Of a stretch of 64,000 nt of DNA, positions 1 through 64,000 are shown one piece after another (within the stretch, counting starts at the first letter, position 1; every line of letters starts with the position of its first letter). The notes under the pieces were generated by a model. The model was not told the DNA's origin and ran no database searches. It worked only from the letters and a program-made list of their open reading frames with translations. The stretch comes from Spiractinospora alimapuensis (GTDB lineage: Bacteria > Actinomycetota > Actinomycetes > Streptosporangiales > Streptosporangiaceae): NCBI RefSeq assembly GCF_018437505.1, contig NZ_CP072467.1:3806010-3870009 (forward strand), in the 5' to 3' direction. The position numbers were made by a program, and so were the translations under genes.

Positions 1-146
1 CCCTCTATCTCCTGAACGGGCACGAGCGGCACACGGTACGTCCCAAGTCGGACTTCCGTGTGCTCTGCGTCTTCAACCCGCCGGTCACCGGCCGCGAGGT
101 ACACGACGAGAACGGCGTCTACCCCTTGGTGACGGAGGACAGCTAA
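1..146 (+). CDS. ectC: L-ectoine synthase EctC, C-terminal part (5' end outside window)
   Basis: The last 47 codons of an open frame enter from the left edge (first complete codon at 3) and end in TAA at 144-146. The residues NGHERHT, then [19 protein letters not shown], match the conserved C-terminus of EctC, a cupin-fold enzyme that cyclises N-gamma-acetyl-diaminobutyrate to ectoine in the cytoplasm. ectA and ectB would normally lie just upstream, outside the window. No ectD (ectoine hydroxylase) follows; the next gene is the ectoine importer ehuB. A strong hairpin lies 60 bases after the stop. The family call is firm because the motif is highly conserved; the rest of the protein cannot be assessed. 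Confidence 0.9.
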
Positions 147-208
147 GCCCTCCCTCCCCGGGCCGGCGAGCATCGGTCCTGGGCGAGGAGATTGACGGTG
201 GTCGTGTG

Positions 209-236
209 TGGGGCGGGTGGGGGTCCACCCGCCCCA
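209..236 (+). terminator. Hairpin downstream of ectC
   Basis: A perfect 12-bp G/C-rich stem (209-220 with 225-236) closes on a four-base loop, GGGT. It lies 63 bases after the ectC stop. There is no T-run, which is common for intrinsic terminators in actinomycetes. It probably ends the ect transcript and separates it from ehuBCDA. Confidence 0.6.
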
Positions 237-653
237 CTGTCATGCGGACATCCCCGCGCGCGCCACGTCCGGTGTCCGACAATTCTTTGTCGCACCGTCG
301 ACCTAATGTGGTGCGCGACGGCGCCGGTGTCGCAATCACGCGCGAGGCGTCGTGATCTGTCGCGCCCGCTGGGTTCCCGCGCCCGCGGGCTATTCGTCCC
401 GGCCGGACGACCAGCGAGTCCGTAACAGCGGGACGACGCAAAGTCCGATGCCCCGACTCCGTCGTCGCGGCCACATCGCCGGTTTTTCGGGATTTTCGTC
501 GGCGATGGTCGTGACCAGCCCGTTCGGTGAAATGGAAGCGCGACTCCCCAAGTGTCGGGCGACAACGCAATGTCATCCGTCACTCACCCCACCAATGCCG
601 CCTGATTGGCGCACAACGCAACTCTTGGGCGCAACTTGAATGACGATCAGATT

Positions 654-688
654 TCGATACATGAGATATCGACCGAAGTGAGATACAT
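654..688 (+). promoter_or_regulatory. Inverted repeat and direct repeats upstream of ehuB
   Basis: TCGATA (654-659) and TATCGA (667-672) form a perfect inverted repeat around a 7-base spacer. The heptamer GATACAT occurs at 656-662 and again at 682-688, 26 bases apart. The segment is AT-richer than its surroundings and lies about 140 bases before the ehuB start. It is a plausible operator or promoter region for the ectoine-uptake operon. The regulator is not identifiable in this window. Confidence 0.4.
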
Positions 689-823
689 TGCGTCCTGATG
701 AGGTCGCAAAACGAAGGAGATCCCGCGGCTCGAGAAGAACGACACATCTTCCACTTTCGCGGCGTTTCGTCGTCCACACGTCAGTGTGCGGCGCGCCGTC
801 GGCTTGTGACGTGAGGAGAAGAG

Positions 824-1735
824 ATGAAGCCATCGAGGACCAGACTGGTGCGCCGCCGGGACTTCCTCTATCGCGCCGGCGGCGTCGGCCTGGTCGCGGT
901 CACCGGACCGGTGCTGCTGTCGGCGTGCTCCCGATCCGAGAACGGTGAGGAGGGGCCCCTCACCCTGGAGCGCCTCCAGGAGCAGGGCTACATCCGGGCC
1001 GGGATCGCCAACGAGCAGCCCTACGGGTTCGTCGACGACGCGGGGGAGCTGACCGGTGAGTCCCCCGAACTCGCCAAGGCCATCTTCGCCGAGCTCGGTA
1101 TCGACGAGGTCCGAGCCGACCCGGTGGCGTGGGACGGGCTGATCCCGGGACTCACCTCCGACCGCTTCGACTTCGTGGCGGCGGGCATGTCGATCATCCC
1201 GGACCGGTGCTCGGAGGTCGCCTTCTCCAACCCGGAGTACCAGGGACAGACCGCGTTCATGGTCCCCGTCGGCAACCCGGAGGGTATCGAGACCTTCGAG
1301 GACGTCGCCGGGAACTCCGACATCACGCTGTGCGTCCTGAACGCGGCGGTGGAGCAGACCTTCGCCGAGGAACTCGGTGTCCCCAGTGGTCAGTTGGAGG
1401 CCGTGGACGACCAGGTGACGGCGTTCGAGTTCCTGGAGTCCGGCCGGGTGGACGCGATCGCGCTGACCAACATCTCGTTGAACTGGATGCTGCAGGAGCG
1501 CGAGGCCGAGGACGAGTTCGAGGTCACCGATGGATACACGCCGGTGATCGACGGTGAGGAGCAGATCGGCGCCGGAGGGTTCGCCTTCCGACAGGAGGAC
1601 ACCGAGATCGTGGAGGCCGTCAACGGGGTACTGGCGGACTTCCAGGAGAGCGGTCGCCTGCTGGAGATCATCGAGCCGTTCGGGTTCACCGAGGACAACC
1701 TCCCCGGCGACCTGACCGTCGACGACCTGTGCTGA
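824..1735 (+). CDS. ehuB: Ectoine/hydroxyectoine ABC transporter, substrate-binding lipoprotein EhuB
   Basis: A 303-residue extracellular solute-binding protein of the polar amino acid/ectoine class (SBP family 3). The N-terminus carries a twin-arginine signal (RRRDFLYRAGG, from residue 10) ending in a lipobox LLSAC with Cys35, so it is probably exported folded and lipid-anchored. The order binding protein, two permeases, ATPase matches ehuBCDA described in Sinorhizobium and actinomycetes, and ectC immediately upstream supports ectoine as ligand. The start is ATG with GAGGAGA a few bases before it. Expected role: capture of ectoine/hydroxyectoine outside the membrane and delivery to EhuCD. 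The ligand assignment rests on family resemblance and context; a related polar amino acid cannot be excluded from sequence alone. Confidence 0.88.
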   Translation: MKPSRTRLVRRRDFLYRAGGVGLVAVTGPVLLSACSRSENGEEGPLTLERLQEQGYIRAGIANEQPYGFVDDAGELTGESPELAKAIFAELGIDEVRADPVAWDGLIPGLTSDRFDFVAAGMSIIPDRCSEVAFSNPEYQGQTAFMVPVGNPEGIETFEDVAGNSDITLCVLNAAVEQTFAEELGVPSGQLEAVDDQVTAFEFLESGRVDAIALTNISLNWMLQEREAEDEFEVTDGYTPVIDGEEQIGAGGFAFRQEDTEIVEAVNGVLADFQESGRLLEIIEPFGFTEDNLPGDLTVDDLC

Positions 1736-1907
1736 CCGCGGTCGGGGCCGCGCCGGCGACGGGGTCGTGACCGCACCACCACGCGGTGTGTCCACGCTGG
1801 TGGACCCGACGGACCCGACCCACCCCGGCGACGCCCCGTCCGTCCCCCAATCCTCCCTGGCAATCCTCTCCGTCCCCCAACGCATCGAGAGAGCGAGGTG
1901 ACGGCCC

Positions 1908-2678
1908 GTGGACGTGGTTCTGTGGGCGCAGACGGCCTGGGACTGGGCCGTCGGCGCCGTCGAGTTCATCGGGACACGATTCCCGAGCTACCTGGAAGGC
2001 GCCAAGTTCACCGTCCTGGCGACACTGGGCGGGGCCGCGCTCGGCTTCGTGCTCGCCATGGTCATCGGCATCGCCGGGACCACGCGCAGTCGCGCGCTGC
2101 GTGCGGTCGCCACGGTGTACACCGAGACCTTCCGCGGTGTGTCGGCGCTGGTGTTGATGTTCTGGGCGGCGTTCGCCATCCCGAACGTCACCTCGTTCAC
2201 CTTCGAGCCGTTGACGGCGGGAATCGTCGCGCTCGGCGTGAACATCGGAGCCTACGGCGCGGAGGTCGTCCGGGCCGCGATCAACGCCGTGCCCCGGTCC
2301 CAGGTCGAGGCCACCATCGCGCTGAACATGACGTGGACGCGCCGCATGTGGTCGGTCATCCTGCCGCAGGCCTGGGCGCAGATGCTCCCCACGTTCGGCA
2401 ACCTGGTCATCGAGTTGATGAAGGCGACGGCGGTGATCTCGCTGATCGGCGTCACCGACATCATGTGGTCGGCCGACCTGGCCCGGAGCAGCACCTTCGA
2501 GACGGTCTACGCCTACGGCTGGGCCCTGGTCATGTACTTCGTCTTCGCCCAGATCCTGGTCTTCCTGATGCGCCTGCTGGAACGGCACGCCAACCGACGG
2601 CTGGGCCGCGCCTCGGGAACGGGGTTCTGGTCGCTGCTGCGACCGCCCTCCATCACGACGGCGGGAGGTGCGCGCTGA
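1908..2678 (+). CDS. ehuC: Ectoine/hydroxyectoine ABC transporter permease EhuC
   Basis: A 256-residue His/Glu/Gln-type amino acid ABC permease. Hydrophobic segments surround the cytoplasmic EAA loop, here read from VEATIALNMTWTRRM onward, which docks the ATPase EhuA. It starts at ATG 1908, 170 bases after ehuB, with GAGCGAGGTGA upstream. Its TGA overlaps the ATG of the next permease by one base, so the two are translationally coupled and should be made in equal amounts as a heterodimer. Family members are usually 210-290 residues, so it looks complete. The C-terminus is slightly extended and basic. Confidence 0.87.
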   Translation: MDVVLWAQTAWDWAVGAVEFIGTRFPSYLEGAKFTVLATLGGAALGFVLAMVIGIAGTTRSRALRAVATVYTETFRGVSALVLMFWAAFAIPNVTSFTFEPLTAGIVALGVNIGAYGAEVVRAAINAVPRSQVEATIALNMTWTRRMWSVILPQAWAQMLPTFGNLVIELMKATAVISLIGVTDIMWSADLARSSTFETVYAYGWALVMYFVFAQILVFLMRLLERHANRRLGRASGTGFWSLLRPPSITTAGGAR

Positions 2679-3316
2679 TGGTGTGGGACTGGGAGTTCAC
2701 CGGACAGGTCCTGCCCGACCTGGCCTCCGGCCTGTGGGTCACCGTGCAGGCGACCGTCTTCGGTTACGCCATCGCACTCGTCCTCGGCCTGGCGGTCGCG
2801 CTCCTGCGCCGTCTGCCGGTGATCGGGACCCTGGTGTTCGCCGTCTTCGAGTTCATCCGCTCCACCCCGCTGCTGGTGCAGCTCGTCTTCGTCTTCTTCC
2901 TCGTTCCCGGTGCGGTGGCACCGCTCACCGTTGGGATCCTCGTCCTGGGCGTGCACTACTCCGCCTACACCGCGGAGGTCTACCGTTCGGGAATCGAGGG
3001 AGTGCAGAAGGGGCAGTGGGAAGCCTGCCGCGCGCTGAGCCTGCCAGCGCACCGCGTCTGGGGAGCGGTCATCCTGCCCCAGGCGATCCGCAAGGTCATC
3101 CCGCCGCTGGGCAACTACCTGATCGCGATGTTCAAGGACACCCCGCTGTTGTTCGCGATCGCGGTCCCGGAGCTGTTGTCCCAGGCGCAGCGGGTAGGCG
3201 GACAGTACTTCCGGGTGTTCGAGGCGATGACGATGGTGGGTCTGCTCTTTATCCTGGTGAGCGTCCCATCGGCGATACTCATTCGACGATTGGAGCGACG
3301 CTATGCAGCCGTCTGA
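2678..3316 (+). CDS. ehuD: Ectoine/hydroxyectoine ABC transporter permease EhuD
   Basis: A 212-residue partner permease of the same His/Glu/Gln TRAP family. The start is the ATG at 2678, which shares one base with the ehuC stop (TGATG) and is preceded by GGGAGGTG. A longer in-frame reading upstream is the out-of-frame shadow of ehuC. The EAA-type loop, read around KGQWEACRALSLPAHR, is present, followed by the typical PPLGNYLIAMFKDTPLL stretch. Its 3' end overlaps ehuA by 14 bases. With EhuC it should form the membrane channel for ectoines. Confidence 0.87.
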   Translation: MVWDWEFTGQVLPDLASGLWVTVQATVFGYAIALVLGLAVALLRRLPVIGTLVFAVFEFIRSTPLLVQLVFVFFLVPGAVAPLTVGILVLGVHYSAYTAEVYRSGIEGVQKGQWEACRALSLPAHRVWGAVILPQAIRKVIPPLGNYLIAMFKDTPLLFAIAVPELLSQAQRVGGQYFRVFEAMTMVGLLFILVSVPSAILIRRLERRYAAV

Positions 3317-4118
3317 CGCGGCGTCCGAGGCCGCCGCCGGGGGCGCCGAGCCCCTGATCCGGTTCGAGTCGGTCGTCAAGCGATTCGGCGAGCTCACCGT
3401 GCTCGACCACCTCGACTTCTCCGTCGACGCCGGGGAGCGCGTCACCCTGATCGGCCCCAGTGGGTCGGGGAAGACCACCATCCTCCGGCTGCTGATGACG
3501 TTGGAGCGGGTCACCGACGGCGTCATCTGGCTCGCGGGGGAGCCGTTCAGCCACATGCGGCGCGGCGAGGCCCTCGTCGCGGCCAGCGAGCCGCACCTGC
3601 GTGCCCACCGCAAGCGGATCGGCATGGTGTTCCAACAGTTCAACCTGTTCCCGAACATGACCGTGCGCAAGAACATCACCGAGGCGCCGGTGCACGTCCT
3701 GGGAGCGAACAAGGACGCCGCCAACGAGCAGGCGGTGGAGCTGTTGGAACTGGTGGGGCTGGCGGACAAGGTCGACGCGCACCCGACCCAACTGTCGGGC
3801 GGTCAACAACAACGCGTCGCGATCGCCCGCGCGCTGGCGATGCGGCCCGAGATCCTCCTCCTGGACGAGGTCACCTCGGCCCTGGACCCGGAACTCGTGG
3901 GCGGGGTCCTGGACGTGCTGCGCGACATCGCCCAGTCGACGAACGTCACCATGCTCATCGTGACGCACGAGATGGGCTTCGCCCGGGACGTGTCGAACCG
4001 GGTGCTGATGTTCGACAAGGGGCGCATCGTCGAGGAGGGGCCACCGGACCAGATCTTCGGCGACCCGCACGAGGAACGGACCAGGGGTTTCCTGCGGGCG
4101 GTCCTCGAGTCGGAGTGA
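3303..4118 (+). CDS. ehuA: Ectoine/hydroxyectoine ABC transporter ATP-binding protein EhuA
   Basis: A 271-residue ABC ATPase with all catalytic motifs: Walker A GPSGSGKT at residues 51-58, signature LSGGQQQR near 163, Walker B with EILLLDEVTSALD near 183, and the switch His in VTHEMGF. It belongs to the polar amino acid importer ATPases. The ATG lies inside the end of ehuD (14-base overlap), the last gene of the ehuBCDA operon. A bulged 14-bp hairpin follows at 4139-4177. Function: ATP hydrolysis to drive ectoine uptake through EhuCD. Confidence 0.88.
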   Translation: MQPSDAASEAAAGGAEPLIRFESVVKRFGELTVLDHLDFSVDAGERVTLIGPSGSGKTTILRLLMTLERVTDGVIWLAGEPFSHMRRGEALVAASEPHLRAHRKRIGMVFQQFNLFPNMTVRKNITEAPVHVLGANKDAANEQAVELLELVGLADKVDAHPTQLSGGQQQRVAIARALAMRPEILLLDEVTSALDPELVGGVLDVLRDIAQSTNVTMLIVTHEMGFARDVSNRVLMFDKGRIVEEGPPDQIFGDPHEERTRGFLRAVLESE

Positions 4119-4138
4119 GTGGCCGTTCTCCTCGGTGA

Positions 4139-4177
4139 GGGGGTTCCCTTCCGGCGCTGGCCGCGGAAGGAACCCCC
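4139..4177 (+). terminator. Terminator after ehuA
   Basis: Left arm 4139-4153 pairs with right arm 4164-4177 to give a 14-bp stem with one bulged C. The loop is about ten bases. It begins 20 bases after the ehuA stop and has no T-run. It probably ends the ehuBCDA transcript. Confidence 0.65.
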
Positions 4178-4333
4178 GCCCTGCCACACTCGCCTCACGG
4201 ACGCCCCCTCGGGCGCGCTTCGGTCCGGAACAGACTCGCCGCGGGGGCCGGCCCGTGGTCCGTCCTCGCGGTGGGCACCCCTGACCCTCTCCGTGGTGTC
4301 CGGCGGTTGCCGCCCCTGATCTACCGTGGGTGC

Positions 4334-5353
4334 ATGAACGAGCGCACTGTCGAATGGACCGGCACCGGTCTACGTCTGCTTGACCAGACCAAGCTCCCCG
4401 GGAAGATCGAGTACCTGTCGATCGAGACCGTGGACCAGCTCGTCGACGCGATCGCGCGGCTCGTCGTGCGCGGCGCCCCGGCCATCGGGGCGGCCGGGGC
4501 GTACGGGGTCGCGTTGGCGCTCCTCGAAGCCGAACGGGAGGGATGGTCGGAGGAACGGCGCGAGGAGGCGATCGATCGGATCCGCGACGCCCGTCCGACC
4601 GCCGTGAACCTCGCCTGGGCCGTGGACCGGGTTCGCCCCGCGGTCGCCCAGGGGGTCACCGCGGTGTCGGCGCTCGCGGAGGAGATCGCCCGTGCCGACG
4701 CCGCGGCGAACCGCCGGATCGGACACAACGGCGCCGACTGGCTGGCCGAGCGGCTGGGGACGGACCGACCCCTGCGCGTTCTCACCCACTGCAACACCGG
4801 CGCTCTGGCCACCACCGAGTGGGGGACCGCGTTGGGCATCGTCCGCGAACTGAACCAGCGGGGACGGCTGGAGTCGGTCCACGTCGACGAGACGCGTCCC
4901 CTGCTGCAGGGATCCCGCCTGACCGCGTGGGAGCTCGACCGGGAGGGCATCCAGCACTGGATCCAGCCGGACGGCGCCGCCGCGAGCACCATCATGTCCG
5001 GTCGGGTGGACGCCGCGATCGTGGGCGCGGACCGGATCGCCGGGAACGGCGACACCGCCAACAAGATCGGCACCCTCGGGGTGGGCCTCGCCTGCGCCGA
5101 GGCCGGGATTCCCTTCGTCGTCGCGGCGCCGACGAGCACCGTCGACCTGGCCACGACGTCGGGGGAGCGGATCGAGATCGAGCTACGCGGCGAGGATGAG
5201 GTCCTGGAGTTGGCCGGGATCCGGGTCGCCCCCGTGGGGTCTCCGGGATTCAACCCCGCCTTCGACGTGACACCCGCCCGCTTCGTCACCGCGCTGGTGA
5301 CCGAGGAGCGGGTGTACGAGGTGGCGAAGGGCGACACTCCGGCCGGGAACTGA
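4334..5353 (+). CDS. mtnA: S-methyl-5-thioribose-1-phosphate isomerase
   Basis: A 339-residue protein of the eIF2B-like aldose-ketose isomerase family that converts methylthioribose-1-phosphate to methylthioribulose-1-phosphate in methionine salvage. Diagnostic features are VVRGAPAIGAAGAYG near the N-terminus, CNTGALATTEWGTALG with the active-site Cys near 153, and GADRIAGNGDTANKIGT with the catalytic Asp near 233. I chose ATG 4334, where the family's conserved N-terminal sequence begins; an upstream in-frame ATG at 4271 would add 21 unlikely residues. No other methionine-salvage gene is adjacent. It stands alone between the ehu operon and a convergent gene. Confidence 0.93.
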   Translation: MNERTVEWTGTGLRLLDQTKLPGKIEYLSIETVDQLVDAIARLVVRGAPAIGAAGAYGVALALLEAEREGWSEERREEAIDRIRDARPTAVNLAWAVDRVRPAVAQGVTAVSALAEEIARADAAANRRIGHNGADWLAERLGTDRPLRVLTHCNTGALATTEWGTALGIVRELNQRGRLESVHVDETRPLLQGSRLTAWELDREGIQHWIQPDGAAASTIMSGRVDAAIVGADRIAGNGDTANKIGTLGVGLACAEAGIPFVVAAPTSTVDLATTSGERIEIELRGEDEVLELAGIRVAPVGSPGFNPAFDVTPARFVTALVTEERVYEVAKGDTPAGN

Positions 5354-5424
5354 GAACGGCGGACGTCGGAGCCGCGTGACGGGACGCCGCGGGGTCGGGG
5401 CCGCGGCCCCTCAGAACGCGGTGA

Positions 5425-6153
5425 CTACCACCAGCAGATCCACCGAGGACAACCGTCGTCCTCGTCCTCGTCGCCCTCTTCGTCCTCGCGTTCGCCGGGC
5501 TGCGGTGGACGTTCCCCGACACGCTCGTTGGACTCACCCGGTGCCTCGGTCTCCGGGGAGTCGACGTCGTCCTCGGGGGTCGGTGAGGTGGAGCCGCCGC
5601 CCCCGTCTCCGCCGCTACCGCTCTGGCCGTCCCCGGAGGACGCGCTGTTCGTCGAACTCTGGCCGCCGCTGTTGGACGTGTCCCCGTCGTCCACGTTTCC
5701 CGCGGCGTCGTCCTCGTCGGAGGTCGTGTCCCCGTCGGCGTCGTCCGCCTCCGGGGTCGACTCGTCCTCGTCAGCGGAGGGAGAGGACAACGGCGGTCCG
5801 GCCGCACCTCCGGAGAAGGGGTTCTCGTCGTCCTCCGCGGGGGAGTCGGCGGCGACCTCCTCCCCGTCCGGGCCGGGCTGAAGCCACACGACGCCACCGA
5901 CGATCAGGCCGAGGGCGAGGGCCCCGGCCACGAGAACGGGGGCCAGCGGGATCCGGCGCCGCTTGGTTGGCTGGGCGTGGCGACCGCGAACGGGCCCGTT
6001 GGGCTCGTTCGGCTCGTCGTCGACGTCGGGGTAGGTGAAACTGCCGAGGGTTTGGTCGGAGGGGCTCCGTGACGCACTGGCGGCCCCGAAGGACTCTGTC
6101 GCGGAGGATCGATCATCGAATCCCGCGACGTCCGGGTCGTCGCTGCGTGACAT
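5425..6153 (-). CDS. Membrane-anchored protein with acidic disordered tail and aromatic/Cys C-terminus
   Basis: I do not recognise this family. The 242-residue product has a cytoplasmic-looking N-terminus (about 60 residues), a basic stop KRRRIP, one transmembrane segment (about 69-91), then some 140 residues rich in Asp, Glu, Ser, Gly and Thr that must be disordered. It ends with DDGCPRWICWW, a compact Cys-x4-Cys aromatic tip. ATG 6153 is preceded by TTGGAG seven bases away; earlier in-frame starts lack a ribosome site. With an N-in orientation the acidic tail would extend outside the cell. It is convergent with mtnA. It could be a cell-envelope spacer or an anchor for a binding peptide; no enzymatic domain is visible. 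Confidence 0.6.
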   Translation of the reverse strand: MSRSDDPDVAGFDDRSSATESFGAASASRSPSDQTLGSFTYPDVDDEPNEPNGPVRGRHAQPTKRRRIPLAPVLVAGALALGLIVGGVVWLQPGPDGEEVAADSPAEDDENPFSGGAAGPPLSSPSADEDESTPEADDADGDTTSDEDDAAGNVDDGDTSNSGGQSSTNSASSGDGQSGSGGDGGGGSTSPTPEDDVDSPETEAPGESNERVGERPPQPGEREDEEGDEDEDDGCPRWICWW

Positions 6154-6635
6154 GGGAAACTCCAATGAAGGCGGTGACTTCCAGGTCTGGGGGATCGAAA
6201 CGGTATGGATACCGCAAAGGTGATCAATGGTGTCGGATGGGTGTGACAGTGACAAGCGACCTCACGCTGTGTGACTGAATCTCGTGCATTCTGCCGCACT
6301 TTTTGTCAGCGGGAATCCCCCTGTGCGCGGGCGGTCCGTCAACCAGGAAGAACACACCGAGAAACGCAGGCGGGGTGTCGGTCCAATGGCGGGAATTCCA
6401 CCTGGTGTGGGAATGGGTGACCGACGAAAAGGGTGGTGAGGACCGCTCAGCCGACAGCGGCGCTCAGCGGTGCGAGTCCACGGCCGTCGCGGTTGGAGTG
6501 GAGCGTATTTCCTGGTCTCGGGCGTCCTCCTCACTGCTGCCCCGGCGTGGGCGGCGCGCCCTCGCGGGGTGAGGTGAGGAGGGGGATGAACAGCGAGAAC
6601 ACGACACGTGTATCTTTCGTGCCCGTCCGTGTTCC

Positions 6636-6659
6636 CCTGGCCGGTTGCGGCCAGGGGGG
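6636..6659. terminator. Nine-base-pair hairpin
   Basis: CCCCTGGCC (6636-6644) and GGCCAGGGG (6651-6659) flank the loop GGTTGC. There is no T-run on either strand. It may be a terminator or an RNA structure; nothing decides between them. Confidence 0.35.
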
Positions 6660-6756
6660 AAATCGGGGGTGCTGCGGAGAGTGAGGGCGGTGTGGCGCCG
6701 GAGTCGACCGCGCGGCGTGTTCTTCCCGTGTCCCGGTGTTGGGGGCCGGGCACGGC

Positions 6757-6791
6757 CGTGCGGCGGCGCCCAAGGGGCACCGCCGCACGGT
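6757..6791 (-). terminator. Probable terminator of the exporter operon
   Basis: An 11-bp stem (6757-6767 with 6781-6791) continues, after one mismatch, into an inner GCCC/GGGC stem. It lies downstream of the minus-strand permease gene that ends at 6940. The structure would be stable when read from either strand. Confidence 0.5.
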
Positions 6792-6939
6792 TCTCGCCAC
6801 AGTGGGCTCCGCCGGGCCGGCCCGCACCGCGAAGCGTCGCCCCTGGGCCACTGCCCGCGCGTGAGCCCCAGGACCAGCGGTGACCGAGCGGTCGAGACGC
6901 GGACCTCGACCGTCGGCCGTGGGGCCCACGCGCGGGGGC

Positions 6940-7785
6940 CTACTTGCGGTTGTAGAGCCACATGGTGAGTGATCCGAAGACGCCGATGCTCACCGCCCCC
7001 GCGACGGCCACCCACATCAGCGCGCCGGCGTCGGGCGTCCCCGCCATCACCGATCGGATCGCGGTCGTCAGGTTCGTGATCGGGTTGACGTCCACGAAGG
7101 CCCGCAGCCAGCTCGGCATGGTCCCGGGATCGACGAAGATGTTGCTCAGGAAGCTCAGCGGGAAGATCAGCATCATGCTGATCCCCATGACCGCCTTCTC
7201 ACTCCGGGCGAAGAGCCCGACGCTGGTCCAGATCCAGGAGATGGAGAAGGCGAACACGAGCAGCAGGGCCACCCCGGCAAGCACGCCGAGCACGCCCCCC
7301 TCCGGCCGGAAACCGATGAGCAACCCCACCACCAGGATCACGGCGGACCCCAGGGCGTAGCGCATCAGGTCGCCCAGGAGGTAGCCGACCATGGGGGCGG
7401 GCCGCCAGATCGGGAGGGTCCGGAACCGGTCGAAGACCCCCTTCCGGATGTCCTCGTTCACCGAGACGCCGGTGTACATGGTGGTCATGACGATACTCAT
7501 CACCATGATGCCGGGCAGGAGGTCCTGGATGTAGTCCCCGGTCGATCCCGCCAGCGCCCCACCGAACAGGAAGGTGAACATCAACGTCATCATGATCGGG
7601 AACAGGGTGACGTCGAAGAGCTGCTCGGGGACGTGCTTGATCTTCAGGACCGCGCGCCAGCCGAAGGCGAGGGACGCCGCCGCGGCGGACGGGCGCGGCG
7701 GGTGCTCCCCCGTGCCCAGGACGGCTTCGAGGCTGGTGGTGGACGGGCTCTTCGTCGGCTCCGTGGCGGTCTGCGTCGCGGCCAT
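6940..7785 (-). CDS. ABC-2 type exporter permease (DrrB-like)
   Basis: A 281-residue integral membrane protein with about six hydrophobic segments. It carries the ABC-2/DrrB pattern, including the conserved VSVNEDIRKGVFDRFRTLPIWR loop region that follows the second membrane segment (positions around 7410-7470). Such permeases pair with a DrrA-type ATPase to expel drugs or lipids. Its ATG overlaps the stop of the ATPase gene by one base, so the two are co-translated. The substrate is unknown; no antibiotic biosynthesis genes adjoin it. The long Ser/Thr/Pro-containing N-terminus (about 40 residues) is typical for actinobacterial members. Confidence 0.85.
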   Translation of the reverse strand: MAATQTATEPTKSPSTTSLEAVLGTGEHPPRPSAAAASLAFGWRAVLKIKHVPEQLFDVTLFPIMMTLMFTFLFGGALAGSTGDYIQDLLPGIMVMSIVMTTMYTGVSVNEDIRKGVFDRFRTLPIWRPAPMVGYLLGDLMRYALGSAVILVVGLLIGFRPEGGVLGVLAGVALLLVFAFSISWIWTSVGLFARSEKAVMGISMMLIFPLSFLSNIFVDPGTMPSWLRAFVDVNPITNLTTAIRSVMAGTPDAGALMWVAVAGAVSIGVFGSLTMWLYNRK

Positions 7786-8774
7786 CAGGCGGCCTCCTCT
7801 TCCGTCGCTTCGGTCGCGGGGTGATCGGTCAGGGCGAGGAAGACCTCGTCCAGGCTGGGTTGGCCGAGCGCGAAGTTGTCCACGATGATTCCGGCGCTGG
7901 TCAATGAGGCCAGCGCGTGCGCCGCACGGTCGGAGGGCAACGCGTCACCGGTGAGCCGCGCGGTCAGGGCCAGCGGGTCGGAGTCGGTGTGGACCTCCGC
8001 GTCCAGAGCCTCGTGGAGGACGCGCCGCGCCTCCTCCCGTTGGGCGACCTCGCGGATCCGGACCTGGACCGACCCCGTTCCCACGGACGCCTTCAGCTCG
8101 CCCGGGGTGCCTTCGGCGATCACCCGTCCGTGGTCGATGACGGCGATCCGTGCGGCGAGCTGGTCCGCCTCGTCGAGGTACTGCGTGGTGAGCAGCACCG
8201 TGGTTCCCTGGGCGACGATGATCCGGATGATGTCCCAGACCTGGTTGCGGCTGCGGGGGTCGAGACCGGTGGTCGGCTCGTCCAGGAACAGCAGTGAGGG
8301 AGGACGGATGATGCTGGCGCCGATGTCCAGACGCCGCCGCATGCCTCCGGAGTAGTTCTTCACCTGGCGGTCGGCCGCGTCGGTCAGGCCGAACGCGTCC
8401 AGTAGGCGTTCGCCCCGTGCGCGTGCGGCCGCCTTGCGGTGACCGATGAGCCGGCCGAGCAGGGTCAGGTTCTCGATCCCGGTGAGGTCCTCGTCGAGCG
8501 ACGCGTACTGACCGGTCAGGCTGACCTTGTTGCGAACCAGTTCCGGGTTTCGCCGCACGTCGTGGCCCAGCACGTGCGCCTGGCCACCGTCTGGGGACAG
8601 CAGCGTCGCGAGCATCTTCACGGCCGTGGTCTTCCCCGCGCCGTTCGGGCCCAGGACGCCGTACACCTGTCCGGTCGGGACGGCGAGGTCGAGGCCGTCG
8701 ACGGCACGGTTCTTCCCGAACTGCTTCACCAGCCCTTTGGCGTCGATCGCCAGGTCGGTGGTCCCACGCTCCAT
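7785..8774 (-). CDS. ABC exporter ATP-binding protein (DrrA-like daunorubicin resistance family)
   Basis: A 329-residue ATPase with Walker A GPNGAGKT at 42-49, signature YSGGMRRR near 139, Walker [14 protein letters not shown] near 163, and the C-terminal 80-residue extension seen in DrrA proteins. I chose ATG 8774, preceded by AAGGGGG; a longer frame reaching 9068 covers the promoter and operator and has no family similarity. It is translationally coupled to the downstream permease. A perfect palindrome at 8835-8856, about 60 bases upstream, suggests repression by a small-molecule-responsive regulator, but no regulator gene is adjacent. Expected role: ATP-driven export of a hydrophobic compound. 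Confidence 0.88.
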
Positions 8775-8834
8775 CACGTTGTTGCCCCCTTGGCACTGTT
8801 CTGTGGTGCGAACGTCTGCGCCACCACAAACTAG

Positions 8835-8856
8835 GACTTCAAGAATGATTGAAGTC
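8835..8856 (-). promoter_or_regulatory. Palindromic operator upstream of the drrAB-like operon
   Basis: GACTTCAA (8835-8842) and TTGAAGTC (8849-8856) are perfect inverted arms around the six-base spacer GAATGA. The site lies 61 bases before the ATPase start, in an AT-rich island where a promoter is expected. The size fits a TetR, PadR or MarR dimer site. Confidence 0.55.
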
Positions 8857-9245
8857 AAAAAGTGATGACATCGGAATATCGCACACAGGTACGACAAAAC
8901 CCGCGAATGCCGCATGGACGTAACAGTGCCGTGGGTCGATCGCTTCCCGGTCCCCGGTGAATTCTTGGGAACGGATCGACATCCGCGGTGGGACAGCGCT
9001 GGCGAGCGATTCGCCATGTCACGTGAACAGCCGGTCGTGGCGTCACCGTGACGCGCGGCCACCCACATCGTCCCGACCCGCCCGCTGAGCGGACTGTCGG
9101 GGGTCGACGCGAGGGGGCGACCAGGACGTGGCGTGGGGGAGCACGATGGATCACCTGGATGCCACGCCGTGGCCGTGCGGTGGTGCCTCTCGGGGGGGAG
9201 AGAAAGGGGCTGAAACGGGGCGGGGCGCGGTGGCCCGACGGAGAA
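8857..9245. other. Intergenic region upstream of the exporter operon
   Basis: Beyond the operator, about 390 bases hold no gene I can support. The left part is AT-rich for this genome and probably contains the exporter promoter. Confidence 0.45.
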
Positions 9246-9476
9246 CTAGATAGCGGTCGGCTCGGGGATGCGCTCGGTGCGCCAGACCCAGTTCCCGCTG
9301 GGCTCCGTCATTCGACGCTGGACCTTGTCGACGTCGTCCAGCCGGATGCTGAACTCCGACTGCCAGAAGCCGGCGGCGCGCTTCTCCAGGTGCAGGATGT
9401 CGGTGTCGACGCGCATCCGTACTGCCTGAACCGTTTCGACGGAGCCGTCGTTCTTGCGCAGGCGGAAGGTAGGCAT
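9246..9476 (-). CDS. Small hypothetical protein
   Basis: A 76-residue soluble protein with a balanced composition that is not the Arg/Pro-rich make-up of shadow frames. It starts MPTFRLRKNDGSVETVQAV and has alternating hydrophobic residues suggestive of a small beta-rich fold. ATG 9476 is preceded by GGGGAG at five bases. It stands alone on the minus strand between the exporter promoter and the oxidoreductase gene. I recognise no family; it is probably real because of the ribosome site and codon usage. Confidence 0.55.
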   Translation of the reverse strand: MPTFRLRKNDGSVETVQAVRMRVDTDILHLEKRAAGFWQSEFSIRLDDVDKVQRRMTEPSGNWVWRTERIPEPTAI

Positions 9477-9637
9477 GGGAGCTCCCCAGATCGCTTGATT
9501 CGTGTCGGCTGGCGCGCGGGCGCGAGCGCAGAGGCATCCTGAGCCGATGAGGGGAAGGTGCAGGTTGGCCGCGCAGGGACCGTCGCGAGCGGCGCCGGAC
9601 AGAATTCTATCCGCCTTACGAATTGCCTCGGGGCGCC

Positions 9638-9655
9638 GGGGGAGGTTTCTCCCCC
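9638..9655 (-). terminator. Short hairpin downstream of the oxidoreductase
   Basis: GGGGGAG (9638-9644) and CTCCCCC (9649-9655) flank a GTTT loop. It lies 70 bases beyond the stop of the minus-strand oxidoreductase. Confidence 0.45.
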
Positions 9656-9723
9656 AAGTCGATCACATGTCCCATAACTGCGGAGATGACGCGGTCACTG
9701 TGGGGCGTCACGATCGCCGCACC

Positions 9724-11092
9724 TTATGCGGAGTCGGTGCCCAACCGTTCCAACGCGTCGCCGATCGCGCGGTGGAACGTGGGGAAGGCGAACGGCAGGT
9801 GCCGTAGCGTCGCCACCGGTGTCCGCGCGTGCACCGCGACGGCGAGCGCGGAGAGGACCTCGCCACCCCACGGGCCCACCGACGTCGCGCCCACCAGCAC
9901 GTCGCGTTCGGTGTCGGCGACCAGTTTGATCACTCCGGCGTTGCCGACCTCGTGGATCCACCCCCGCGAGCTTTCGGGAACCTGGGTGGTACTGGTGCGA
10001 ACCGCCAAACCCTGTTCCCGTGCCTGGGCCTCGGTCAGTCCGACCGAGCCCACCTCAGGATCGGTGAAAGTCACGTGCGGGATCGCGTGGTACTCGGCCT
10101 CGGGGCCGTCGATCCCGAGGATGTCCCGCGCGGCGATGTCCGCCTGGTACATCGAGACGTGGGTGAACTGGCCGCGCCCTGTGATGTCACCCACGGCGTA
10201 GATCCCGTCCGCGACCCGCATACGACCGTCGGGATCCAGGAAACGCGCCCCAGGGTCCAGACCGACGGTGTCCAACCCCAGACCGCCGAGATTGGTGCGC
10301 CGACCGGTAGAGACGAGGAGTCGGTCGGCCCGCACCGTCTCGTCGGGGAGATGGAGGGTGAACTCCTGCCCGTCCCAGGTGACCTCGGTGACGCGGGCGC
10401 CTGTGCGCACGTCGATGCCGTCCTCCGCGCAGGCACGGGTGACGATCGCCTGGGCCTCCGGCTCCTCGACTCCGAGGAGTGAGGGGCCCGCCTCGACGAT
10501 GGTGACCCGGGTTCCGAACCGGGCGAAGGCCTGTCCCAGCTCCACGCCGATCGCCCCACCGCCCAGCACGGCCAGCGAGAGGGGGGCGCGTTCCGCGGTG
10601 AGCGCCTCTCGGTTGGTCCAGAACGGTGTGTCCCGCAGCCCCTCGACGGGCGGGACCGCGGGCGCGGTTCCCGTGTTGAGGACGATCGCGCGGCGGGCCG
10701 CGAAGTCGGTGTCGCCCACACGTACGGTGCCGGGCCCCGTGAGACGGCCGTGTCCCCGGACGAACCTGCCCCCCGGTGCTCTCGAACCGTTCGACCGCCG
10801 CGGTGTCGTCCCACCCGTCGGTGGCCTCGTCGCGGATGCGTTTCGCCACGGGTCCCAGGTTCGGTGAGACGTCACTCGCCCCGGCGAGGACGTTCACCCG
10901 CCGGCCCTCCGCCAGAGAGTTGGCCGCCCGGATCATCATCTTGCTGGGAATGCACCCGTAGTAGGGGCACTCCCCGCCCAGGAGGCGTGCCTCCACGCCG
11001 ACTACGCTGAGTCCCTCCGTGGCCAGCCGGCCCGCCAAGGCCTCTCCGCCTGGCCCCATGCCGATGACGACCACGTCCACGGTCTCCGTCAT
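9724..11092 (-). pseudogene. Pyridine nucleotide-disulfide oxidoreductase (dihydrolipoamide dehydrogenase/mercuric reductase-like), frameshifted
   Basis: Two overlapping frames together make one class I flavoprotein of about 455 residues. The N-terminal frame (from ATG 11092, with GGGGGG upstream) has the FAD-binding start VVVIGMGPGGEALAGRLA and the redox-active GGECPYYGCIPSK (Cys-x4-Cys). The C-terminal frame has the NAD(P)-binding GGGAIGVELGQAFARFG, the FAD-contacting YAVGDITG and the dimerisation domain. The switch falls at a run of six C (10769-10774); removing one base joins STGG to RFVRGHGRL, the expected continuation. The reaction would be NAD(P)H-dependent reduction of a disulfide or related acceptor. 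Whether the frameshift is real or a base-calling error cannot be decided here; all catalytic motifs are otherwise intact, favouring an error. Confidence 0.8.
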
Positions 11093-11220
11093 GATGTGAC
11101 CCCCCATCGGCACTGTGCTACCCGCTGACGTGACCGTGCTATCCCCCGGGGGGACATGAGTGTGCCGGGCGTCCCCACCGGTGCGTACGGAGGTCCGTGG
11201 GTGTGGTGTCGGAGCGGCGG

Positions 11221-11518
11221 TTACTCACCGGCCGCGAGCGCGGAGTTCACGGCCGCGGCGAGGTGCAGGTCGCTCGCGGGTGATGCCCCCTGCGTCGTGC
11301 GTGGTGCTGGTGACCGTCACCCGGTTGTAGTCGTGGACGGCGATGTCGGGGTGGTGGTTGCGCTGGTTGGCGACGTAGGCCACGACGTTGGCGAGCTGCA
11401 TGGCGCCGCTGAAGCCCTTCACCTGCCAGGAGCGCACGAGGGTGTCGCCGTCGCGACTCCAGCCGTGCAGGGCGGCGAGTTCGTTGTCGACGGTCTGTGG
11501 GTCGAGGAGTTGGGCCAC
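11221..11518 (-). CDS. 4a-hydroxytetrahydrobiopterin (pterin-4a-carbinolamine) dehydratase, frameshifted near the C-terminus
   Basis: A PCD/DCoH family protein that dehydrates 4a-hydroxytetrahydrobiopterin. GTG 11518 follows TGGAGGA by five bases and gives the usual length of about 98 residues. The motif NHHPDIAVHDYNRV and THDAGGIT are clear. In the sequence as given, the frame then runs into RERPAPRRGRELRARGR and stops at 11225. Removing one base near 11278-11280 gives ASDLHLAAAVNSALAAGE and a TAA at 11221, which restores the conserved Asp expected 8-15 residues after the motif His. I therefore annotate the corrected end. Longer N-terminal readings, to 11746, are shadow. Confidence 0.75.
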
Positions 11519-11744
11519 GGAGTCCTCCAGGTGGTGAATGGGCGGCGCGAACGTCGGCAGTGTCGCAGATCCACCGCTCCGGGGCACGCATCTGGCGTTC
11601 CGACGACGCCGCGGCCGGTTGGGGAGCCGTGGCGGGGCTACAGTCATGGGTTGGGAGCGGGGCTCGACCCCGGCCTTCCGTTCGGCGGGAGTGCGACGGA
11701 GTTCGTCGTCGGACATCGCTGGAGTCGACAGGAGATCCGCTGTC

Positions 11745-12146
11745 ATGGCCGTGCTCTATCCACTGATCCCCCTGCTCGCCGGGGGCGGGATCCTCTGGTG
11801 GGCCCTGCGGGAGTCCGGCGTGCGTACGCGGGGAAGCACCCGGGCGCTGCGGGCCGACGCCGAGGTCGTGGGCTACGCGGAGACCGGCAGGTCCTCACGG
11901 ATGATCATCGAGTTCCGCACGGGTGACGGTGTGGACGTGCGGACCACGCACAGCAGTACGGGCTGGTCCGCGGCTCGTCGCGGCGAGCGTGTGGTGGTGG
12001 CCTATGACCGGGAGGATCCCGAACGCGCCCACATCGTCGAGGGCCCCTGGCTCAGCCAGTGGACGCCCCGTCTCCTCGTCGGAACCGCGGTGGCGCTGAT
12101 CCTCGTGGGCGCGGTGCTCGCCTACCTCGCCTGGAGCCCGGCGTGA
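11745..12146 (+). CDS. DUF3592 domain membrane protein
   Basis: A 133-residue protein with one membrane segment at each end (about 4-20 and 108-128) flanking an extracytoplasmic beta domain with the DUF3592 pattern (EVVGYAETGRSSRMIIEFRTGDG ... VVVAYDREDPERAHI, around 11865-12040). Function of the family is unknown. ATG 11745 has GGAG nine bases upstream; a longer frame from 11538 is antisense to the pterin dehydratase. It is divergent from that gene and convergent with the DHA2 transporter. Confidence 0.75.
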   Translation: MAVLYPLIPLLAGGGILWWALRESGVRTRGSTRALRADAEVVGYAETGRSSRMIIEFRTGDGVDVRTTHSSTGWSAARRGERVVVAYDREDPERAHIVEGPWLSQWTPRLLVGTAVALILVGAVLAYLAWSPA

Positions 12147-12426
12147 GCCTGACGGCGGTCCGCCCCAGCCCGGAGGGCGGGTCATAGGCGGCGAGCCGCG
12201 GACCATCACTGACCGAGGCCGAACGAGTCACCCGGAGCGCGACCGCGGTGTCCTCCCTTCTTGCCCCGGGGCGGGGTGACTGGCCCTCACGGTGGAGACC
12301 GAGACCCGTCACTCCGTCCAGGAGACGGTTCGCACCGGGCGCGGCGCCGTGGGCGCGTCCTATCCACACCCTGTGGGCGCCCATCGCTCACCTGGGCCCA
12401 ACGGACTACGCGCCCGTGGACATCCG

Positions 12427-13938
12427 TCAACTGGGCTCTGACTCGGCTTGCGTGCCGCGCTCGATGGGTGGGCCATCGACGGCGCAGTAGTAGTGGCGAT
12501 CCGTCGCGCTCTCCGGGCACGCCGTTTCTCCGGATTCCAGCCGGTTGCGAATCAGAGCGGCGGCGAGGAGTCCGCCCGCGCCCACCATGACGGCGCAGAT
12601 CACGATCGCGGTCCGGAAACCGTCGGCGAACACCGCGGGGTCCCGATAGCTCGTCCCCGACATGCCCGCCGCGAGCGGGAGCACCGCCACCGCGAGCAGG
12701 CCCGCCCCACGGGAGAGGGCGTTGTTCACGGCGGAGGCGATGCCGCTGTGACGCTCGGGAACCCCGGCGAGCACCGTCGCCGTGAGTGGTGCGACGGTCA
12801 GCGTCAGACCGACACCGAAGACCACCACCGCGGGCAGCACCGTCGTCAGGTAGGCCGCGTTCGTGTCCAGACGCAGGAAGAGCAGCATGCCGCCCGCCAT
12901 CACCAGCGGTCCGAGACTCATCGGCAGGCGCGGTCCGATCAACTCGGCGAGGTGTCCGGCCCTGGCGGAGAACACCAGCATCAGACCGGTCACCGGCAGC
13001 AGGGCGGCGCCGGCCGCGAGGGCCGAGTACCCCGCGACCTGCTGCAGGTAGAGCACGACCAGGAACATCATCCCGCTCAGCGCCGCGTAGACCGCCAGCG
13101 TGACGACGTTCGCCGCCGTGAACTGCCGATTGCGGAAGAGGGACAGCGGAAGCATCGGAAAGCGAATCTTGGCCTGCACCAACACGAACACGCACAGGGC
13201 GACGACGCCGGCGACGAGCAGCGACACCTCCCCAACGCCGAACCCGTGCTCGCCCGCACTGATCATCGACCAGGAGAGGCAGCCCAGCCCCGCGGCGACC
13301 AACGCCGCTCCGGCGACGTCGAAGCGCGGGGGCGCCTCGGGGTCACGCGTCTCGGGTACGTGCCGAGCCGCCACCGCCACCACGATCACCGCCAGCGGAA
13401 GGTTCATGAAGAAGATCCACCGCCACGAGAGGGCGTCGATCAGCCATCCCCCCACCAGGGGCCCCATCGCCGTGGCGATGCCGGACAGGCCCGACCAGGC
13501 CCCGATGGCGCGCGCCCGGTCCCGCCGTACGAACGTCGCCTGCAGGATGGCGAGACTCCCCGGGGTCAGGAGCGCGCCGCCGATTCCCTGCAGTCCGCGG
13601 GCCGCCGACAGGAACTCCACCGTGGGGGCGATCCCGCACAACAGCGACGCGAGCGCGAACCAGATCACCCCCAGTTGGAACAGGCGGCGCCGCCCGAAGC
13701 GGTCCGCGAGCGAGCCACCGAGGGGGATCAGCGCGGCCAGCGTGAGTGTGTAGGCGTTGAGCACCCACTGCAGGCCGGAGATCTCGGCGTTCAGGTCCCG
13801 TCCCATGGCGGGAAGCGCGACGTTCACCGTGGAGGCGTCCATGAACGCCAGCCCGGAGCCCGTGACGGTCGCCAGGAGCACCCACCGGGCCCGTGGCGTC
13901 CCCCATTCGATCTGCGGATCCGCGCTCTGCGCCGACAC
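12427..13938 (-). CDS. MFS drug efflux transporter, DHA2 (EmrB/QacA) family, 14 membrane segments
   Basis: A 503-residue major facilitator. It has the DHA2 layout: MDASTVNVALPAM in segment 1, LADRFGRRRLFQLG (motif A) and the motif C region ATAMGPLVGGWL in segment 5, which marks proton-driven exporters. Fourteen hydrophobic segments fit QacA-type pumps. I chose GTG 13938, with GGAGGGGAG upstream; the ATG at 14034 would add 32 Arg-rich residues. No regulator is adjacent. Likely exports cationic or hydrophobic drugs, or a self-made metabolite. The short tail after segment 14 is hydrophilic and contains a YYC triplet. Confidence 0.88.
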   Translation of the reverse strand: MSAQSADPQIEWGTPRARWVLLATVTGSGLAFMDASTVNVALPAMGRDLNAEISGLQWVLNAYTLTLAALIPLGGSLADRFGRRRLFQLGVIWFALASLLCGIAPTVEFLSAARGLQGIGGALLTPGSLAILQATFVRRDRARAIGAWSGLSGIATAMGPLVGGWLIDALSWRWIFFMNLPLAVIVVAVAARHVPETRDPEAPPRFDVAGAALVAAGLGCLSWSMISAGEHGFGVGEVSLLVAGVVALCVFVLVQAKIRFPMLPLSLFRNRQFTAANVVTLAVYAALSGMMFLVVLYLQQVAGYSALAAGAALLPVTGLMLVFSARAGHLAELIGPRLPMSLGPLVMAGGMLLFLRLDTNAAYLTTVLPAVVVFGVGLTLTVAPLTATVLAGVPERHSGIASAVNNALSRGAGLLAVAVLPLAAGMSGTSYRDPAVFADGFRTAIVICAVMVGAGGLLAAALIRNRLESGETACPESATDRHYYCAVDGPPIERGTQAESEPS

Positions 13939-14326
13939 GATCTCTCCCCTCCGCAAGGACGTGGTGAGCACCGGTGGCGTCCGGAGCACACACCCCCGGC
14001 CTCTCCGGACAGGCGTGCGGCGGCCCCGCTGCACCTTGGAATGCTAGCCCCGCTCCGCCGTTCCACCCCGGAGTAACACGGCCCGCTCGTCGGGCCTGGG
14101 CGCGATTGACCGCGTCGAGGCGGATGGGGGCGCACCCCCCACACGTTCGACGCGGCCGAATCCCGATGGGGGTGGAGAAATCATGGTGGGGGAGATCGGG
14201 GGTGGGGGAGAGGAGGGCGGCGGGTGGGAATCGCGGTGGGGTGGGCGCGGTTGTGATGAGGAGCGGTGTCGCGGCCCACCGGCGTGACGCCAGGCATGAC
14301 CCCGTGGAGAAGGAAAGGTCGAGACC
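13939..14326. other. Divergent intergenic region
   Basis: About 390 bases between the divergent MFS and luciferase-like genes. It should hold both promoters. I found no inverted repeat longer than a few bases and no small gene with a ribosome site. Confidence 0.4.
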
Positions 14327-15313
14327 GTGACCGTACCCCTGTCGATTCTGGACCTCGCGCACGTCAATGAGGGGATGACCGTGCGGGACAGTCTCGACGC
14401 GAGCGTCGCCCTGGCGAGGACGGCGGAAGCGTCGGGGTACCGGCGTGTCTGGTACGCCGAGCACCACAACATGGCGACCATCGCGTCCTCCGCCACCAGT
14501 GTGCTGATCGCGCACATCGCCGCCCACACCGAGCGGATCCGGCTGGGCTCCGGCGGCGTCATGCTCCCCAACCACTCGCCGCTCACCATCGCCGAGCAGT
14601 TCGGAACCCTGGAGACACTGCACCCCGGACGGATCGACCTGGGGCTGGGGCGCGCGCCTGGCAGCGACCGCAACACGATGCGCGCGCTACGTCGTGACGT
14701 GACCTCCGCGGACGCCTTCCCCAACGACGTGGTGGAGCTTCAGGGCTACCTGACCGGCCACTCCAAGATCATCGGTGTGGACGCGATCCCCGGCAAGGAC
14801 ACCAACGTCCCGCTCTACATCCTGGGTTCGTCGTTGTTCGGGGCGCAGCTCGCCGCGAAACTCGGCCTGCCCTACTCGTTCGCGTCGCACTTCGCCCCCG
14901 CCGCCCTGGAACAGGCCGTCGCCGTCTATCGGGCGGAGTTCCAGCCCTCCGAGTGGTTGAGCGAGCCCTACGTGATCGCGGGGGTGAACGTCGCGGTCGC
15001 CAAGACCTCCGCGGAGGCCCAGGAGCAGCTCCACGTGGCGCGGCGGCGGATGGCCGCCCAGCTCCTCGGACGGGGGCGAACCCTCACCCCGGAGGAGGCA
15101 GAGGCCGCGTTGGAGTCTCCCGCGGGACAGCACGTCGCGCAGATGGCGGTCTACACCGGCGCCGGCGCCCCGGAGGAGGTGGTCGAGTACCTCGACTGGT
15201 TCGCCGGCCACTCCCGGGCGGACGAGCTGATCGTGGTACACCAGACCGGCACCCTGGAGGCCCGACTCCGTTCGGTCGAGCTCCTCGCGGAGGCGGCCGG
15301 ACTCCCTCAGTGA
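14327..15313 (+). CDS. LLM-class flavin-dependent oxidoreductase (luciferase-like, MsnO8 group)
   Basis: A 328-residue bacterial luciferase-like monooxygenase. [19 protein letters not shown] and [13 protein letters not shown] are the hallmarks of the group whose members annotate as MsnO8-type oxidoreductases. These use reduced flavin (FMNH2 or F420) supplied by another enzyme, and their substrates are mostly unknown. The start is GTG 14327 with AAGGAAAGG upstream. Length is typical. It stands alone, ending before a hairpin shared with convergent genes. Confidence 0.87.
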
Positions 15314-15343
15314 CGACTACGACCTGACGGCCCGGGCCGACCT

Positions 15344-15375
15344 CCCGCCAGGGCCACGGCGCCCAGTCTGGCGGG
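15344..15375. terminator. Hairpin between convergent genes
   Basis: CCCGCCAG (15344-15351) pairs with CTGGCGGG (15368-15375) across a 16-base loop. It lies between the plus-strand oxidoreductase and the minus-strand ubiquitin-like gene and could serve both. Confidence 0.45.
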
Positions 15376-15457
15376 TGGCCGACTGACCAGTAGTTCTCCG
15401 GCCGGCGCTGGTGCCGGTGGAGTCCGCCGACACCAGCGCACCGCCCGGTCGGTTCCG

Positions 15458-15745
15458 TCAGCCCCCCGCGACCGACGGGAGCACCCGCACCTCGGTTCCG
15501 TCGGGGACCGGGGTGTCGAGGCCCTGGAGCGCGCGGCACTCGTCGGCGTCGACGAAGACGTTGACGAAGCGACGCAGCGCTCCGCGCTCGTCCCGGATCC
15601 GCCGGTCCAAGCGCGGGTGGGCGCGGGCGACCTCGTCCAGTACGGAGCGCAGCGGTACCCGTGGTTCGGAGAACGACACCGCGACGCGCGCCGCGCCGTC
15701 GGCGTCGCGCCGCAGTGACTGCGGAAGGATCACGTCGGTTCGCAC
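15458..15745 (-). CDS. MoaD/ThiS-like ubiquitin-fold protein with di-glycine C-terminus
   Basis: A 95-residue beta-grasp protein of the MoaD/ThiS/SAMP class. Segments fit the fold: LRSVLDEVARAHPRL for the first helix, RRFVNVFVDADECRALQGLDT for the middle strands, and VRVLPSVAGG at the very end. The terminal Gly-Gly is what E1-like enzymes adenylate in sulfur carriers and small protein modifiers. It sits three bases downstream of the beta-propeller gene and is probably co-transcribed with it. No MoaE, ThiG or MoeB gene is nearby, so a role in molybdopterin or thiamine synthesis is not indicated. It could be a sulfur carrier or protein modifier. Confidence 0.75.
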   Translation of the reverse strand: MRTDVILPQSLRRDADGAARVAVSFSEPRVPLRSVLDEVARAHPRLDRRIRDERGALRRFVNVFVDADECRALQGLDTPVPDGTEVRVLPSVAGG

Positions 15746-15748
15746 CTC

Positions 15749-16853
15749 CTACACCTCCACGGCCCGAACGCACAACACGTCCGGCAGGTGCTGGGCCACC
15801 GTCGTCCAGGACGTGTCGCCGTCGACGAGTGAGAACACGTCGCCGGAGCGGGTGCCGAAGTAGAAGCCAGGAGTGGAGGCGCCGTCGGTGCAGGCGGCGT
15901 CGCGCAGCACGATGCTGTAGTACGGGTCCGTCGGGAGCCCGTCGGTGATCGCATGCCACGAGGCCCCACCGTCGTCGGTGCGGTGCGCCTGCAGATGGTT
16001 GTGCGGCGGGAGGTGTACTCCCTGACTGACGACGGAGAAGTTGAACGCGGTCGCGGGTGTGTGTGGATGGGTGACCATGGCGAACCCGAAGTCGCTGGGC
16101 AGCCCGTCCGCGATCGACGTCCACCCGGCCGCCGGGTCGGACGTGCGGTACACCCCATGGTGGTTCTGCAGGTAGAAGTCGCCGGCCGCGTCGACCGCGA
16201 TCTTGTGGACACACTGGCCGTACTCCGGGTACTGCTGGTCCTCCGGGAAGAACCCCGCGCTGATGCCGGCGTTGGCGGGCTGCCACGAGACGCCGTCGTC
16301 GCGGGACTGGTACACGCCGCCGGTGGACATGGCGACGGTCATGCTCCGCGGGTCGGTCCCGGCGGCCGATATCCGACCGGGGATCACCGTGTGCAGGCAC
16401 GCCCCACCGGCGCCGGGGAACCAGTTCGCGCGGTGGGGGTGGTCCCACAGGCCGCGGACGAGTTGGAAGCTCTCGCCGCCGTCGCTGGAGCGGAACAGCG
16501 CGTGCGGCTCCACGCCGGCGTACACGGTGTTCGGGTCGTCACCGAAGGCGAACTGCCAGGTGCGGATCAGGGACGTCGGTGTCCTCCGGGAACGCGATCG
16601 GTGCCTGTTCGGGTTCGCGCCACGTGCGGCCGAGATCGTCGCTGGACCACACGCTCGGTCCGAAGTGGCTGCCCTCCGCCCCGACCAGGACGCGCCCGGA
16701 GTGCGGATTGACGCCCACCGCGTAGACGGCGGAGACCGACGCCCACCCCTCGTCGTCGATCGTGAGTGGTTCGGACAGCCGCCAGGAGCGCCGGTCCTCG
16801 CTCGTCGCGGTGAAGATCCCTTTGCGGGTGCCGATGAGCAGTAAATATGCCAT
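15749..16853 (-). pseudogene. WD40/YCF48/BNR-type beta-propeller (sialidase-like) protein, frameshifted
   Basis: Two frames make one propeller protein of about 367 residues. The N-terminal frame begins MAYLLLIGTRKGIFTATSED at ATG 16853 (GGGAGG upstream) and runs to AFPEDTD; the other frame resumes at SLIRTWQFAFGDDPNTVYAG. One base near 16574 is in excess. Repeated blocks such as LFRSSDGGESF, VYQSRDDGVSW, VYRTSDPAAGW and AHRTDDGGASW are Asp-box (BNR) repeats, one per blade. There is no signal peptide, so it is cytoplasmic, unlike true sialidases. It lies three bases upstream of the ubiquitin-like gene; this pairing recurs in bacteria from memory. Function is unknown. The frameshift may be a sequencing error. 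Confidence 0.75.
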
Positions 16854-17035
16854 GACTGTTCCTCCCAGTGAGCAGTGACGTACCCACTGTCCTGCACATT
16901 GATGACACGGCGTGGGAAGACACAGCACCGGAGGTCCGTGGTCGGGCGATCGGTGGGTGAGGAGGTGGTCACGGAACGAGTGTGGGGGCGACGGCCATGC
17001 CGTCGCCCCTGGGCTTGCGATGTCGTGTCGGCGAC

Positions 17036-18688
17036 TCACCCTGAGGCGACGTCCCGCCGGGAGATCCCCCAGAAGCCCACGGCCATGAGCGCGGCGGCGA
17101 TGCCGCTGAGCCACAGCAGGGGCGCGACGGAGAGGTCGCCGTCCGTCGCGTTGGACACCTGGACGAACGGGGAGACGTCCATCGCCTCCTCGGGCAGGTC
17201 GAAGAGGCCCGCGAACATCGCGACGAAGAAGAAGTAGGCGTAGGGCACCCACGCCAGCGCGACGAACCGCGGAAGGACCCCGTGGAGCGCGAAGGTGAGT
17301 CCCGCGAGCACCGCGAGGGCGGGGACATAGGCCAGCATCTCCCCGGTCGCGTTGGCGATGTGGGAGCTCTCGTCGGACTGCGCCGCGGCGGCGAGGCCCG
17401 TCCCGAAACCGGTCACGACCAGGATGGCGACGCTTCCCACGACCGATACGGCGAGGTGGCTGCCCGCCCACCGCCACCGCGCCACCGCCGCGGCGAGGAG
17501 CGGTTCCGCCCGGCCGGCGGTCTCCTCTCCCCGGGCACGAAGTACGGCCTGGATGGTGAACGCGGCGATGATCAGGGATATGAACCCGAGGTAGAACCGC
17601 AGTACCTCCTCCGCGGCTCCGGTGCCCGAGCCGAACATCTCCTGGAACACCTCCATGTCGGCGAGCTCCTCACCCTCCTCGACGAGGACCGCGCCGAGTG
17701 GCACCGCCGCCGCGAGCACGATGGCGGTCCAGGCGATGGCCGACCCCCGGTGCAGCCGGACCGCGAGCGCGAGCGGGGACCGCAGGAACCGCGACGCGGC
17801 CGCACGGCCCCGACGGGGGCGGAGCAGCGCCGCGCCGAAGTCCCGGCGCGCGTTGAGCACGAACGCGATCAGGGCGAGGATGAGGGCGAGCCCCACCAGG
17901 GCGAACGCGGGCCACCATTCCTCACCGGCGTAGGGGCGCATGCCCTGGCTCCAGGCGACCGGTGACCACCATCGGAGGTCGCTGTCCTGGATGTCGCCGA
18001 TCGCGCGGACGAGGAAGGTGAGTCCGAAGACCGCGCCGGCGAGCCCGGCCGCCGTGCGGCCGAACTCCGAGACCTGGGCGCAGACGGCCGCGACTCCCGC
18101 GACGACGACGCCCAGCAGGGCGAGGGACGCCCCGAACGCCAGGGACCCCTCCCAAGCGAGATCCATTCCCCCCAACCCAAGCGTGATCAGCGCGCCGGTC
18201 AGGAGGTTCGCGGCGACGACCACGATGAACGCGGCGGCGAGGGGCGCCGCTCGGCCGACGACGCCGGAGCGCACCAGCTCCCCACGGCCGCTCTCCTCCT
18301 CGGCCCGGGTGTAGCGGACGAGAAGGAACAGGCTCATCAGCGCGAAGAGCACGATCATGGTCGCGCTCAACTCGTTGACGAGGAGCGGGCCGATGTCGTT
18401 CGGAGTCGCGTTCTCGACCCCGTAGCCCGGGCTGGTGAACACGACGCCGACCGGATTGCCGGTGACGACGGCGATGCGCAGGTCGATGTCGGTCTGTGTC
18501 GGGTACAGGTCGGAGAACGCGGGAGCGGTCCCGGTGACCGTCGCGGTGAGGGCGATGATCCACACCGGGATCCGGACCCGGTCGCGCCGCAGGATCAGAC
18601 GCACCAGCGACCCGGTGCCGGCGAGAGGGGAGCGTGCGCCGACCGGCGCGTCGGCGCTCCTCGGCGACGTGCGGGTGGCGGCGCTCAT
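17036..18688 (-). CDS. ABC exporter permease (polyketide-antibiotic exporter-like), 12 membrane segments
   Basis: A 550-residue membrane protein composed of two similar six-helix halves, as in the fused ABC-2 permeases annotated as exporters of polyketide antibiotics. A cytoplasmic, Arg-rich linker (around residues 285-305) separates the halves. [19 protein letters not shown] and [17 protein letters not shown] are the equivalent coupling loops of each half. ATG 18688 overlaps the ATPase stop by four bases (ATGA), so the two are translationally coupled. Substrate is unknown; the operon lies opposite a GbsR-like regulator that probably controls it. Confidence 0.82.
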
Positions 18689-19602
18689 CGGGACTCCTCC
18701 GGACCACCGGCGGGTGCGGCGGCCTCGTAGTGACGCAGGAAGAGCTGTTCCAGGGTGGGCGGATGGCTGGTGAGCGCGCGGATCCCGAAGCCCATCAGGT
18801 GCCGGATCGCCGGGTCGAGGTGTTCCCCGTCGACGTCGAACCGTACGGAGGTCTCGCCGTCCTGTTTCAGGTCGTGCACGCCCTGGAGCTCGCTGGTCCC
18901 GGTCACGGGGCGTTCCGTCTCGGCGATGACCGTGGTGCGGGTGAGGTGGCGGAGGTCCCGAAGCGTCCCGGACTCCACGGTGCGACCCGCGCGGATGATG
19001 CTCACCCGGTCACACAGGGCCTCCACCTGGGCGAGGATGTGGCTGGACAGGAGGACGGTGCGTCCGTCGCCGCTCTGTTCGCGGATGCACTCCTGGAACT
19101 GCTCCTCCATGAGGGGGTCCAGTCCGGAGGTGGGCTCGTCCAGGACGAGGAGATCACCGCGGGAGGCGAGGGCGGCGACGATGGCGACCTTCTGCCGGTT
19201 CCCCTTGGAGTAGGTTCGGGCCTTCTTACGGGGGTCGAGTTCGAACCGCTCGAGCAGTTCCTTGCGGCGTTTGGGGTCCGCGCCGCCGTTGAGTCGACTG
19301 AGCAGGTCGATGCACTCGCCGCCAGAGAGTCCCGGCCAGAGGGTGACGTCACCGGGGACGTAGGCGAGGCGCCGGTGCAGCGTGACGGCGTCCCGCCACG
19401 GGTCACCTCCGAGGAGGGACGCCTGTCCGCTGTCCGCCCGCAGCAGCCCGAGGAGGACGCGGATCGTCGTGGTCTTCCCGGCTCCGTTGGGGCCGAGGAA
19501 ACCGTGCACTTCCCCTTGCTCGACCGTGAGGTCGAGTCCATCCAGGGCACGGACGTGCCCGTAGCTCTTGGTCAGCCCGCTGACCGAAATCGCAGAGATC
19601 AT
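18685..19602 (-). CDS. ABC exporter ATP-binding protein
   Basis: A 305-residue ATPase with Walker [10 protein letters not shown], Walker [20 protein letters not shown] and His-loop LLSSHI. The signature is degenerate, YSKGNRQK, a form usual in this exporter class rather than LSGGQ. I chose ATG 19602, where similarity begins ([15 protein letters not shown]); an ATG at 19626 would add eight residues and lies within the operator region. It is the first gene of a two-gene exporter operon. The promoter probably overlaps the palindrome at 19622-19637. Confidence 0.86.
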
Positions 19603-19621
19603 GGGCTCAACATACATGAAT

Positions 19622-19637
19622 TTCACAAATGTGTGAA
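19622..19637. promoter_or_regulatory. Palindrome between the exporter operon and its divergent regulator
   Basis: TTCACAAATGTGTGAA is an inverted repeat of six-base arms around four bases, in an AT-rich 85-base gap between divergent genes. It lies 20 bases from the ATPase start and 50 from the regulator start, where a dimeric repressor could control both. Confidence 0.6.
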
Positions 19638-19687
19638 GTGTAGAAAATCAATGATGACTGTAAATTGGATAGAGTCGTGCGGGAGAC

Positions 19688-20236
19688 ATGGAGGTGTCCT
19701 TGAGCAGCGATGGCCAGGAGTCGGCGGAGAGCGCGACCAACGCCGCCGACGACGCAGTGCTGCGGGCCGTGGAGCGCTTCGCGATGATGATGGAGGAGAT
19801 GGGCCTGCAGCGGATGCCGGCCCGCATCTTCGCGTTCGCGCTGATCGACGACTCCGACCGCTACACCGCCGCCGAGTTCGCCGAGGCCCTGCGCGTCAGC
19901 CCCGCCGCCGTGTCCGGGGCGGTGCGAACCCTCGTCCTCATGGGGCTCCTCGGCAAGGAGCGCGAACCCGGCTCGCGCAGCGACCAGTACCGGATCTACG
20001 ACGACGACATCTGGCGCGCCATCACCATGAACATGCTCCCCCTGCTGGACCGGGCGGCCCAGGGTATCGACGAGTCGATGGAGGCACTGGCCGGACACGA
20101 GCCCGGCGCCCGGCGCCTGCGGGAGAGCCAGGAGTACTTCCGGTTCATGGCGGCGGAGTTCCCCTCCCTGGTCGACCGGTGGCACGCCCATCGCGAACGG
20201 ATGTTCGGACCGGACTCCACGACGCCGGGATCCTGA
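19688..20236 (+). CDS. GbsR/MarR-family transcriptional regulator
   Basis: A 182-residue winged-helix protein. MGLQRMPARIFAFALIDD, followed by TAAEFAEALRVSPAAVSGAV, is the GbsR-type helix-turn-helix signature; the C-terminal helices fit dimerisation and ligand sensing. GbsR of Bacillus senses choline, but actinobacterial relatives mainly control neighbouring ABC exporters. It is divergent from such an exporter with a shared palindrome. The start is ATG 19688 with GGGAG close upstream. Likely role: repressor of the exporter, and possibly of itself. Confidence 0.82.
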   Translation: MEVSLSSDGQESAESATNAADDAVLRAVERFAMMMEEMGLQRMPARIFAFALIDDSDRYTAAEFAEALRVSPAAVSGAVRTLVLMGLLGKEREPGSRSDQYRIYDDDIWRAITMNMLPLLDRAAQGIDESMEALAGHEPGARRLRESQEYFRFMAAEFPSLVDRWHAHRERMFGPDSTTPGS

Positions 20237-20737
20237 GCCCACGGCGCCACGACGGGTCCGCCGCGTAGGCGGGCGCCCCAGGCACGTCGCGGGAATCCCA
20301 CCGACGTTGACCGCGTGACCAGGTGGGCCACGGCGCCCGGTCGGCCGGGTCCTCGGGGTCGCCGACGCGTCGTGCGGCCCCGTCGTCGGGTGGGTCACGA
20401 CGGACAGTAGTCTGTGCCGGGGTGATTCGCACCCTTTGTCGCCGCATGGTCTGTCGGCGTTGTTCGTCCTGGTCTCGTGGTGTCACGACCACCGCATCCC
20501 GGGGACCGGTGATCCCCCGTAGGTCGGATTCAGGGGTTCCCCTACATCGAAAGTTCAGGTCCCGGGGTCGTTCTGGGCCCTCCAAAGTTGGCCCGGATTT
20601 CGGTCCATAGGGGGGCGCCCGCGACATGTCTCGTTGGAGACCATGAGGAACGCTGCACCGGATTGTGCCGAAAACGTCCACGCGAACAGGAGGAATGGAC
20701 GGATGACACTCATACCCCGCACCAGAGAGGTGGCACG
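20237..20737 (+). other. Intergenic region upstream of the RND transporter
   Basis: About 500 bases with no convincing gene. A short perfect hairpin (AGGGG-TT-CCCCT, 20532-20543) is the only structure I noticed. The region should hold the promoter and a leader for the RND gene; I could not match it to a known riboswitch. Confidence 0.4.
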
Positions 20738-23700
20738 GTGGAACGGCTAGCGAAGATCAGCCTGGCTAACCGGATGCTGGCCGCGCTCCTGACCGTCGTG
20801 GTTGTCGTCTTCGGTGTCATCGCCACCATGGCGATGCGCGTGGAGCTGTTCCCCTCGATGGACGCTCCCGGTGCCGGTGTGATGGTGACCTACCCAGGCG
20901 CCTCCCCCGAGGTCATGGAGAGCGAGGTCACCCAGCCGATCGAGGACGCGATCGACGGCCTGGACAGCCTCGAGGACCTCACCTCGGAGTCCAGCAACGG
21001 CTTCGCCTTCGTCACCGCCTTCTTCGACCTCAACAGCGACGTCGACGAGGTCGTCGACGAGGTCCGCTCGAGCGTCAACGGGGTCCAGGCCAGCCTGCCC
21101 AGCGACGCCGAGGTCGAGGTCATGGACTTCAGCGGGGGCGACGAGGCCAACATGGTCATGGCCCTCTCCGCCGCCTCCAGCGAGGACACCGACACCCTCT
21201 CGTCCAACCTCAACGACTACGTCGTCCCCGAGATCGAGGCCCTGTCCGGCGTGGACCGGGTCGAGGTGTTCGGTGAGCGCCAGGAGATCCTGCGGATCGA
21301 CCCGGACGAGGACGACCTCGAGGACGAAGGCCTGTCGACCGCCGACATCTCGCAGGCGCTACAGGACAGCGGCCTCGTCATCCCCGGCGGCACCCTGACC
21401 GAGGGCGACCGCTCGCTGTCCGTCAACGTCGGTTCCGCGTTCTCCTCGCTGGACGACGTCGAGGACCTGTACATGATGCCCCAGGGGGGTGCGGCCCCCG
21501 AGATGGAGGCCATGCCGCCCGGCGCCCCCGCGCCCGCGGAGCCCGAAGCGGTGCGCCTCGGCGACGTCGCCGACGTCTCCTGGGGAAGCGCCGACGAGCA
21601 GACGATCAGCCGCGGAAACGGTGCCGACGCGCTGGGCATGATGGTCTACAAGGACACCGAGGCGAACATCGTCGAGGTCTCCCACACGGTGCGCGACGCC
21701 ATGCCCGACCTGGCCGACGAGCTGGGCACCGGCGGCGACCTCTTCGTCACCGTGGACACGGCACCCTTCGTCGAGGACTCCATCGACGGCCTCATCGAGA
21801 AGGGCCTGGCCGGCCTCGGCATCGTGATCCTGCTGATCCTGGCCTTCCTGCTCTCGGTGCGCACCACGATCGTGACCGCGGTGTCCATCCCGCTGTCCCT
21901 GCTGATCGCGATGATCGCGCTGTGGCAGAGCGGCCACACCCTCAACATGCTCACCCTCGCCGGCCTCACCGTGGCGATCGGCCGGGTGGTGGACGACTCC
22001 ATTGTCGTCCTGGAGAACATCAAGCGGCACCTGTCCTACGGCGGGGAACGGATCCCGGCGATCCTGACCGCCGTGCGCGAGGTGGCCGGGGCCATCACGT
22101 CGGCCACGCTGGCGACCGCGGCGGTCTTCCTGCCGATCGCGTTCCTCGGCGGCATGATCTCGATCTTCTTCCAGCCCTTCGGGCTGACGGTCGCGATCGC
22201 GCTGCTGGCGTCCCTCCTGGTCTCGCTCACGATCATCCCGGTGCTCGCGTACTGGTTCGTCCGCAGCAGCGAGGTCCCCGAGGAGGAGCGCGAGCGTCTC
22301 CGCCAGAAGGAGGAGGAGAAGGAGCGGCGTTCCTGGCTTCAGCGCTCCTACATCCCCGTCCTGCGCGCCGCCACCAAGCGCGGCGAGAGCGGCTGGAAGA
22401 CGTGGCGGCGTTGGGCCGTCGTCGGGGCCGGTGTCGTCATCCTCGTCGCGACCTTCGCCATGTCGGGGTCCCTGCGCTTCGTCCTGCTCGAGGACGACGG
22501 CCAGGACCAGGTGATGATCAACCAGGAGCTGCCGGCCGGCACCTCCCTGAGCGCCACCGACGACCAGGCCCGCGAGGTCGAGGCACTGCTCGAGGACTTC
22601 GACGGTGTCGAGGCCTACGAGACCACCGTGGGCAACGACGGGTTCTCCGGCGGGACGAACACCGCGGCGTACTACGTCACGCTGGACCCGGACCTCGACG
22701 TCGACGAGACCCGCGAGGAACTCGAGAACGAGATCGGCGACCTCCCGAGCGACGCCGGTGAACTCACCGTCGGCTCCCTGATGGGCATGGGGGCGGCCGG
22801 GGCCGAAGGTGACCCGACGGCGGACGTGCGGCTGCTCTCCGAGGATTCCGCCGCGCTGGAGGAGGCCGCCGACGACGTCTCCGCGGTGTTGGAGGACATC
22901 GACGGGGTCACCGAGGTCACCAGTGACCTGACCGAGGAAGAGCCCGGCATCGAGATCACGCCGATCGCCGACGAGGCGGCGGAGCACGGGCTCGACGAGC
23001 AGCAGATCGCGATGGCCGCGCAGTCCGCCTTCGACGGGTTGGAGGCCGGCGCGGTCCAGGTGGGCGGCAGTGAGCGCTCAGTCGTCATCGACACCGGGGA
23101 CGCCCCGGAGACCCTGGACGAGCTGCGGGAGTACGAGATCCCGTCCGCGGCCGGCATGGTCGAGTTGGGCGACGTCGCCGACGTCGAGGAGGTCGAGCGC
23201 CCCACCCAGATCGTCCGCAGTGACGGCGAGCGCAGCATCACGGTGAGTGCCACGGTCGCCGGTGACGCCGACCTGCAGGCCGTCAGCATGGAGGTCATGG
23301 ACGAGGTCGAGGACATGACCCTCCCCACGGGGGTCAGCACCGACCTCGGTGGTGACGCTGACGAGCTCAACGAGGTCATGACGGACATGGGGATCGCTCT
23401 CCTGACGTCCATCGCCCTGGTCTTCGTGATCATGGTGGCGACGTTCCGGAGCGTCGCCCAGCCGCTCGTGCTGCTGATCTCGGTGCCGTTCGCCGCGACC
23501 GGTGCGCTGGCCGCGCTGCTCCTGACGGACACGCCGATGGGCCTGCCGGCCATGATCGGTCTGCTGATGCTGGTCGGGATCGTGGTCACCAACGCCATCG
23601 TCCTCATCGACCTGATCAACCAGTACCGGCGTGAGGGCATGTCCCTGCAGGACGCGGTGATCGAGGGTGGTCGCCAGCGGGTTCGGCCCATCCTGATGAC

Positions 23701-24121
23701 GGCTCTGGCCACCGTCGGCGCGCTGGTGCCGATGGCCCTCGGCCTGGGAACGGGCAGCGTCTTCATCGCCCAGTCCCTCGCCATGGTCGTGATCGGCGGT
23801 CTGGTCAGCTCCACGCTGCTCACCCTGCTCATCCTCCCGGCGATGTACATGAGCCTCGAGGAGGGCAAGGAGCGGCGGGCCATGCGCCGCGCCGCGCGCC
23901 GGGAACGGCGGGCGGAGAGGCGCGCCACCGCGGGTGGCGACGGCGCCTCGCACGGCGGCTACGGTGAGCCGGGCAGTGACCTGGGTGACAACCGTGGGGG
24001 CGACACCGATGGCGGTGGCTCCGACGGGGGCGGCTCCGGCGGGGGAGACCCGCGGGAGGACGGCCCGGAACCGACCGGACCGCGTGCGGATGAGCTGGAG
24101 CCTTCCACGAGCGACCGGTAG
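20738..24121 (+). CDS. RND-family efflux transporter (AcrB/HAE1-like, SwrC type)
   Basis: A 1127-residue, twelve-segment transporter. It opens with one membrane helix, a large periplasmic-type loop, then six helices, and repeats this plan. The proton-relay motif GRVVDDSIVVLENI lies in the fourth helix (about 413-426), as in AcrB. GTG 20738 follows AGAGAGG by seven bases. There is no membrane fusion protein or outer-membrane channel nearby, as expected in a Gram-positive; the SwrC group of Bacillus is similar. The last 80 residues are a cytoplasmic tail, Arg-rich then Gly/Asp-rich, not part of the fold. Likely exports lipids, surfactants or drugs. Confidence 0.88.
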   Translation: MERLAKISLANRMLAALLTVVVVVFGVIATMAMRVELFPSMDAPGAGVMVTYPGASPEVMESEVTQPIEDAIDGLDSLEDLTSESSNGFAFVTAFFDLNSDVDEVVDEVRSSVNGVQASLPSDAEVEVMDFSGGDEANMVMALSAASSEDTDTLSSNLNDYVVPEIEALSGVDRVEVFGERQEILRIDPDEDDLEDEGLSTADISQALQDSGLVIPGGTLTEGDRSLSVNVGSAFSSLDDVEDLYMMPQGGAAPEMEAMPPGAPAPAEPEAVRLGDVADVSWGSADEQTISRGNGADALGMMVYKDTEANIVEVSHTVRDAMPDLADELGTGGDLFVTVDTAPFVEDSIDGLIEKGLAGLGIVILLILAFLLSVRTTIVTAVSIPLSLLIAMIALWQSGHTLNMLTLAGLTVAIGRVVDDSIVVLENIKRHLSYGGERIPAILTAVREVAGAITSATLATAAVFLPIAFLGGMISIFFQPFGLTVAIALLASLLVSLTIIPVLAYWFVRSSEVPEEERERLRQKEEEKERRSWLQRSYIPVLRAATKRGESGWKTWRRWAVVGAGVVILVATFAMSGSLRFVLLEDDGQDQVMINQELPAGTSLSATDDQAREVEALLEDFDGVEAYETTVGNDGFSGGTNTAAYYVTLDPDLDVDETREELENEIGDLPSDAGELTVGSLMGMGAAGAEGDPTADVRLLSEDSAALEEAADDVSAVLEDIDGVTEVTSDLTEEEPGIEITPIADEAAEHGLDEQQIAMAAQSAFDGLEAGAVQVGGSERSVVIDTGDAPETLDELREYEIPSAAGMVELGDVADVEEVERPTQIVRSDGERSITVSATVAGDADLQAVSMEVMDEVEDMTLPTGVSTDLGGDADELNEVMTDMGIALLTSIALVFVIMVATFRSVAQPLVLLISVPFAATGALAALLLTDTPMGLPAMIGLLMLVGIVVTNAIVLIDLINQYRREGMSLQDAVIEGGRQRVRPILMTALATVGALVPMALGLGTGSVFIAQSLAMVVIGGLVSSTLLTLLILPAMYMSLEEGKERRAMRRAARRERRAERRATAGGDGASHGGYGEPGSDLGDNRGGDTDGGGSDGGGSGGGDPREDGPEPTGPRADELEPSTSDR

Positions 24122-24143
24122 ATAATCCCTGGTCAACAGGGCA

Positions 24144-24182
24144 GGGGCGACCGCGCAACCTCCTGGCGCGGTCGCCCCGCTT
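24144..24182 (+). terminator. Intrinsic terminator after the RND gene
   Basis: A perfect 13-bp stem (24144-24156 with 24166-24178) around a nine-base loop is followed shortly by a TTT. It starts 23 bases after the RND stop. One of the clearest terminators in the window. Confidence 0.8.
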
Positions 24183-24283
24183 TGTCCGGCATGGTTCACT
24201 CGTACCAGAGCTGTCAACACGGTAAGGTCGTGTTCTCTCCCAGTCTCCTCCGCAGCGAAGCGGTGTGTTAGAGAGGCCTTTTC

Positions 24284-24763
24284 GTGTCAGCGTCGGAACT
24301 GCTCCGCATGGTGTGTCCCTTGGCTCGCAAGCACGTCGAGATGTGGGGTGGAGGCCTGCTGCTGGTGGGCGCACTCGTGCTCGCCGTGCTCAATCTCGGC
24401 GTCTGGGGCAACCTCGCGGCCCTCGCGGTGGGGATCGGCGGCGCGTTCCTCGTCTGGCACGCCTCCCGGTACAAGGCACCCGTGCTCGAGGTCGACGCGG
24501 TCGAGTTCCGCTACCGGCGCGGACGCTACGTGGTGCGGATCCCGTTCCGCGAGGTGGGCTCGTACTACATCGTCGACGGCCGCGCCCCCTCGCTCGGCAT
24601 CTGTGGGCCGTCGGGCCAACCCCGGATCTTCCCCTCCGTCGAGGGGCGTCGTGCCCGCCGCCCCTACCTTCCGCTGACCGGCTCCACGTCGCGGGCGAAG
24701 GTCGAGGAGTTCATGAGCGTGGCCGGGATCCCGGAGCGACAGCAGGCCCTCACCGTCGACTGA
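24284..24763 (+). CDS. Hypothetical membrane protein
   Basis: A 159-residue protein with two adjacent membrane helices (about 20-55) followed by a basic cytoplasmic domain that resembles the PH-like fold of small actinobacterial membrane proteins (APVLEVDAVEFRYRRGRYVV). I do not recognise a named family. GTG 24284 has AGAGAGG upstream. It is cut off from the RND gene by a terminator, so it has its own promoter. It is convergent with the betaine-uptake operon. Confidence 0.65.
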   Translation: MSASELLRMVCPLARKHVEMWGGGLLLVGALVLAVLNLGVWGNLAALAVGIGGAFLVWHASRYKAPVLEVDAVEFRYRRGRYVVRIPFREVGSYYIVDGRAPSLGICGPSGQPRIFPSVEGRRARRPYLPLTGSTSRAKVEEFMSVAGIPERQQALTVD

Positions 24764-24829
24764 GGCGCCCCACCGCGGGCGCACCGCTTTGGCGGCCCGC
24801 CTCGGCGGCCCGGCCCCGCACACGACGAA

Positions 24830-24856
24830 GGGACCGCCCCGGTGTGGGACGGTCCC
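24830..24856 (-). terminator. Hairpin downstream of the second betaine-binding gene
   Basis: GGGACCG (24830-24836) pairs with CGGTCCC (24850-24856), with an inner CCC/GGG extension. The layout closely matches the hairpin at 25993-26024, which follows the other copy of the gene, so it seems to have been duplicated with it. Confidence 0.6.
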
Positions 24857-24930
24857 CGCGTTCACAAGCGATCCTCCGGACGCAGGTGGCCCTGTGGGCG
24901 TGCCGGCGTCACCGGAGGGCGGGAGGCGGT

Positions 24931-25950
24931 CTAGAACTCCAGCCCCTCAGCGTCGTCGCCGAGGGTGCGCTCCAGAACCTCGGGGTTGTCCGCCAGCCAC
25001 TGGCGGGCGCCCTCCTGCGGGTCGTCCTCGTACTCGTCGAGGGTCATGTACTCGAGGTCGCCGAGCTCTTCGTCGTTGAGCTCGAAGTTGTCGAGCCAGT
25101 TACGGAAGTGGGGGAAGTCCTCGCTGAAGCCCTCCCGCGCCACGGGGTCGGTGGTCTCGGCCTCGCCCATCATGCCGCGCGGGTCCTCGAGGTCCTTGAG
25201 GTCGTACTGGGCGTAGGCGATGTGCGGCCGCCACAGGGTGACGACGATCGGCTCCTCCGCGGAGTAGGCGGAGTCCAGCTCGGCGAGCATCGCGGCGGTG
25301 GAGGACTCGACCTGCTCGTAGTCGTCGAGGCAGTAGCCGGGGATGGCGTGGTCCTCGGTGGTGCGGAAGAGTCCGGAGCCGGCCTCGATCCCGACGATGC
25401 GGTTGTCGAACAGCTCGGCGTTCTCGCGGAGGTCATCGATCGTGTTGATGTCCTCCATGTACTCCGGCACCGACAGCGTCAGCCGCGCGTTGTCGTACCA
25501 CGGGGTGAAGTGCTCCATGTTGTCGCCGTGCTCCTCCCAGTAGTCGCCATGCGTCTGGGGAAGCCACATGTCGACGTAGAGGTCCAGGTCGCCGTTGGCG
25601 AGACCCTGGTAGACGGGGGCGATGTCGAGCTCGGTGATCTCCGGCTCGTAGCCCTTCTCCTCGAGGATCACGTACCACATGTTCGTGACCGCGATGGCCT
25701 CCTCCCAAGGGACGAGGGCCAGGTTGATCTCCTTCTGGTCCTCACCCTCCGGTTCGACCGGGTCGGTGAACGGCGCGTCGAGGTCACCCGCGTCGGGCGG
25801 TGCGACGTCGGTCTCACACTCGCTGGCGGCCGTGTCGTCGTTCTCGCCGCCGTCGTCGGTCAGGTCACCGTCGCCGCCACAGGCCGACAGCATCAGTACG
25901 GAACTCAGACCAGCGGCGAAGATGCCAAGGCGTCGATCCAACACGTGCAT
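24931..25950 (-). CDS. opuAC: Glycine betaine ABC transporter substrate-binding lipoprotein, copy 2
   Basis: A 339-residue OpuAC/ProX-type binding protein. The signal peptide ends in the lipobox LSAC with Cys24, so it is membrane-anchored. The mature part has the type II binding fold with PWEEAIAVTNMWYVILEEKGY and WLPQTHGDYW, whose Trp/Tyr residues form the aromatic cage for quaternary ammonium groups. It is nearly the same length as and strongly similar to the gene just upstream (26084-27103). A terminator-like hairpin separates the two, so this copy may be expressed less or from its own promoter. Differences in the acidic linker and cage-adjacent segments may change affinity or ligand. Confidence 0.88.
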   Translation of the reverse strand: MHVLDRRLGIFAAGLSSVLMLSACGGDGDLTDDGGENDDTAASECETDVAPPDAGDLDAPFTDPVEPEGEDQKEINLALVPWEEAIAVTNMWYVILEEKGYEPEITELDIAPVYQGLANGDLDLYVDMWLPQTHGDYWEEHGDNMEHFTPWYDNARLTLSVPEYMEDINTIDDLRENAELFDNRIVGIEAGSGLFRTTEDHAIPGYCLDDYEQVESSTAAMLAELDSAYSAEEPIVVTLWRPHIAYAQYDLKDLEDPRGMMGEAETTDPVAREGFSEDFPHFRNWLDNFELNDEELGDLEYMTLDEYEDDPQEGARQWLADNPEVLERTLGDDAEGLEF

Positions 25951-25992
25951 TCCTCATTTCCTCAATCCCGACCCACCGAAGGGGTGAATCGC

Positions 25993-26024
25993 GAAGGGCC
26001 GCCCCAGGCGTGGGACGGCCCTTC
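25993..26024 (-). terminator. Hairpin between the two betaine-binding genes
   Basis: GAAGGGCCG (25993-26001) pairs perfectly with CGGCCCTTC (26016-26024), with an inner CCC/GGG and one bulged A. It lies about 60 bases after the stop of copy 1 and 45 before copy 2. It probably attenuates read-through into copy 2 and is homologous to 24830-24856. Confidence 0.65.
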
Positions 26025-26083
26025 GTGTTACTGCTGTGTCCGCGTCACCTCAGGTACGCGCCGCGGACCGGTCGTGGGACGGT

Positions 26084-27103
26084 CTAGAACTCCAGGCCGT
26101 CCGCGTCGTCGCCGAGGGTGCGGTCCAGGAACTCCTGGTTCTCCGCGAGCCACTGGCGGGCGCCCTCCTGCGGGTCGTCCTCGTACTCGTCGAGGGTCAT
26201 GTACTCGAGGTCGCCGAGCTCCTCGTCACTCATCTCGAAGTTGTCGAGCCAGTTACGGAAGTGCGGGTAGTCCTCGCTGAAGCCGTCACGCGCGACGGTG
26301 TCGATCGTCTCCGCGCCGCCCATCATGCCGCGCGGGTCCTCGAGGTCCTTGAGGTCGTACTGGGCGTAGGCGATGTGCGGCCGCCACAGGGTGACGACGA
26401 TCGGGTCCTCGGCCTGGTACGCGGTGTCCAGCTCGGCGAGCATCGCCGCGGTCGAGGACTCGACCAGCTCGTAGTCGTCGTCGAGGCAGTAGCCCGGCAT
26501 GGCGTAGTCCTGCGTGGTGCGGAACAGGCCGGAACCGGACTCGATACCCACGATGCGACCGTCGAACATGTCGGCGTTCTCGCGGAGGTCGTCGATGGAG
26601 TTGACGTCCTCGACGTACTCCGGCACCGTCAGCGTGAGGACGGCGTTGTCGTACCAGGGGCCGATGTGCTCCAGGCTGTCGCCGTAGTCCTCCCAGTAGT
26701 CCACGTGGGTCTGGGGCAGCCACAGGTCGAAGAACACGTCCAGGTCGCCGTTCTCGAGGCCCTGGAAGACCGGGGCGACGTCGAGGTCGGTGATCTCCGG
26801 CTCGTAGCCCTTCTCCTCGAGGATCACGTACCACATGTTCGTGACCGCGATGCCCTCTTCCCACGGGATGAGGCCCATGTTGATGGACGTCTCGTCCTCA
26901 CCCTCCGGTTCGACCGGGTCGGCGAGGGCCGCCTCGACGTCGCCCGCCTCCGGCGGGTCGACGTTCGGTTCACATTCGCTGGCGGCTTCGTCGTTCTCGC
27001 CGCCGTCGTCGGTCAGGTCACCGTCGCCGCCACAGGCGGACAGCATCAGCACGGAGCTCAGCCCCGCGGCGAAGATGCCAAGGCGTCGATCCAGCATGCG
27101 CAC
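26084..27103 (-). CDS. opuAC: Glycine betaine ABC transporter substrate-binding lipoprotein, copy 1
   Basis: A 339-residue OpuAC-type lipoprotein (lipobox LSAC, Cys24) directly downstream of the permease and ATPase genes. The first 35 residues are almost identical to those of copy 2, and long blocks such as VVTLWRPHIAYAQYDLKDLEDPRG are shared (around 26345-26415), so the pair arose by a recent tandem duplication. It is 77 bases downstream of the permease gene and belongs to the same transcript. It should bind glycine betaine or a related quaternary amine outside the cell for import under salt stress. Confidence 0.9.
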   Translation of the reverse strand: MRMLDRRLGIFAAGLSSVLMLSACGGDGDLTDDGGENDEAASECEPNVDPPEAGDVEAALADPVEPEGEDETSINMGLIPWEEGIAVTNMWYVILEEKGYEPEITDLDVAPVFQGLENGDLDVFFDLWLPQTHVDYWEDYGDSLEHIGPWYDNAVLTLTVPEYVEDVNSIDDLRENADMFDGRIVGIESGSGLFRTTQDYAMPGYCLDDDYELVESSTAAMLAELDTAYQAEDPIVVTLWRPHIAYAQYDLKDLEDPRGMMGGAETIDTVARDGFSEDYPHFRNWLDNFEMSDEELGDLEYMTLDEYEDDPQEGARQWLAENQEFLDRTLGDDADGLEF

Positions 27104-27180
27104 TTCCTATCTTTGTTTGGGCGAGCACCGTACGGGGCGGTGGCTCGTTCGGTCGTGGTCGCGTCGGAGATGTCGAATCG

Positions 27181-28441
27181 TCACGCCGCGGCCCCTTCCG
27201 CTCGGGCTCGGGGGGACTTCTTGGTCACGGCGGCGGTGAGGCGGTCGAGCAGGATCGCGAGGACGACCACCGCGATACCGGCCTCGAAGCCCAGAGCGCC
27301 GTCGTTGCGGGAGATCCCCTGGTACACCTGGCTACCGAGACCGCCCGCGCCCACCATTCCGGCGATGACCACCATCGAGAGGCTGAGCATGATGACCTGG
27401 TTCACGCCGGCCATGATGGTCGGCATGGCCAGTGGGAGCTGGATGCCGGTCAGGATCTTGCGCTGCGGGGCACCGAAGGCCTCACCAGCCTCCACCAGTT
27501 CCTTGTCGATCTGCCGGATTCCCAGCTCCGTGAGGCGAACCCCGGGCGGCATCGCGAAGACCACGGTGGCCACGACACCGGGGACCGACCCGATGGAGAA
27601 GAAGAAGATCGCCGGGATCAGGTAGACGAACTGAGGCATCGTCTGCATCAGGTCGAGGATCGGCTTGACGATCTTGCTGACCATCGGCTTGTACGCCGCG
27701 AGGACACCGATCGGGATCGCGATGATGACCGCGATGAGGCTGGCCACCAGGACGAGCGACAGCGAGGCCATCGCGTTGTCCCACTGCTGCACCGCCGCGA
27801 CGATGAACAGCGCGATCGCGGAGAACACGGCGAGCCCCCAGCCCGCGACCACCAGGGCCAGGGCGCTGAGCAGCAGCAACATCAGCAGCGCGCGCGGGTC
27901 GTCGACCAGAATGGGGAAGACCAACCAGCCGAGGATGATGGTGGCGAGCCAGCCACCGGTGATGACCAGGCTGTTGCGCCACTCCCGGGCCCGCAGTTGG
28001 CCGCGGTGGAGTACGAGCAGTACCACCGTGGCGATGAGCAGTGCGAACGGGATGACGAAGTACGCCTCCACGTGCGACTGGTTGAACAGGCTCATCGCCC
28101 AAAGGAACAGGAACGGCGGCAGACTGTTGATGATCAGGTTGCCGAGTTCGAACAGCGCCTGGCCGAGGTAGAGCACCACGCCCGCGACGATGACGCCGAT
28201 GGCGGGCCCCCGCCACGTCCGCAGCAGCGGAACCAGCAGGAGCAACACCGCGATCAGGGTGAGCTGGCCAGCCCCCGGGGTCGACGAAGAAGTCCTCCAA
28301 CGTCGAGACCGACCAGGAGACGCCGGTCCGGACGCCGTCGAAGAACCAGCCGAAGGTGCTACGCAGCCAGTTGTTGAATGCTTCGAATCCCGCACCGATG
28401 GGGAACCGGGGCGGAAAGTCGATGAGTGCGCTCGCGCTCAT
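27181..28441 (-). pseudogene. opuAB: Glycine betaine/proline ABC transporter permease (OpuAB/ProW-like), frameshifted
   Basis: Two frames give one permease of about 419 residues. The N-terminal frame starts at ATG 28441 (MSASALIDFPPRF) and runs through TFGWFFDGVRTGVSWSVSTL, typical of ProW. The second frame carries the membrane domain from GQLTLIAVLLLLVP to the end, including VEAGEAFGAPQRKIL, the EAA loop. Deleting one base in the C5 run at 28272-28276 joins the frames through DPGAGQLTL. The ATG overlaps the ATPase stop by one base. Since ATPase and both receptors are intact, a true knockout would make them useless; a base-calling error is more likely. Two to three extra N-terminal helices resemble long actinobacterial ProW proteins. 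Confidence 0.82.
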
Positions 28442-29754
28442 CACTTGTCATCCTCCTCGGTCGTGGTGTGGGTGGCGTCGGCCTTGGCGCCGTCCTCGGC
28501 ACCGTCGGTCTCGACGGCGACCTCGGTCGCCTCCATCGGGGCGGCCACGAGCGTCGCGGCGTCGGGAGTGGTCTCGACGTCCTCGGGAGTGAGGGCCGCG
28601 AGAAGGGTGACGCGCGGGATCACGCCCACGAGCCGCTCGTTCTCGTCCACGACCGCCAGGGGATAGGGGCTCTCGGCGGCCTGGTGGAACAGGTCGGCGA
28701 CGGCCGTGTCCGGGTGGACACGTTCGACGTCGGTGTGCACCAGGGAGTCGAGGCTGGTGACGCCCTTACGGACGGCCTCACCGATGGCACCCTGCAGGAC
28801 GACGCCGACCAGCTTGCGGTCGCGCTGCACCACATAGGCGGCGGCTGTCTGGTTCTCCCGCATGGTGCGCAACGCGGCTCGTGGGCCGCTCTTGGGCGCG
28901 ACCACCGGGATCGGCGGCTCCATGACCGAGGCCGCGGTCAACACCCGGGTCCGGTCGACGTCCTCGACGAAGTTCGCGACGTAGTCGTTCGCGGGGTCGT
29001 TGAGGATCTCCTCGGCCGTGCCGATCTGGGCGACCCGCCCGTCGCGCAGCACACAGATCCGGTCGCCCAGCCGCATCGCCTCGTTGAGGTCGTGCGTGAT
29101 GAAGACGATCGTCTTGCCCAGCGTGTTCTGGAGTTCCAGGAGCTGGGTCTGCATGTCGCGGCGGATGAGCGGGTCAAGCGCGCTGAACGCCTCGTCCATC
29201 AGGATGATGTCGGTGTCGGCGGCGAGAGCGCGGGCGAGACCGACGCGCTGCTGCATGCCGCCGGAGAGCTGGTCGGGGTAGTGGTTCTCCCACCCCTCCA
29301 GGCCAACCAGGGCGAGCGCCTCAGTGCCCCGCTCCAAGGCCTCAGCCTTGGGCACATCGCGGATCTCGAGGCTGTAGGATGCGTTCTCCACGACAGTGCG
29401 GTGGGGGAACAGCGCGAAGTGCTGGAAGACCATGCTGACCTTCTCACTTCGCACCGCACGGAGCTCGCGTGGGGCAAGAGTGGTGATGTCGACACCGTCG
29501 ATCTCAACGTGGCCGGACGTCTGGTCCAGCAACCCGTTGAGCATGCGGATCAGGGTTGACTTCCCCGACCCGGACAGGCCCATGACGACGAAGATCTCAC
29601 CCGCCTTGACGTCGAACGAGACGTCGATGACGGCCGCGGTGACGTCAAGATCGCTGATCGTGTCCCGATGTCGCCCGTCGGAAAGGAGTTCAACGGCCTT
29701 GTTGGCGCGTTTGCCAAAGACCTTGTATAAGTTCTGAGCACGTACTGCTGGCAC
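28441..29754 (-). CDS. opuAA: Glycine betaine ABC transporter ATP-binding protein with CBS domains
   Basis: A 437-residue OpuAA/ProV-type ATPase. Walker A GLSGSGKS is at 59-66, signature LSGGMQQR near 160, and Walker B IILMDEAFSALDPLIRRDM near 180. Two CBS domains (about 280-395) follow; in OpuA of Lactococcus these sense ionic strength and c-di-AMP. The last 40 residues are acidic and may tune this sensing. The start is ATG 29754. First gene of the opuAA-AB-AC-AC operon. Role: energises uptake of betaine-like osmoprotectants. Confidence 0.92.
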   Translation of the reverse strand: MPAVRAQNLYKVFGKRANKAVELLSDGRHRDTISDLDVTAAVIDVSFDVKAGEIFVVMGLSGSGKSTLIRMLNGLLDQTSGHVEIDGVDITTLAPRELRAVRSEKVSMVFQHFALFPHRTVVENASYSLEIRDVPKAEALERGTEALALVGLEGWENHYPDQLSGGMQQRVGLARALAADTDIILMDEAFSALDPLIRRDMQTQLLELQNTLGKTIVFITHDLNEAMRLGDRICVLRDGRVAQIGTAEEILNDPANDYVANFVEDVDRTRVLTAASVMEPPIPVVAPKSGPRAALRTMRENQTAAAYVVQRDRKLVGVVLQGAIGEAVRKGVTSLDSLVHTDVERVHPDTAVADLFHQAAESPYPLAVVDENERLVGVIPRVTLLAALTPEDVETTPDAATLVAAPMEATEVAVETDGAEDGAKADATHTTTEEDDK

Positions 29755-30209
29755 GGTCTCCTCTTCGAGTCTGATCCGGAGGGCAGGGGCCGTAGCGCCG
29801 CACGTGCCGCTCCACTATCGCTGTTTACGATTGCCGCCGAGGCAGCGTCTCGGCGGATAGTTACTCTGCGTAGGTGCTCCCTGCGCTTCCGTGGGATGGT
29901 GCGAATCGAGTAGCAACCATATCGGCGCAGGTGTGAACGTGCCTCTCCAGCGATAACGGCGCCATAACACGGATACCCGTATCTTGATCGCAAGTAACGG
30001 TGTGCTCCCGAGAAACGCACCATCCGTCGGCTAATAATGTGATTTGCACCACATGTGTTGACCTATGGGCTGATTCTCATAGTTCGAGCCTGGGAAACAC
30101 TTGCCAGGTCGCTGACGTTTCTGGGTGCGTCGAGGGGCTCTGACCGGCGCCTTCCGGGGGGTCCCACGATCACCGGATCGGCCTTGTGGGCCTTGGGTAG
30201 AGTCAAGAC
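29755..30209. other. Promoter and leader region of the betaine operon
   Basis: About 455 bases between the divergent opuAA and rhomboid genes, AT-richer than average. It contains a perfect 8-bp hairpin (29834-29856) in the opuAA leader, and a possible minus-strand -10 box CATTAT (30034-30039) with TCAACA 16 bases before it. The leader would be about 270 bases long, long enough for an RNA regulator, but I could not match a known class. No gene is convincing here. Confidence 0.4.
29834..29856 (-). promoter_or_regulatory. Leader hairpin upstream of opuAA
   Basis: CCGCCGAG (29834-29841) pairs with CTCGGCGG (29849-29856) across a seven-base loop. It lies 80 bases before the opuAA start in the likely untranslated leader. 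It could be an attenuator or part of a larger structure. Confidence 0.35.
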
Positions 30210-30809
30210 GTGGCAAGTTCTCGACTACGTGCGGTCCTACTGGTCCTTCTGCTGGCCGCCGTCATGTGGGTCGTCCACCTGGTGAACTGGCTGTCCGGCA
30301 GTGCGCTCACCATGCGCCATGGCATCTACCCCAGAGCCACCGACGGCCTCACCGGAATCCTGACCGCCCCCTTCCTCCACGGCGACTTCGCCCACCTGAT
30401 GGCGAACTCGGTTCCGCTACTGGTGCTGGGGGCCCTGGTCGCCTTCAGCGGGTTGGGTCGTTTCCTCGGCGCGTCACTGATCATCATCCTGGTGAGCGGA
30501 GCCGGCGTGTGGCTGCTCGGCCCCACCGCGGTACCCACGGTCGGGGCGAGCGGGCTCGTCTTCGGGTACTTCGGCTATCTGGTGCTGCGGGGGCTGGTCG
30601 AACGCAAACCCCTCGACCTCGCGATCATGGTCGGCGTCGTCATCCTCTACGGCACACTCATCTTCGGTGTGCTGCCCGGCGACGAGGGCATCTCCTGGCA
30701 GGCACACCTGTTCGGCTTCATCGGTGGTCTCGGGGCGGCGTGGGCGCTGCCCAAACGCACCCCCGCCGTCCAGCCGAGTCCCGGCTACGGGAGCTACGGC
30801 CGCTACTGA
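30210..30809 (+). CDS. Rhomboid-family intramembrane serine protease
   Basis: A 199-residue membrane protein with about six helices. [18 protein letters not shown] is the conserved region after helix 1, GASGLVFGY contains the nucleophilic Ser (near 114), and [11 protein letters not shown] supplies the catalytic His (near 166). Together these are the Ser-His dyad of rhomboids. GTG 30210 has no ribosome site, but TAGAGT ends six bases before it, so a leaderless transcript is likely. Its last seven bases overlap the convergent dcd gene. Substrates cannot be told from sequence. Confidence 0.85.
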
Positions 30810-31390
30810 GCCTCGGTGACGGCGGAGCGGCTGAAGTTCAGGTAGGACCGGGACGGTGTCGGGCCCCGCTGGTTCTGGTAGCGCGAACCGTAGCGCGCCG
30901 AGCCATAGGGGTGCTCCGTGGGCGAGGACAGGCGGAACAGGCACAGTTGACCCACCCGCATGCCCGGCCACAGTTTGATCGGCAACGTGGCCACGTTGGA
31001 CAGCTCGAGAGTGACGTGCCCGGAGAACCCGGGGTCGATGAACCCCGCCGTCGAGTGCGTGAGCAGCCCCAGCCGCCCCAGCGAGCTCTTCCCCTCCAAC
31101 CGGCTCGCGATGTCCACCGGCAGGGTCACGACCTCGAAGGTGGACGCCAGCACGAACTCACCCGGATGCAGGATGAACGGCTCGTCCGGGGCCACCTCGA
31201 TCATGCGCGTCAGGTCCGGCTGCTCCACCGACGGATCGATGTGTGGGTACTTGTGGTTCTCGAACACCCGGAAGTAGCGGTCCAGCCGCACATCGATGCT
31301 GGACGGCTGAACCAGCCCCGCATCGAACGGCGACACCTGCACACGCCCGGCATCGATCTCGGCACGAATGTCACGGTCAGAAAGAAGCAC
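30803..31390 (-). CDS. dcd: dCTP deaminase
   Basis: A 195-residue trimeric enzyme that converts dCTP to dUTP for thymidylate synthesis; some members are bifunctional and go on to dUMP. The family signature is evident: [16 protein letters not shown] at the start, [20 protein letters not shown] and [13 protein letters not shown], which includes the catalytic Glu. The C-terminal tail ending in [15 protein letters not shown] is the usual lid. ATG 31390; length is normal. It is convergent with the rhomboid gene (7-base overlap) and divergent from the tRNA. Confidence 0.94.
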
Positions 31391-31478
31391 GTCCTGAAAC
31401 TACCGCGAACTCGGTACCGTCGACTCCCACTCTCCGCTAAGATGGTCCACGCCGAGGGGGTAACGCCCTCTTGACCGC

Positions 31479-31552
31479 GCGGATGTAGTTCAATGGCAGA
31501 ACTTCAGCTTCCCAAGCTGATAACGCGGGTTCGATTCCCGTCATCCGCTCCA
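31479..31552 (+). tRNA. tRNA-Gly (anticodon CCC)
   Basis: A complete 74-nt cloverleaf with encoded CCA. The acceptor GCGGATG (31479-31485) pairs with CATCCGC (31542-31548). The anticodon stem TCAGC/GCTGA encloses the loop TTCCCAA, giving anticodon CCC, which reads GGG. The T-arm GGGTTCGATTCCC is canonical. Confidence 0.95.
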
Positions 31553-31560
31553 CGCAGTAG

Positions 31561-31604
31561 AAGGCCAGGCCACCCCGGACATCCCAGAGACCTGGCCCTT
31601 GTCG
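31561..31604 (+). terminator. Hairpin downstream of tRNA-Gly
   Basis: AAGGCCAGG (31561-31569) pairs with CCTGGCC and following bases (31591-31597) across a loop of about 20 bases. It begins nine bases after the tRNA and is followed by a T-containing stretch. Confidence 0.5.
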
Positions 31605-31711
31605 TTTCCGGACCCGTCACACACCCGCGTGTCCGCGGCAACTGATTGACTTCGATCCCGGTTCGTTGAGGTCTCCCTCCCGGAGACGAGACTGAGAGAC
31701 AGCGAAGTCCC

Positions 31712-32084
31712 TTGGCCCATGGCGACACGGTCGACGAGGTGTCCCGGTCCCGTGCGGAACTCGCGTGGCATCGGCGAGAGTACGGCGACCTCGACGACGA
31801 CACCTTGGACAGTTGGGACGCCTTGGTGGGGACCCTTCGCCACCGGCGGTTCGCGGACGCCACCACCGAGTGCCGGACCGTGGTGCGTCTGAGCAGCGCG
31901 TTCTGGGGACCACTGGGGACCAGAGCACGCGCAAACACGGGGGCGGCGTTTCGTGTTCGCCGAACTCCTGCGCGCGCGGAGCATGCTCGTCGAGGCGGCG
32001 GCAGAGCTCGAGGGGGTGAGGGTCGTTGACTCGCGGCTCCCCGCGCTGGGGCCGGTCGGTGGTGGGCCGTACCGGCGGCGTTGA
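31712..32084 (+). pseudogene. Possible frameshifted small hypothetical gene
   Basis: I do not recognise a family. From ATG 31712 a frame with normal composition (DTVDEVSRSRAELAWHRREY ... DSWDALVGTLRHRRF) holds good third-position GC until about 31895. From there a second frame takes over with similar quality (GPEHAQTRGRRFVFAELLRA ... ending at TGA 32082-32084). The first frame becomes Arg-rich after the same point. This pattern suggests one gene of about 120 residues interrupted by one or two bases near 31895. No clear ribosome site was seen. The interpretation rests only on codon use. Confidence 0.3.
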
Positions 32085-32124
32085 CCCTCGGGCTTGCAAA
32101 ACTTTAGGCTCAGTAACTGCAATG

Positions 32125-32143
32125 TTTCGATAAATTATCGAAA
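32125..32143 (+). promoter_or_regulatory. Nineteen-base palindromic operator upstream of the xylanase
   Basis: TTTCGATAAATTATCGAAA is a perfect palindrome of nine-base arms around a central A, 29 bases before the xylanase ATG. A weaker symmetric element (CGAAATTTTCG) overlaps its right end. The site is AT-rich in a GC-rich genome and sits where a repressor would block transcription. LacI-family repressors of xylan genes in actinomycetes use CGAA/TTCG-type palindromes, which fits. The repressor gene is not adjacent. Confidence 0.65.
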
Positions 32144-32171
32144 TTTTCGGAACTGAGTTGGGAGCCCCCCG

Positions 32172-33299
32172 ATGCCCGAGATTCGTTCCGCTTCCTTTCG
32201 TAGTGGTGCCGCCGCGCTGGTGGTGCCGTTGACGCTCGCGGTTGTCGCCTGGGCGCCGCATGGGGCGTACGCCTCGGTGGACGAGACCCGGAACCAGCAG
32301 GACACGTTGCGCGACGCGGCGCCCGAGGGGTTGGTGATTGGAACCGCCGCCGCTGGTGGTGGGCACCACGCGGACCAGGACTACCCCGATCCCTTCACGC
32401 ATGACCAGGAGCTGCGCGCCATCATGCCGGTGGAGTTCAGCTCGTTGTCGCCGGAGAACCAGATGAAGTGGGACCACCTGCGGCCCGGTCCCGACAGCTT
32501 CGACTTCGAGGCGGCGGACGCGATCGTCGCCTTCGCCGGTGCGGCGAACCAGGACGTACGCGGTCATACGCTGCTGTGGCACAGCCAGAACCCCGACTGG
32601 GTGGAGCAGGGCGACCACTCGCCGGACGAACTACGCGAGATCCTGCGGGACCACATCACTGCCGTCGTCTCCCGATACGCGGGGCAGATCGACCAGTGGG
32701 ACGTCGCCAACGAGATCTTCGACGAGTCCGGCGCCCTGCGCACGCAGGAGAACATCTGGATTCGGGAGCTCGGACCGGGGATCGTCGCCGACGCGTTCCG
32801 GTGGGCCCACGAGGCCGACCCGTCGGCGCGGCTGTTCCTCAACGACTACAACGTGGATGGCGTCAACGCGAAGTCCGACGCGTATTACCAGTTGGCACAG
32901 GACCTCCTGGCCGACGGAGTTCCTGTGCACGGCTTCGGCACTCAGGCGCACCTGAGTCTGCAGTACGGCTTCCCGAACGACCTTGAGCAGAACCTGCGGC
33001 GTTTCGCAGACCTCGGTCTCTCCACGGCGATAACCGAACTCGACGTGCGCATGCCGCTGGCGGACGGTCAGGAGCCAACGGAGGAACAGTTGGCACAACA
33101 GGCCGAGTACTACCAGTCGGCGTTGGAGGCCTGCCTCGCCGTCAGCACGTGCGACTCGTTCACGGTGTGGGGCGTCACCGACCAGTACTCGTGGGTCCCC
33201 CACACTTTCGAGGGTGAGGGCGCCGCGACCATCATGACCGACGACTACACGCCCAAGCCCGCCTACTACGCACTGCTGGAGACCCTCCGCGACGCCTGA
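32172..33299 (+). CDS. Secreted endo-1,4-beta-xylanase, GH10
   Basis: A 375-residue secreted enzyme that cleaves the xylan backbone. An N-terminal signal peptide (hydrophobic core VVPLTLAVVAWAP, cleavage near AYA-S at about 34) precedes a single GH10 barrel. The acid/base Glu is in WDVANE (Glu181) and the nucleophile in ITELDVRM (Glu289). HTLLWHSQNPDW and GFGTQAHLS are further family motifs. No carbohydrate-binding module is attached. ATG 32172 has GGGAG eight bases upstream. A palindrome lies just before it and a strong hairpin follows, so it is a single-gene unit, probably repressed without xylan products. Confidence 0.93.
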   Translation: MPEIRSASFRSGAAALVVPLTLAVVAWAPHGAYASVDETRNQQDTLRDAAPEGLVIGTAAAGGGHHADQDYPDPFTHDQELRAIMPVEFSSLSPENQMKWDHLRPGPDSFDFEAADAIVAFAGAANQDVRGHTLLWHSQNPDWVEQGDHSPDELREILRDHITAVVSRYAGQIDQWDVANEIFDESGALRTQENIWIRELGPGIVADAFRWAHEADPSARLFLNDYNVDGVNAKSDAYYQLAQDLLADGVPVHGFGTQAHLSLQYGFPNDLEQNLRRFADLGLSTAITELDVRMPLADGQEPTEEQLAQQAEYYQSALEACLAVSTCDSFTVWGVTDQYSWVPHTFEGEGAATIMTDDYTPKPAYYALLETLRDA

Positions 33300-33312
33300 C
33301 CCACGGAGGTGA

Positions 33313-33345
33313 GGGCGTGGTTGGGGATGCGCCCCAACCGCGCCC
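33313..33345. terminator. Bidirectional terminator between xylanase and methyltransferase
   Basis: GGTTGGGG (33319-33326) pairs with CCCCAACC (33332-33339) and the stem continues outward through a G-T pair and five G-C pairs to 33313/33345. It sits between the convergent xylanase and methyltransferase genes. Confidence 0.65.
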
Positions 33346-33353
33346 CTCGGCGT

Positions 33354-34250
33354 TCACGGCTTGCGCGCGACGCCGCCGTGCTCCATGAAGCGTCGGTCCT
33401 TGGCGGCGGCGCCGAGGTGCTGGGCGATCGCCGGGTCGACGGGATTGAGCGGGGGTTGGTGCGGGTCGGGGCGCCACTGGCCGATGTCGACGAAGCCTGG
33501 GGCGACGGGCTCGAGGCCACGCAGGAAGTGGCGCACCTGGTCGGGGGTGCGCGTCTTCCAGGGCATTCCGCGGTCGGTGGCGAACGCGCTCATTTCCGCG
33601 GCGGTCTCCTCGTCTGGTGACGCGATCTGGGTCAGAGCGACGTAACTCCCCGATGGAAGAGCGTCGATGTAGGCGCGGACCATGGCGTCGGCGTCGGCGT
33701 CGTCCGGAATCGAATGCGGGACGGACAGGAACAGCACGGCCACCGGTTGGCTGAAGTCGAGGAGGTGCTGGGTGTCCTCGTGGTTGAGAACCGCGTCCGT
33801 CGTGGTCATGTCGGCGGCGATGAACGCCGTCGACTTGTCGTCGGCGAGCAGGGCGCGGCCGTGGGCGAGCACGATGGGGTCATTGTCGACGTAGACGACG
33901 CGTGCGTCCGGCTGGAACCGCTGGGCGACCTCGTGCACGTTCTGTTGGGCGGGGAGCCCGCTGCCGAGGTCAAGGAACTGACGGATCCCCGCCTCTTGGG
34001 CTAGGAAGCGCACCGCACGGTAGAGGAACAGCCGGTTCTCCCGCGCGACGTCGAGGATCTCGGGAAAGTCGTTCAGTCCGGTTCGGGCGAACTCCCGGTC
34101 CACCGCGAAGTTGTCCTTTCCGCCCAGTCCGTAGTCATAGACACGGGCGGGGGTGGGCCGGTCGGTGGGGATATCCGGGGGGGGGAGGCGTGGGGTCCAG
34201 ACATGGGGGGCTCCGGGGGGGGGGCGTTCTCTGGTGCGTCCGTCGGTCAC
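33354..34250 (-). CDS. S-adenosyl methyltransferase family protein (PF04672, formerly DUF574)
   Basis: A SAM-dependent methyltransferase-like protein typical of actinomycetes. PTPARVYDYGLGGKDNFAVD opens the domain, FLDLGSGLPAQQNVHEVAQ is the SAM-binding loop, VVYVDNDPIVLAHGRALL the second motif and VRHFLRGLEPVAPGFVDI the C-terminal signature. Targets are unknown. The start is uncertain: in the sequence as given only GTG 34250 is in frame, without a ribosome site. ATG 34204, which has GGAG at six bases, would be in frame if the C9 tract (34177-34185) were one base longer. A second C10 tract lies at 34215-34224. The domain itself is intact. Confidence 0.8.
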   Translation of the reverse strand: MTDGRTRERPPPGAPHVWTPRLPPPDIPTDRPTPARVYDYGLGGKDNFAVDREFARTGLNDFPEILDVARENRLFLYRAVRFLAQEAGIRQFLDLGSGLPAQQNVHEVAQRFQPDARVVYVDNDPIVLAHGRALLADDKSTAFIAADMTTTDAVLNHEDTQHLLDFSQPVAVLFLSVPHSIPDDADADAMVRAYIDALPSGSYVALTQIASPDEETAAEMSAFATDRGMPWKTRTPDQVRHFLRGLEPVAPGFVDIGQWRPDPHQPPLNPVDPAIAQHLGAAAKDRRFMEHGGVARKP

Positions 34251-34344
34251 CCTAGACGGGAGGCGGCCAAGATCACCATGCGGAAAGTCCGCTTTGGCGC
34301 CGGTTTCGTGCACAGGACAGCCCCTCTCCGGTGCCGCGCGACGA

Positions 34345-35976
34345 TCATCCGAGCCTGTAGGCGCGCTCCAGGAGGGACCGGGTCGCCAGGCCGGTGGGGA
34401 GGGTTCCGAAGGTGGCGGGTGGTGCCTCGGCGAGGCGCGACGCGCAGAAGGCGTCGGCGACCACGGTGGGGGCGTGGCGGACCAGGAGGGAACCCTGGAG
34501 CACCGTCGCCATGAGGCCCACGACGCGGCGCGCTCGGTACTCGGCGTCCCGTGGGTCGCCCAGTTCGGTGCGTAGCCGGGCGACGGCGGCGTCCAGACGC
34601 GGGTCACCACCAGCGGCATGGCCCACCTCGGTGAAGTAGGCGTCCACACACTCCGGTTCGCGGGCCATGGCGCGCAACACGTCCAGTGCCGCGACGTTCC
34701 CAGACCCCTCCCAGATCGAGGACAGCGGGGACTCGCGGAACAACCGCGGCATGCCCGACTCCTCCACGTAGCCGTTCCCGCCGAGGCACTCCAGCGCTTC
34801 GGCGGTGTGGGCCGGGGCCCGCTTGCACACCCAGTACTTCGACACGGCGAGACCGAGTCGCCGGAAGAGGGCCTCACCCGCGTCCCCGGCCGTCGCCCGG
34901 TCCACCGCGCTGGCCAGCCGCAGCCCGACAGTCACGGCCGCCTCCGCCTCGATCGCGAGGTCGGCCAGCACGTTCTCCATCAACGGCTGGTCGACGAGTC
35001 GGGTGCCGAAGGCGCTGCGGTGCGTGGCGTGGTGCGCGGCTCGCGACGCCGCCTGGCGCATCGTGGCGGCGGAGCTGAGCAGACAGTCCAGCCGGGTGGC
35101 GTTGACCATCTGGATGATCGTGGCCACCCCACGCCCTTCCTCTCCGACCAGCCACCCTCGGGCGCCCTCGTACTCGATCTCGGCGGAGGCGTTGGAACGG
35201 TTCCCCAACTTGTCCTTCAGCCGTTGCAGCCGGATCGGGTTGCGGGTGTCGTCGGGGAGGACCCGGGGGAGCAGGAAGCAGGAGAGGCCGCCCGGGGCCT
35301 GGGCGAGGGTGAGGAACAGGTCGGACATCGGGGCGGAGGTGAACCACTTGTGGCCGACGAGGGTGTGGGTGCCGTCCCCCGCGGGCGTCGCGGTCGTGGT
35401 GTTGGCCCGTACGTCGGACCCGCCCTGTTTCTCGGTCATCGACATCCCGGCGATCAACCCCCGCTTGGTGCTGGGTTCGCGGAGACCGAAGTCGTAGACG
35501 TCGGACGTGAGCAGCGGTTCGTAGCGTTCCGCGAGCTCCGGGCTGGTGCGCAGGGCGGGAACCGCCGCGTAGGTCATGGAGATGGGGCACAGGTGACCGG
35601 GGTCGGTCTGCGCCCACACGTACAACTTGGCGGCGCGTGCCACGTGGACGCCGGGCCGATCGTCGCGCCACGGCGCCGCGTGCACTCCGGCCCTGACGGC
35701 GGTGGTCATGAGGTCGTGCCAGTGCGGGTGGAACTCGACCTCGTCGATCCGGTGACCGTACCGGTCGTGGGTGTGGAGCACGGGTGGTGACTCGTCCACC
35801 AGCCGGGACCAACGCTGCACCTCCTCGGTGCCGGCACGCCGGCCCAGCGTTCGCAGCTCGTCCTCGGCCCACCCGGCCCCCGCGCGGCGTAGCCCCTCAA
35901 CCAGGGGTGGGTCGGCAGCGACGTCGTGGTCGACGAGCGGTGGCGGCTGGTTGGTGATCGCGTGCGTGGTCGACAT
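34345..35976 (-). CDS. Acyl-CoA dehydrogenase family protein, AidB-like
   Basis: A 543-residue flavoprotein. It matches AidB, the alkylation-stress acyl-CoA dehydrogenase homologue, in length and in GMSMTEKQGGSDVRAN, KWFTSAPMSDLFLTLAQ and ECLGGNGYVEESGMPRLFRE, whose final Arg/Glu region lies at the active site. AidB binds FAD and DNA and is thought to deactivate alkylating agents or protect DNA; other members oxidise isovaleryl-CoA-like substrates. ATG 35976 is preceded by GAAGGGA; a GTG at 35991 would add five residues. No ada or alkA gene is adjacent, so alkylation response is not shown by context. Confidence 0.85.
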   Translation of the reverse strand: MSTTHAITNQPPPLVDHDVAADPPLVEGLRRAGAGWAEDELRTLGRRAGTEEVQRWSRLVDESPPVLHTHDRYGHRIDEVEFHPHWHDLMTTAVRAGVHAAPWRDDRPGVHVARAAKLYVWAQTDPGHLCPISMTYAAVPALRTSPELAERYEPLLTSDVYDFGLREPSTKRGLIAGMSMTEKQGGSDVRANTTTATPAGDGTHTLVGHKWFTSAPMSDLFLTLAQAPGGLSCFLLPRVLPDDTRNPIRLQRLKDKLGNRSNASAEIEYEGARGWLVGEEGRGVATIIQMVNATRLDCLLSSAATMRQAASRAAHHATHRSAFGTRLVDQPLMENVLADLAIEAEAAVTVGLRLASAVDRATAGDAGEALFRRLGLAVSKYWVCKRAPAHTAEALECLGGNGYVEESGMPRLFRESPLSSIWEGSGNVAALDVLRAMAREPECVDAYFTEVGHAAGGDPRLDAAVARLRTELGDPRDAEYRARRVVGLMATVLQGSLLVRHAPTVVADAFCASRLAEAPPATFGTLPTGLATRSLLERAYRLG

Positions 35977-36112
35977 CGTGTTTCCCTTCACTGTGGAGGG
36001 TGTGTCGGCGCGAACCGGGTGGCCGCCCCTCGCGAGAGTGATCCAGTGAGAGGCCGGTGGATGGGGGCGGAGTGGCGTCGCCGCGTCGGCCGTGGAGCGG
36101 AAAGGACGGATG

Positions 36113-37006
36113 ATGGCTGACTACGGACGAGAGGTCCAGTTCGGCGTGTTCCCCTCGCCCAAGGCGGACTCGTTCGACCGGATCATGGAGATCGCGTCGA
36201 TGGCCGACCGGGGGCTTGACCTGATCGGGATCCAAGACCATCCCTACCAACGCCGTTTCCTGGACACGTGGTCGCTCATGGCGACGATACTCGCCCGCAC
36301 GCACCAGGTACACGTGTTCCCGGACGTGGCGAGCCTGCCGCTACGTCCGCCGGCCGTGATGGCGAAGGCGGCGGCGAGCATGGACGTCATGTCCAACGGT
36401 CGGTTCGAGCTCGGCTTGGGGGCGGGTTCGTTCTGGGAGGCCATCGGCGCGATGGGGGGACCCCAACGTTCCGGGGCCGAGGCCGCCTCCGCGCTGGAGG
36501 AGGCGGTGCGGGTGATCCGGCTCATGTGGTCGCAGGAGCGGTCGGTGCGTTTCGACGGCACGCACTACCAGTTGAACGGGGTGCGGCCTGGGCCGGCCCC
36601 CGTGCATCCCATCGGTATCTGGCTGGGGGTGTTCGGGCCGCGGATGCTGCGCCTGTTGGGGCGCGAGGCCGATGGCTGGGTCCCGTCGTCCAGCTATGTG
36701 CCGCCGGCGGTGCTGCCCGACAAGCACGTGCGCATCGACGACGCCGCCGCCGACGCCGGGCGGGACCCGGCCACGATCCGCCGTGTCTACAACGTCATGG
36801 GGACCATCACGGAGGGCGCGTCCCGCGGCTTCCTGGAGGGACCCGTGGACCAGTGGGTCGAGGAGTTGACCGAGCTGGTGGTCGAGTACGGCATGGACAC
36901 GTTCCTCCTCGCCGCCGAGGCCGACGACCCGTTCCAGATCCGCGTGTTCAGTGAGGAGGTGGCTCCTGCGGTCCGGTCAGCCGTCGCGGACGCACGGCGA
37001 ACCTGA
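36113..37006 (+). CDS. LLM-class flavin-dependent oxidoreductase
   Basis: A 297-residue luciferase-like protein, probably F420- or FMN-dependent. Typical stretches are LIGIQDHPYQRRFLDTWSL, SMDVMSNGRFELGLGAGSFW and GIWLGVFGPRMLRLLGREAD. It differs from the MsnO8-like protein at 14327 and belongs to another branch of the superfamily. ATG codons at 36110 and 36113 are both possible after GGAAAGGAC; I chose the second, better spaced. It is divergent from the AidB-like gene. The reaction is unknown. Confidence 0.83.
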   Translation: MADYGREVQFGVFPSPKADSFDRIMEIASMADRGLDLIGIQDHPYQRRFLDTWSLMATILARTHQVHVFPDVASLPLRPPAVMAKAAASMDVMSNGRFELGLGAGSFWEAIGAMGGPQRSGAEAASALEEAVRVIRLMWSQERSVRFDGTHYQLNGVRPGPAPVHPIGIWLGVFGPRMLRLLGREADGWVPSSSYVPPAVLPDKHVRIDDAAADAGRDPATIRRVYNVMGTITEGASRGFLEGPVDQWVEELTELVVEYGMDTFLLAAEADDPFQIRVFSEEVAPAVRSAVADARRT

Positions 37007-37080
37007 CATTGAGTTCACTTGGCTCAACAAATTTGATATCAGGGGTTGCGTGTGGCGGGGCGAGTGCGCATGCTGGCCCC

Positions 37081-38256
37081 ATGGATGACGTGATTCGCGA
37101 CTACGCGTTGTTGGCCCTACGGGCGGAGCGCGCCGCGCGCGCGGTGGACGGGAGCCAGGTCGCCTTGGTGTACCGAGGGCCGGCGGAGTGGTCGCACCAG
37201 GTGCGCGACGAACCGGAGCCCGACGTGCGGCAGCTCCGTGACGCCGCGGAGGACCTCCTCGCCCGGACGCGCGACCTCACCGGACGGCGGGGTGTGTGGC
37301 TGCGGGAGCAGGTCGGCGGTCTGTACACCACCGTCCGGTCGTTGGCGGGGGAGCACCTGACCCTGGAGGAGCAGGTGCGGACCGGCCTCGGACTCGAGCC
37401 GGAGTGGATCCCCGACGAGCGATTCGAGGAGGCCTACGAGCTGCTCGACGAGGGCCTGCCCCGCGGCGGGGGTTCACTGTTGGACCGCGTGAACGCATGG
37501 ACCGCGGCACACTCGATCCCCGCGTCGGAGTCACACCGGGTCGTCGGCCTCGTCGAGCGGGCGTGCCAGGAGACGCAGCGGCGTACCCGCCGGTTGATCG
37601 ACCTTCCGGACGATATCGAAGTGGACTGCCAGTTCCTGCCCGGGCCGTTCCGCGGACTGCACCACGGCGGACCCCGGGGAACGATCTACGTGGACGGAGA
37701 CCAGCCGTTCAACGTCGCAGACCTGTTCTACACGGTCGCCCACGAGGGCTTCCCCGGCCACATCGCCGAGTTCATGCTCCGCGAGTCCCACCTGCCGGAC
37801 CGGCCCGAGGCCCACGTCCGGATGATGCCCGCCCCCGCCTTCGTCATCAGTGAGGGCCTCGGTCTCCACGCGCAGAGCCTCGTCTTCCCCGGAGACGAGG
37901 CGCAGCGCTGGCTGGTGGACAATGTCGACGAGGTCCGGCCGGACGGCAGTGACCACGCCAAGATCCACCGCGCCCGCACCATCCTCTGGGGCGCGTGGGC
38001 GAACGCGTCACTCCTCAAGGCACGTGGCGCCGACGACAGCGAGCTGCGCGACTACCTCGCCACCCACGCCCTCGTTGACGACGCCGCGCTCACCGTCGCC
38101 GCCGCCTATCTCGGGCCCTACATCTTCGCCTACTACAACGGCTGGCGTCTCCTGGAGCCCCACGTCGCCGACCCCATGTTCGTGCGACGCCTACTCACCG
38201 ACCAGGTCACACTGGCGGAGCTGACCGAAGCGGAGGCTGGCGTCCAACAGGAATAA
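37081..38256 (+). CDS. DUF885-like putative zinc metallopeptidase
   Basis: A 391-residue protein with the zinc site VAHEGFPGHIAEF (around residue 220). This resembles HEAxPGHH of the DUF885 family; the two His and the Glu would bind metal and activate water. A second conserved block, VISEGLGLHAQSL, carries the downstream Glu. The N-terminal half is helical. ATG 37081 has no strong ribosome site, and a leaderless message is possible. There is no signal peptide, so it acts in the cytoplasm. It is convergent with the PPOX gene and overlaps its 3' end by 50 bases. Substrate is unknown. Confidence 0.7.
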   Translation: MDDVIRDYALLALRAERAARAVDGSQVALVYRGPAEWSHQVRDEPEPDVRQLRDAAEDLLARTRDLTGRRGVWLREQVGGLYTTVRSLAGEHLTLEEQVRTGLGLEPEWIPDERFEEAYELLDEGLPRGGGSLLDRVNAWTAAHSIPASESHRVVGLVERACQETQRRTRRLIDLPDDIEVDCQFLPGPFRGLHHGGPRGTIYVDGDQPFNVADLFYTVAHEGFPGHIAEFMLRESHLPDRPEAHVRMMPAPAFVISEGLGLHAQSLVFPGDEAQRWLVDNVDEVRPDGSDHAKIHRARTILWGAWANASLLKARGADDSELRDYLATHALVDDAALTVAAAYLGPYIFAYYNGWRLLEPHVADPMFVRRLLTDQVTLAELTEAEAGVQQE

Positions 38257-38728
38257 CGTCGCGCGGCGCGTTACGTCCAGGCGGGAACCCGCCGGTGGCG
38301 ACCGGGGACCATCGCGTGGGGCGCACCCGGATGAGTGACTTCCCCTGCCGACGCATCGCGGCACGGTACTCGTCCCAGTCCGGGTGCTCGCCGGAGATAC
38401 AGCGGAAGTACTCGACGAGCGGCTCCACCGCCTCCTCGCCGTGGAGTACCTCGGCGTCGCCGTCGATCTGGACCCAGGGGCCGTCGAAGTCGTCGGAGAG
38501 GACGACGACCGACACCCGGGGGTTCCGCGCCGCGTTCACCGTCTTCGCGCGGTCGGGGTAGGTGGACACGACGACGCGTCCGTCGGTGTCCACGCCGCAG
38601 ACCACGGGTGAGGCCTGCGGGGTCCCGTCGGACCGGGTGGTGATGAGGACGGCGCGGTGCCGGGTGCGGGCGAACTCCAGGAGAACGTCCAGGTCCACGG
38701 CCGTGTTCGTCGCGATTTTCGGAGCCAT
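38207..38728 (-). CDS. PPOX-class F420-dependent oxidoreductase
   Basis: A 173-residue split-barrel flavin/deazaflavin-binding protein. LLEFARTRHRAVLITTRSDG, followed by QASPVVCGVDTDGRVVVSTY, and the ending SLIRVRPTRWSPVATGGFPP match the F420-dependent PPOX group that reduces quinones, biliverdin or other acceptors. The last 23 residues go beyond the usual C-terminus and run through the end of the convergent peptidase gene (50-base overlap). A one-base insertion after the FP codons would instead end the protein at a TAA at 38271, so the tail is suspect. Confidence 0.8.
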   Translation of the reverse strand: MAPKIATNTAVDLDVLLEFARTRHRAVLITTRSDGTPQASPVVCGVDTDGRVVVSTYPDRAKTVNAARNPRVSVVVLSDDFDGPWVQIDGDAEVLHGEEAVEPLVEYFRCISGEHPDWDEYRAAMRRQGKSLIRVRPTRWSPVATGGFPPGRNAPRDVIPVGRQPPLRSAPPV

Positions 38729-38852
38729 CCGGCCAGCGTAGCCCGGGTCCGAGTCGGCGACGCGGTCGGCGTTCCACTCTGTCTTCCGGCCGATGTGCCC
38801 ACGTCACAGCGTGGCTACCGTGTGTTTCCCCCTGGTGCGAAGGAGTGTGTGG

Positions 38853-40313
38853 ATGCGCGGCGTGGTGCTGGGTGTGGCGGGAGGGTTGGCACTGTTGATG
38901 GTGCCGGCGACCGCGATGGCCGACGTGGCGGACGAACCGACCGAGGACGTTACGTGGGTGGACTGTGATGACGAATCCGTCCCGGACGTCATGGAGTGCG
39001 CGTCCGTCGAGGTGCCGCTCGACTGGTCCGAGCCGGACGGCGAGACTTTGGTGCTGGACGTCTCCCGTGCCCCGGCTACCGGCGAGGCGGAACGCACCGT
39101 GTTCTTCCTGCCCGGAGGCCCCGGGGGAAGTGGGCTCGTGCGCCTGAGCGCCAGTATCGATCACATCGCTGACCTGCGGGAGCGAGTGGACGTCGTGACA
39201 TGGGACCCGCGTGGTTCCGAGGGATCGCGCGGCAACATCCACTGGCCAGACCTGGCGGCCTGCCTCGAGGGCCCGACGATGACCGCCGCGCCACGCGACG
39301 AAGACGAGTTCGCCCAGCTCACGGCGGAGAACATCGCCGCGTTCGAAGACTGCCACGCGAGCGCGCCGAAGCTGGTGGAGAACATGGACTCCGTCAGCCA
39401 CGCGCGTGATCTGGACGCCGTTCGTGAAGCGGTCGGCGCGACGGAGATGAACGCACTGGCGAACTCCTACGGCGGAGTGGTGGCCGTCAGCTACGCCCGC
39501 ACCTTCCCCGACCGGGTCCGCACCATGTTCCTCGACAGTGCCGTGGACCACGTGTTCTCGTTCGAGGAAGAACAGAACGCCGACTATCCCAACCTGGAAC
39601 GGCAGTTCGGGGCCTACCAGGACTGGTGCGCCGAGGACGATAGCTGCGCGTTGCACGGTGAGGACGTGGAGGCCCGGTGGCAGGCCCTCGTCGCCGCCGC
39701 GGACGAGGAGCCCATTCCCGTCCAGGACGCGCCGGAGGAGAGCATGTCCGGCACCGCGCTCAAGCAGGTCGCGGCGACGTACACCATCAACGAGTTCCTG
39801 TGGCCGGAGCTTGGCGAGGCGGTGCTCCGGGCGGAGGAGGGCGACGCTTCGGGGTTCGTCATGGGAGAGGCCAGGCCGGTGATGATGACCGCCCTCGCCG
39901 CGACGGAGTGCCCGGACGGTACTGGGTCCCTGGACGACTACTCGAGTTACCGGGCCGCGATGGACCGGGCGCAGGAGCTGTCCCCCAACTTCGCTGGAGT
40001 CCGGGAAGCACGCGCCTTGGGATGCCTCGGTTGGCCGTTCCCGGTGTCCAATCCGCCCGCCCCGCTGCCAGGTGACGAGTTGCCGCCACTCCTGGGCGGC
40101 GCGCCGTTGTGGGAGCGTCCCGGAATCCGCGCGACCGTCGACCAGGTTCCCGGCTCGCGTCTGGTCACCGTGGAGGAGATGGACGCCCACGGCCTCTACA
40201 TCAACTACGGCAACAGTTGTGTGATCGGGCACGTGAACCGGTACCTCGTCGACGCGGAACTGCCCGGCGCCGACGTCGAGTGCCCAATGGAGGAACGCCC
40301 CGAGGGCGCGTGA
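38853..40313 (+). CDS. Secreted alpha/beta hydrolase of the tripeptidyl aminopeptidase (TAP) family
   Basis: A 486-residue exported S33-type hydrolase. The signal peptide is MRGVVLGVAGGLALLMVPAT, cleaved near AMA-D. FLPGGPGGSG forms the oxyanion region and ALANSYGGVV contains the nucleophile Ser, with Ala where Gly is usual. Near the C-terminus VPGSRLVTVEEMDAHG supplies a candidate His. The segment that normally carries the catalytic Asp (DPxTP before that His) is not apparent: the sequence reads GGAPLWERPGIRATVDQ. Either another acid serves or activity is altered. ATG 38853 follows AAGGAG by seven bases. Likely trims N-terminal peptides outside the cell if active. Confidence 0.8.
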   Translation: MRGVVLGVAGGLALLMVPATAMADVADEPTEDVTWVDCDDESVPDVMECASVEVPLDWSEPDGETLVLDVSRAPATGEAERTVFFLPGGPGGSGLVRLSASIDHIADLRERVDVVTWDPRGSEGSRGNIHWPDLAACLEGPTMTAAPRDEDEFAQLTAENIAAFEDCHASAPKLVENMDSVSHARDLDAVREAVGATEMNALANSYGGVVAVSYARTFPDRVRTMFLDSAVDHVFSFEEEQNADYPNLERQFGAYQDWCAEDDSCALHGEDVEARWQALVAAADEEPIPVQDAPEESMSGTALKQVAATYTINEFLWPELGEAVLRAEEGDASGFVMGEARPVMMTALAATECPDGTGSLDDYSSYRAAMDRAQELSPNFAGVREARALGCLGWPFPVSNPPAPLPGDELPPLLGGAPLWERPGIRATVDQVPGSRLVTVEEMDAHGLYINYGNSCVIGHVNRYLVDAELPGADVECPMEERPEGA

Positions 40314-40423
40314 CCCCTGAGGAGCGCCGGGCGGCGCATCGGAGGTGGGTGTCGTCGACCCCGCTGGAGCGGGTCGACGCGCACCCCGCCGGTTGGATGC
40401 GCCGTAATCCCGGTGGGGGGTAG
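40310..40423 (+). CDS. Possible small protein coupled to the TAP-like gene
   Basis: A 37-residue frame begins at GTG 40310, which overlaps the TAP-like stop by four bases (GTGA), and ends at TAG 40423. It reads TPEERRAAHRRWVSSTPLER onward, charged with two Trp. Third positions are G/C-rich. Coupling hints that it may be translated, but no ribosome site or family supports it. Confidence 0.25.
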   Translation: MTPEERRAAHRRWVSSTPLERVDAHPAGWMRRNPGGG

Positions 40424-40751
40424 TCATCATCGCCGGCGTGGCGGGGGTCGGCCACGGCACCGTGGAAGTCGAGGTCGGGCTCGTGCCAGAAGTGAGGTGG
40501 GGCGAGGGTCGTCGTCGGGGTGGACGAACTCGCCGCCCCACCCCCCAGACTCGCTGGGTCGCCGGCCCCGTCGGGGTTGTAGGGCACCCGTGGGATCCGG
40601 GGTCATGGGTTCGATTGTCGCCACGACAGGCGGTGCGCACAATGGGTCACCTTGTGGCTGCGGTAGTCTGGCGTCCTCTCTTTACCTCCTTGTCCAACAG
40701 GAATCACCCTTGGGGTGGTTTGTGTCCGTATGCAATGAGTGCGGGGTTCGT
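40424..40751 (+). other. Upstream region of the GH3 lipoprotein gene
   Basis: About 330 bases without a supported gene. It should contain the promoter of the GH3 gene. I saw no strong palindrome or hairpin. Confidence 0.35.
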
Positions 40752-42068
40752 GTGGAGCGGGGCGTTCGTCTGCTGGTGTCCATGGGGAGTGTCGCGATCC
40801 TCGTGTCGTCCTGCGCGGGAGGTGCGGAGGAGCAGCCCTCTACTCCGTCTCCCGAGGCGGCGGAACAGACCGATCGCGATGTCGAGCCCGAAGAGCTGCT
40901 CGCGGAGATGTCGCTGGAGGAGAAGGTCGGCCAACTGTTCGTGCCCTACACCTACGGGGAGAGCGCGACGACCGAGAACGCGGCGGACGTGTCCGCGAAC
41001 CAGGCGGCCTACGGTGTGGACAACGCGGCGGAGTTGATCGAGACCTACAACGTCGGAGGGATCATCTACTTCGACTGGTCCGGGAACTTCGCGTCCGGCT
41101 CTCCGGAACAGGTGGCGTCCCTGTCCAACGGGTTGCAGGACGCCGCGCTCTCCCAGCCGAACGGCATCCCGCTGATCATCTCGGTGGACCAGGAGGGCGG
41201 TCCGGTCACGCGGATCGGTGAGCCCGTCACCCAGTTCCCCGACGCCGCCACGCTCGGCGCCACCGAGGACACCGCCCTGGCGGAGGAGGCCGCCGCCGTG
41301 GGCGCGCGGGAACTCCGCGCCATGGGCATCAACCAGAACTACGCCCCCGTCGGCGACGTCCAGATCACCGACGACAACCCCGCGATCGACCAACGCTCGT
41401 TCGGCGACGACCCCGGCCTCGTCGCCGAGATGACCGCCGCGCAGGTCCGCGGAATCCAGGGCGAGAACGTCGCGGCGTCGGTGAAGCACTTCCCTGGCCA
41501 CGGCAACACCGACGTCGACAGTCACTTCGGTGTTCCGGTCGTCGACCATGACCGTTCCCAGTGGGAGGAACTGGACGCGCCCCCGTTCACCGCCGCGATC
41601 GACGAGGAGGTGGACTCGGTGCTCGTCGGGCATCTCGTCTACCCCGAGCTCGACTCGACGGAGACCCCGGCCACGCTCTCCGAGCCGATCATCAGTGGCA
41701 TGCTGCGGGACGAGATGGGGTTCGACGGGGTCGTCGTCACCGACGCGCTGGACATGGAGGGGGTCCGTGAGTCCTACTCCGACGACGAGGTGGCGGTCCT
41801 CGCCATCCAGGCCGGTGTCGACCAGCTCCTCCAGCCTCCTTCGGGGGAGTTCGTCACCCAGTACGAAGCGGTGCTCGACGCCGTGGCCGAGGGTGAGCTG
41901 ACCGAGGAACGCGTCGACGAGTCCGTGCTGCGGATCCTCACCCTGAAGAAGGAACTCGGCCTTTTCGAGGACCCCTTCGCCGACGAGGCGGCGGTGTCGG
42001 ACGTGGTGGGCATTCCCGAACACCAGGATGTCGCCGACCGTGCCGCCGGAACCGGCAACCCGGGCTGA
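40752..42068 (+). CDS. Glycoside hydrolase family 3 lipoprotein (beta-N-acetylhexosaminidase, NagZ-like)
   Basis: A 438-residue GH3 enzyme. The signal peptide ends in the lipobox LVSSC (Cys21), so it is anchored outside the membrane. The loop KHFPGHGNTDVDSH (near 245) carries the Asp-His acid/base dyad that marks N-acetylglucosaminidases, and VVVTDALDME (near 330) holds the nucleophile Asp. It resembles extracellular NagZ of Bacillus and would release GlcNAc from muropeptides or chitin oligomers. The start is uncertain: GTG 40752 gives a good signal peptide with GGGG upstream; an upstream GTG near 40722 is also possible. A nearby xylanase does not imply a shared pathway. Confidence 0.88.
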   Translation: MERGVRLLVSMGSVAILVSSCAGGAEEQPSTPSPEAAEQTDRDVEPEELLAEMSLEEKVGQLFVPYTYGESATTENAADVSANQAAYGVDNAAELIETYNVGGIIYFDWSGNFASGSPEQVASLSNGLQDAALSQPNGIPLIISVDQEGGPVTRIGEPVTQFPDAATLGATEDTALAEEAAAVGARELRAMGINQNYAPVGDVQITDDNPAIDQRSFGDDPGLVAEMTAAQVRGIQGENVAASVKHFPGHGNTDVDSHFGVPVVDHDRSQWEELDAPPFTAAIDEEVDSVLVGHLVYPELDSTETPATLSEPIISGMLRDEMGFDGVVVTDALDMEGVRESYSDDEVAVLAIQAGVDQLLQPPSGEFVTQYEAVLDAVAEGELTEERVDESVLRILTLKKELGLFEDPFADEAAVSDVVGIPEHQDVADRAAGTGNPG

Positions 42069-42317
42069 CCGCCGAGGGACGGGGCGTCCATGGAAGGGGC
42101 ACCGCGCGCCCGGGGCGTCGTGCCGGGGCAGGCGGGAGACACGGGAGCCGAGTAACCGGCGTAAAGCCAATGCGCCCCGGTCCGTGCCCTCCGGGTACCA
42201 GGGCGATGCGGCGTGGGCCCGCCGGCCCGGGTGGACGAGACAGGGCCTTGCCACACACAGTCAGGGCGTCACTTCCGAAGAACCCTCACCCCGGGAGCGG
42301 GTCCGAGCGCGATCCAC

Positions 42318-43820
42318 TCAGCCGAGGTCGGAGTAGGCGACGGCGAGGTGGGCCACGGCTTCGGTGAGGGCGGTGGGGGTGGTGGCGGCGTAGCCGAGGA
42401 CGAGACCGGGCGGCCCTGGCTCCTGTCGGTGCCACGAGAGCGGCTGCACCTTCACGCCACGACGCAGCGCGGAGGCCGCGAGCTGGGTGTCGTCGATAGC
42501 GGCGTCCAGGGTGATGGTGAGGTGCAGACCGGCGGCCGCTCCGTGGACACGGGCGGCGGGCAGGTGGGTGCCCAGTGCCGCCAGTGTCGCGTTGCGACGG
42601 CGCCGGTGTTGGGTCCGCAGGAAACGCAGGTGCCGTTCCATGTCGCCGTTGTCCATGAGCTCTGCCAGGACGAGCTGGGGCAGCACCGCGTTGCCGAGGT
42701 CGGCGAAGCGTTTGGCGTCGACCAGGGCGGAGTGCAGCCTCGGGGGTGGCACCAGCCAGCCGATACGGAGCGCGGGCGCGAGCAGCTTGGAGACGCTTGC
42801 CAGGTAGCAGACCTGATGGGGGGCCAGTGAGCGTAGGGCGGGGACGGGGGCCCGGTCGTAGCGGTGCTCGGCGTCGTAGTCGTCCTCCACGACGAGCCCT
42901 CCGGCGTTCGACCACTCCAGGAGTTCGCGTCGTCTCGCGCCGCTGAGCACGACGCCCATCGGGAACTGGTGCGCGGGAGTGACGACGGCCGTGGAGACCG
43001 CGCTGTCGCGCAGTTGGTCCACCTGGACCCCGTGCGCGTCCACCGGGATCGGAACGGGACGCATCCCGTGGTGGCGCAGATGTTCCCGCAGGCCCATCGA
43101 GCCGGGGTCCTCGACCGCGATCCGCGTGACGTCGGACCGCCGCAGGATCTGGCTCAGGAGGGTGAGGCCCTGTGAGACGCCGCTGACCACGAGTACGTCC
43201 GCGGCGGCGACGCGGATTCCGCGGTTGCGTGCGAGCCAGCGCGTGATGGCCTCGCGCAGCCGTGGGGCGCCGCGCGGGTCGCCGTAGCCGAGGTCCCGGG
43301 CGGAGAGGGTGTCCAGGATCGACCGCTCGGCGCGCAGCCAGGCGCGGCGGGGGAAGGCCGCGAGCGACGGGACCCCCGGGCTGAGGTCGTATTGTGCCTC
43401 CGCGTCGCGGAGGGACTCGATGCTGTGCTCGTCGGCCGGGTGCAGGAACGGGTCCACCGGGACGGTGGCCGAACGCGCGGAGGTGGGTGGCGTCGGCGGG
43501 GGTACGGTCATCGCCGGCGCCGCCTGGACGACGGTTCCGTTTCGGCCGTGTCCCGCCACGTGTCCGTCGTCGCTCAGCCGTCGGTAGGCCTCGGTCACCA
43601 CGCCTCGGGAGACGCCGAGCTCCGCCGCGAGTGTGCGCGACGGAGGGAGCCTGCTTCCCACGCGCAGCGCCCCGTCGGCGACGGCGTCCCGGATCCGGTC
43701 CGCGATCCACTGGGCCCGCCGGCCCACCGGGACGTCGGTGAGGTCGAGCTGGAGGAAGTCGGTCCCCCGTCCCGCTTCCGGTTTGGTCCAGTCAATCGAC
43801 GTGTTCTTGGACCTGTCCAT
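42318..43820 (-). CDS. PdxR/MocR-family transcriptional regulator with aminotransferase domain
   Basis: A 500-residue fusion of a GntR-type winged helix (about 25-100, with LPPSRTLAAELGVSRGVVTE) and a fold-type I aminotransferase domain. LVVEDDYDAEHRYDR and YLASVSKLLAPALRIGW with the PLP-binding Lys near 345 are intact. MocR proteins sense PLP or an amino compound; known targets include pyridoxal synthesis, GABA, taurine and ectoine use. It is divergent from a LysE-type exporter with a gap of about 80 bases, so it most likely controls that gene. ATG 43820. Confidence 0.87.
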   Translation of the reverse strand: MDRSKNTSIDWTKPEAGRGTDFLQLDLTDVPVGRRAQWIADRIRDAVADGALRVGSRLPPSRTLAAELGVSRGVVTEAYRRLSDDGHVAGHGRNGTVVQAAPAMTVPPPTPPTSARSATVPVDPFLHPADEHSIESLRDAEAQYDLSPGVPSLAAFPRRAWLRAERSILDTLSARDLGYGDPRGAPRLREAITRWLARNRGIRVAAADVLVVSGVSQGLTLLSQILRRSDVTRIAVEDPGSMGLREHLRHHGMRPVPIPVDAHGVQVDQLRDSAVSTAVVTPAHQFPMGVVLSGARRRELLEWSNAGGLVVEDDYDAEHRYDRAPVPALRSLAPHQVCYLASVSKLLAPALRIGWLVPPPRLHSALVDAKRFADLGNAVLPQLVLAELMDNGDMERHLRFLRTQHRRRRNATLAALGTHLPAARVHGAAAGLHLTITLDAAIDDTQLAASALRRGVKVQPLSWHRQEPGPPGLVLGYAATTPTALTEAVAHLAVAYSDLG

Positions 43821-43903
43821 TGGTCCAGAGTAGCGACACCCTGAGGCGTGTGGGGGGTGGAGTGGGTGCTCGCCACACGGGTGACCAGGGGAGAGTCAGA
43901 GCC

Positions 43904-44512
43904 GTGTCCGTAGAGTTCCTCGTGACGTCGTTGATCGTGTGTGTGACGCCCGGGGCGGGGGTCGTTCTCACCCTCGCGTCCGGGCTGGCACGTGGTCCCG
44001 GCGCTGGTGTGCTGGCCGCGTTCTCCTGCACGTTGGGGACGCTTCCGCACATGGCCGCCGCGCTCACCGGCCTGGCGGCCCTCCTGCAGGCGAGTCCGGT
44101 GGCCTTCCAGGTGCTGCGCTACCTCGGAGTCGCCTATCTGCTGTACATGGCGTGGTCGATGCTGCGCGGCAACAGCACGCTTGCGGTCGGCGCGGACAGC
44201 GGGCCCCGCGGCCCTGGCCGGATCATCGTCGCCGGCATCCTGGTCAACCTGCTGAACCCCAAGCTCACCCTGTTCTTCTTCGCCTTCCTGCCCCAGTTCG
44301 TGCCCCCGGGGGCCCCGGACACCTTCACGCGAATGGCGGTCCTGAGTGGCGTCTTCGTGGTGATGACGTTCCTGGTGTTCGCGGTGTACGGCGCCTTCGC
44401 GGGGGCCGTGCGCGCCTTCGTCCACGCCCGGCCGACGATCCTGGTCTGGATGTCCCGCGTGTTCGGCGTGATGTTCGCGGCCCTGGCGGTCCAGTTGGTG
44501 GTCGCCGGATGA
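43904..44512 (+). CDS. LysE/RhtB-family amino acid exporter
   Basis: A 202-residue membrane protein with about six helices. VTPGAGVVLTLASGLARGPGAG near the N-terminus, FQVLRYLGVAYLLYMAWSML in the middle and NLLNPKLTLFFFAFLPQFV are the family hallmarks. GTG 43904 gives the standard length, with GGGGAG upstream; an ATG at 43820 would add 28 hydrophilic residues and overlap the regulator start. It is divergent from a MocR regulator. Likely exports an amino acid or amine, substrate unknown. Confidence 0.85.
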   Translation: MSVEFLVTSLIVCVTPGAGVVLTLASGLARGPGAGVLAAFSCTLGTLPHMAAALTGLAALLQASPVAFQVLRYLGVAYLLYMAWSMLRGNSTLAVGADSGPRGPGRIIVAGILVNLLNPKLTLFFFAFLPQFVPPGAPDTFTRMAVLSGVFVVMTFLVFAVYGAFAGAVRAFVHARPTILVWMSRVFGVMFAALAVQLVVAG

Positions 44513-44515
44513 ATA

Positions 44516-44549
44516 AATCCTACTAAGCCTGTAGGAATTGTGGTTTAAT
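44516..44549 (+). promoter_or_regulatory. Inverted repeat and -10 box upstream of the YeiH operon
   Basis: TCCTAC (44518-44523) and GTAGGA (44531-44536) form a perfect inverted repeat around seven bases, with flanking A/T. TTTAAT (44544-44549) is a good -10 match. The repeat overlaps the -35 position, so a repressor bound there would block the promoter. A leader of about 125 bases follows before the first gene. Confidence 0.5.
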
Positions 44550-44680
44550 CGGCGGCATGGATGTCACCCGACGCCCATGGTCCGGCTGGTCACGCCACAC
44601 CACCAGTGACGAACGGTGTCGCGGCGTCACACACCGCTGACGAGTAGATGTCGAACCGACGCCGTTCCCTGGAGCAGACC

Positions 44681-44851
44681 ATGAGTGAGTCCAATCCTCC
44701 CCCGGATCCCACGACCGGCGCGGGATCCTCCACGAATTCCTCCCCACGCGGGGCCAAACGACTGAACGAGGACTGGGTCGCGGCCATCACCGGCCTGACC
44801 CTCCTGATCCTCGCGCTGGTCGGCGTGATTCCCGCGGGACTGGTGCCCTGA
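44681..44851 (+). CDS. Small single-helix membrane protein coupled to YeiH
   Basis: A 56-residue protein: a hydrophilic Ser/Pro-rich start, then NEDWVAAITGLTLLILALVG forming one membrane helix (about 31-50). ATG 44681 follows TGGAG by eight bases. Its TGA overlaps the ATG of the transporter gene by one base, implying strict coupling. DWxAxxxG before a helix resembles the N-terminal helix of some full-length YeiH proteins, so it may be a detached first helix or an accessory subunit. Confidence 0.65.
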   Translation: MSESNPPPDPTTGAGSSTNSSPRGAKRLNEDWVAAITGLTLLILALVGVIPAGLVP

Positions 44852-46092
44852 TGGGCGACAACACCGACGCGCGCGCCGCGTCCACCCCCGAGTCCGAGGA
44901 CCCCGCTCTCGCGGTCCCCGCCGACGAGTCCGCCGACCGCTCCGGGCGTTCCGCGAGTCCCAGGCGTCCCGAGAGCGGACCCCCGCCGGCGGAGGAGCGG
45001 GACGAGACGTCCGTGTCCTCGCCGTCGGTGCCGTGGTTGCTGGTTGGCCTGGCCCTGGTCCTCGGCCTGGCCGCCACCACCCGCTTCCTGGAGTCGTTCG
45101 TCCCGGAGACGACGGCGGGGACCACCTTCGGCGGGTTCGCCGAGGCCGTCGAGTATCCCGTGTACGCGATCCTGATCGGACTGCTCGCCAACGGGCTGCT
45201 GAGCCTCACCGGCCTGCGGGACCGTCTCGCCGGCGCGTTCCGCACCGAGTTCTTCATCAAGACGGGCCTCGTCCTGCTCGGATCCACGGTCCTGTTCGAC
45301 GTGATCGTCCGTGCGGCCGGACCCGCGGTCCTCCAGGCCCTGCTCCTGGTGACCTCCGTCTTCCTGTTCACGTGGTGGATCGGCGGCAGGTTCGGACTCG
45401 ACTCCCGACTGCGTGCCCTGCTGTCCTCCGCGGTGTCGATCTGCGGCGTCAGCGCCGCCATCGCGGCCGCGGGCGCGGTCCAGGCCAAGCGGGAACAGCT
45501 CGCCTACACCGCCAGCCTCGTGATCGTCTTCGCGGTGCCCTCGATCTTCCTCCTTCCGTGGCTGGTCCAGCTCATCGGCCTGAACACCGCACAGGCCGGG
45601 GCCTGGATCGGCGGGAACATCGACACCACCGCCGCGGTCGCCGCCTCCGGGGCGATCGTCGGCGAGGAGGCGCTGCAGATCGCCTCCATCGTCAAGGCGA
45701 CCCAGAACGTGCTGATGGGCGTGGTCGCGGTCGCCCTCACCGCCTACTTCGCCTACCGGGTCGCACCGGCGGGTGGATCCGCCCGGCCGGGGCTCGGCGC
45801 GCTCTGGGAGCGGTTCCCCAAGTTCGTGCTGGGGTTCCTGCTCGCCTCGGTCATCGCGACGGTCTGGGCGAACGTCACCGGGGACTCAGGCGAGGCGGGG
45901 CTGGATACCGCGAAGGCGCTCCGCGACTGGTTCCTCATCGCCGCGTTCACCAGCATCGGACTGGAGTTCAAACTGAGCTCCCTGCGTGAGGCCGGTTGGC
46001 GGCCGATCGGGGTGTTCGCCCTGGCCACCGTCTTCAACCTGCTCGTGGGACTGGCGCTCGCCGCGATCCTGTTCCGGAACTTCGCATTCTGA
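44851..46092 (+). CDS. YeiH-family putative sulfate exporter (PF03601)
   Basis: A 413-residue integral membrane protein with about ten helices after a 55-residue disordered acidic N-terminus. Family stretches include SSAVSICGVSAAIAAAGAV, IGGNIDTTAAVAASGAIVG, IVKATQNVLMGVVAVAL and FLIAAFTSIGLEF. Members are annotated as putative sulfate exporters; sulfonate or sulfite efflux has been suggested, but direct evidence is thin. Overlaps at both ends (TGATG with the small membrane gene and with the SUMF1 gene) make a tightly coupled three-gene unit. Confidence 0.87.
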   Translation: MGDNTDARAASTPESEDPALAVPADESADRSGRSASPRRPESGPPPAEERDETSVSSPSVPWLLVGLALVLGLAATTRFLESFVPETTAGTTFGGFAEAVEYPVYAILIGLLANGLLSLTGLRDRLAGAFRTEFFIKTGLVLLGSTVLFDVIVRAAGPAVLQALLLVTSVFLFTWWIGGRFGLDSRLRALLSSAVSICGVSAAIAAAGAVQAKREQLAYTASLVIVFAVPSIFLLPWLVQLIGLNTAQAGAWIGGNIDTTAAVAASGAIVGEEALQIASIVKATQNVLMGVVAVALTAYFAYRVAPAGGSARPGLGALWERFPKFVLGFLLASVIATVWANVTGDSGEAGLDTAKALRDWFLIAAFTSIGLEFKLSSLREAGWRPIGVFALATVFNLLVGLALAAILFRNFAF

Positions 46093-46781
46093 TGGGCGAG
46101 GAAACGGTAGCCATCCCACCGGGACGGATCCTGCTCCGGGACGAGGGGTCGGGGACGGAATGGCCGGTCGAGATCCCCGCCTTCCGGTTGGCGCCCGTCC
46201 CTGTGACCCGCGAGTTCTACCGGGCCGTCCTCGGTGCCCGGCCGGCGGACGAGGAGAACGAGGACGACGCCCCCGGCCCGCGTACTCCCGTCACCGAGGT
46301 CGGGTGGCGCGACGCCGTGCGGTTCTGCGACCAACTGTCCCGAGAGGCGGGCCTCCAGCCCTGCTACACGCTGGGCCCCGACGCCGAGAATCCGGACAGC
46401 CTGGATGTCACCTGCGACTGGTCGGCCGACGGCTACCGTCTGCCGACCGAGGCGGAGTGGGAGTACGCCTGCCGGGCGGGGACCACCGGGGTGCGGTACG
46501 GGGAGCTCGACGCGATCGCGTGGTACCGACGCAACTCCGGCGAGACCGTGCGGGAGGTCGGGATCCTGGAGCCGAACGCGTGGGGTCTGCACGACACTCT
46601 CGGCAACGTGTGGGAATGGTGCTGGGACCGGTTCGACCCGCGCGTCTACGGGCCGTACCGCGTGTTCCGTGGCGGTGGGTGGAACGACCACCGCCACGGC
46701 TGCCGCGCGTCCTGCCGCCGCAAGAGCCACCCCACCCTGCGCACGGACGACCTGGGATTCCGGCTCGCCCGGTCGGCGTGA
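46092..46781 (+). CDS. SUMF1/formylglycine-generating-enzyme-like protein
   Basis: A 229-residue protein of the FGE-sulfatase superfamily. YRLPTEAEWEYACRAGTTG, NAWGLHDTLGNVWEWCWDRF and FRGGGWNDHRHGCRASCRRK are the fold's conserved blocks. True FGE has two Cys (CxxxxC) right after the GGS element to oxidise sulfatase Cys; here the Cys are shifted (HGCRASC), so FGE activity is doubtful and it may be a structural or binding relative like PvdO/EgtB-type domains. It is translationally coupled to YeiH, an unusual partner. No signal peptide is seen. Confidence 0.75.
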   Translation: MGEETVAIPPGRILLRDEGSGTEWPVEIPAFRLAPVPVTREFYRAVLGARPADEENEDDAPGPRTPVTEVGWRDAVRFCDQLSREAGLQPCYTLGPDAENPDSLDVTCDWSADGYRLPTEAEWEYACRAGTTGVRYGELDAIAWYRRNSGETVREVGILEPNAWGLHDTLGNVWEWCWDRFDPRVYGPYRVFRGGGWNDHRHGCRASCRRKSHPTLRTDDLGFRLARSA

Positions 46782-46836
46782 CGGTGGGGGTGTGGGGAGG
46801 GATCGTCGTCCGCCGTGGGGCCGGCGGACGACACCC

Positions 46837-47817
46837 TCACCCGCCGGCCAGCCCCCGCAGGGTGGACGCGAAGCCCTCCCAGCCGGTGCGGAGGTCCCCG
46901 GTGTCCTCGTGTGGAGCTCGGAACCACGCCGTGTACTCACACAGCTCGCTGAGGTCCCACCTCAGCCGGTAGAACGCCAGCGCCGACGTGTCCACCTCGG
47001 TGTTCGTGGCCTTCACGTAGCGCTCGATGTCCCGTTCCTCCCGCAGCACCGACCACAGGTCGCGTTCGGGCAGGGCGAGTCCCACGGTGTCCCAGTCGAT
47101 GAGCAGGCGGCGGTCGCCGTCGTGGATCACGTTGCCGGGATGCGGTTCCCCGTGGGTCACGACCTCGGGTGCGCCACGCCGGTCCAGCTCGGCCAGCCGG
47201 TGGTCGAACTCGGCGAGCCGTGACCACAGGGCTGTGGAGTGGGAGATGATCGCCTCGCGCGCTGGTTCGGCGAAGGGACCCTCTCGCCACGGCGTCACGA
47301 CGTCGGTCAGGGCACGCTCCAGGATGTCGCGGTCGGGGAGCCGCCGTTCGGCGCGTGGCGTGTGCAGCGGCGGAGGACACTGGTGAAGCTGGGCCAGCAT
47401 GTCCAGCATCCGCCCGCGCTCGTGGTCGGGGAAGGGCAGGTCAACCCGCCCCGGCGCTCCCTCCAGGTACGGGAACACGCTCACGGCGTAGCGGGCGCCC
47501 AACGGATGTACGGTCTCCCCGGACTCCGCGCGCACCGGTGCCACGACGAAGTCCATGCCAGGAGTCGCCTGGAGCGCCACGGCGGTGTTCATGGCGTGTC
47601 GCAGCGCCCGGAAGGTGAGGCGTCGATCCGCGCCGAGGTAGGGCTTGGCGTCGAGATCGCAGACCTTGACGAACCACTTGGCGGCGTCCTCCTCGGCGAT
47701 CCAATGGTGATCGCCGAACCCCAGCGGGGTGAACCGCAGGGTGGCGGCGTGGATGCCCCACACCTCCAGTGCCGAGTGAAGCTCGCGTTCGTTCAGGTCG
47801 CCTGGTTGGTCGCGCAC
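46837..47817 (-). CDS. Aminoglycoside phosphotransferase (APH)-family kinase
   Basis: A 326-residue small-molecule kinase. VVTHGEPHPGNVIHDGDRRL contains the catalytic Asp-equivalent loop (HGExHPxN, with Glu replacing the usual Asp) and LLIDWDTVGLALPERDL the metal-binding Asp. It resembles spectinomycin phosphotransferase-like proteins, but most such genes have unknown substrates. The start is uncertain: GTG 47817 matches the usual DLxExEL beginning, while GTG 47853 would add 12 residues; neither has a clear ribosome site. UspA lies 70 bases upstream on the same strand. Confidence 0.78.
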   Translation of the reverse strand: MRDQPGDLNERELHSALEVWGIHAATLRFTPLGFGDHHWIAEEDAAKWFVKVCDLDAKPYLGADRRLTFRALRHAMNTAVALQATPGMDFVVAPVRAESGETVHPLGARYAVSVFPYLEGAPGRVDLPFPDHERGRMLDMLAQLHQCPPPLHTPRAERRLPDRDILERALTDVVTPWREGPFAEPAREAIISHSTALWSRLAEFDHRLAELDRRGAPEVVTHGEPHPGNVIHDGDRRLLIDWDTVGLALPERDLWSVLREERDIERYVKATNTEVDTSALAFYRLRWDLSELCEYTAWFRAPHEDTGDLRTGWEGFASTLRGLAGG

Positions 47818-47887
47818 GCGGCAGAAGCTACCAGCGCCCACACCCCGACGCACGGTCTTTCCACCGGACCTTCGGGCGAGGGCCGGG

Positions 47888-48367
47888 TCACCGTTGTTGT
47901 GGCGTCGGCACCAGCAGTACGGGACGGCCCGCGTTACGTTCCAGCTGGTGTGCGACCGAGCCGCGGAGGAGGTGGGTGAGCCATGCCCGGCGGGTCCCCA
48001 CGATGATCATGAGGGCGTCGCAGCGCTCCGCCGCGTCGTGGAGCGCGACGAAGGGGTCGCGGCCGATCATGTGGTACGCCCATCGCACGTCGGTCTCGTT
48101 GAGGTAGTTCTCCGCCATCTCGCGCTGGCGGGCGAGTTCCTGGTCCCCCTGGTGCTCCCAGTAGAGCGAGTCGGGGTCGATCGGGAAGTCCTCCATGGTC
48201 ATGGCGTGGACCACGTGGATGAAGGCCCCCAGACGGCGAGCGAGCCCGACCGCCGTGGCGAGCGCCGACATGGCCTCCGGCTGGGCGTTGTGTCCGACGA
48301 CGAGAAACGGTCCCGGATGGTCGGTGCTCCAGGTGTCGGAGATACTTCCGGGCTCTTCGAACTCCAT
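47888..48367 (-). CDS. Universal stress protein (UspA family)
   Basis: A 159-residue single-domain UspA protein. FLVVGHNAQPEAMSALATAV begins the fold and DALMIIVGTRRAWLTHLLRGSVAHQLERN carries an altered nucleotide loop (around 47915-47995): G-x2-G-x9-G[S/T] is partly conserved as VGTRRAWLTHLLRGSV. ATG 48367 has GGAGG five bases away. It probably forms an operon with the downstream phosphotransferase. Typical role: ATP-binding stress or dormancy factor in the cytoplasm. Confidence 0.82.
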   Translation of the reverse strand: MEFEEPGSISDTWSTDHPGPFLVVGHNAQPEAMSALATAVGLARRLGAFIHVVHAMTMEDFPIDPDSLYWEHQGDQELARQREMAENYLNETDVRWAYHMIGRDPFVALHDAAERCDALMIIVGTRRAWLTHLLRGSVAHQLERNAGRPVLLVPTPQQR

Positions 48368-48946
48368 CGCCGCCTCCCCTCCCAGCGACTCGCGCTCCCA
48401 CGGGTGCGCCGCCGGTGGCGGACGCACCCCCACGGTCTGCCCGTGACGGACGGATTCGCGGGACGGGCCGCGTTGCCGTCGGCCCCGGTATCGGCGCGAT
48501 CCCGCATCCGGGATTCCCTTCCAGAATACGCTCGGAGTCCGCCGTCACAAGGGGCCACGCGGAGTCTCGCCCAGGACGGTCCGTGACGGCGAACGCGCTG
48601 GTCAGGGCCGATGCACCGAGGTCGCCACACCCACGACGAACCCGCCGGCCCGGGTGCCGGGTAGGTGGGGCGACCACGGCCGACCGGGCAGAGCACGACA
48701 CCCTTCCCAGTTTGGGGCGTAGGGGGTGCGTGACGTGGTGGGCCAGGGGGTGAGGGAATGGTCGTCGCGCGGTTACGATGCGTGTGCGAGAGCCCCTGCG
48801 TCGCTCGGTTTCCTCTCCCGCGCCGGGGGGCAGCGTGTGAGGAAGCCAGCGACCATGGTGCGTCTCGGACCGGAACCAGCGTTCGCCACCCCCCACCCCA
48901 TCGCCCCTCCGTCCCCGTGTTCGAGCCCTAGTGGTCGAGGTGGCCC
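48368..48946. other. Divergent intergenic region
   Basis: About 580 bases between uspA and a membrane protein gene. I found no gene with a ribosome site. The segment 48755-48860 has some cobalamin-riboswitch-like words (GGGAA, GAGGAAGCCAGC), but the core pattern is not met, so I do not call one. Confidence 0.4.
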
Positions 48947-49630
48947 GTGAGCGCCGGCCAGGTCTGGGCGCTGGTGGGATTGGGACTGTTCCACGGTGTG
49001 AATCCGGCGATGGGCTGGATGCTCGCGGTGTCGCGTGGGCTCCAGGAGCGTAGTCGGCGGGCGCTGCTGCTGGCGGTGTCGCCGATCGCGGCGGGGCACG
49101 CCGCCTCGGTGGTCCTGTTCGCGCTCGCGATCACGATGACCGGGTCGGTGCTGGCGTCCCGCTGGTTCACGGTCATCCTCGGCGTCGTCGTGGTCGGCGC
49201 GGGCGCGTGGTTGCTCATCTCACGGGGGCACCACCAGTGGCACGGTCTGCGTCCGTCCACCTCGCACCTGGCCGGATGGTCGTTCCTCATGGCGTCCATG
49301 CATGGTGCCGGCCTCATGATGGTGCCGGTGCTCGCGGGGGACCTGCCCCAGGGCCGGGGCGTGCCCGGCGGAGGCCATGACCACGCCGCCGCCTCGGCGG
49401 CACCTCTCGTCGCGGCGCCGGAGACCGGGCCCGACCTGGCCGACGCGACCGTGCTCGGCCTGGTGGCCACGGGGGTCCACACCGCCGCGATGTTCTTCGC
49501 CGTCGCCGTGGTCGCGCTCGTCGTCTATGACTTCTTCGGCGTCCACGCCCTGCGTTGGAAGGGTGTGACCATGGACCGGGTGTGGGCGTTCACCCTCGTC
49601 GTCAGCGGACTGTTCGTCATCGTGCACTGA
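48947..49630 (+). CDS. Histidine-containing polytopic membrane protein
   Basis: A 227-residue membrane protein with about six helices and no name I recognise with certainty. Conserved-looking motifs are GLFHGVNPAMGW, SPIAAGHAASV, SMHGAGLMMVPVL and GVHTAAMFF: each carries a His within a helix, as in metal permeases of the NicO/UreH type. A His/Ala-rich loop (GGHDHAAASA) lies between helices 4 and 5. GTG 48947 has GAGGTGG upstream. It may transport a divalent metal. It stands alone. Confidence 0.6.
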   Translation: MSAGQVWALVGLGLFHGVNPAMGWMLAVSRGLQERSRRALLLAVSPIAAGHAASVVLFALAITMTGSVLASRWFTVILGVVVVGAGAWLLISRGHHQWHGLRPSTSHLAGWSFLMASMHGAGLMMVPVLAGDLPQGRGVPGGGHDHAAASAAPLVAAPETGPDLADATVLGLVATGVHTAAMFFAVAVVALVVYDFFGVHALRWKGVTMDRVWAFTLVVSGLFVIVH

Positions 49631-49778
49631 AGTGTCGGTCAGGGCAGGGCAATGATCGGTTGGTGGTGTCTTCACTGGTCCGCTGCTTTGGCTTTCTCTG
49701 GATCCGGGTATGAGGTCGCGGAATCTGTTTGGGGTCACATCCGGGGGGAGTCAGATATGAGGTTGCGGCCGGGAAGAC

Positions 49779-50309
49779 GTGGCGGTGCTCGGAGTGCGCA
49801 CCGCCATCGGAACGACCATCGCGGCACACGGTGCCCAGAAGCTGTTCGGCTGGTTCGGTGGAGGCGGGATCGAAGGAACCGGCAAGGGCTTCCACTCCAT
49901 GGGGTACCGGCCGGGTCAGAACATGGCTCTGGTGGCGGGCGTGAGCGAGACCGTGGGTGGCGCGGCACTGGCGCTCGGCTTCGGCACCCCCGGCGGGGCG
50001 GCAGCGGTCGCCGGCGCGATGGGTGTCGCCGCGGAGCAACACAAGCCCAACGGGTTCTTCAACATGAGCGGCGGTTACGAGTACCCGATGCTGATCGGGC
50101 TGACCGCGATGTCCCTCATCGTCTCCGGGCCCGGGAAGGTGTCCCTCGACCACGCCACCGGACACGTGCTGGACCGGCCGTGGATGCGGGCCCTGGCGTT
50201 CGCGTCGGTCCCGATCGCGGTGGCCACCATGATCACCCGCAAACGCGCCGCCCTCGCCCAGGACGAGGCCGAGGCGGAGGACGACACGGAGTCGGAGGGA
50301 GCACAGTGA
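49779..50309 (+). CDS. DoxX-family membrane protein
   Basis: A 176-residue membrane protein. The start RTAIGTTIAAHGAQKLFGWFGGGG and the block LVAGVSETVGGAALALGFGTP are hallmarks of DoxX (around 49800-50000), a four-helix family linked to thiosulfate:quinone oxidation or redox homeostasis. An acidic tail follows. GTG 49779 or GTG 49785 is the start; the second has better spacing to GGGAAG. It overlaps the following small gene by four bases. Confidence 0.8.
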   Translation: MAVLGVRTAIGTTIAAHGAQKLFGWFGGGGIEGTGKGFHSMGYRPGQNMALVAGVSETVGGAALALGFGTPGGAAAVAGAMGVAAEQHKPNGFFNMSGGYEYPMLIGLTAMSLIVSGPGKVSLDHATGHVLDRPWMRALAFASVPIAVATMITRKRAALAQDEAEAEDDTESEGAQ

Positions 50310-50545
50310 CGCAGGCACACGGCGCCGAGGCCGTCCCAAGCACGCCATGGGTCCTCGACCCCTCAGGCCCCGCCGATCCACCGGCGGACCTCCACAACCA
50401 CGCCCAAGGACCCGGCATCGACCTCCCCCACCAAGCCGTCACCCTGATGGCCACCCTGGAGACCGCCGCCCCAGACCTCACCCGAGGCGAACGGGCCGTC
50501 CTACAGGAACTCCTCGAACGCCTCGCCCGAGGACGCCGGGGGTGA
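50306..50545 (+). CDS. Small hypothetical protein coupled to DoxX
   Basis: A 79-residue soluble protein. GTG 50306 overlaps the DoxX stop (GTGA) and has an excellent ribosome site, GGAGGGA, five bases before it, so translation is likely. The first 50 residues are Pro/His-rich. The end, DLTRGERAVLQELLERLARG, is a helix of the type seen at protein-protein contacts. I know no family. It may modulate the DoxX protein. Confidence 0.55.
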   Translation: MTQAHGAEAVPSTPWVLDPSGPADPPADLHNHAQGPGIDLPHQAVTLMATLETAAPDLTRGERAVLQELLERLARGRRG

Positions 50546-50573
50546 TGGAGAGTGTTCCGGCCCCCGGGGGAGC

Positions 50574-51038
50574 TCACCCCGTCACGCGTTCCTTGAGGCG
50601 GTCGAGGAAGGGGCGTTGGCCGGTGACGAGTTTGTCGTGGGCTATGGCGGGTGGGAGCCAGGCGACGCGGTCGAGTTCGGGGAAGTCCTGGTAGGCGCCT
50701 GAGTGGGGTGGCCACTCCATGGAGAACGTGCCCGGGACGATGGTGTCGGGGGCGAGATCGCCGTGGAGGGCCCAGATGGTGACGAGTTTGCCGCCGGGCT
50801 GGCGGATGTCGCCGAGGGGGAGAAGGTCGCCCGGCGGGACGGGGAGGCCCAGTTCCTCCTCGAACTCGCGGCGGGCCGCGTCGATCGCCGGTTCGTCGCG
50901 GGTGTACTCCCCCTTGGGGATGGACCACGCCGCCTTGTCGTGGTTCTCCCAGAAGGGGCCGCCCATGTGGCCGATCAGAACCTCTACACCGTCGCGTTCC
51001 CGGAACATCAGGATTCCGGCGCTCCTCTTGACTCGCAC
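50574..51038 (-). CDS. Nudix hydrolase
   Basis: A 154-residue Nudix enzyme with a perfect box (GEYTRDEPAIDAARREFEEE, then LGL, about 43-65), cleaving nucleoside diphosphates linked to another group. SIPKGEY and WENHDKAAW resemble the diadenosine-polyphosphate/NTP-type branch. GTG 51038 has no spaced ribosome site, but a -10 box (CATAAT) ends six bases upstream, so the message is probably leaderless. A longer frame to 53384 is antisense to the AGE gene. Confidence 0.87.
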   Translation of the reverse strand: MRVKRSAGILMFRERDGVEVLIGHMGGPFWENHDKAAWSIPKGEYTRDEPAIDAARREFEEELGLPVPPGDLLPLGDIRQPGGKLVTIWALHGDLAPDTIVPGTFSMEWPPHSGAYQDFPELDRVAWLPPAIAHDKLVTGQRPFLDRLKERVTG

Positions 51039-51044
51039 TCCTCG

Positions 51045-51074
51045 ATTATGCCGCCTGGATGGCGGCGCGGTCAG
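51045..51074 (-). promoter_or_regulatory. Leaderless promoter of the Nudix gene
   Basis: CATAAT (minus strand, 51050-51045) is preceded by CTGACC (51074-51069) with an 18-base spacer. Transcription would begin at or next to the GTG start at 51038. Confidence 0.5.
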
Positions 51075-52387
51075 TCCGATCGCTCGTCCGTGGGCCTCTG
51101 CGTCTGTCCGTGATGTCGTGCGGTGTCCCGGTACAGCCGGAAACCGAACAGCAGCAGATAGGCGCCGTACGCGACCCCAGCCACCAGGAACGGCAGCCGC
51201 AACGCCGTCGACTCGTCCCAGTAGGCCTCGGCGACCTGCGCGGCGGCACCACCGAGCAGCATCCCCACAGCGCTGAGGCCCCACTGCAACAGCCGGAACA
51301 CCGATCCCACCCGGCCGCGGAACTCCTCCGGGGTCGCGTCCTGGCGTAGGGCGAGAACGCCGACGTTGAAGAACGCCACCGCACCCGCCGCCACCGCGAA
51401 CAGCACGACCGCGAGCCAGTAGTGGCCGGTGAACCCCAGCCCGGCCGTCGACGCGGCGAAGCACACCAGGCAGCCGAGGAGCCCGGGCGCGACGCGGGCG
51501 CCGACCAGCACCCGCCCCGCGAGCTGGCTGCCCACGACGGCCCCGCCCGCCGAGACCGTGAGCAGGACCGCCAGCGCGAACGCGTCCGTTCCCAGGACGA
51601 CCTGCGCGTAGAGCACCTGGATGCCGAGCATGCCGCCGAACAACACGCTGATCAGGACCGACGCCTCGGCGAGGGTGCGCAGGACGCGTTCCCGCCACAC
51701 CATGCCGAGCCCAGCGGCGAGATCGGCGAGTACGTGGCTGCGTTCCACCGTTCCGGTTCGGTCTGGCCGGTCGGACGGAGCCACGCGGCGGAGGTAGGCG
51801 AGGAGACCGGCGATCACCGAGGTGGAGAGAGCCGTCACCGCGAAGGGAACCGCCATCCCGAACCCCAGCAGGGCACCACCGATCGGCCGCCCGGCGAAGT
51901 CCCCGGCGACGATCTCGCTGGCCCGCAGATGCCCGTAGCCGGTGGCCAGACCGTCCCGGTGGACGACGGTCGGAAGGTAGGCCTCCGCGCCGGTGTCGAA
52001 GAGAACCTCCGTGGCGCCCATGGTGAAGGCAACGACCACCAACACCGGCAGCGTCGCGTGGCCGGTGAGGAGGAGGACCGCGATCAGCGCCCACAGCCCG
52101 ATCCGGGTGTAGTTGGCCAACTGGAGCACGGTGAGGCGGGAGACCCGGTCCAGCATCACCCCGACGGGCAGGGAGAACACCAGCCAGGGCAGCCGCCCGG
52201 CGGCGGCCACGGCCGACACCGCCAGCGGGTCCGGGTAGAGCTGGGAGGTGACCCACGGCAGCGCGATCAGTGCGACACCGTCGCCCAGGTTGGACAGGCT
52301 CATGCCCGACCACAGGAACCAGAAGGGTCGACCAAGCCTCCGGGACGGCCCGTTGGACGTGTCGGACTGGTCCGGAGTCTCCGTCAA
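51071..52387 (-). CDS. MFS transporter
   Basis: A 438-residue, twelve-helix facilitator resembling the MdtH/enterobactin-exporter-like (EntS) group: FWFLWSGMSLSNLGDGVALIALPW at the start (around 52260-52330), GVMLDRVSRLTVLQLANYTR as motif A, and ALRQDATPEEFRGRVGSVFR. I chose TTG 52387, which follows AAAGGGGA by six bases; ATG 52408 lacks a ribosome site. Likely exports a small hydrophobic compound. No regulator is adjacent. Confidence 0.82.
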   Translation of the reverse strand: MTETPDQSDTSNGPSRRLGRPFWFLWSGMSLSNLGDGVALIALPWVTSQLYPDPLAVSAVAAAGRLPWLVFSLPVGVMLDRVSRLTVLQLANYTRIGLWALIAVLLLTGHATLPVLVVVAFTMGATEVLFDTGAEAYLPTVVHRDGLATGYGHLRASEIVAGDFAGRPIGGALLGFGMAVPFAVTALSTSVIAGLLAYLRRVAPSDRPDRTGTVERSHVLADLAAGLGMVWRERVLRTLAEASVLISVLFGGMLGIQVLYAQVVLGTDAFALAVLLTVSAGGAVVGSQLAGRVLVGARVAPGLLGCLVCFAASTAGLGFTGHYWLAVVLFAVAAGAVAFFNVGVLALRQDATPEEFRGRVGSVFRLLQWGLSAVGMLLGGAAAQVAEAYWDESTALRLPFLVAGVAYGAYLLLFGFRLYRDTARHHGQTQRPTDERSD

Positions 52388-52706
52388 TCGTTCCCCTTTC
52401 GCCCGCATCGAGTGTGCCACTGGCGGGTGCGGCGTCCTGGACCCGGGGTGCGCCGCCGAATCCGGCCGCACGGTCGTCGGACGAGGTGGTGTGACCGAAA
52501 CCGGCAGGGACGGGACGCCGACGGTGTGCGGGTGCTCCACCGCACGCCCGGCCCCCGTTGGGAACCAGAGGACAGTACTGGCGCCCACCAGCGGATACGC
52601 ACCGACTGTGGTGAACAACTTGACTCTCCGACACTTCGGTGCCCATCGTGATGGGCAGTGCCTTGCGAACTTCCCCCACGTCGACACCTCCGGCGAGAGA
52701 GGCAAC

Positions 52707-53948
52707 ATGTCCGAAAACGACGTGACTCCGGCCTTCCCGGACGTCGATCCCCAGCGATGGTGGGAGCGTCAACGAGAGACACTCGTGGCGTGGGCGGGTC
52801 GTGCCGCCCACGCGAACGGTGTGCAGTGGCTGGACGACGACGGCGAGCCGATGCGGGAACGCGGCGTTCAGACCTGGCTCACGGCGCGCGCCACCCACGT
52901 GGGCGCGCTGGCCTGGCGACACGGCACGGTCGGCGCCCGCGCGATCGCGGAGCTCGGCGTGCGCGCCCTGCTCGGCCCGCTGCGCGACGAGACCCACGGC
53001 GGGTGGTTCACCGGAGTCGACGAAGCGGGGGTGGAGCGGGAACCCACCAAATCGGCCTACACACACGCGTTCGTGCTTCTCGCCGGGGCGACCGCGGCGA
53101 GCGCGGGCGTCAGCGGTGGTCGGGAGCTCTTGGACCGAGCCGCCGCGGTGGTGCTGGAGCGGTTCTGGGATGACGAGGCCGGGCTCGCCCACGAGGACTG
53201 GGACAGGGCCTGGGAGGTTCCCGAGCCCTACCGGGGCGCCAACAGCAACATGCACATGGTGGAGGCCTTCCTGGCCACGGCCGCGGCGACGTCCGACCCC
53301 ACGTGGGCACGACGCGCGGCCCGCATCGCCGACTTCCTGATCGTCCGCCAGGCATCCGCGTTCGGGGACCGGCTCCCCGAGCACTTCTCACCGGAGTGGG
53401 AGCCACTCCCGGAGTACAACAGCGACCGCAAGGCCGACCCGTTCCGTCCCTACGGTTGGACGCCGGGCCACTCGCTGGAGTGGGCCAGGCTGCTCCTCCA
53501 CATCGAGGCGGCGTTGCCGGAGGGGTCCGCGACGTTCGTGGAGCACGCCCGACGGCTGGCCGACACCGCCGTTCGGCACGCGTGGGCGAAGGACGGTAGC
53601 GACGGGTTCTGCTACACCTTGGACTGGTCCGACCGTCCGGTGGTCGGTCTGCGGATGCACTGGGTGGCCGCCGAGGCCATCGCCGCGGCCGAGGCGCTCC
53701 ACCGTCGCACGGGCGAGGACCGGTACCGCGCGTTGGCGGACGACGTCTGGGGACACGTCCGCCGCCACTTCGTGGACTCCGGCAACTGGCACCACGAACT
53801 CGACGCCCAGCTCCGCCCCTCGACCACCATCTGGCAGGGCCGCCCCGACATCTACCACGCCTACACCGCCATCGCCGTCTCGGCCGACCTGCCCGTCCCC
53901 GGGTTCGCGGTACGCACCCCCGCACACGACGCCGCCCCCAACCACTAA
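52707..53948 (+). CDS. N-acylglucosamine 2-epimerase (AGE) family epimerase/isomerase
   Basis: A 413-residue (alpha/alpha)6 barrel protein of the AGE/YihS class, which interconverts aldoses and ketoses such as mannose and fructose. The catalytic His are in RGANSNMHMVEAFLA, YGWTPGHSLEWARLLL and RPDIYHAYTA, matching the aldose-ketose isomerases more than true GlcNAc epimerases. ATG 52707 has GAGAGAGG upstream; an earlier in-frame start from 52248 overlaps the MFS gene. It is divergent from that transporter, separated by about 320 bases. Confidence 0.86.
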   Translation: MSENDVTPAFPDVDPQRWWERQRETLVAWAGRAAHANGVQWLDDDGEPMRERGVQTWLTARATHVGALAWRHGTVGARAIAELGVRALLGPLRDETHGGWFTGVDEAGVEREPTKSAYTHAFVLLAGATAASAGVSGGRELLDRAAAVVLERFWDDEAGLAHEDWDRAWEVPEPYRGANSNMHMVEAFLATAAATSDPTWARRAARIADFLIVRQASAFGDRLPEHFSPEWEPLPEYNSDRKADPFRPYGWTPGHSLEWARLLLHIEAALPEGSATFVEHARRLADTAVRHAWAKDGSDGFCYTLDWSDRPVVGLRMHWVAAEAIAAAEALHRRTGEDRYRALADDVWGHVRRHFVDSGNWHHELDAQLRPSTTIWQGRPDIYHAYTAIAVSADLPVPGFAVRTPAHDAAPNH

Positions 53949-54211
53949 CCCCTCCCACCACGCCCGTTTCACCCCATCAGGTTTTCCGCGCCCCCCTCAG
54001 GTTTCCTACGCACCGAGCATGTGGGGGTGCACATTGACCCGCTTTAGCGGGGGAAACCATCCCAGGGGCGAGCACGGGTGCGCGTCGGCGGCGTGCGACG
54101 AGGTGTGCCCCGCGGACCGGACCGGCCAGACACGCAGGGTTTTCAGCTCCGGGCAGGAGGGCATGCCCTGGAGTGAGGTCCGCTTCCGAAACCCCAAGGG
54201 AGGCGCCCATC
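53949..54211 (+). other. Intergenic region upstream of the DUF397 gene
   Basis: About 260 bases. No XRE-type regulator, the usual partner of DUF397, is present. No structure noted. Confidence 0.35.
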
Positions 54212-54397
54212 ATGTCCATCGCCCAGTGGCGCACGTCCACCTACAGCCAGGGCAACTCCAACTGCGTCGAGTGCCGCGTCGAGCCCGGTCGAACCCTGAT
54301 CCGAGACACCTTCCACCGACAGCGGGGTCACCTCACGGTGCCGGCGAACGAGTGGCGTGCCTTCCTCGCCGCGGTTCGGCGCGCCGAGGTTGGCTGA
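54212..54397 (+). CDS. DUF397 domain protein
   Basis: A 61-residue actinomycete-specific protein. QWRTSTYSQGNSNCVECRVE, then IRDTFHRQ and VPANEWRAFLAAVR, is the complete DUF397 pattern. These proteins (Scr1-like) usually sit next to an XRE-family regulator and oppose it, affecting sporulation or antibiotic genes. Here there is no such partner within 5 kb on either side, so it is an orphan and may act on a distant regulator. ATG 54212 has GGGAGG upstream. Confidence 0.85.
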   Translation: MSIAQWRTSTYSQGNSNCVECRVEPGRTLIRDTFHRQRGHLTVPANEWRAFLAAVRRAEVG

Positions 54398-54413
54398 CCC
54401 GAACTAGCGACGT

Positions 54414-54764
54414 TCACACCAGTATCGACAGCAGGAGGCTCGCGACCGCGAGCACCAGGTACGTCGCGGGGAACGCGATGTTGTGGAACACACGGGCGCG
54501 CACGTGTGCTCCCACCGCGCCGAGGAAGAAGACGGTCAACCCGGCCGCGGCGAGTGTGTCGAGTCGTGGGACACCGGCGAGGCCGAGGAGCAACCCCACG
54601 GCTCCGGCGGCCTTCAGGGCGCCCAGGAGCGGCAGCCAGGCCCGGGGGACCCCGACCTCCGCGGAGTTGTTCAGGACGAATCGGGCGGAGGCGAAGTCGG
54701 CCGCCGCGATGCCGAGGTTCGCGGCGATCGTCGCGATGACCACCACCGCGTAGGCGACGCTCAT
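54414..54764 (-). CDS. DoxX-like membrane protein
   Basis: A 116-residue four-helix protein of the DoxX-like group. NSAEVGVPRAWLPLLGALKAAGA and FLGAVGAHVRARVF are typical (around 54520-54680). ATG 54764 overlaps the sigma factor's stop by four bases (ATGA), so it is the last gene of a coupled operon. ECF41-type sigma factors are commonly linked to DoxX-like, carboxymuconolactone decarboxylase or oxidoreductase genes, which are probably their targets. Confidence 0.78.
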   Translation of the reverse strand: MSVAYAVVVIATIAANLGIAAADFASARFVLNNSAEVGVPRAWLPLLGALKAAGAVGLLLGLAGVPRLDTLAAAGLTVFFLGAVGAHVRARVFHNIAFPATYLVLAVASLLLSILV

Positions 54765-55657
54765 CCGGTCGGCCCTCCCTCCGTCGGGGTGACGCGCAGC
54801 AGCGCGAGGCGCGAGGGATCCCCGACCACGTCGTAGTGGTGGATGCGACCCCCTTCGACGTGGAACAGCAGGACAGCCTCGGTGCCGACCGCGATCGCGG
54901 GACGCCCGTCGACCCTCACCAGGTGGGCGCGTCGGGCGTTGGCCCGAAGGACCCGTGTCTCGGCGACCACGGCGTCGGCGCCGCGTACCCGCTGCGCCGT
55001 CCCGGCGGGGAGGGCCTGTGGGTCGGCCGTCCGCACGACGTCGGGGTGGAGCAGGCGGAGCAGCCCGTCGGCGTCCCCCTGCCGTGCCGCACGCAGGAAC
55101 GCCGCGACCACCCGTCGGGCGTCGGGGTCCGGGTCGGACGCGGGGGTTGGCAGGGCCCGGACCCGTCCCCGGGCGCGGCTGGCGAGCTTCTTGGCCGACC
55201 CGGGCGTGGTGTCGAGGATCCGGGCCACCTCGTCGAAGGGTGAGCCGAACACGTCATGCAGTACCAGCGCGACCCGTTGCGGTGGCGTGAGCCGCTCCAG
55301 GACCACCGTGAGGGCCTCGGTCAGTTCGCTGGCCAACAGCGCCTGGTCGTCCGGGGCGGCACCGGGTTCCTCGGGGATGTCCGTGGGGTCCCACGGCACC
55401 TCACGTCGTTTGCGCAGCAGGTCGAGACACACCCGGGTGGTCACCGTGGTCAGCCACGCGGCGGGGTTGCGGATGTCGCGCGCGTCCACCCGCGCGGCCC
55501 TGATCCACGTCTCCTGTAGGGCGTCCTCGGCGTCGGCGTCGCTGCCCGTGACGCGGAAGGCCAGGGACCTGAGCCGGGTGCGTTCCTCGGCATACGCCCC
55601 GAGCGGGCCGCCCGCCTCCGGTCCTGGTTCTGGGTCCACGTTCCTCTCCGTCCTCAT
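54761..55657 (-). CDS. ECF sigma factor with SnoaL-like C-terminal domain (ECF41/SigJ group)
   Basis: A 298-residue sigma factor. Region 2 reads RLRSLAFRVTGSDADAEDAL and DIRNPAAWLTTVTTRVCLDL; region 4 reads LTPPQRVALVLHDVFGSPFD, then EVARILDTTPGSAKKLASRA. The last 110 residues form the SnoaL-like domain that takes the place of an anti-sigma factor and adjusts activity. ATG 55657 overlaps the upstream small gene by four bases. The operon contains no separate anti-sigma factor, as expected for this group. It likely activates its own operon. Confidence 0.88.
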   Translation of the reverse strand: MRTERNVDPEPGPEAGGPLGAYAEERTRLRSLAFRVTGSDADAEDALQETWIRAARVDARDIRNPAAWLTTVTTRVCLDLLRKRREVPWDPTDIPEEPGAAPDDQALLASELTEALTVVLERLTPPQRVALVLHDVFGSPFDEVARILDTTPGSAKKLASRARGRVRALPTPASDPDPDARRVVAAFLRAARQGDADGLLRLLHPDVVRTADPQALPAGTAQRVRGADAVVAETRVLRANARRAHLVRVDGRPAIAVGTEAVLLFHVEGGRIHHYDVVGDPSRLALLRVTPTEGGPTG

Positions 55658-55959
55658 CGGCCGTACGTCCCCACCTGGTCGACGGGAACGGGTGTCGGGT
55701 ACCCGCCGACCGCGGCGCCACCGATGACGGTCTGCAGGACACGCGTGGCCTCCAGACCCAACAGTGGGTTCTTCTGGTCGTCCGCCAACTCGATCACCGC
55801 GAGGAAGCGGCGGCCGCCTCCGAGGCGCCAGTACTCCAGTCCCACCCCTGTGGGCCGCTCCCGGGCGAGGGCTGTGAACGCCTCGTCCAGGGCGGCCACC
55901 ACCCGGGCGGCGGCCTCGTCGGTGGCGGTCTCGAACTCGATCGCGCGTCGTGTGGTCAT
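55654..55959 (-). CDS. Small hypothetical protein, first gene of the sigma factor operon
   Basis: A 101-residue soluble protein: AIEFETATDEAAARVVAALD, then AFTALARERPTGVGLEYWRL and FLAVIELADDQKNPLLGLEA. The alternating strands and helices resemble a small alpha/beta (dimeric barrel-like) fold, and members near ECF41 factors are common, though I cannot name the family. ATG 55959 has GAGAGGGG eight bases upstream. Overlap of its stop with the sigma factor start shows coupling. Confidence 0.65.
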   Translation of the reverse strand: MTTRRAIEFETATDEAAARVVAALDEAFTALARERPTGVGLEYWRLGGGRRFLAVIELADDQKNPLLGLEATRVLQTVIGGAAVGGYPTPVPVDQVGTYGR

Positions 55960-56141
55960 GGTCGTACCCCTCTCAGTGGTCCGCGCTCCGCGTGCTCTGT
56001 GCGCACCCCTCCGTCCCCTCGACGTGAGCCGACCGCGGAAGGTGACCCACGTACGGAATATCGCTTTCTGTCGATCACGGGCCTCGGCTACGCTGACGCG
56101 GCGCTGCCAGAACGCCGTGTGGGCGGGAAGATGGGGGATCG

Positions 56142-57383
56142 ATGGGACGGGGCGACGTCGGTCCTGACCGCGTCCCGATGACGGCGCCACTGCGCGGTGG
56201 GCCGTTCCGGGCGTTGGTCGCGGGCCGCACCCTCATGTATGTCGGGAACGGCCTGGCCACGGTGGCCTTGGCGTTCGCGGTGCTGGACGTCACGGGTTCG
56301 GTGGCCCAACTGGGGCTCGTCGTCGGCACGCGAACCCTGGCCAACATCCTCCTCGTCCTCTTCGGTGGGGTCCTGGCCGACCGGTTCTCCCGGGCGTTGA
56401 TCCTGCGGGGTGGCTGCGCGCTCGCGGCGGCCACACAGCTCGTCCTGGGGGGCGCGCTGCTCCTCGACATCGCCACCCTGCCGTTGATGTTCGTGCTGGC
56501 GGCGCTGAACGGGGCCGCGGGCGCCGTGAACGTCCCCGCCGCCGCGGCCCTGGTTCCCCAGTTGGTGGCGGCCGACCAACTACGTCAGGCGAACTCGATC
56601 ATCCGCGTGGGCCTGGAGACGGGACGGGTGACCGGCATGTCGGTCGGTACCCTCCTCGTCGCCGTGATCGGTCCGGGCTGGGCGATCACGGTGGACGGCC
56701 TCGCCTTCGCCGCGGCCGGGGTGTGCTTCGTCCTGCTGCGGCTCCCTCCGACCGAGGCGAAGCCGACGGGCGAGGACAGCGGGAACCCGCTGCGGGAGCT
56801 GGTCGCCGGTTGGTCGGAGTTCGTCTCCCGTCGCTGGGTGTGGCTCGTCATCTTTCAGGTGATGCTGGCCAACGTGGTGTGGTCGGGCACGGTGACCGTG
56901 CTGGGGCCCGCCGTTGCCGACGAGACCTTCGGGCGGGCCGTGTGGGGGGCGATGCTGACGGTGAACAGCGTCGGCCTTCTGGTCGGTGGGCTGTGGGCCG
57001 CCCGGTGGCAGCCCCGACGTGCCCTCCGCTTCGGCGTGGCGCTGACGATGATCGAGGCCATCCCGGTCGTCCTGTTGGGTCTCTCGCCCGGGCTGGTCCC
57101 GCTCTTCCTGTTCATGTTCCTCAGCGGGGTCGGGATCCAACACTTCCTGGTGGCCTGGGAGGTGTCGGTCCAGCAGAACATCCCCCCCGACCGGCTCGCC
57201 CGCGTCTACTCCTACGACGTGCTGGGGTCGTTTCTCGCGTTGCCGGTCGGGCAGATGACCATCGGCCCTCTCGCCACGCACTTCGGCGCGACGAATGTTC
57301 TCATCGGGGGTGGTTGCGTCATCGTGCTCGCGGCCTGCATGGCCCTCACCGACCGCGGGGTGCGCACGCTGGCCCGCCGCTGA
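56142..57383 (+). CDS. MFS transporter
   Basis: A 413-residue, twelve-helix facilitator of the EntS/enterobactin-exporter-like branch (TMYVGNG-like start; LADRFSRALILRGGCALAAA as motif A; NVPAAAALVPQLVAADQLRQANS). ATG 56142 follows GGGGG; ATG 56178 is possible but has no ribosome site. A GNAT acetyltransferase gene begins 15 bases after its stop and is probably co-transcribed. Such MFS plus acetyltransferase pairs can act in resistance, but no substrate is indicated. Confidence 0.82.
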   Translation: MGRGDVGPDRVPMTAPLRGGPFRALVAGRTLMYVGNGLATVALAFAVLDVTGSVAQLGLVVGTRTLANILLVLFGGVLADRFSRALILRGGCALAAATQLVLGGALLLDIATLPLMFVLAALNGAAGAVNVPAAAALVPQLVAADQLRQANSIIRVGLETGRVTGMSVGTLLVAVIGPGWAITVDGLAFAAAGVCFVLLRLPPTEAKPTGEDSGNPLRELVAGWSEFVSRRWVWLVIFQVMLANVVWSGTVTVLGPAVADETFGRAVWGAMLTVNSVGLLVGGLWAARWQPRRALRFGVALTMIEAIPVVLLGLSPGLVPLFLFMFLSGVGIQHFLVAWEVSVQQNIPPDRLARVYSYDVLGSFLALPVGQMTIGPLATHFGATNVLIGGGCVIVLAACMALTDRGVRTLARR

Positions 57384-57398
57384 CACAGGAGACCATCG

Positions 57399-57932
57399 AT
57401 GATCACGTTTCGTTCCCTCACCGAGGCGGACTTCTCCCTGCTCCGGGAGTGGCTCGCCCAGCCCCGGGTCGCGCGGTGGTGGAATCACGAGTACACGCCG
57501 GAGGCGGTGGCGCGGGACTTCGGGCCCTCGGTGCGTGGCGAGGAAGCGGGGGAGAACCTGGTCGCCGTCGAGGACGGTCGGTCGATCGGGCTCGTGCAAC
57601 GACACCGGTTGGCGGACTATCCACAGTATGTGGACGAGTTCGCGAGCGTGCTGACCGTCCCGGACGGTGCGGTGTCCATCGACTATCTGCTCGGCCCGCC
57701 TGAGCTCCTGGGGATGGGGCTCGGGCCCCGGATGATCCACGCCGTCGTGCTGCGCACCTGGGCCGACATGCCGGACGCGACGTGTGTGCTCGTCCCGGTG
57801 GCGGCGGGAAACCGTGCCTCCTGGCGCGCGTTGGAGAAGGCCGGGTTCCACTATGTCGGCAGCGGCCCGATGGAGCCGGACAACCCAGCCGACGACCCGC
57901 TACACCACGTGTATCGGGTCGACCGTCCCTGA
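57399..57932 (+). CDS. GNAT acetyltransferase (AAC(6')-like)
   Basis: A 177-residue acetyltransferase of the aminoglycoside 6'-N-acetyltransferase/IucB-like branch. It opens ITFRSLTEADFSLLREWLAQ and has SIDYLLGPPELLGMGLGPRM (acetyl-CoA loop) and VLVPVAAGNRASWRALEKAG, then FHYVG. An ATG with GGAG upstream starts it, 15 bases after the MFS gene. The 3' end overlaps the convergent LysR gene by 33 bases. It might modify an aminoglycoside or a small amine; resistance is not proven by sequence. Confidence 0.85.
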   Translation: MITFRSLTEADFSLLREWLAQPRVARWWNHEYTPEAVARDFGPSVRGEEAGENLVAVEDGRSIGLVQRHRLADYPQYVDEFASVLTVPDGAVSIDYLLGPPELLGMGLGPRMIHAVVLRTWADMPDATCVLVPVAAGNRASWRALEKAGFHYVGSGPMEPDNPADDPLHHVYRVDRP

Positions 57933-58913
57933 GCCGCTCGTGGTCCCCGGGCCGAAGCGCTCCGCCGGTGGCGGCGTCCAGCTCGTCGCCGCCGCGTCGG
58001 TGTCGGGGGTGAGCCCGAAGTCGGCGGCGGCGTCCAACGTCGCCCGGACGAACGCGCACTCGGAGGGGCGGTCCCCGGTGGCCTGCCGGCGCACCACGAG
58101 CACCCGACGGGTCATCGGATCGCGCAGGGGGACGATGTCCACCGCCGCCGGCCGCAGCGACAGCCCCAGGTCCGCGACCAGGGTGACGCCCAGGCCGGCG
58201 GCCACCATCGCCATGGCGGTGGCCTGCTCGTCCACCTGGTGCGCGATGTGGGGGACGAAGCCGGCGCGTTGGCACACCATGCGCAGCGCGTGTCCGAACT
58301 GGGTGTTGGCCTCGGAGGCCACCCAGGAGAAGTCCGCGAACTCCGCGAGGTCAACCGGCTCGGCGCTGTCCAGGGCGCCGGGCGGGGTCACCAGGCGCAG
58401 TTGTTCCACACAGATCGGGGTGGAGACGACGCTCGCGTCCCACGCGGTCGGGGCGTCCGGGTAGTCCAGGACGAACGCGAGGTCCAGCTCTCCCTCCCGG
58501 ACCGCGGTCTGCATCTGCTCCGGCGGCACCTCCCGCGTCTTCACCCGGATCCCCGGGTGACGCTCGGCGAGCCGGGCGAGGGCGGGTGGCACCAGGGAGC
58601 TGGCCAGGGTCGCGAGAACGCCGACGGTGAGCTCGGCCTGCAGCGTCTTCTGTGCCTGCTCGACCGCGATCCGCGCGCGCCGTTCGGCGGCCAGGACCTC
58701 ACCGGCGTGCGTGGCGAGCACCCGGCCGACCTCGGTGAGGCGCAGCCGTCGTCCCACCTGTTCCAGGAGTTCCAGACCGACCTCGCGCTCCAGAACCGCC
58801 AACTGCTGGGACACCGCGGACGGTGTGTAGTGCAGGATCGTCGCCGTCTCGGTGACCGTGCCGCACCGGGAGAACTCGTACAGCATCCGCAGGCGGTGTA
58901 AGGAGAGTTCCAT
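57900..58913 (-). CDS. LysR-family transcriptional regulator
   Basis: A 337-residue LysR regulator. The N-terminal helix-turn-helix (LYEFSRCGTVTETATILHYT, then PSAVSQQLAVLER) is canonical and a substrate-binding domain follows. It is divergent from the M24-MHS-DadA operon, with about 150 bases between, so it is probably the operon's activator, sensing its substrate. TCAAGGAG occurs twice there (58913-58920, 58936-58943). ATG 58913 has no classical ribosome site. The last 35 residues (Pro/Gly-rich) are not part of the fold and overlap the GNAT gene. Confidence 0.87.
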   Translation of the reverse strand: MELSLHRLRMLYEFSRCGTVTETATILHYTPSAVSQQLAVLEREVGLELLEQVGRRLRLTEVGRVLATHAGEVLAAERRARIAVEQAQKTLQAELTVGVLATLASSLVPPALARLAERHPGIRVKTREVPPEQMQTAVREGELDLAFVLDYPDAPTAWDASVVSTPICVEQLRLVTPPGALDSAEPVDLAEFADFSWVASEANTQFGHALRMVCQRAGFVPHIAHQVDEQATAMAMVAAGLGVTLVADLGLSLRPAAVDIVPLRDPMTRRVLVVRRQATGDRPSECAFVRATLDAAADFGLTPDTDAAATSWTPPPAERFGPGTTSGSGTVDPIHVV

Positions 58914-59064
58914 CAAGGAGAACTAAAGCATTTCCTCAAGGAGTGTTCAATAGACCTGAAGAGAAGTTGATCTCTACACTGCCGATGAATGGTGATCTCC
59001 GCGGGATCTCTTCATACGCCCCTCTGTCCACGGCCTGGTCACTTCGGCGCGAAAAGAGAGCACA
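58914..59064. promoter_or_regulatory. Divergent control region of the LysR gene and the M24 operon
   Basis: This AT-rich gap of 151 bases contains the direct repeat TCAAGGAG (58913-58920 and 58936-58943), 23 bases apart, which is a candidate LysR contact. It ends with the M24 ribosome site. Both promoters must lie here. Confidence 0.45.
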
Positions 59065-60315
59065 ATGGGTCTAGAGTCACGCAACGATTTTCCGACGGAC
59101 GTCGCGCGCCTCGGGGCGTCTGGCGCGCCTAGCTGGCTGACCAGCGAGAATTCCGCAGGTGTGGTGGAAACCGAAGGGCCGTCGTTCGGTAATGACACCT
59201 ACCGCGCCCGTCAGCGGGATATCCGCGAGCGCATGGCGCGGCTCGGTGTGGACGCGATGCTCGTTTTCCGGCCGTCCAGCGTCGAGTATCTGTGCGGATA
59301 CCACACGATGGAGACCGCGCCCCAGCCGCTGCTGGTCACCGAGTCCACCAGCTACCTCTATGTCCCCGACCTCGAGGTCGGCCGTGCCCTGGCGACGTCC
59401 CGCGTCGACAACATCCGGTACTGCGGCTACGCCGACGGGTTGAGCGGTCTGGACGGCTACCTGAGCCACGCGGTCGGCCTGCTGCCCGCGGGGGCTCGGG
59501 TCGGTGTGGAGTTCGGACACGCCTCCACCCCTCCACAGGCTGTGGAGATCCTCCGCGCCCGCGAGATCACCGTCGTCGACGGCGACTACCTCGTGGAGCG
59601 GGCCCGACTGGTGCTGTCGGAGGAGGAGATCCGCTGCGTGGAGCAGGCGGGCCTCGTCGCCGACGCCGGCACGAAGGCCGCGGTCGCCGAGGCGGGCCGC
59701 GACGGCGCCACGGACTCCTCCGTCTGCGCCGCCATCGCCGAGGCCCTCTACCGCGACGCGGATTCGTCGTCGGTGTGGGGACCGGTCGCCGCGACCGGAC
59801 CGCGCGGAGGCATCCCGCACGCCACCTGGGTGAACCGGCCCGTCGCCGACGGGACGACCTTCGTGGAGTACGCCGGCACCCACAAGCGCTACCACGCACC
59901 CCTGATGCGCACCCTGCTGCGCGGCCCGCTGGACCCGGCGGACGCCGCCCTGGCCCAGTTGTCGCGGGACACGGTGCAGGCGGTGCTGGAGACCGCGAAG
60001 CCGGGCGTCCTCGCCTCGGAGGTCGCGGCGCGCGCCACCGAGGCGATCAGCCCTCTGCCCGACGACGTCATGTTCCACTTCATGTTCGGCTACCCGGTCG
60101 GGCTCGCCCACAAGCCGCACTGGATGGACGGGGTCCCCTTCTACCTGTCCAAGGACAACCACGAGCCCCTCCAGGCGGGTATGGCGTTCCACATCCCCGG
60201 TTCCTTCCGGTCCTTCGGCCGCGCCGGTGTTGGCCTCAGCCAGACCTTCGTGATCGAGGACGGCGGGGCGCGTGTGGTCACCCACGGGGCGGCGGATCTC
60301 ATCGAGGTCGGGTGA
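59065..60315 (+). CDS. M24-family hydrolase (creatinase/ectoine hydrolase DoeA-like)
   Basis: A 416-residue pita-bread protein. The N-terminal domain (about 50-190) includes VDAMLVFRPSSVEYLCGYHT; the catalytic domain has FVEYAGTHKRYHAPLMRT and LQAGMAFHIPGSFRSFGRAG. In metal aminopeptidases the first of these stretches carries Asp ligands; here they are absent, as in creatinase and in DoeA, which hydrolyse C-N bonds of creatine and ectoine without metal. Expected reaction: hydrolysis of an amide or amidine in a small N-substituted solute. ATG 59065 was chosen as the earliest start after the promoter region; the first 40 residues are atypical. First gene of the operon, coupled (GTGA) to a transporter. 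Confidence 0.78.
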   Translation: MGLESRNDFPTDVARLGASGAPSWLTSENSAGVVETEGPSFGNDTYRARQRDIRERMARLGVDAMLVFRPSSVEYLCGYHTMETAPQPLLVTESTSYLYVPDLEVGRALATSRVDNIRYCGYADGLSGLDGYLSHAVGLLPAGARVGVEFGHASTPPQAVEILRAREITVVDGDYLVERARLVLSEEEIRCVEQAGLVADAGTKAAVAEAGRDGATDSSVCAAIAEALYRDADSSSVWGPVAATGPRGGIPHATWVNRPVADGTTFVEYAGTHKRYHAPLMRTLLRGPLDPADAALAQLSRDTVQAVLETAKPGVLASEVAARATEAISPLPDDVMFHFMFGYPVGLAHKPHWMDGVPFYLSKDNHEPLQAGMAFHIPGSFRSFGRAGVGLSQTFVIEDGGARVVTHGAADLIEVG

Positions 60316-61628
60316 CACGTACCCCGGAGGCGTCCCCGGACGACCTCTCCCCCCAGCACATCACGCCCGCCATGCGGCGCCGAGCGGTCACGGCCGCGAT
60401 GATCGGCAACGCGACGGAGTGGTATGACTACGCCATCTACGGCTACATGGCGGTCGTGCTGGGGGCTGTCTTCTTTCCTCAGGCCGATCCCGTCACGTCG
60501 TTGCTCTACTCCTTCGCCACCTTCGCCGTCGCGTTCGTCATTCGCCCGGTCGGCGCACTGGTGTTGGGGCCGCTCAACGACAAGATCGGCCGGAAGCGCA
60601 CCCTGACCATCACGATCTTCGTGATGGCGGGTGCGACCTTCGCCATCGGTCTCCTGCCGGGCTACGACACCATCGGGGTGTTGGCGCCGATCGCGCTGGT
60701 GACGGCCCGCCTCGTCCAAGGGTTCGCGGTGGGTGGAGAGTACAGCGGGGCCTCGACGTTCGCCGTCGAGTACGCGCCCGACGAGCGGAGGGGATTCTGG
60801 GCGAGCTGGCTCGAGTTCGGCGCGATCGCCGGGTTCCTGCTGGCGTCGGGAATCACGACGCTGCTCACCTACACGCTGAGCGAGGCCGACCTCCATACCT
60901 GGGGATGGCGGATCCCCTTCCTGGTCGCGTTGCCCCTCGGCACGGTCGGCCTGTACCTGCGGTTCCGGCTGATGGACACCCCGAACTTCCGTGCCATCGA
61001 CGAGAACGAGGCCAAGGCGAGCGCCCCCGTGCGGGAAACCCTGAGCGCCCAGTGGCGCCGGGTGCTGATCTGCGGCGGGATCATGATCTACTCCAGCATC
61101 GGCACCTACACGCTCCTCACCTACATGCCGAGCTACTTCTCCGAGGAGCTGCGCCTCCCGGCGGGAACCGCCCACCTGCTCGTGTTCGTCGCCGGCGGCG
61201 TGCTCACCTTTGGCATCCCCTTCGCGGGCCGGTTGTCGGACCGTCTCGGCCGTCGGCCCCTGCTCCTGACGGCGGCCGTCGCCTACATCGTGCTCGCCTA
61301 CCCGGCGTTCCTGCTGATCGGACAGGGCACCTGGCAGTTCGTCCTGGTCGGGATCCTCATCCTCGCCGTGTGCCAGATCCCGATCCTCGGCACCACGACC
61401 GCCACGCTTCCCGCCCTCTTCCCGGCCCGGGTCCGGGGGACGGGCGTCGCGATCGGATACAACATCTCCTTCGCGATCTTCGGCGGCACCGCGCCGTTCG
61501 TCGTCACCTACATCGTCGACGCGACGGGAAACCTGCAGGTTCCGGCGCTCTATCTGATCGGGGCGGCGCTCGTCGCCCTCGTTCCTGTCATCGCGATGCC
61601 GGAGTCCGCGCGTCGCCCGTTGGACTAA
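60312..61628 (+). CDS. MHS-family (MFS) metabolite:proton symporter
   Basis: A 438-residue, twelve-helix MHS transporter (ProP/KgtP-like). ATEWYDYAIYGYMAVVLGAVFF, RPVGALVLGPLNDKIGRKR and RLVQGFAVGGEYSGASTF are defining (around 60410-60760). GTG 60312 overlaps the M24 stop by four bases. MHS members import compatible solutes and organic acids such as betaine, ectoine or citrate, so it probably brings in the substrate of the neighbouring hydrolase. Confidence 0.88.
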   Translation: MTRTPEASPDDLSPQHITPAMRRRAVTAAMIGNATEWYDYAIYGYMAVVLGAVFFPQADPVTSLLYSFATFAVAFVIRPVGALVLGPLNDKIGRKRTLTITIFVMAGATFAIGLLPGYDTIGVLAPIALVTARLVQGFAVGGEYSGASTFAVEYAPDERRGFWASWLEFGAIAGFLLASGITTLLTYTLSEADLHTWGWRIPFLVALPLGTVGLYLRFRLMDTPNFRAIDENEAKASAPVRETLSAQWRRVLICGGIMIYSSIGTYTLLTYMPSYFSEELRLPAGTAHLLVFVAGGVLTFGIPFAGRLSDRLGRRPLLLTAAVAYIVLAYPAFLLIGQGTWQFVLVGILILAVCQIPILGTTTATLPALFPARVRGTGVAIGYNISFAIFGGTAPFVVTYIVDATGNLQVPALYLIGAALVALVPVIAMPESARRPLD

Positions 61629-61647
61629 TCGATTCCCTGGAGGGTTC

Positions 61648-62904
61648 GTGGTGGAAAGCAGTTCCCGTCCGCAGAAGGTAACCGTGGTCGGTGCCGGTAC
61701 CGTTGGCCTGTCCGCCGCGTGGTACCTCCAGGAACACGGGGTCGACGTCACCGTCGTCGACTCCACCGGGGTCGCCGCCGGTGCGTCCTGGGGGAACGCC
61801 GGGCTGCTGACCACAGCGTTCACCGTTCCCATGCCGTCGCCGGGCCAGTTGAAGGCCGGCCCGCAGGCGTTGCTGGATCCGACGTCGGCGGTGACCATCC
61901 CCCTGCGCGCCGACCGTGAGCTGTGGTCCTTCCTCATGGACTTCACCAAGCACAGCATGCCGCGCCGGTGGCGCCGCGCCATGTCGATCTTCCAGGAGGC
62001 GAACCGGAGCAGCCTGGAGACCTACGACGAGCTCGTCGACGGCGGCGTGGACCTGCCCATGCAGCAGGGTGTGCCCCTGCTCGCGGCGTGCGGGGACCGC
62101 TCCGGTCTGCGGCACCTGGTCGACGAGCTGGAGATGGTGCGAGGGGTCGGCTGTGAGGTCAAGTACGACCTCGTCAGCGGTGAGGAGCTCCGTTCCCTGG
62201 AGCCCATGCTGAGCGCGGACGTGCGGATGGGGGCCCTCGTGCACGGGCAGCGCTTCGTGCACCCGCCCAAGCTGGCCCAGACGCTCGCGGACGCGGTGCG
62301 CTCGCGCGGTGGCACGGTCACCGAAGGGTTCACCGTCGCCGATGTCCGCGACCACGTGGACGGGGTCGACGTGGTCGCGGACAACGGTGAGGAGCTGCGT
62401 TCCGACGCGGTCGTCCTCGCGACCGGGACGTGGCTCCCGAAGCTGGCCAAGCGGTTCGGCGTTCGGGTGCCCATGCGCCCCGGGCGCGGCTACAGCTTCA
62501 GCGTGAAGCCGCAGTCCATGCCCACCCACCCCGTCTATCTGCCGGCCGAGCACCTGGCCTGCAACGCGTTGGGGGACCGGTTCCGCGTCACCGGCGCGAT
62601 GGAGTTCCAGCGCGCCGACGCACCGTTCAACCCCCGCCGCATCCACCGCATGATCAACGCCGCCCGACCGATGTTCTCCGGCATCGACTGGAACGCCCGG
62701 TTCGACGAGTGGGTTGGGTCGCGCCCGCTCACCTCCGACGGGCTGCCGCTGGTCGGGCAGACCACGTCCTCGCGGGTCCACGTCTCCGGAGGGCACGGGA
62801 TGTGGGGCATCGTGTTCGGCCCGCTCACCGGAAAGATGCTCGCCGAGTCCATGGTCACCGGTCGGCGCTCGTCCCTGATGCGTTTCTTCGATCCGCTGCG
62901 GTAG
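61648..62904 (+). CDS. FAD-dependent D-amino acid dehydrogenase-like oxidoreductase (DadA/DAO family)
   Basis: A 418-residue flavoprotein. The dinucleotide fold VTVVGAGTVGLSAAWYLQEHG, GASWGNAGLLT, and the end VGSRPLTSDGLPLVGQT with GGHGMWGIVFGP are typical of the DadA/glycine-sarcosine oxidase superfamily. It oxidises an amine to the imine, passing electrons to oxygen or a quinone. GTG 61648 follows TGGAGGG, 20 bases after the transporter. With the hydrolase upstream it could oxidise the amino acid (for example a D- or N-methyl amino acid) released by it. A terminator follows. Confidence 0.87.
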   Translation: MVESSSRPQKVTVVGAGTVGLSAAWYLQEHGVDVTVVDSTGVAAGASWGNAGLLTTAFTVPMPSPGQLKAGPQALLDPTSAVTIPLRADRELWSFLMDFTKHSMPRRWRRAMSIFQEANRSSLETYDELVDGGVDLPMQQGVPLLAACGDRSGLRHLVDELEMVRGVGCEVKYDLVSGEELRSLEPMLSADVRMGALVHGQRFVHPPKLAQTLADAVRSRGGTVTEGFTVADVRDHVDGVDVVADNGEELRSDAVVLATGTWLPKLAKRFGVRVPMRPGRGYSFSVKPQSMPTHPVYLPAEHLACNALGDRFRVTGAMEFQRADAPFNPRRIHRMINAARPMFSGIDWNARFDEWVGSRPLTSDGLPLVGQTTSSRVHVSGGHGMWGIVFGPLTGKMLAESMVTGRRSSLMRFFDPLR

Positions 62905-62918
62905 CGGAGAGGAACGAG

Positions 62919-62949
62919 GAGCCCCGGCGCCGTCCGCCGGGGCTCTTTC
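62919..62949 (+). terminator. Intrinsic terminator after the M24-MHS-DadA operon
   Basis: An 11-bp perfect stem (62919-62929 with 62935-62945) around a five-base loop is followed by TTT. It starts 15 bases after the oxidoreductase stop. Confidence 0.8.
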
Positions 62950-62976
62950 GCGTCCACCCCGCACACCCGCCGCCGA

Positions 62977-62992
62977 GTAAGCACTTGCTTAC
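62977..62992 (+). promoter_or_regulatory. TetR-type operator
   Basis: GTAAGCACTTGCTTAC is a perfect 16-base palindrome, 48 bases before the TetR start. A TATGGT box (62995-63000) follows directly, so bound repressor would block the promoter. This fits autoregulation by the adjacent TetR gene. Confidence 0.75.
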
Positions 62993-63039
62993 CTTATGGT
63001 CAGAGGAAGAACCATCTGATCCATCCGGGAGGAACACAC

Positions 63040-63624
63040 GTGACGACCCGGGAGCGCATTCTCGACGCCGCCGCCCACGTCATGCGGGAGCTCGGCCTCG
63101 CCCACGCGACGACGAAGGAGATCGCGCGGCGGGCGGGCTTCTCCGAGGCCACGCTGTACAAGCACTTCCGGGACAAGCACGACATCTTCCTCGGCGTCAT
63201 CGTGGAGCGGCTCCCACCCCTCGGAGCGGCGCTGATGGACGCGACACGCCACGTAGGACAGCGGACGGTGCGCGAGAACCTCGAAGAGGTCGTCGGCGCG
63301 GCGATCGACTTCTACTCGGCGTCGTTCCCGATGGCGGGATCGATGCTCGCCGAGCCGGACCTGATCGCGCGACAGCGCGCGACCAACGCCGAGCACGGCG
63401 CCGGTCCGGACCGGCCCGTCCGCGCGGTGGCCGACTACGTCCGTGCCGAACGTGATCTGGGTCGTCTGCGCCCGGAGGCCGATCCCGAGGCGATCGCCGC
63501 CCTGTTGCTGGGGGCGTGTTTCCAGCGCGCGTTTCTGGAACAGTTCGTGGACGAGGTCCCGGGCGGGGCGGCGGACAGCCTGGTCGCCTCGCTCCTTGAC
63601 CCCGTGCTCCCCGAAGGCCGGTGA
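63040..63624 (+). CDS. TetR/AcrR-family transcriptional regulator
   Basis: A 194-residue TetR regulator. The DNA-binding domain reads TTRERILDAAAHVMRELGLA, then TTKEIARRAGFSEATLYKHF, canonical. The ligand-binding half has PMAGSMLAEPDLIARQRATN. GTG 63040 follows GGGAGGA. A perfect palindrome lies upstream, so it probably represses itself; its other targets are not evident, as the neighbours are separately transcribed (a terminator on the left, convergent gene on the right). Confidence 0.88.
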   Translation: MTTRERILDAAAHVMRELGLAHATTKEIARRAGFSEATLYKHFRDKHDIFLGVIVERLPPLGAALMDATRHVGQRTVRENLEEVVGAAIDFYSASFPMAGSMLAEPDLIARQRATNAEHGAGPDRPVRAVADYVRAERDLGRLRPEADPEAIAALLLGACFQRAFLEQFVDEVPGGAADSLVASLLDPVLPEGR

Positions 63625-63678
63625 CCGTGCGGCTCTGGCGGCGCCGTCCTCGCCACCCGAGCCACACGGCCGGTCCGA

Positions 63679-64000
63679 TCACTCCGTCGGACGTTGCCCG
63701 CGGGTGTAGGCGATTCGGTAGAACCAGGCGCTCATCCCCGGGTCCACCAGGAGCCGGTGGAAGCGGGCGATCTCGTCCGCCGTCGCGCCGGCCCGCTCCA
63801 TCAGCGGCTGGACCTGGCGGTTGAGGCACAGCGCGAGCGCGGATCGGGGGTCGCCCCCCGTCATCGTCGACCGGGACTCCGTCGCCCGCACGTTCTCCAG
63901 ACCGGCGTCCATCAGGTGGCGCGGCGCTTCACCAGCCCAGTCCCAGGAGACGCCGAAGGCGTCGGAGACGACGTCGTGCCCGAGGGCGACCATGCGACGG
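63679..64000 (-). CDS. SAM-dependent methyltransferase, C-terminal part (5' end outside window)
   Basis: The last 106 codons of a minus-strand gene that enters from the right edge. RRMVALGHDVVSDAFGVSWD, then RHLMDAGLENVRATESRS, matches the C-terminal region of class I methyltransferases (strand 5 and the substrate lid). The SAM-binding motifs lie outside the window. The frame stays open to the edge, so I treat ATG 63993 as internal. Substrate unknown. Confidence 0.65.
   Translation of the reverse strand, partial: RRMVALGHDVVSDAFGVSWDWAGEAPRHLMDAGLENVRATESRSTMTGGDPRSALALCLNRQVQPLMERAGATADEIARFHRLLVDPGMSAWFYRIAYTRGQRPTE

Follow-up and report, generated by a model that had tools for sequence, protein, structure and literature searches.

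Spiractinospora alimapuensis encodes an M24-fold hydrolase, an MHS-family importer and a DAO-fold flavoenzyme next to a LysR-family regulator, which raises the question of which small solute such a set would take up and degrade. We examined this locus within the window, that is, the whole stretch of 64,000 nucleotides that was analysed.

Locus organization

All four genes are confirmed in the arrangement given by an earlier, sequence-only reading, with three on the + strand and the LysR gene divergent (Table 1). Their products match Creatinase_N and Peptidase_M24 (hydrolase), MFS (importer), DAO (flavoenzyme), and HTH_1 and LysR_substrate (regulator) in Pfam. The coupling overlap also agrees, at exactly 4 bases, with GTGA common to the M24 stop and the MHS GTG start. 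The short gap between the MHS and DAO genes had been put at 20 bases but measures 19, or 22 with the following GTG as the DAO start. Downstream, the DNA folds strongly (62905–62960, -33.7 kcal/mol, z -3.9; stem arms 62919–62929 and 62935–62945). Describing this hairpin as a clean terminator was slightly generous, because only three T follow the stem and the output of a consensus terminator scan did not contain it.

Table 1 Features of the locus (positions within the window)
Feature	Position	Strand	Remarks
LysR-family regulator	57900..58913	-	ATG at 58913, TTG at 58916 also possible; Pfam HTH_1 and LysR_substrate
Conserved 60-bp element, probable LysR operator/promoter	58923..58982	.	9 bases from the lysR start
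M24-fold hydrolase, DoeA type, without metal ligands	59065..60315	+	ATG to TGA, 416 aa
Putative M24 active-site positions			E268, H252, H277
E268 codon, aligned with Glu255 of Halomonas elongata DoeA	59866..59868	+	phmmer alignment, position counted by hand
MHS-family importer, ProP-like	60312..61628	+	GTG start, 438 aa
DAO-fold FAD amino-acid oxidase/dehydrogenase, glycine-oxidase/DadA-like	61648..62904	+	GTG to TAG, 418 aa
G+C-rich perfect 11-bp hairpin, probable terminator	62919..62945	+	fold; weak T tract (TTTC)

The 60-bp element has the pattern CTAAA - ATRGACSTG - ACTGC and could be aligned in all 12 loci with a LysR gene, that of S. alimapuensis included. Ten regions were screened with a loose form of the pattern; nine matched, and the other (L038) carries a GTTAA variant. 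Further matches in the retrieved DNA all fell within loci of this operon, and the host genome contains one exact match. A sigma-70 promoter scan found nothing, and the lysR–M24 intergenic region has no strict T-N11-A LysR box with perfect 4-base arms. The element is probably the LysR operator/promoter.

Conservation of the gene set

At 23 other M24 loci, the hydrolase gene was accompanied by DAO in 12, by LysR in 11 (scored as an orthologue at ≥55% identity) and by MHS in 6; all three partners were present at 5 loci and none at 9. In a survey of 24 neighbourhoods, which used a crude ORF caller and included L055 and L056 although these are not clade loci, no families other than M24, LysR, DAO and MHS were found at more than two loci. 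Linkage of the four families is beyond chance. The objection foreseen in the earlier reading, that the genes might not stay together in related genomes, holds in part: roughly half of the loci keep the linkage, and the closest hydrolase homologue (G071, 71% identity) is encoded without the partners. A 66-residue fragment with 56% identity (G006) was left out of the clade locus count.

All 19 loci that carry record titles are of actinobacterial origin. Going by organism names, we judged the hosts to be halophilic or marine in character, for which a literature search gave no confirmation. Other partners near M24 were TctA and M20 genes (L050) and an NCS1 permease with a hydantoinase (L046). Six neighbours at L105 had no NCBIfam family at E 1e-10, and the annotated neighbours (a PucR-type regulator, an amidase, DUF1028 and others) yield no substrate clue.

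The M24 protein

The five metal-ligand columns of the M24 fold read D, D, H, E and E in 14 of 14 comparison rows that we labelled prolidase-like. In the clade of the S. alimapuensis protein the same columns hold E268, P279, Y343, P378 and S392 (19 of 19 rows), so that the loss of ligands recognized in the single protein extends to the whole clade; on this ground a metal prolidase or aminopeptidase P was rejected. These columns are also changed in all six DoeA rows. E268, P279 and Y343 are common to the clade and DoeA and are not found in the prolidase-like rows, while H252, Y276 and R282 are common to all three groups and H277 occurs in 10 of the 14 prolidase-like rows. E268, invariant in a 20-row alignment, is aligned with DoeA Glu255, which Mais et al. 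in 2020 reportedly found to form a covalent intermediate. The positions of both Glu255 and His238 of DoeA are kept throughout the clade (E268 and H252, 19/19), the His also being present in prolidases.

By modelled fold, DoeA/EutD came closest among solved structures (Foldseek E 6.7e-29; Z 38.7 across 374 residues), with creatinase (1chm) ranking second among fold families (Z 36.1), and phmmer gave 82.5 bits to DoeA versus 41.5 bits to creatinase. Of the creatinase/DoeA pattern proposed from the sequence, the DoeA half is therefore borne out and creatinase is the weaker match. Scores nevertheless lie far under the DoeA and DoeA_2 cut-offs (TIGR02993, 82.7 bits against 613; NF038259, 137.8 bits against 575). 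Identity to DoeA is 22–30%, and the pocket loops of the M24 protein differ from those of DoeA (CGYHTAETAPQP versus TGYDGWSFY; AHKPHWMDG versus SYPPDWGERT). E83, H352 and D355 are clade-specific pocket residues, with K350 present in 18 of 19 rows.

In a quick tree, the 19 clade rows lay together to one side of a branch, as did the six DoeA rows (support 100). Among the latter fell four ungrouped DoeA-like rows, and the clade was not inside the DoeA clade. Plain DoeA was rejected because of the family scores and this separate position, and the M24 protein is of DoeA type but not DoeA itself. The quick tree set the clade near rhizobial M24 rows, which a reduced tree did not retain, and we therefore make no claim about its sister. 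On residues, the protein does not group with metal aminopeptidases, the outcome that would have counted against the earlier reading. The deep branching is less certain: in the reduced tree the clade joined the prolidase-like rows, weakly supported at 79.7 and marked as a long-branch join, and an AU test did not reject holding the clade with the DoeA group (p 0.25).

Importers

The best clue to the substrate comes from the importers. PRK10642 (ProP) was the best of 28 families for the MHS protein (430.1 bits, under the cut-off of 544), which also scored below cut-off against TIGR00883 (408 bits). At one locus (L048, Janibacter), a TRAP importer, DctQMP, sits between M24 and DAO, that is, in the MHS slot, and at another, M24-only locus (L033, without DAO or LysR) a BCCT gene adjoins M24.

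The closest PDB entries to the Janibacter DctP were 3gyy, which we take to be TeaA (197 bits), 2vpn (197 bits), 3fxb (184 bits) and 4pfi (179 bits), then others from 130 bits downwards. A search of 396 genomes with this DctP at E 1e-60 gave no match, an uninformative outcome. In a 15-row tree, the protein grouped with DctPs encoded in uehABC-usp-eut operons and in two dctPQM-usp sets from Salinivibrio, apart from eight generic DctPs (support 100/100), a TeaA/UehA-type grouping that is basal, on a long branch and partly built in, since search ranks guided the choice of comparison rows. The ligand pocket of TeaA and UehA involves an EE pair, an Arg, an Asn-Pro and a Trp. The Janibacter protein keeps the N-terminal EE, which is common to the TeaA/UehA group and absent in all eight generic DctPs, as well as the Arg and the Asn-Pro; it has Ala in place of the tryptophan (167, hand count), so that the full pocket is not reproduced.

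The TeaA (2vpn) and UehA (3fxb) structures are identified in PMC5924519, where ProP, BCCT and TRAP carriers also appear as known ectoine importers. Having TRAP, BCCT and ProP-like importers beside the hydrolase thus suggests a substrate that is ectoine, hydroxyectoine or something closely related. A new substrate is possible, as had been suggested, but these importers favour the ectoines. The host already encodes EhuBCD; across the 23 M24 loci, EhuB had no tblastn match (E 1e-15).

Flavoenzyme and ectoine genes in the host genomes

The DAO protein scored 209 bits against Pfam DAO, 162.6 bits against PRK00711 (DadA; cut-off 383) and 37.9 bits against soxA_mon, far under its cut-off of 479.65. 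Its model was nearest to glycine oxidases and CmiS2, with sarcosine oxidase near, and its nearest folds include IdaA iminodiacetate oxidase and opine dehydrogenase, names associated with secondary amines. CmiS2 is a secondary-amine oxidase. R359 of the GSRP motif is invariant (11/11). DAO relatives of 40–49% identity are encoded elsewhere in the S. alimapuensis genome. Nine clade genomes lack a linked DAO: six have such a relative at another place, and three (G268, G271 and G273) have none close, which indicates that the DAO is not always needed.

Ectoine synthase (EctC) was present in 20 of 20 genomes tested, compared with roughly one in four of those sampled from the actinobacterial class (97/394), an enrichment that may be partly due to lineage because many of the 99 matching genomes in the class survey belong to one genus (g70). 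The absence of DoeB noted at the locus holds for the host genome, where no DoeB/EutE was found; in the same 20 genomes no EutE/DoeB exceeded the cut-off, the one weak match scoring 91 bits against 402.7.

Proposed function and alternatives

The results support a LysR-linked unit for import, hydrolysis and oxidation, as first proposed. We consider it on balance probable, with limited confidence, that this LysR-controlled operon serves to import ectoine, 5-hydroxyectoine or a close analogue and to use it as food, by a shortened variant of the known catabolic route. The ProP-like MHS symporter would carry the solute in, and E268 of the metal-free M24 protein, helped by H252/H277, would attack the ring C=N/amide carbon, opening the ring in the manner of DoeA, through a covalent acyl-enzyme, to leave an N-acylated diamino acid. 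After ring opening, the DAO protein would oxidize an amine of the product, giving ammonia and a keto or aldehyde acid; in the known route the deacetylase DoeB and the transaminase DoeD occupy this place. LysR may work via the conserved element next to its own gene. Counting against ectoine are the DoeA-unlike pocket loops, the Ala for Trp in DctP, the partnerless M24 genes, EhuBCD in the host and the other partners at L050 and L046. We regard as unlikely a second, independent ectoine route in which M24 opens the other side of the ring from DoeA, yielding N-gamma-acetyl-diaminobutyrate; its free alpha-amine would be deaminated directly by DAO, so that neither DoeB nor the DoeD transaminase would be needed. 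Were this so, ectoine-making actinobacteria could eat or turn over ectoine in a way invisible to searches for EutD plus EutE or for EutB.

The same machinery might instead use a different small amino acid, with an amidine, guanidine or amide group, and with DAO oxidizing the released amino acid, a possibility that we hold to be real if doubtful. It would fit the polar clade-specific residues that replace the DoeA loops, the altered DctP pocket, the occurrence of DoeA-like M24 proteins in several further catabolic operons, whose partners are enolase-superfamily, M20 or ABC proteins, and the secondary-amine oxidases among the nearest folds of DAO, whereas the TRAP protein grouping with TeaA/UehA, the ProP-like and BCCT importers and EctC in every host tested speak for ectoines. 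Creatinase has a non-metal mechanism and the same pita-bread fold, and a creatinase-type reaction would release urea from creatine or a guanidino acid and leave sarcosine or glycine, for which DAO would serve as sarcosine/glycine oxidase. The structural rank of 1chm, the glycine and sarcosine oxidases near DAO, and the permease and hydantoinase at L046 agree with such chemistry; it is very unlikely given the lower sequence and fold scores than for DoeA, the soxA_mon score, and the lack of a creatine-specific enzyme among 38 annotated neighbours (part of the neighbourhoods).

An ordinary metal Xaa-Pro dipeptidase coupled to an amino-acid oxidase for peptide use would account for the Pfam Peptidase_M24 match and for the long-branch join to prolidase-like rows, but the ligand changes in every clade row make it highly improbable. 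Marine bacteria have another M24-fold enzyme, the DMSP lyase DddP (Z 29.1), and the names of some hosts point to a marine origin. DMSP, however, has no nitrogen for a DAO to act on, and the DddP model NF043017 was not among the matches at E 0.001. DddP binds two metals through ligands common to M24 metalloproteinases, according to PMC4108388, and the clade lacks the M24 ligands; we rejected this candidate as scarcely credible.

Relation to known systems

The DoeA/EutD system resembles the operon in fold, in lost metal ligands, in the glutamate aligned with Glu255 and in having varied importers (TRAP and others) near the hydrolase. Apart from the distant sequence and pocket loops, it differs in its EnuR/AsnC regulator, where LysR stands here, and in the DoeB/DoeD/DoeC or EutB/EutC enzymes, instead of which the present operon has the DAO flavoenzyme. 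Putative Gram-positive ectoine clusters in Bacillota and Actinomycetota, described in PMC13188858 (2026), similarly join a DoeA-like protein to an MFS, BCCT, TRAP or ABC importer, and the absence of eutE in Bacillaceae is reported there. Those clusters, as described there, were found via EutB/EutD and contain eutBC, atf, abgB, thrA, adh and PucR, none of which is in this operon. A metal-ligand-free M24 protein also occurs in rhizobial import/degradation operons with mandelate-racemase-like and M20 enzymes (for example, on Agrobacterium fabrum pAt), which differ by an ABC importer, an enolase-superfamily enzyme, a GntR regulator and 27–32% identity. No operon like the present one appeared in the titles and abstract starts of the literature searched, with queries that never combined M24, MHS and DAO and a scope outside most subscription papers.

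Ectoine breakdown has been experimentally validated in only a few Proteobacteria, according to PMC13188858. If ectoine is degraded here, the operon would add a regulated actinobacterial route that searches for the EutD/EutE pair miss, and a deletable gene for actinobacterial ectoine producers. If another solute is degraded, the M24 protein would be a new member of the catabolic metal-ligand-free M24 enzymes, a group with several members annotated as Xaa-Pro peptidases. In either case, a small number of proteins and compounds would suffice to test the substrate directly.

Organization and conservation of the operon

The operon pairs three same-strand genes with a divergent LysR gene (see table). 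In the scheme we propose, LysR would regulate, the MHS-family transporter would import the substrate, the M24-fold protein (P0001) would hydrolyse it without metal ligands, and the flavin oxidase would act as the second enzyme.

Features of the operon and of the ectoine genes in the same window
Feature	Window position	Size	Description
Operon	57.9-62.95 kb		Three same-strand genes and a divergent LysR gene
M24-fold protein P0001		416 aa	First of the three same-strand genes
MHS-family transporter		438 aa	Same strand as M24; overlaps the M24 gene by GTGA
DAO-family flavoprotein		418 aa	Same strand as MHS; begins 19 bases past the MHS gene
Hairpin	Past the DAO gene	11-bp stem	Followed by only three T
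EctC match	1-131		Ends at position 131
EhuB, EhuC, EhuD	824-3316		Ectoine/hydroxyectoine ABC importer; each scores above its NCBIfam cut-off

M24 proteins at 58-66% identity (best segment) were found at 19 loci, all actinobacterial, with hosts including Streptomyces, Streptomonospora, Saccharopolyspora, Halosaccharopolyspora, Haloechinothrix, Prauserella, Qaidamihabitans, Tamaricihabitans, Janibacter and two Pseudonocardiaceae metagenome-assembled genomes (MAGs). Genome searches gave four more loci (G071, 71%; G007, 58%; G378, 48%; G328, 65%); genomes G106 and G146, which match loci L037 and L040, were left out of the count, as was a 66-residue M24 fragment in G006. The family looks rare, because its profile reached E 1e-60 in 3/396 genomes of the phylum, host included, when the best four candidates per genome were scored.

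At the 23 loci besides the window, DAO lay within 4 kb of the M24 gene in 12, LysR in 11 and MHS in 6. All three partners were present at five loci and none at nine, one of which (L105) ends shortly past the M24 gene and leaves the downstream side uncovered. The closest relative, G071, has the hydrolase with none of the three alongside. Across 24 neighbourhoods, annotated with a crude ORF caller, no gene family besides M24, LysR, DAO and MHS occurred in more than two. Two relatives without DAO suggest that the partners differ elsewhere: NCS1 permease and hydantoinase genes adjoin M24 in one (L046:9062-12161), and TctA transporter and M20 hydrolase genes in the other (L050:3060-6856), possibly to process the same product by different later steps.

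The first bases 5' of lysR align in all 12 LysR-bearing loci (CTAAA - ATRGACSTG - ACTGC, spacing near-constant). A loose form of this pattern occurred in 9/10 regions tried, L038 having a variant, and its matches in the fetched locus DNA all fell in loci of this operon; the single exact match in the host genome is the window's own. The pattern is consistent with LysR acting locally on one dedicated target and with the element as its candidate operator.

A probable DoeA-type hydrolase and a likely amino-acid oxidase

The closest structure to the AlphaFold model of P0001 (pLDDT 83.6), by both Foldseek and Z, was the ectoine hydrolase DoeA/EutD of H. elongata, followed by creatinase, prolidases and then DddP by Z, and by intermixed prolidases and creatinases in Foldseek. 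An alignment of 64 M24 rows showed D,D,H,E,E at the metal-ligand positions of 14/14 prolidase-like rows and E,P,Y,M/I,T/S at those of 6/6 DoeA rows; all 19 rows of the clade formed by P0001 and its close orthologues have E,P,Y,P,S. H252, Y276 and R282 occur in each of the three groups, and Glu255 of DoeA pairs with E268 of P0001 (phmmer alignment, position counted by hand). Identity between clade and DoeA rows was 22-30%, compared with 43-75% among DoeA rows, and two clade loops, 'CGYHTAETAPQP' and 'AHKPHWMDG', differ clearly from DoeA. The clade and the DoeA rows were each split off by a branch supported at 100. Deeper down, a reduced tree set the clade beside prolidase-like rows with weak support (79.7), and placing it with the DoeA group was not rejected (AU p 0.25). 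Given the likeness in fold and residues, the low identity and the other loops, P0001 appears to be a metal-free hydrolase of the DoeA type, yet is not DoeA itself.

The DAO model (pLDDT 83.3) had glycine oxidases and CmiS2 as its nearest structures, ahead of D-arginine dehydrogenase, L-proline dehydrogenase, and sarcosine and opine oxidoreductases. R359, the arginine of GSRP, is invariant in 11/11 DAO sequences; its equivalent in glycine oxidase binds the substrate carboxylate, a role we take to carry over to DAO. On the basis of these folds and this residue, the substrate is likely an amino acid, which may be of either handedness. In a set of nine clade genomes where DAO is unlinked, a 40-49% relative lies elsewhere in six, but G268, G271 and G273 lack any close one, which counts against an obligatory role.

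Ectoine or hydroxyectoine as the most likely substrate

Three unrelated importer types accompany the M24 gene. The window and six relatives have a ProP-like MHS carrier; one locus, from Janibacter corallicola, has a TRAP system where MHS would otherwise stand, flanked by M24 and DAO; and one, from a Pseudonocardiaceae MAG (L033), has a BCCT carrier gene immediately upstream of the M24 gene, with neither DAO nor LysR. The best PDB matches of the Janibacter TRAP binding protein (DctP) were the ectoine-binding TeaA and UehA, with 4pfi close behind. Among plasmid-borne relatives, the highest bit scores went to DctPs of Salinivibrio, Leisingera and Phaeobacter. The two Salinivibrio proteins examined lie within dctPQM-usp sets adjoining nhaD; of the Leisingera/Phaeobacter proteins, one belongs to a complete dctPQM-usp-eutABC-doeA-doeB operon, and two come from dctPQM-usp-eutA stretches. 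In a 15-row tree, whose rows were picked from search ranks, the Janibacter protein joined the Tea/Ueh side with support of 100/100, as a basal row on a long branch. It keeps the N-terminal Glu-Glu common to Tea/Ueh rows and lacking in eight generic DctPs, has Ala in place of a Tea/Ueh tryptophan, and has Phe, as Ueh rows do, at a second Tea tryptophan position.

Ectoine synthase is encoded in 20/20 clade genomes tested, against 97/394 genomes of the class; many of the matching class genomes are from one genus, so the enrichment may be partly lineage. The deacetylase partner DoeB/EutE scored above cut-off in none of the same 20. In the host, EhuBCD and the neighbouring ectC lie some 55 kb from the operon, at the window's opposite end; by its gene content the host can make ectoine and probably re-import it, and MHS is thus not its sole possible ectoine importer. 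Together, the importers, the TeaA/UehA grouping, and the presence of EctC and lack of above-cut-off DoeB in the 20 genomes make ectoine or hydroxyectoine the likeliest substrate, with a close analogue in second place.

The known route of ectoine breakdown, as described in PMC3187862, runs DoeA -> DoeB -> DoeD -> DoeC; the unit here has a flavin oxidase as likely second enzyme. Ectoine clusters have also been proposed in Gram-positives from EutB/EutD searches (PMC13188858, 2026), but the operon lacks eutBC, atf and the other genes named there. The unit is likely a variant of such known systems, comprising import and M24 hydrolysis without metal ligands, with the flavin oxidase as the probable second step.

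Other M24 operons

The host has a second DoeA-like M24 gene (L055:9007-10227; G000:C1 about 3721006-3722226; 28% identity to P0001), in a separate operon about 140 kb away that also has an adjoining enolase-superfamily enzyme and a divergently oriented LysR. Near it, a methyltransferase-like gene of the ATP-grasp peptide maturase system (L055:6783-7919; TIGR04188, 270 bits against a cut-off of 380) is possibly part of a RiPP cluster. On two rhizobial plasmids (L069 and L070), an amino-acid ABC importer, an M20 hydrolase and a mandelate-racemase-like enzyme accompany an M24 'Xaa-Pro peptidase', a name that is probably wrong because the metal ligands are replaced in the M24 alignment.
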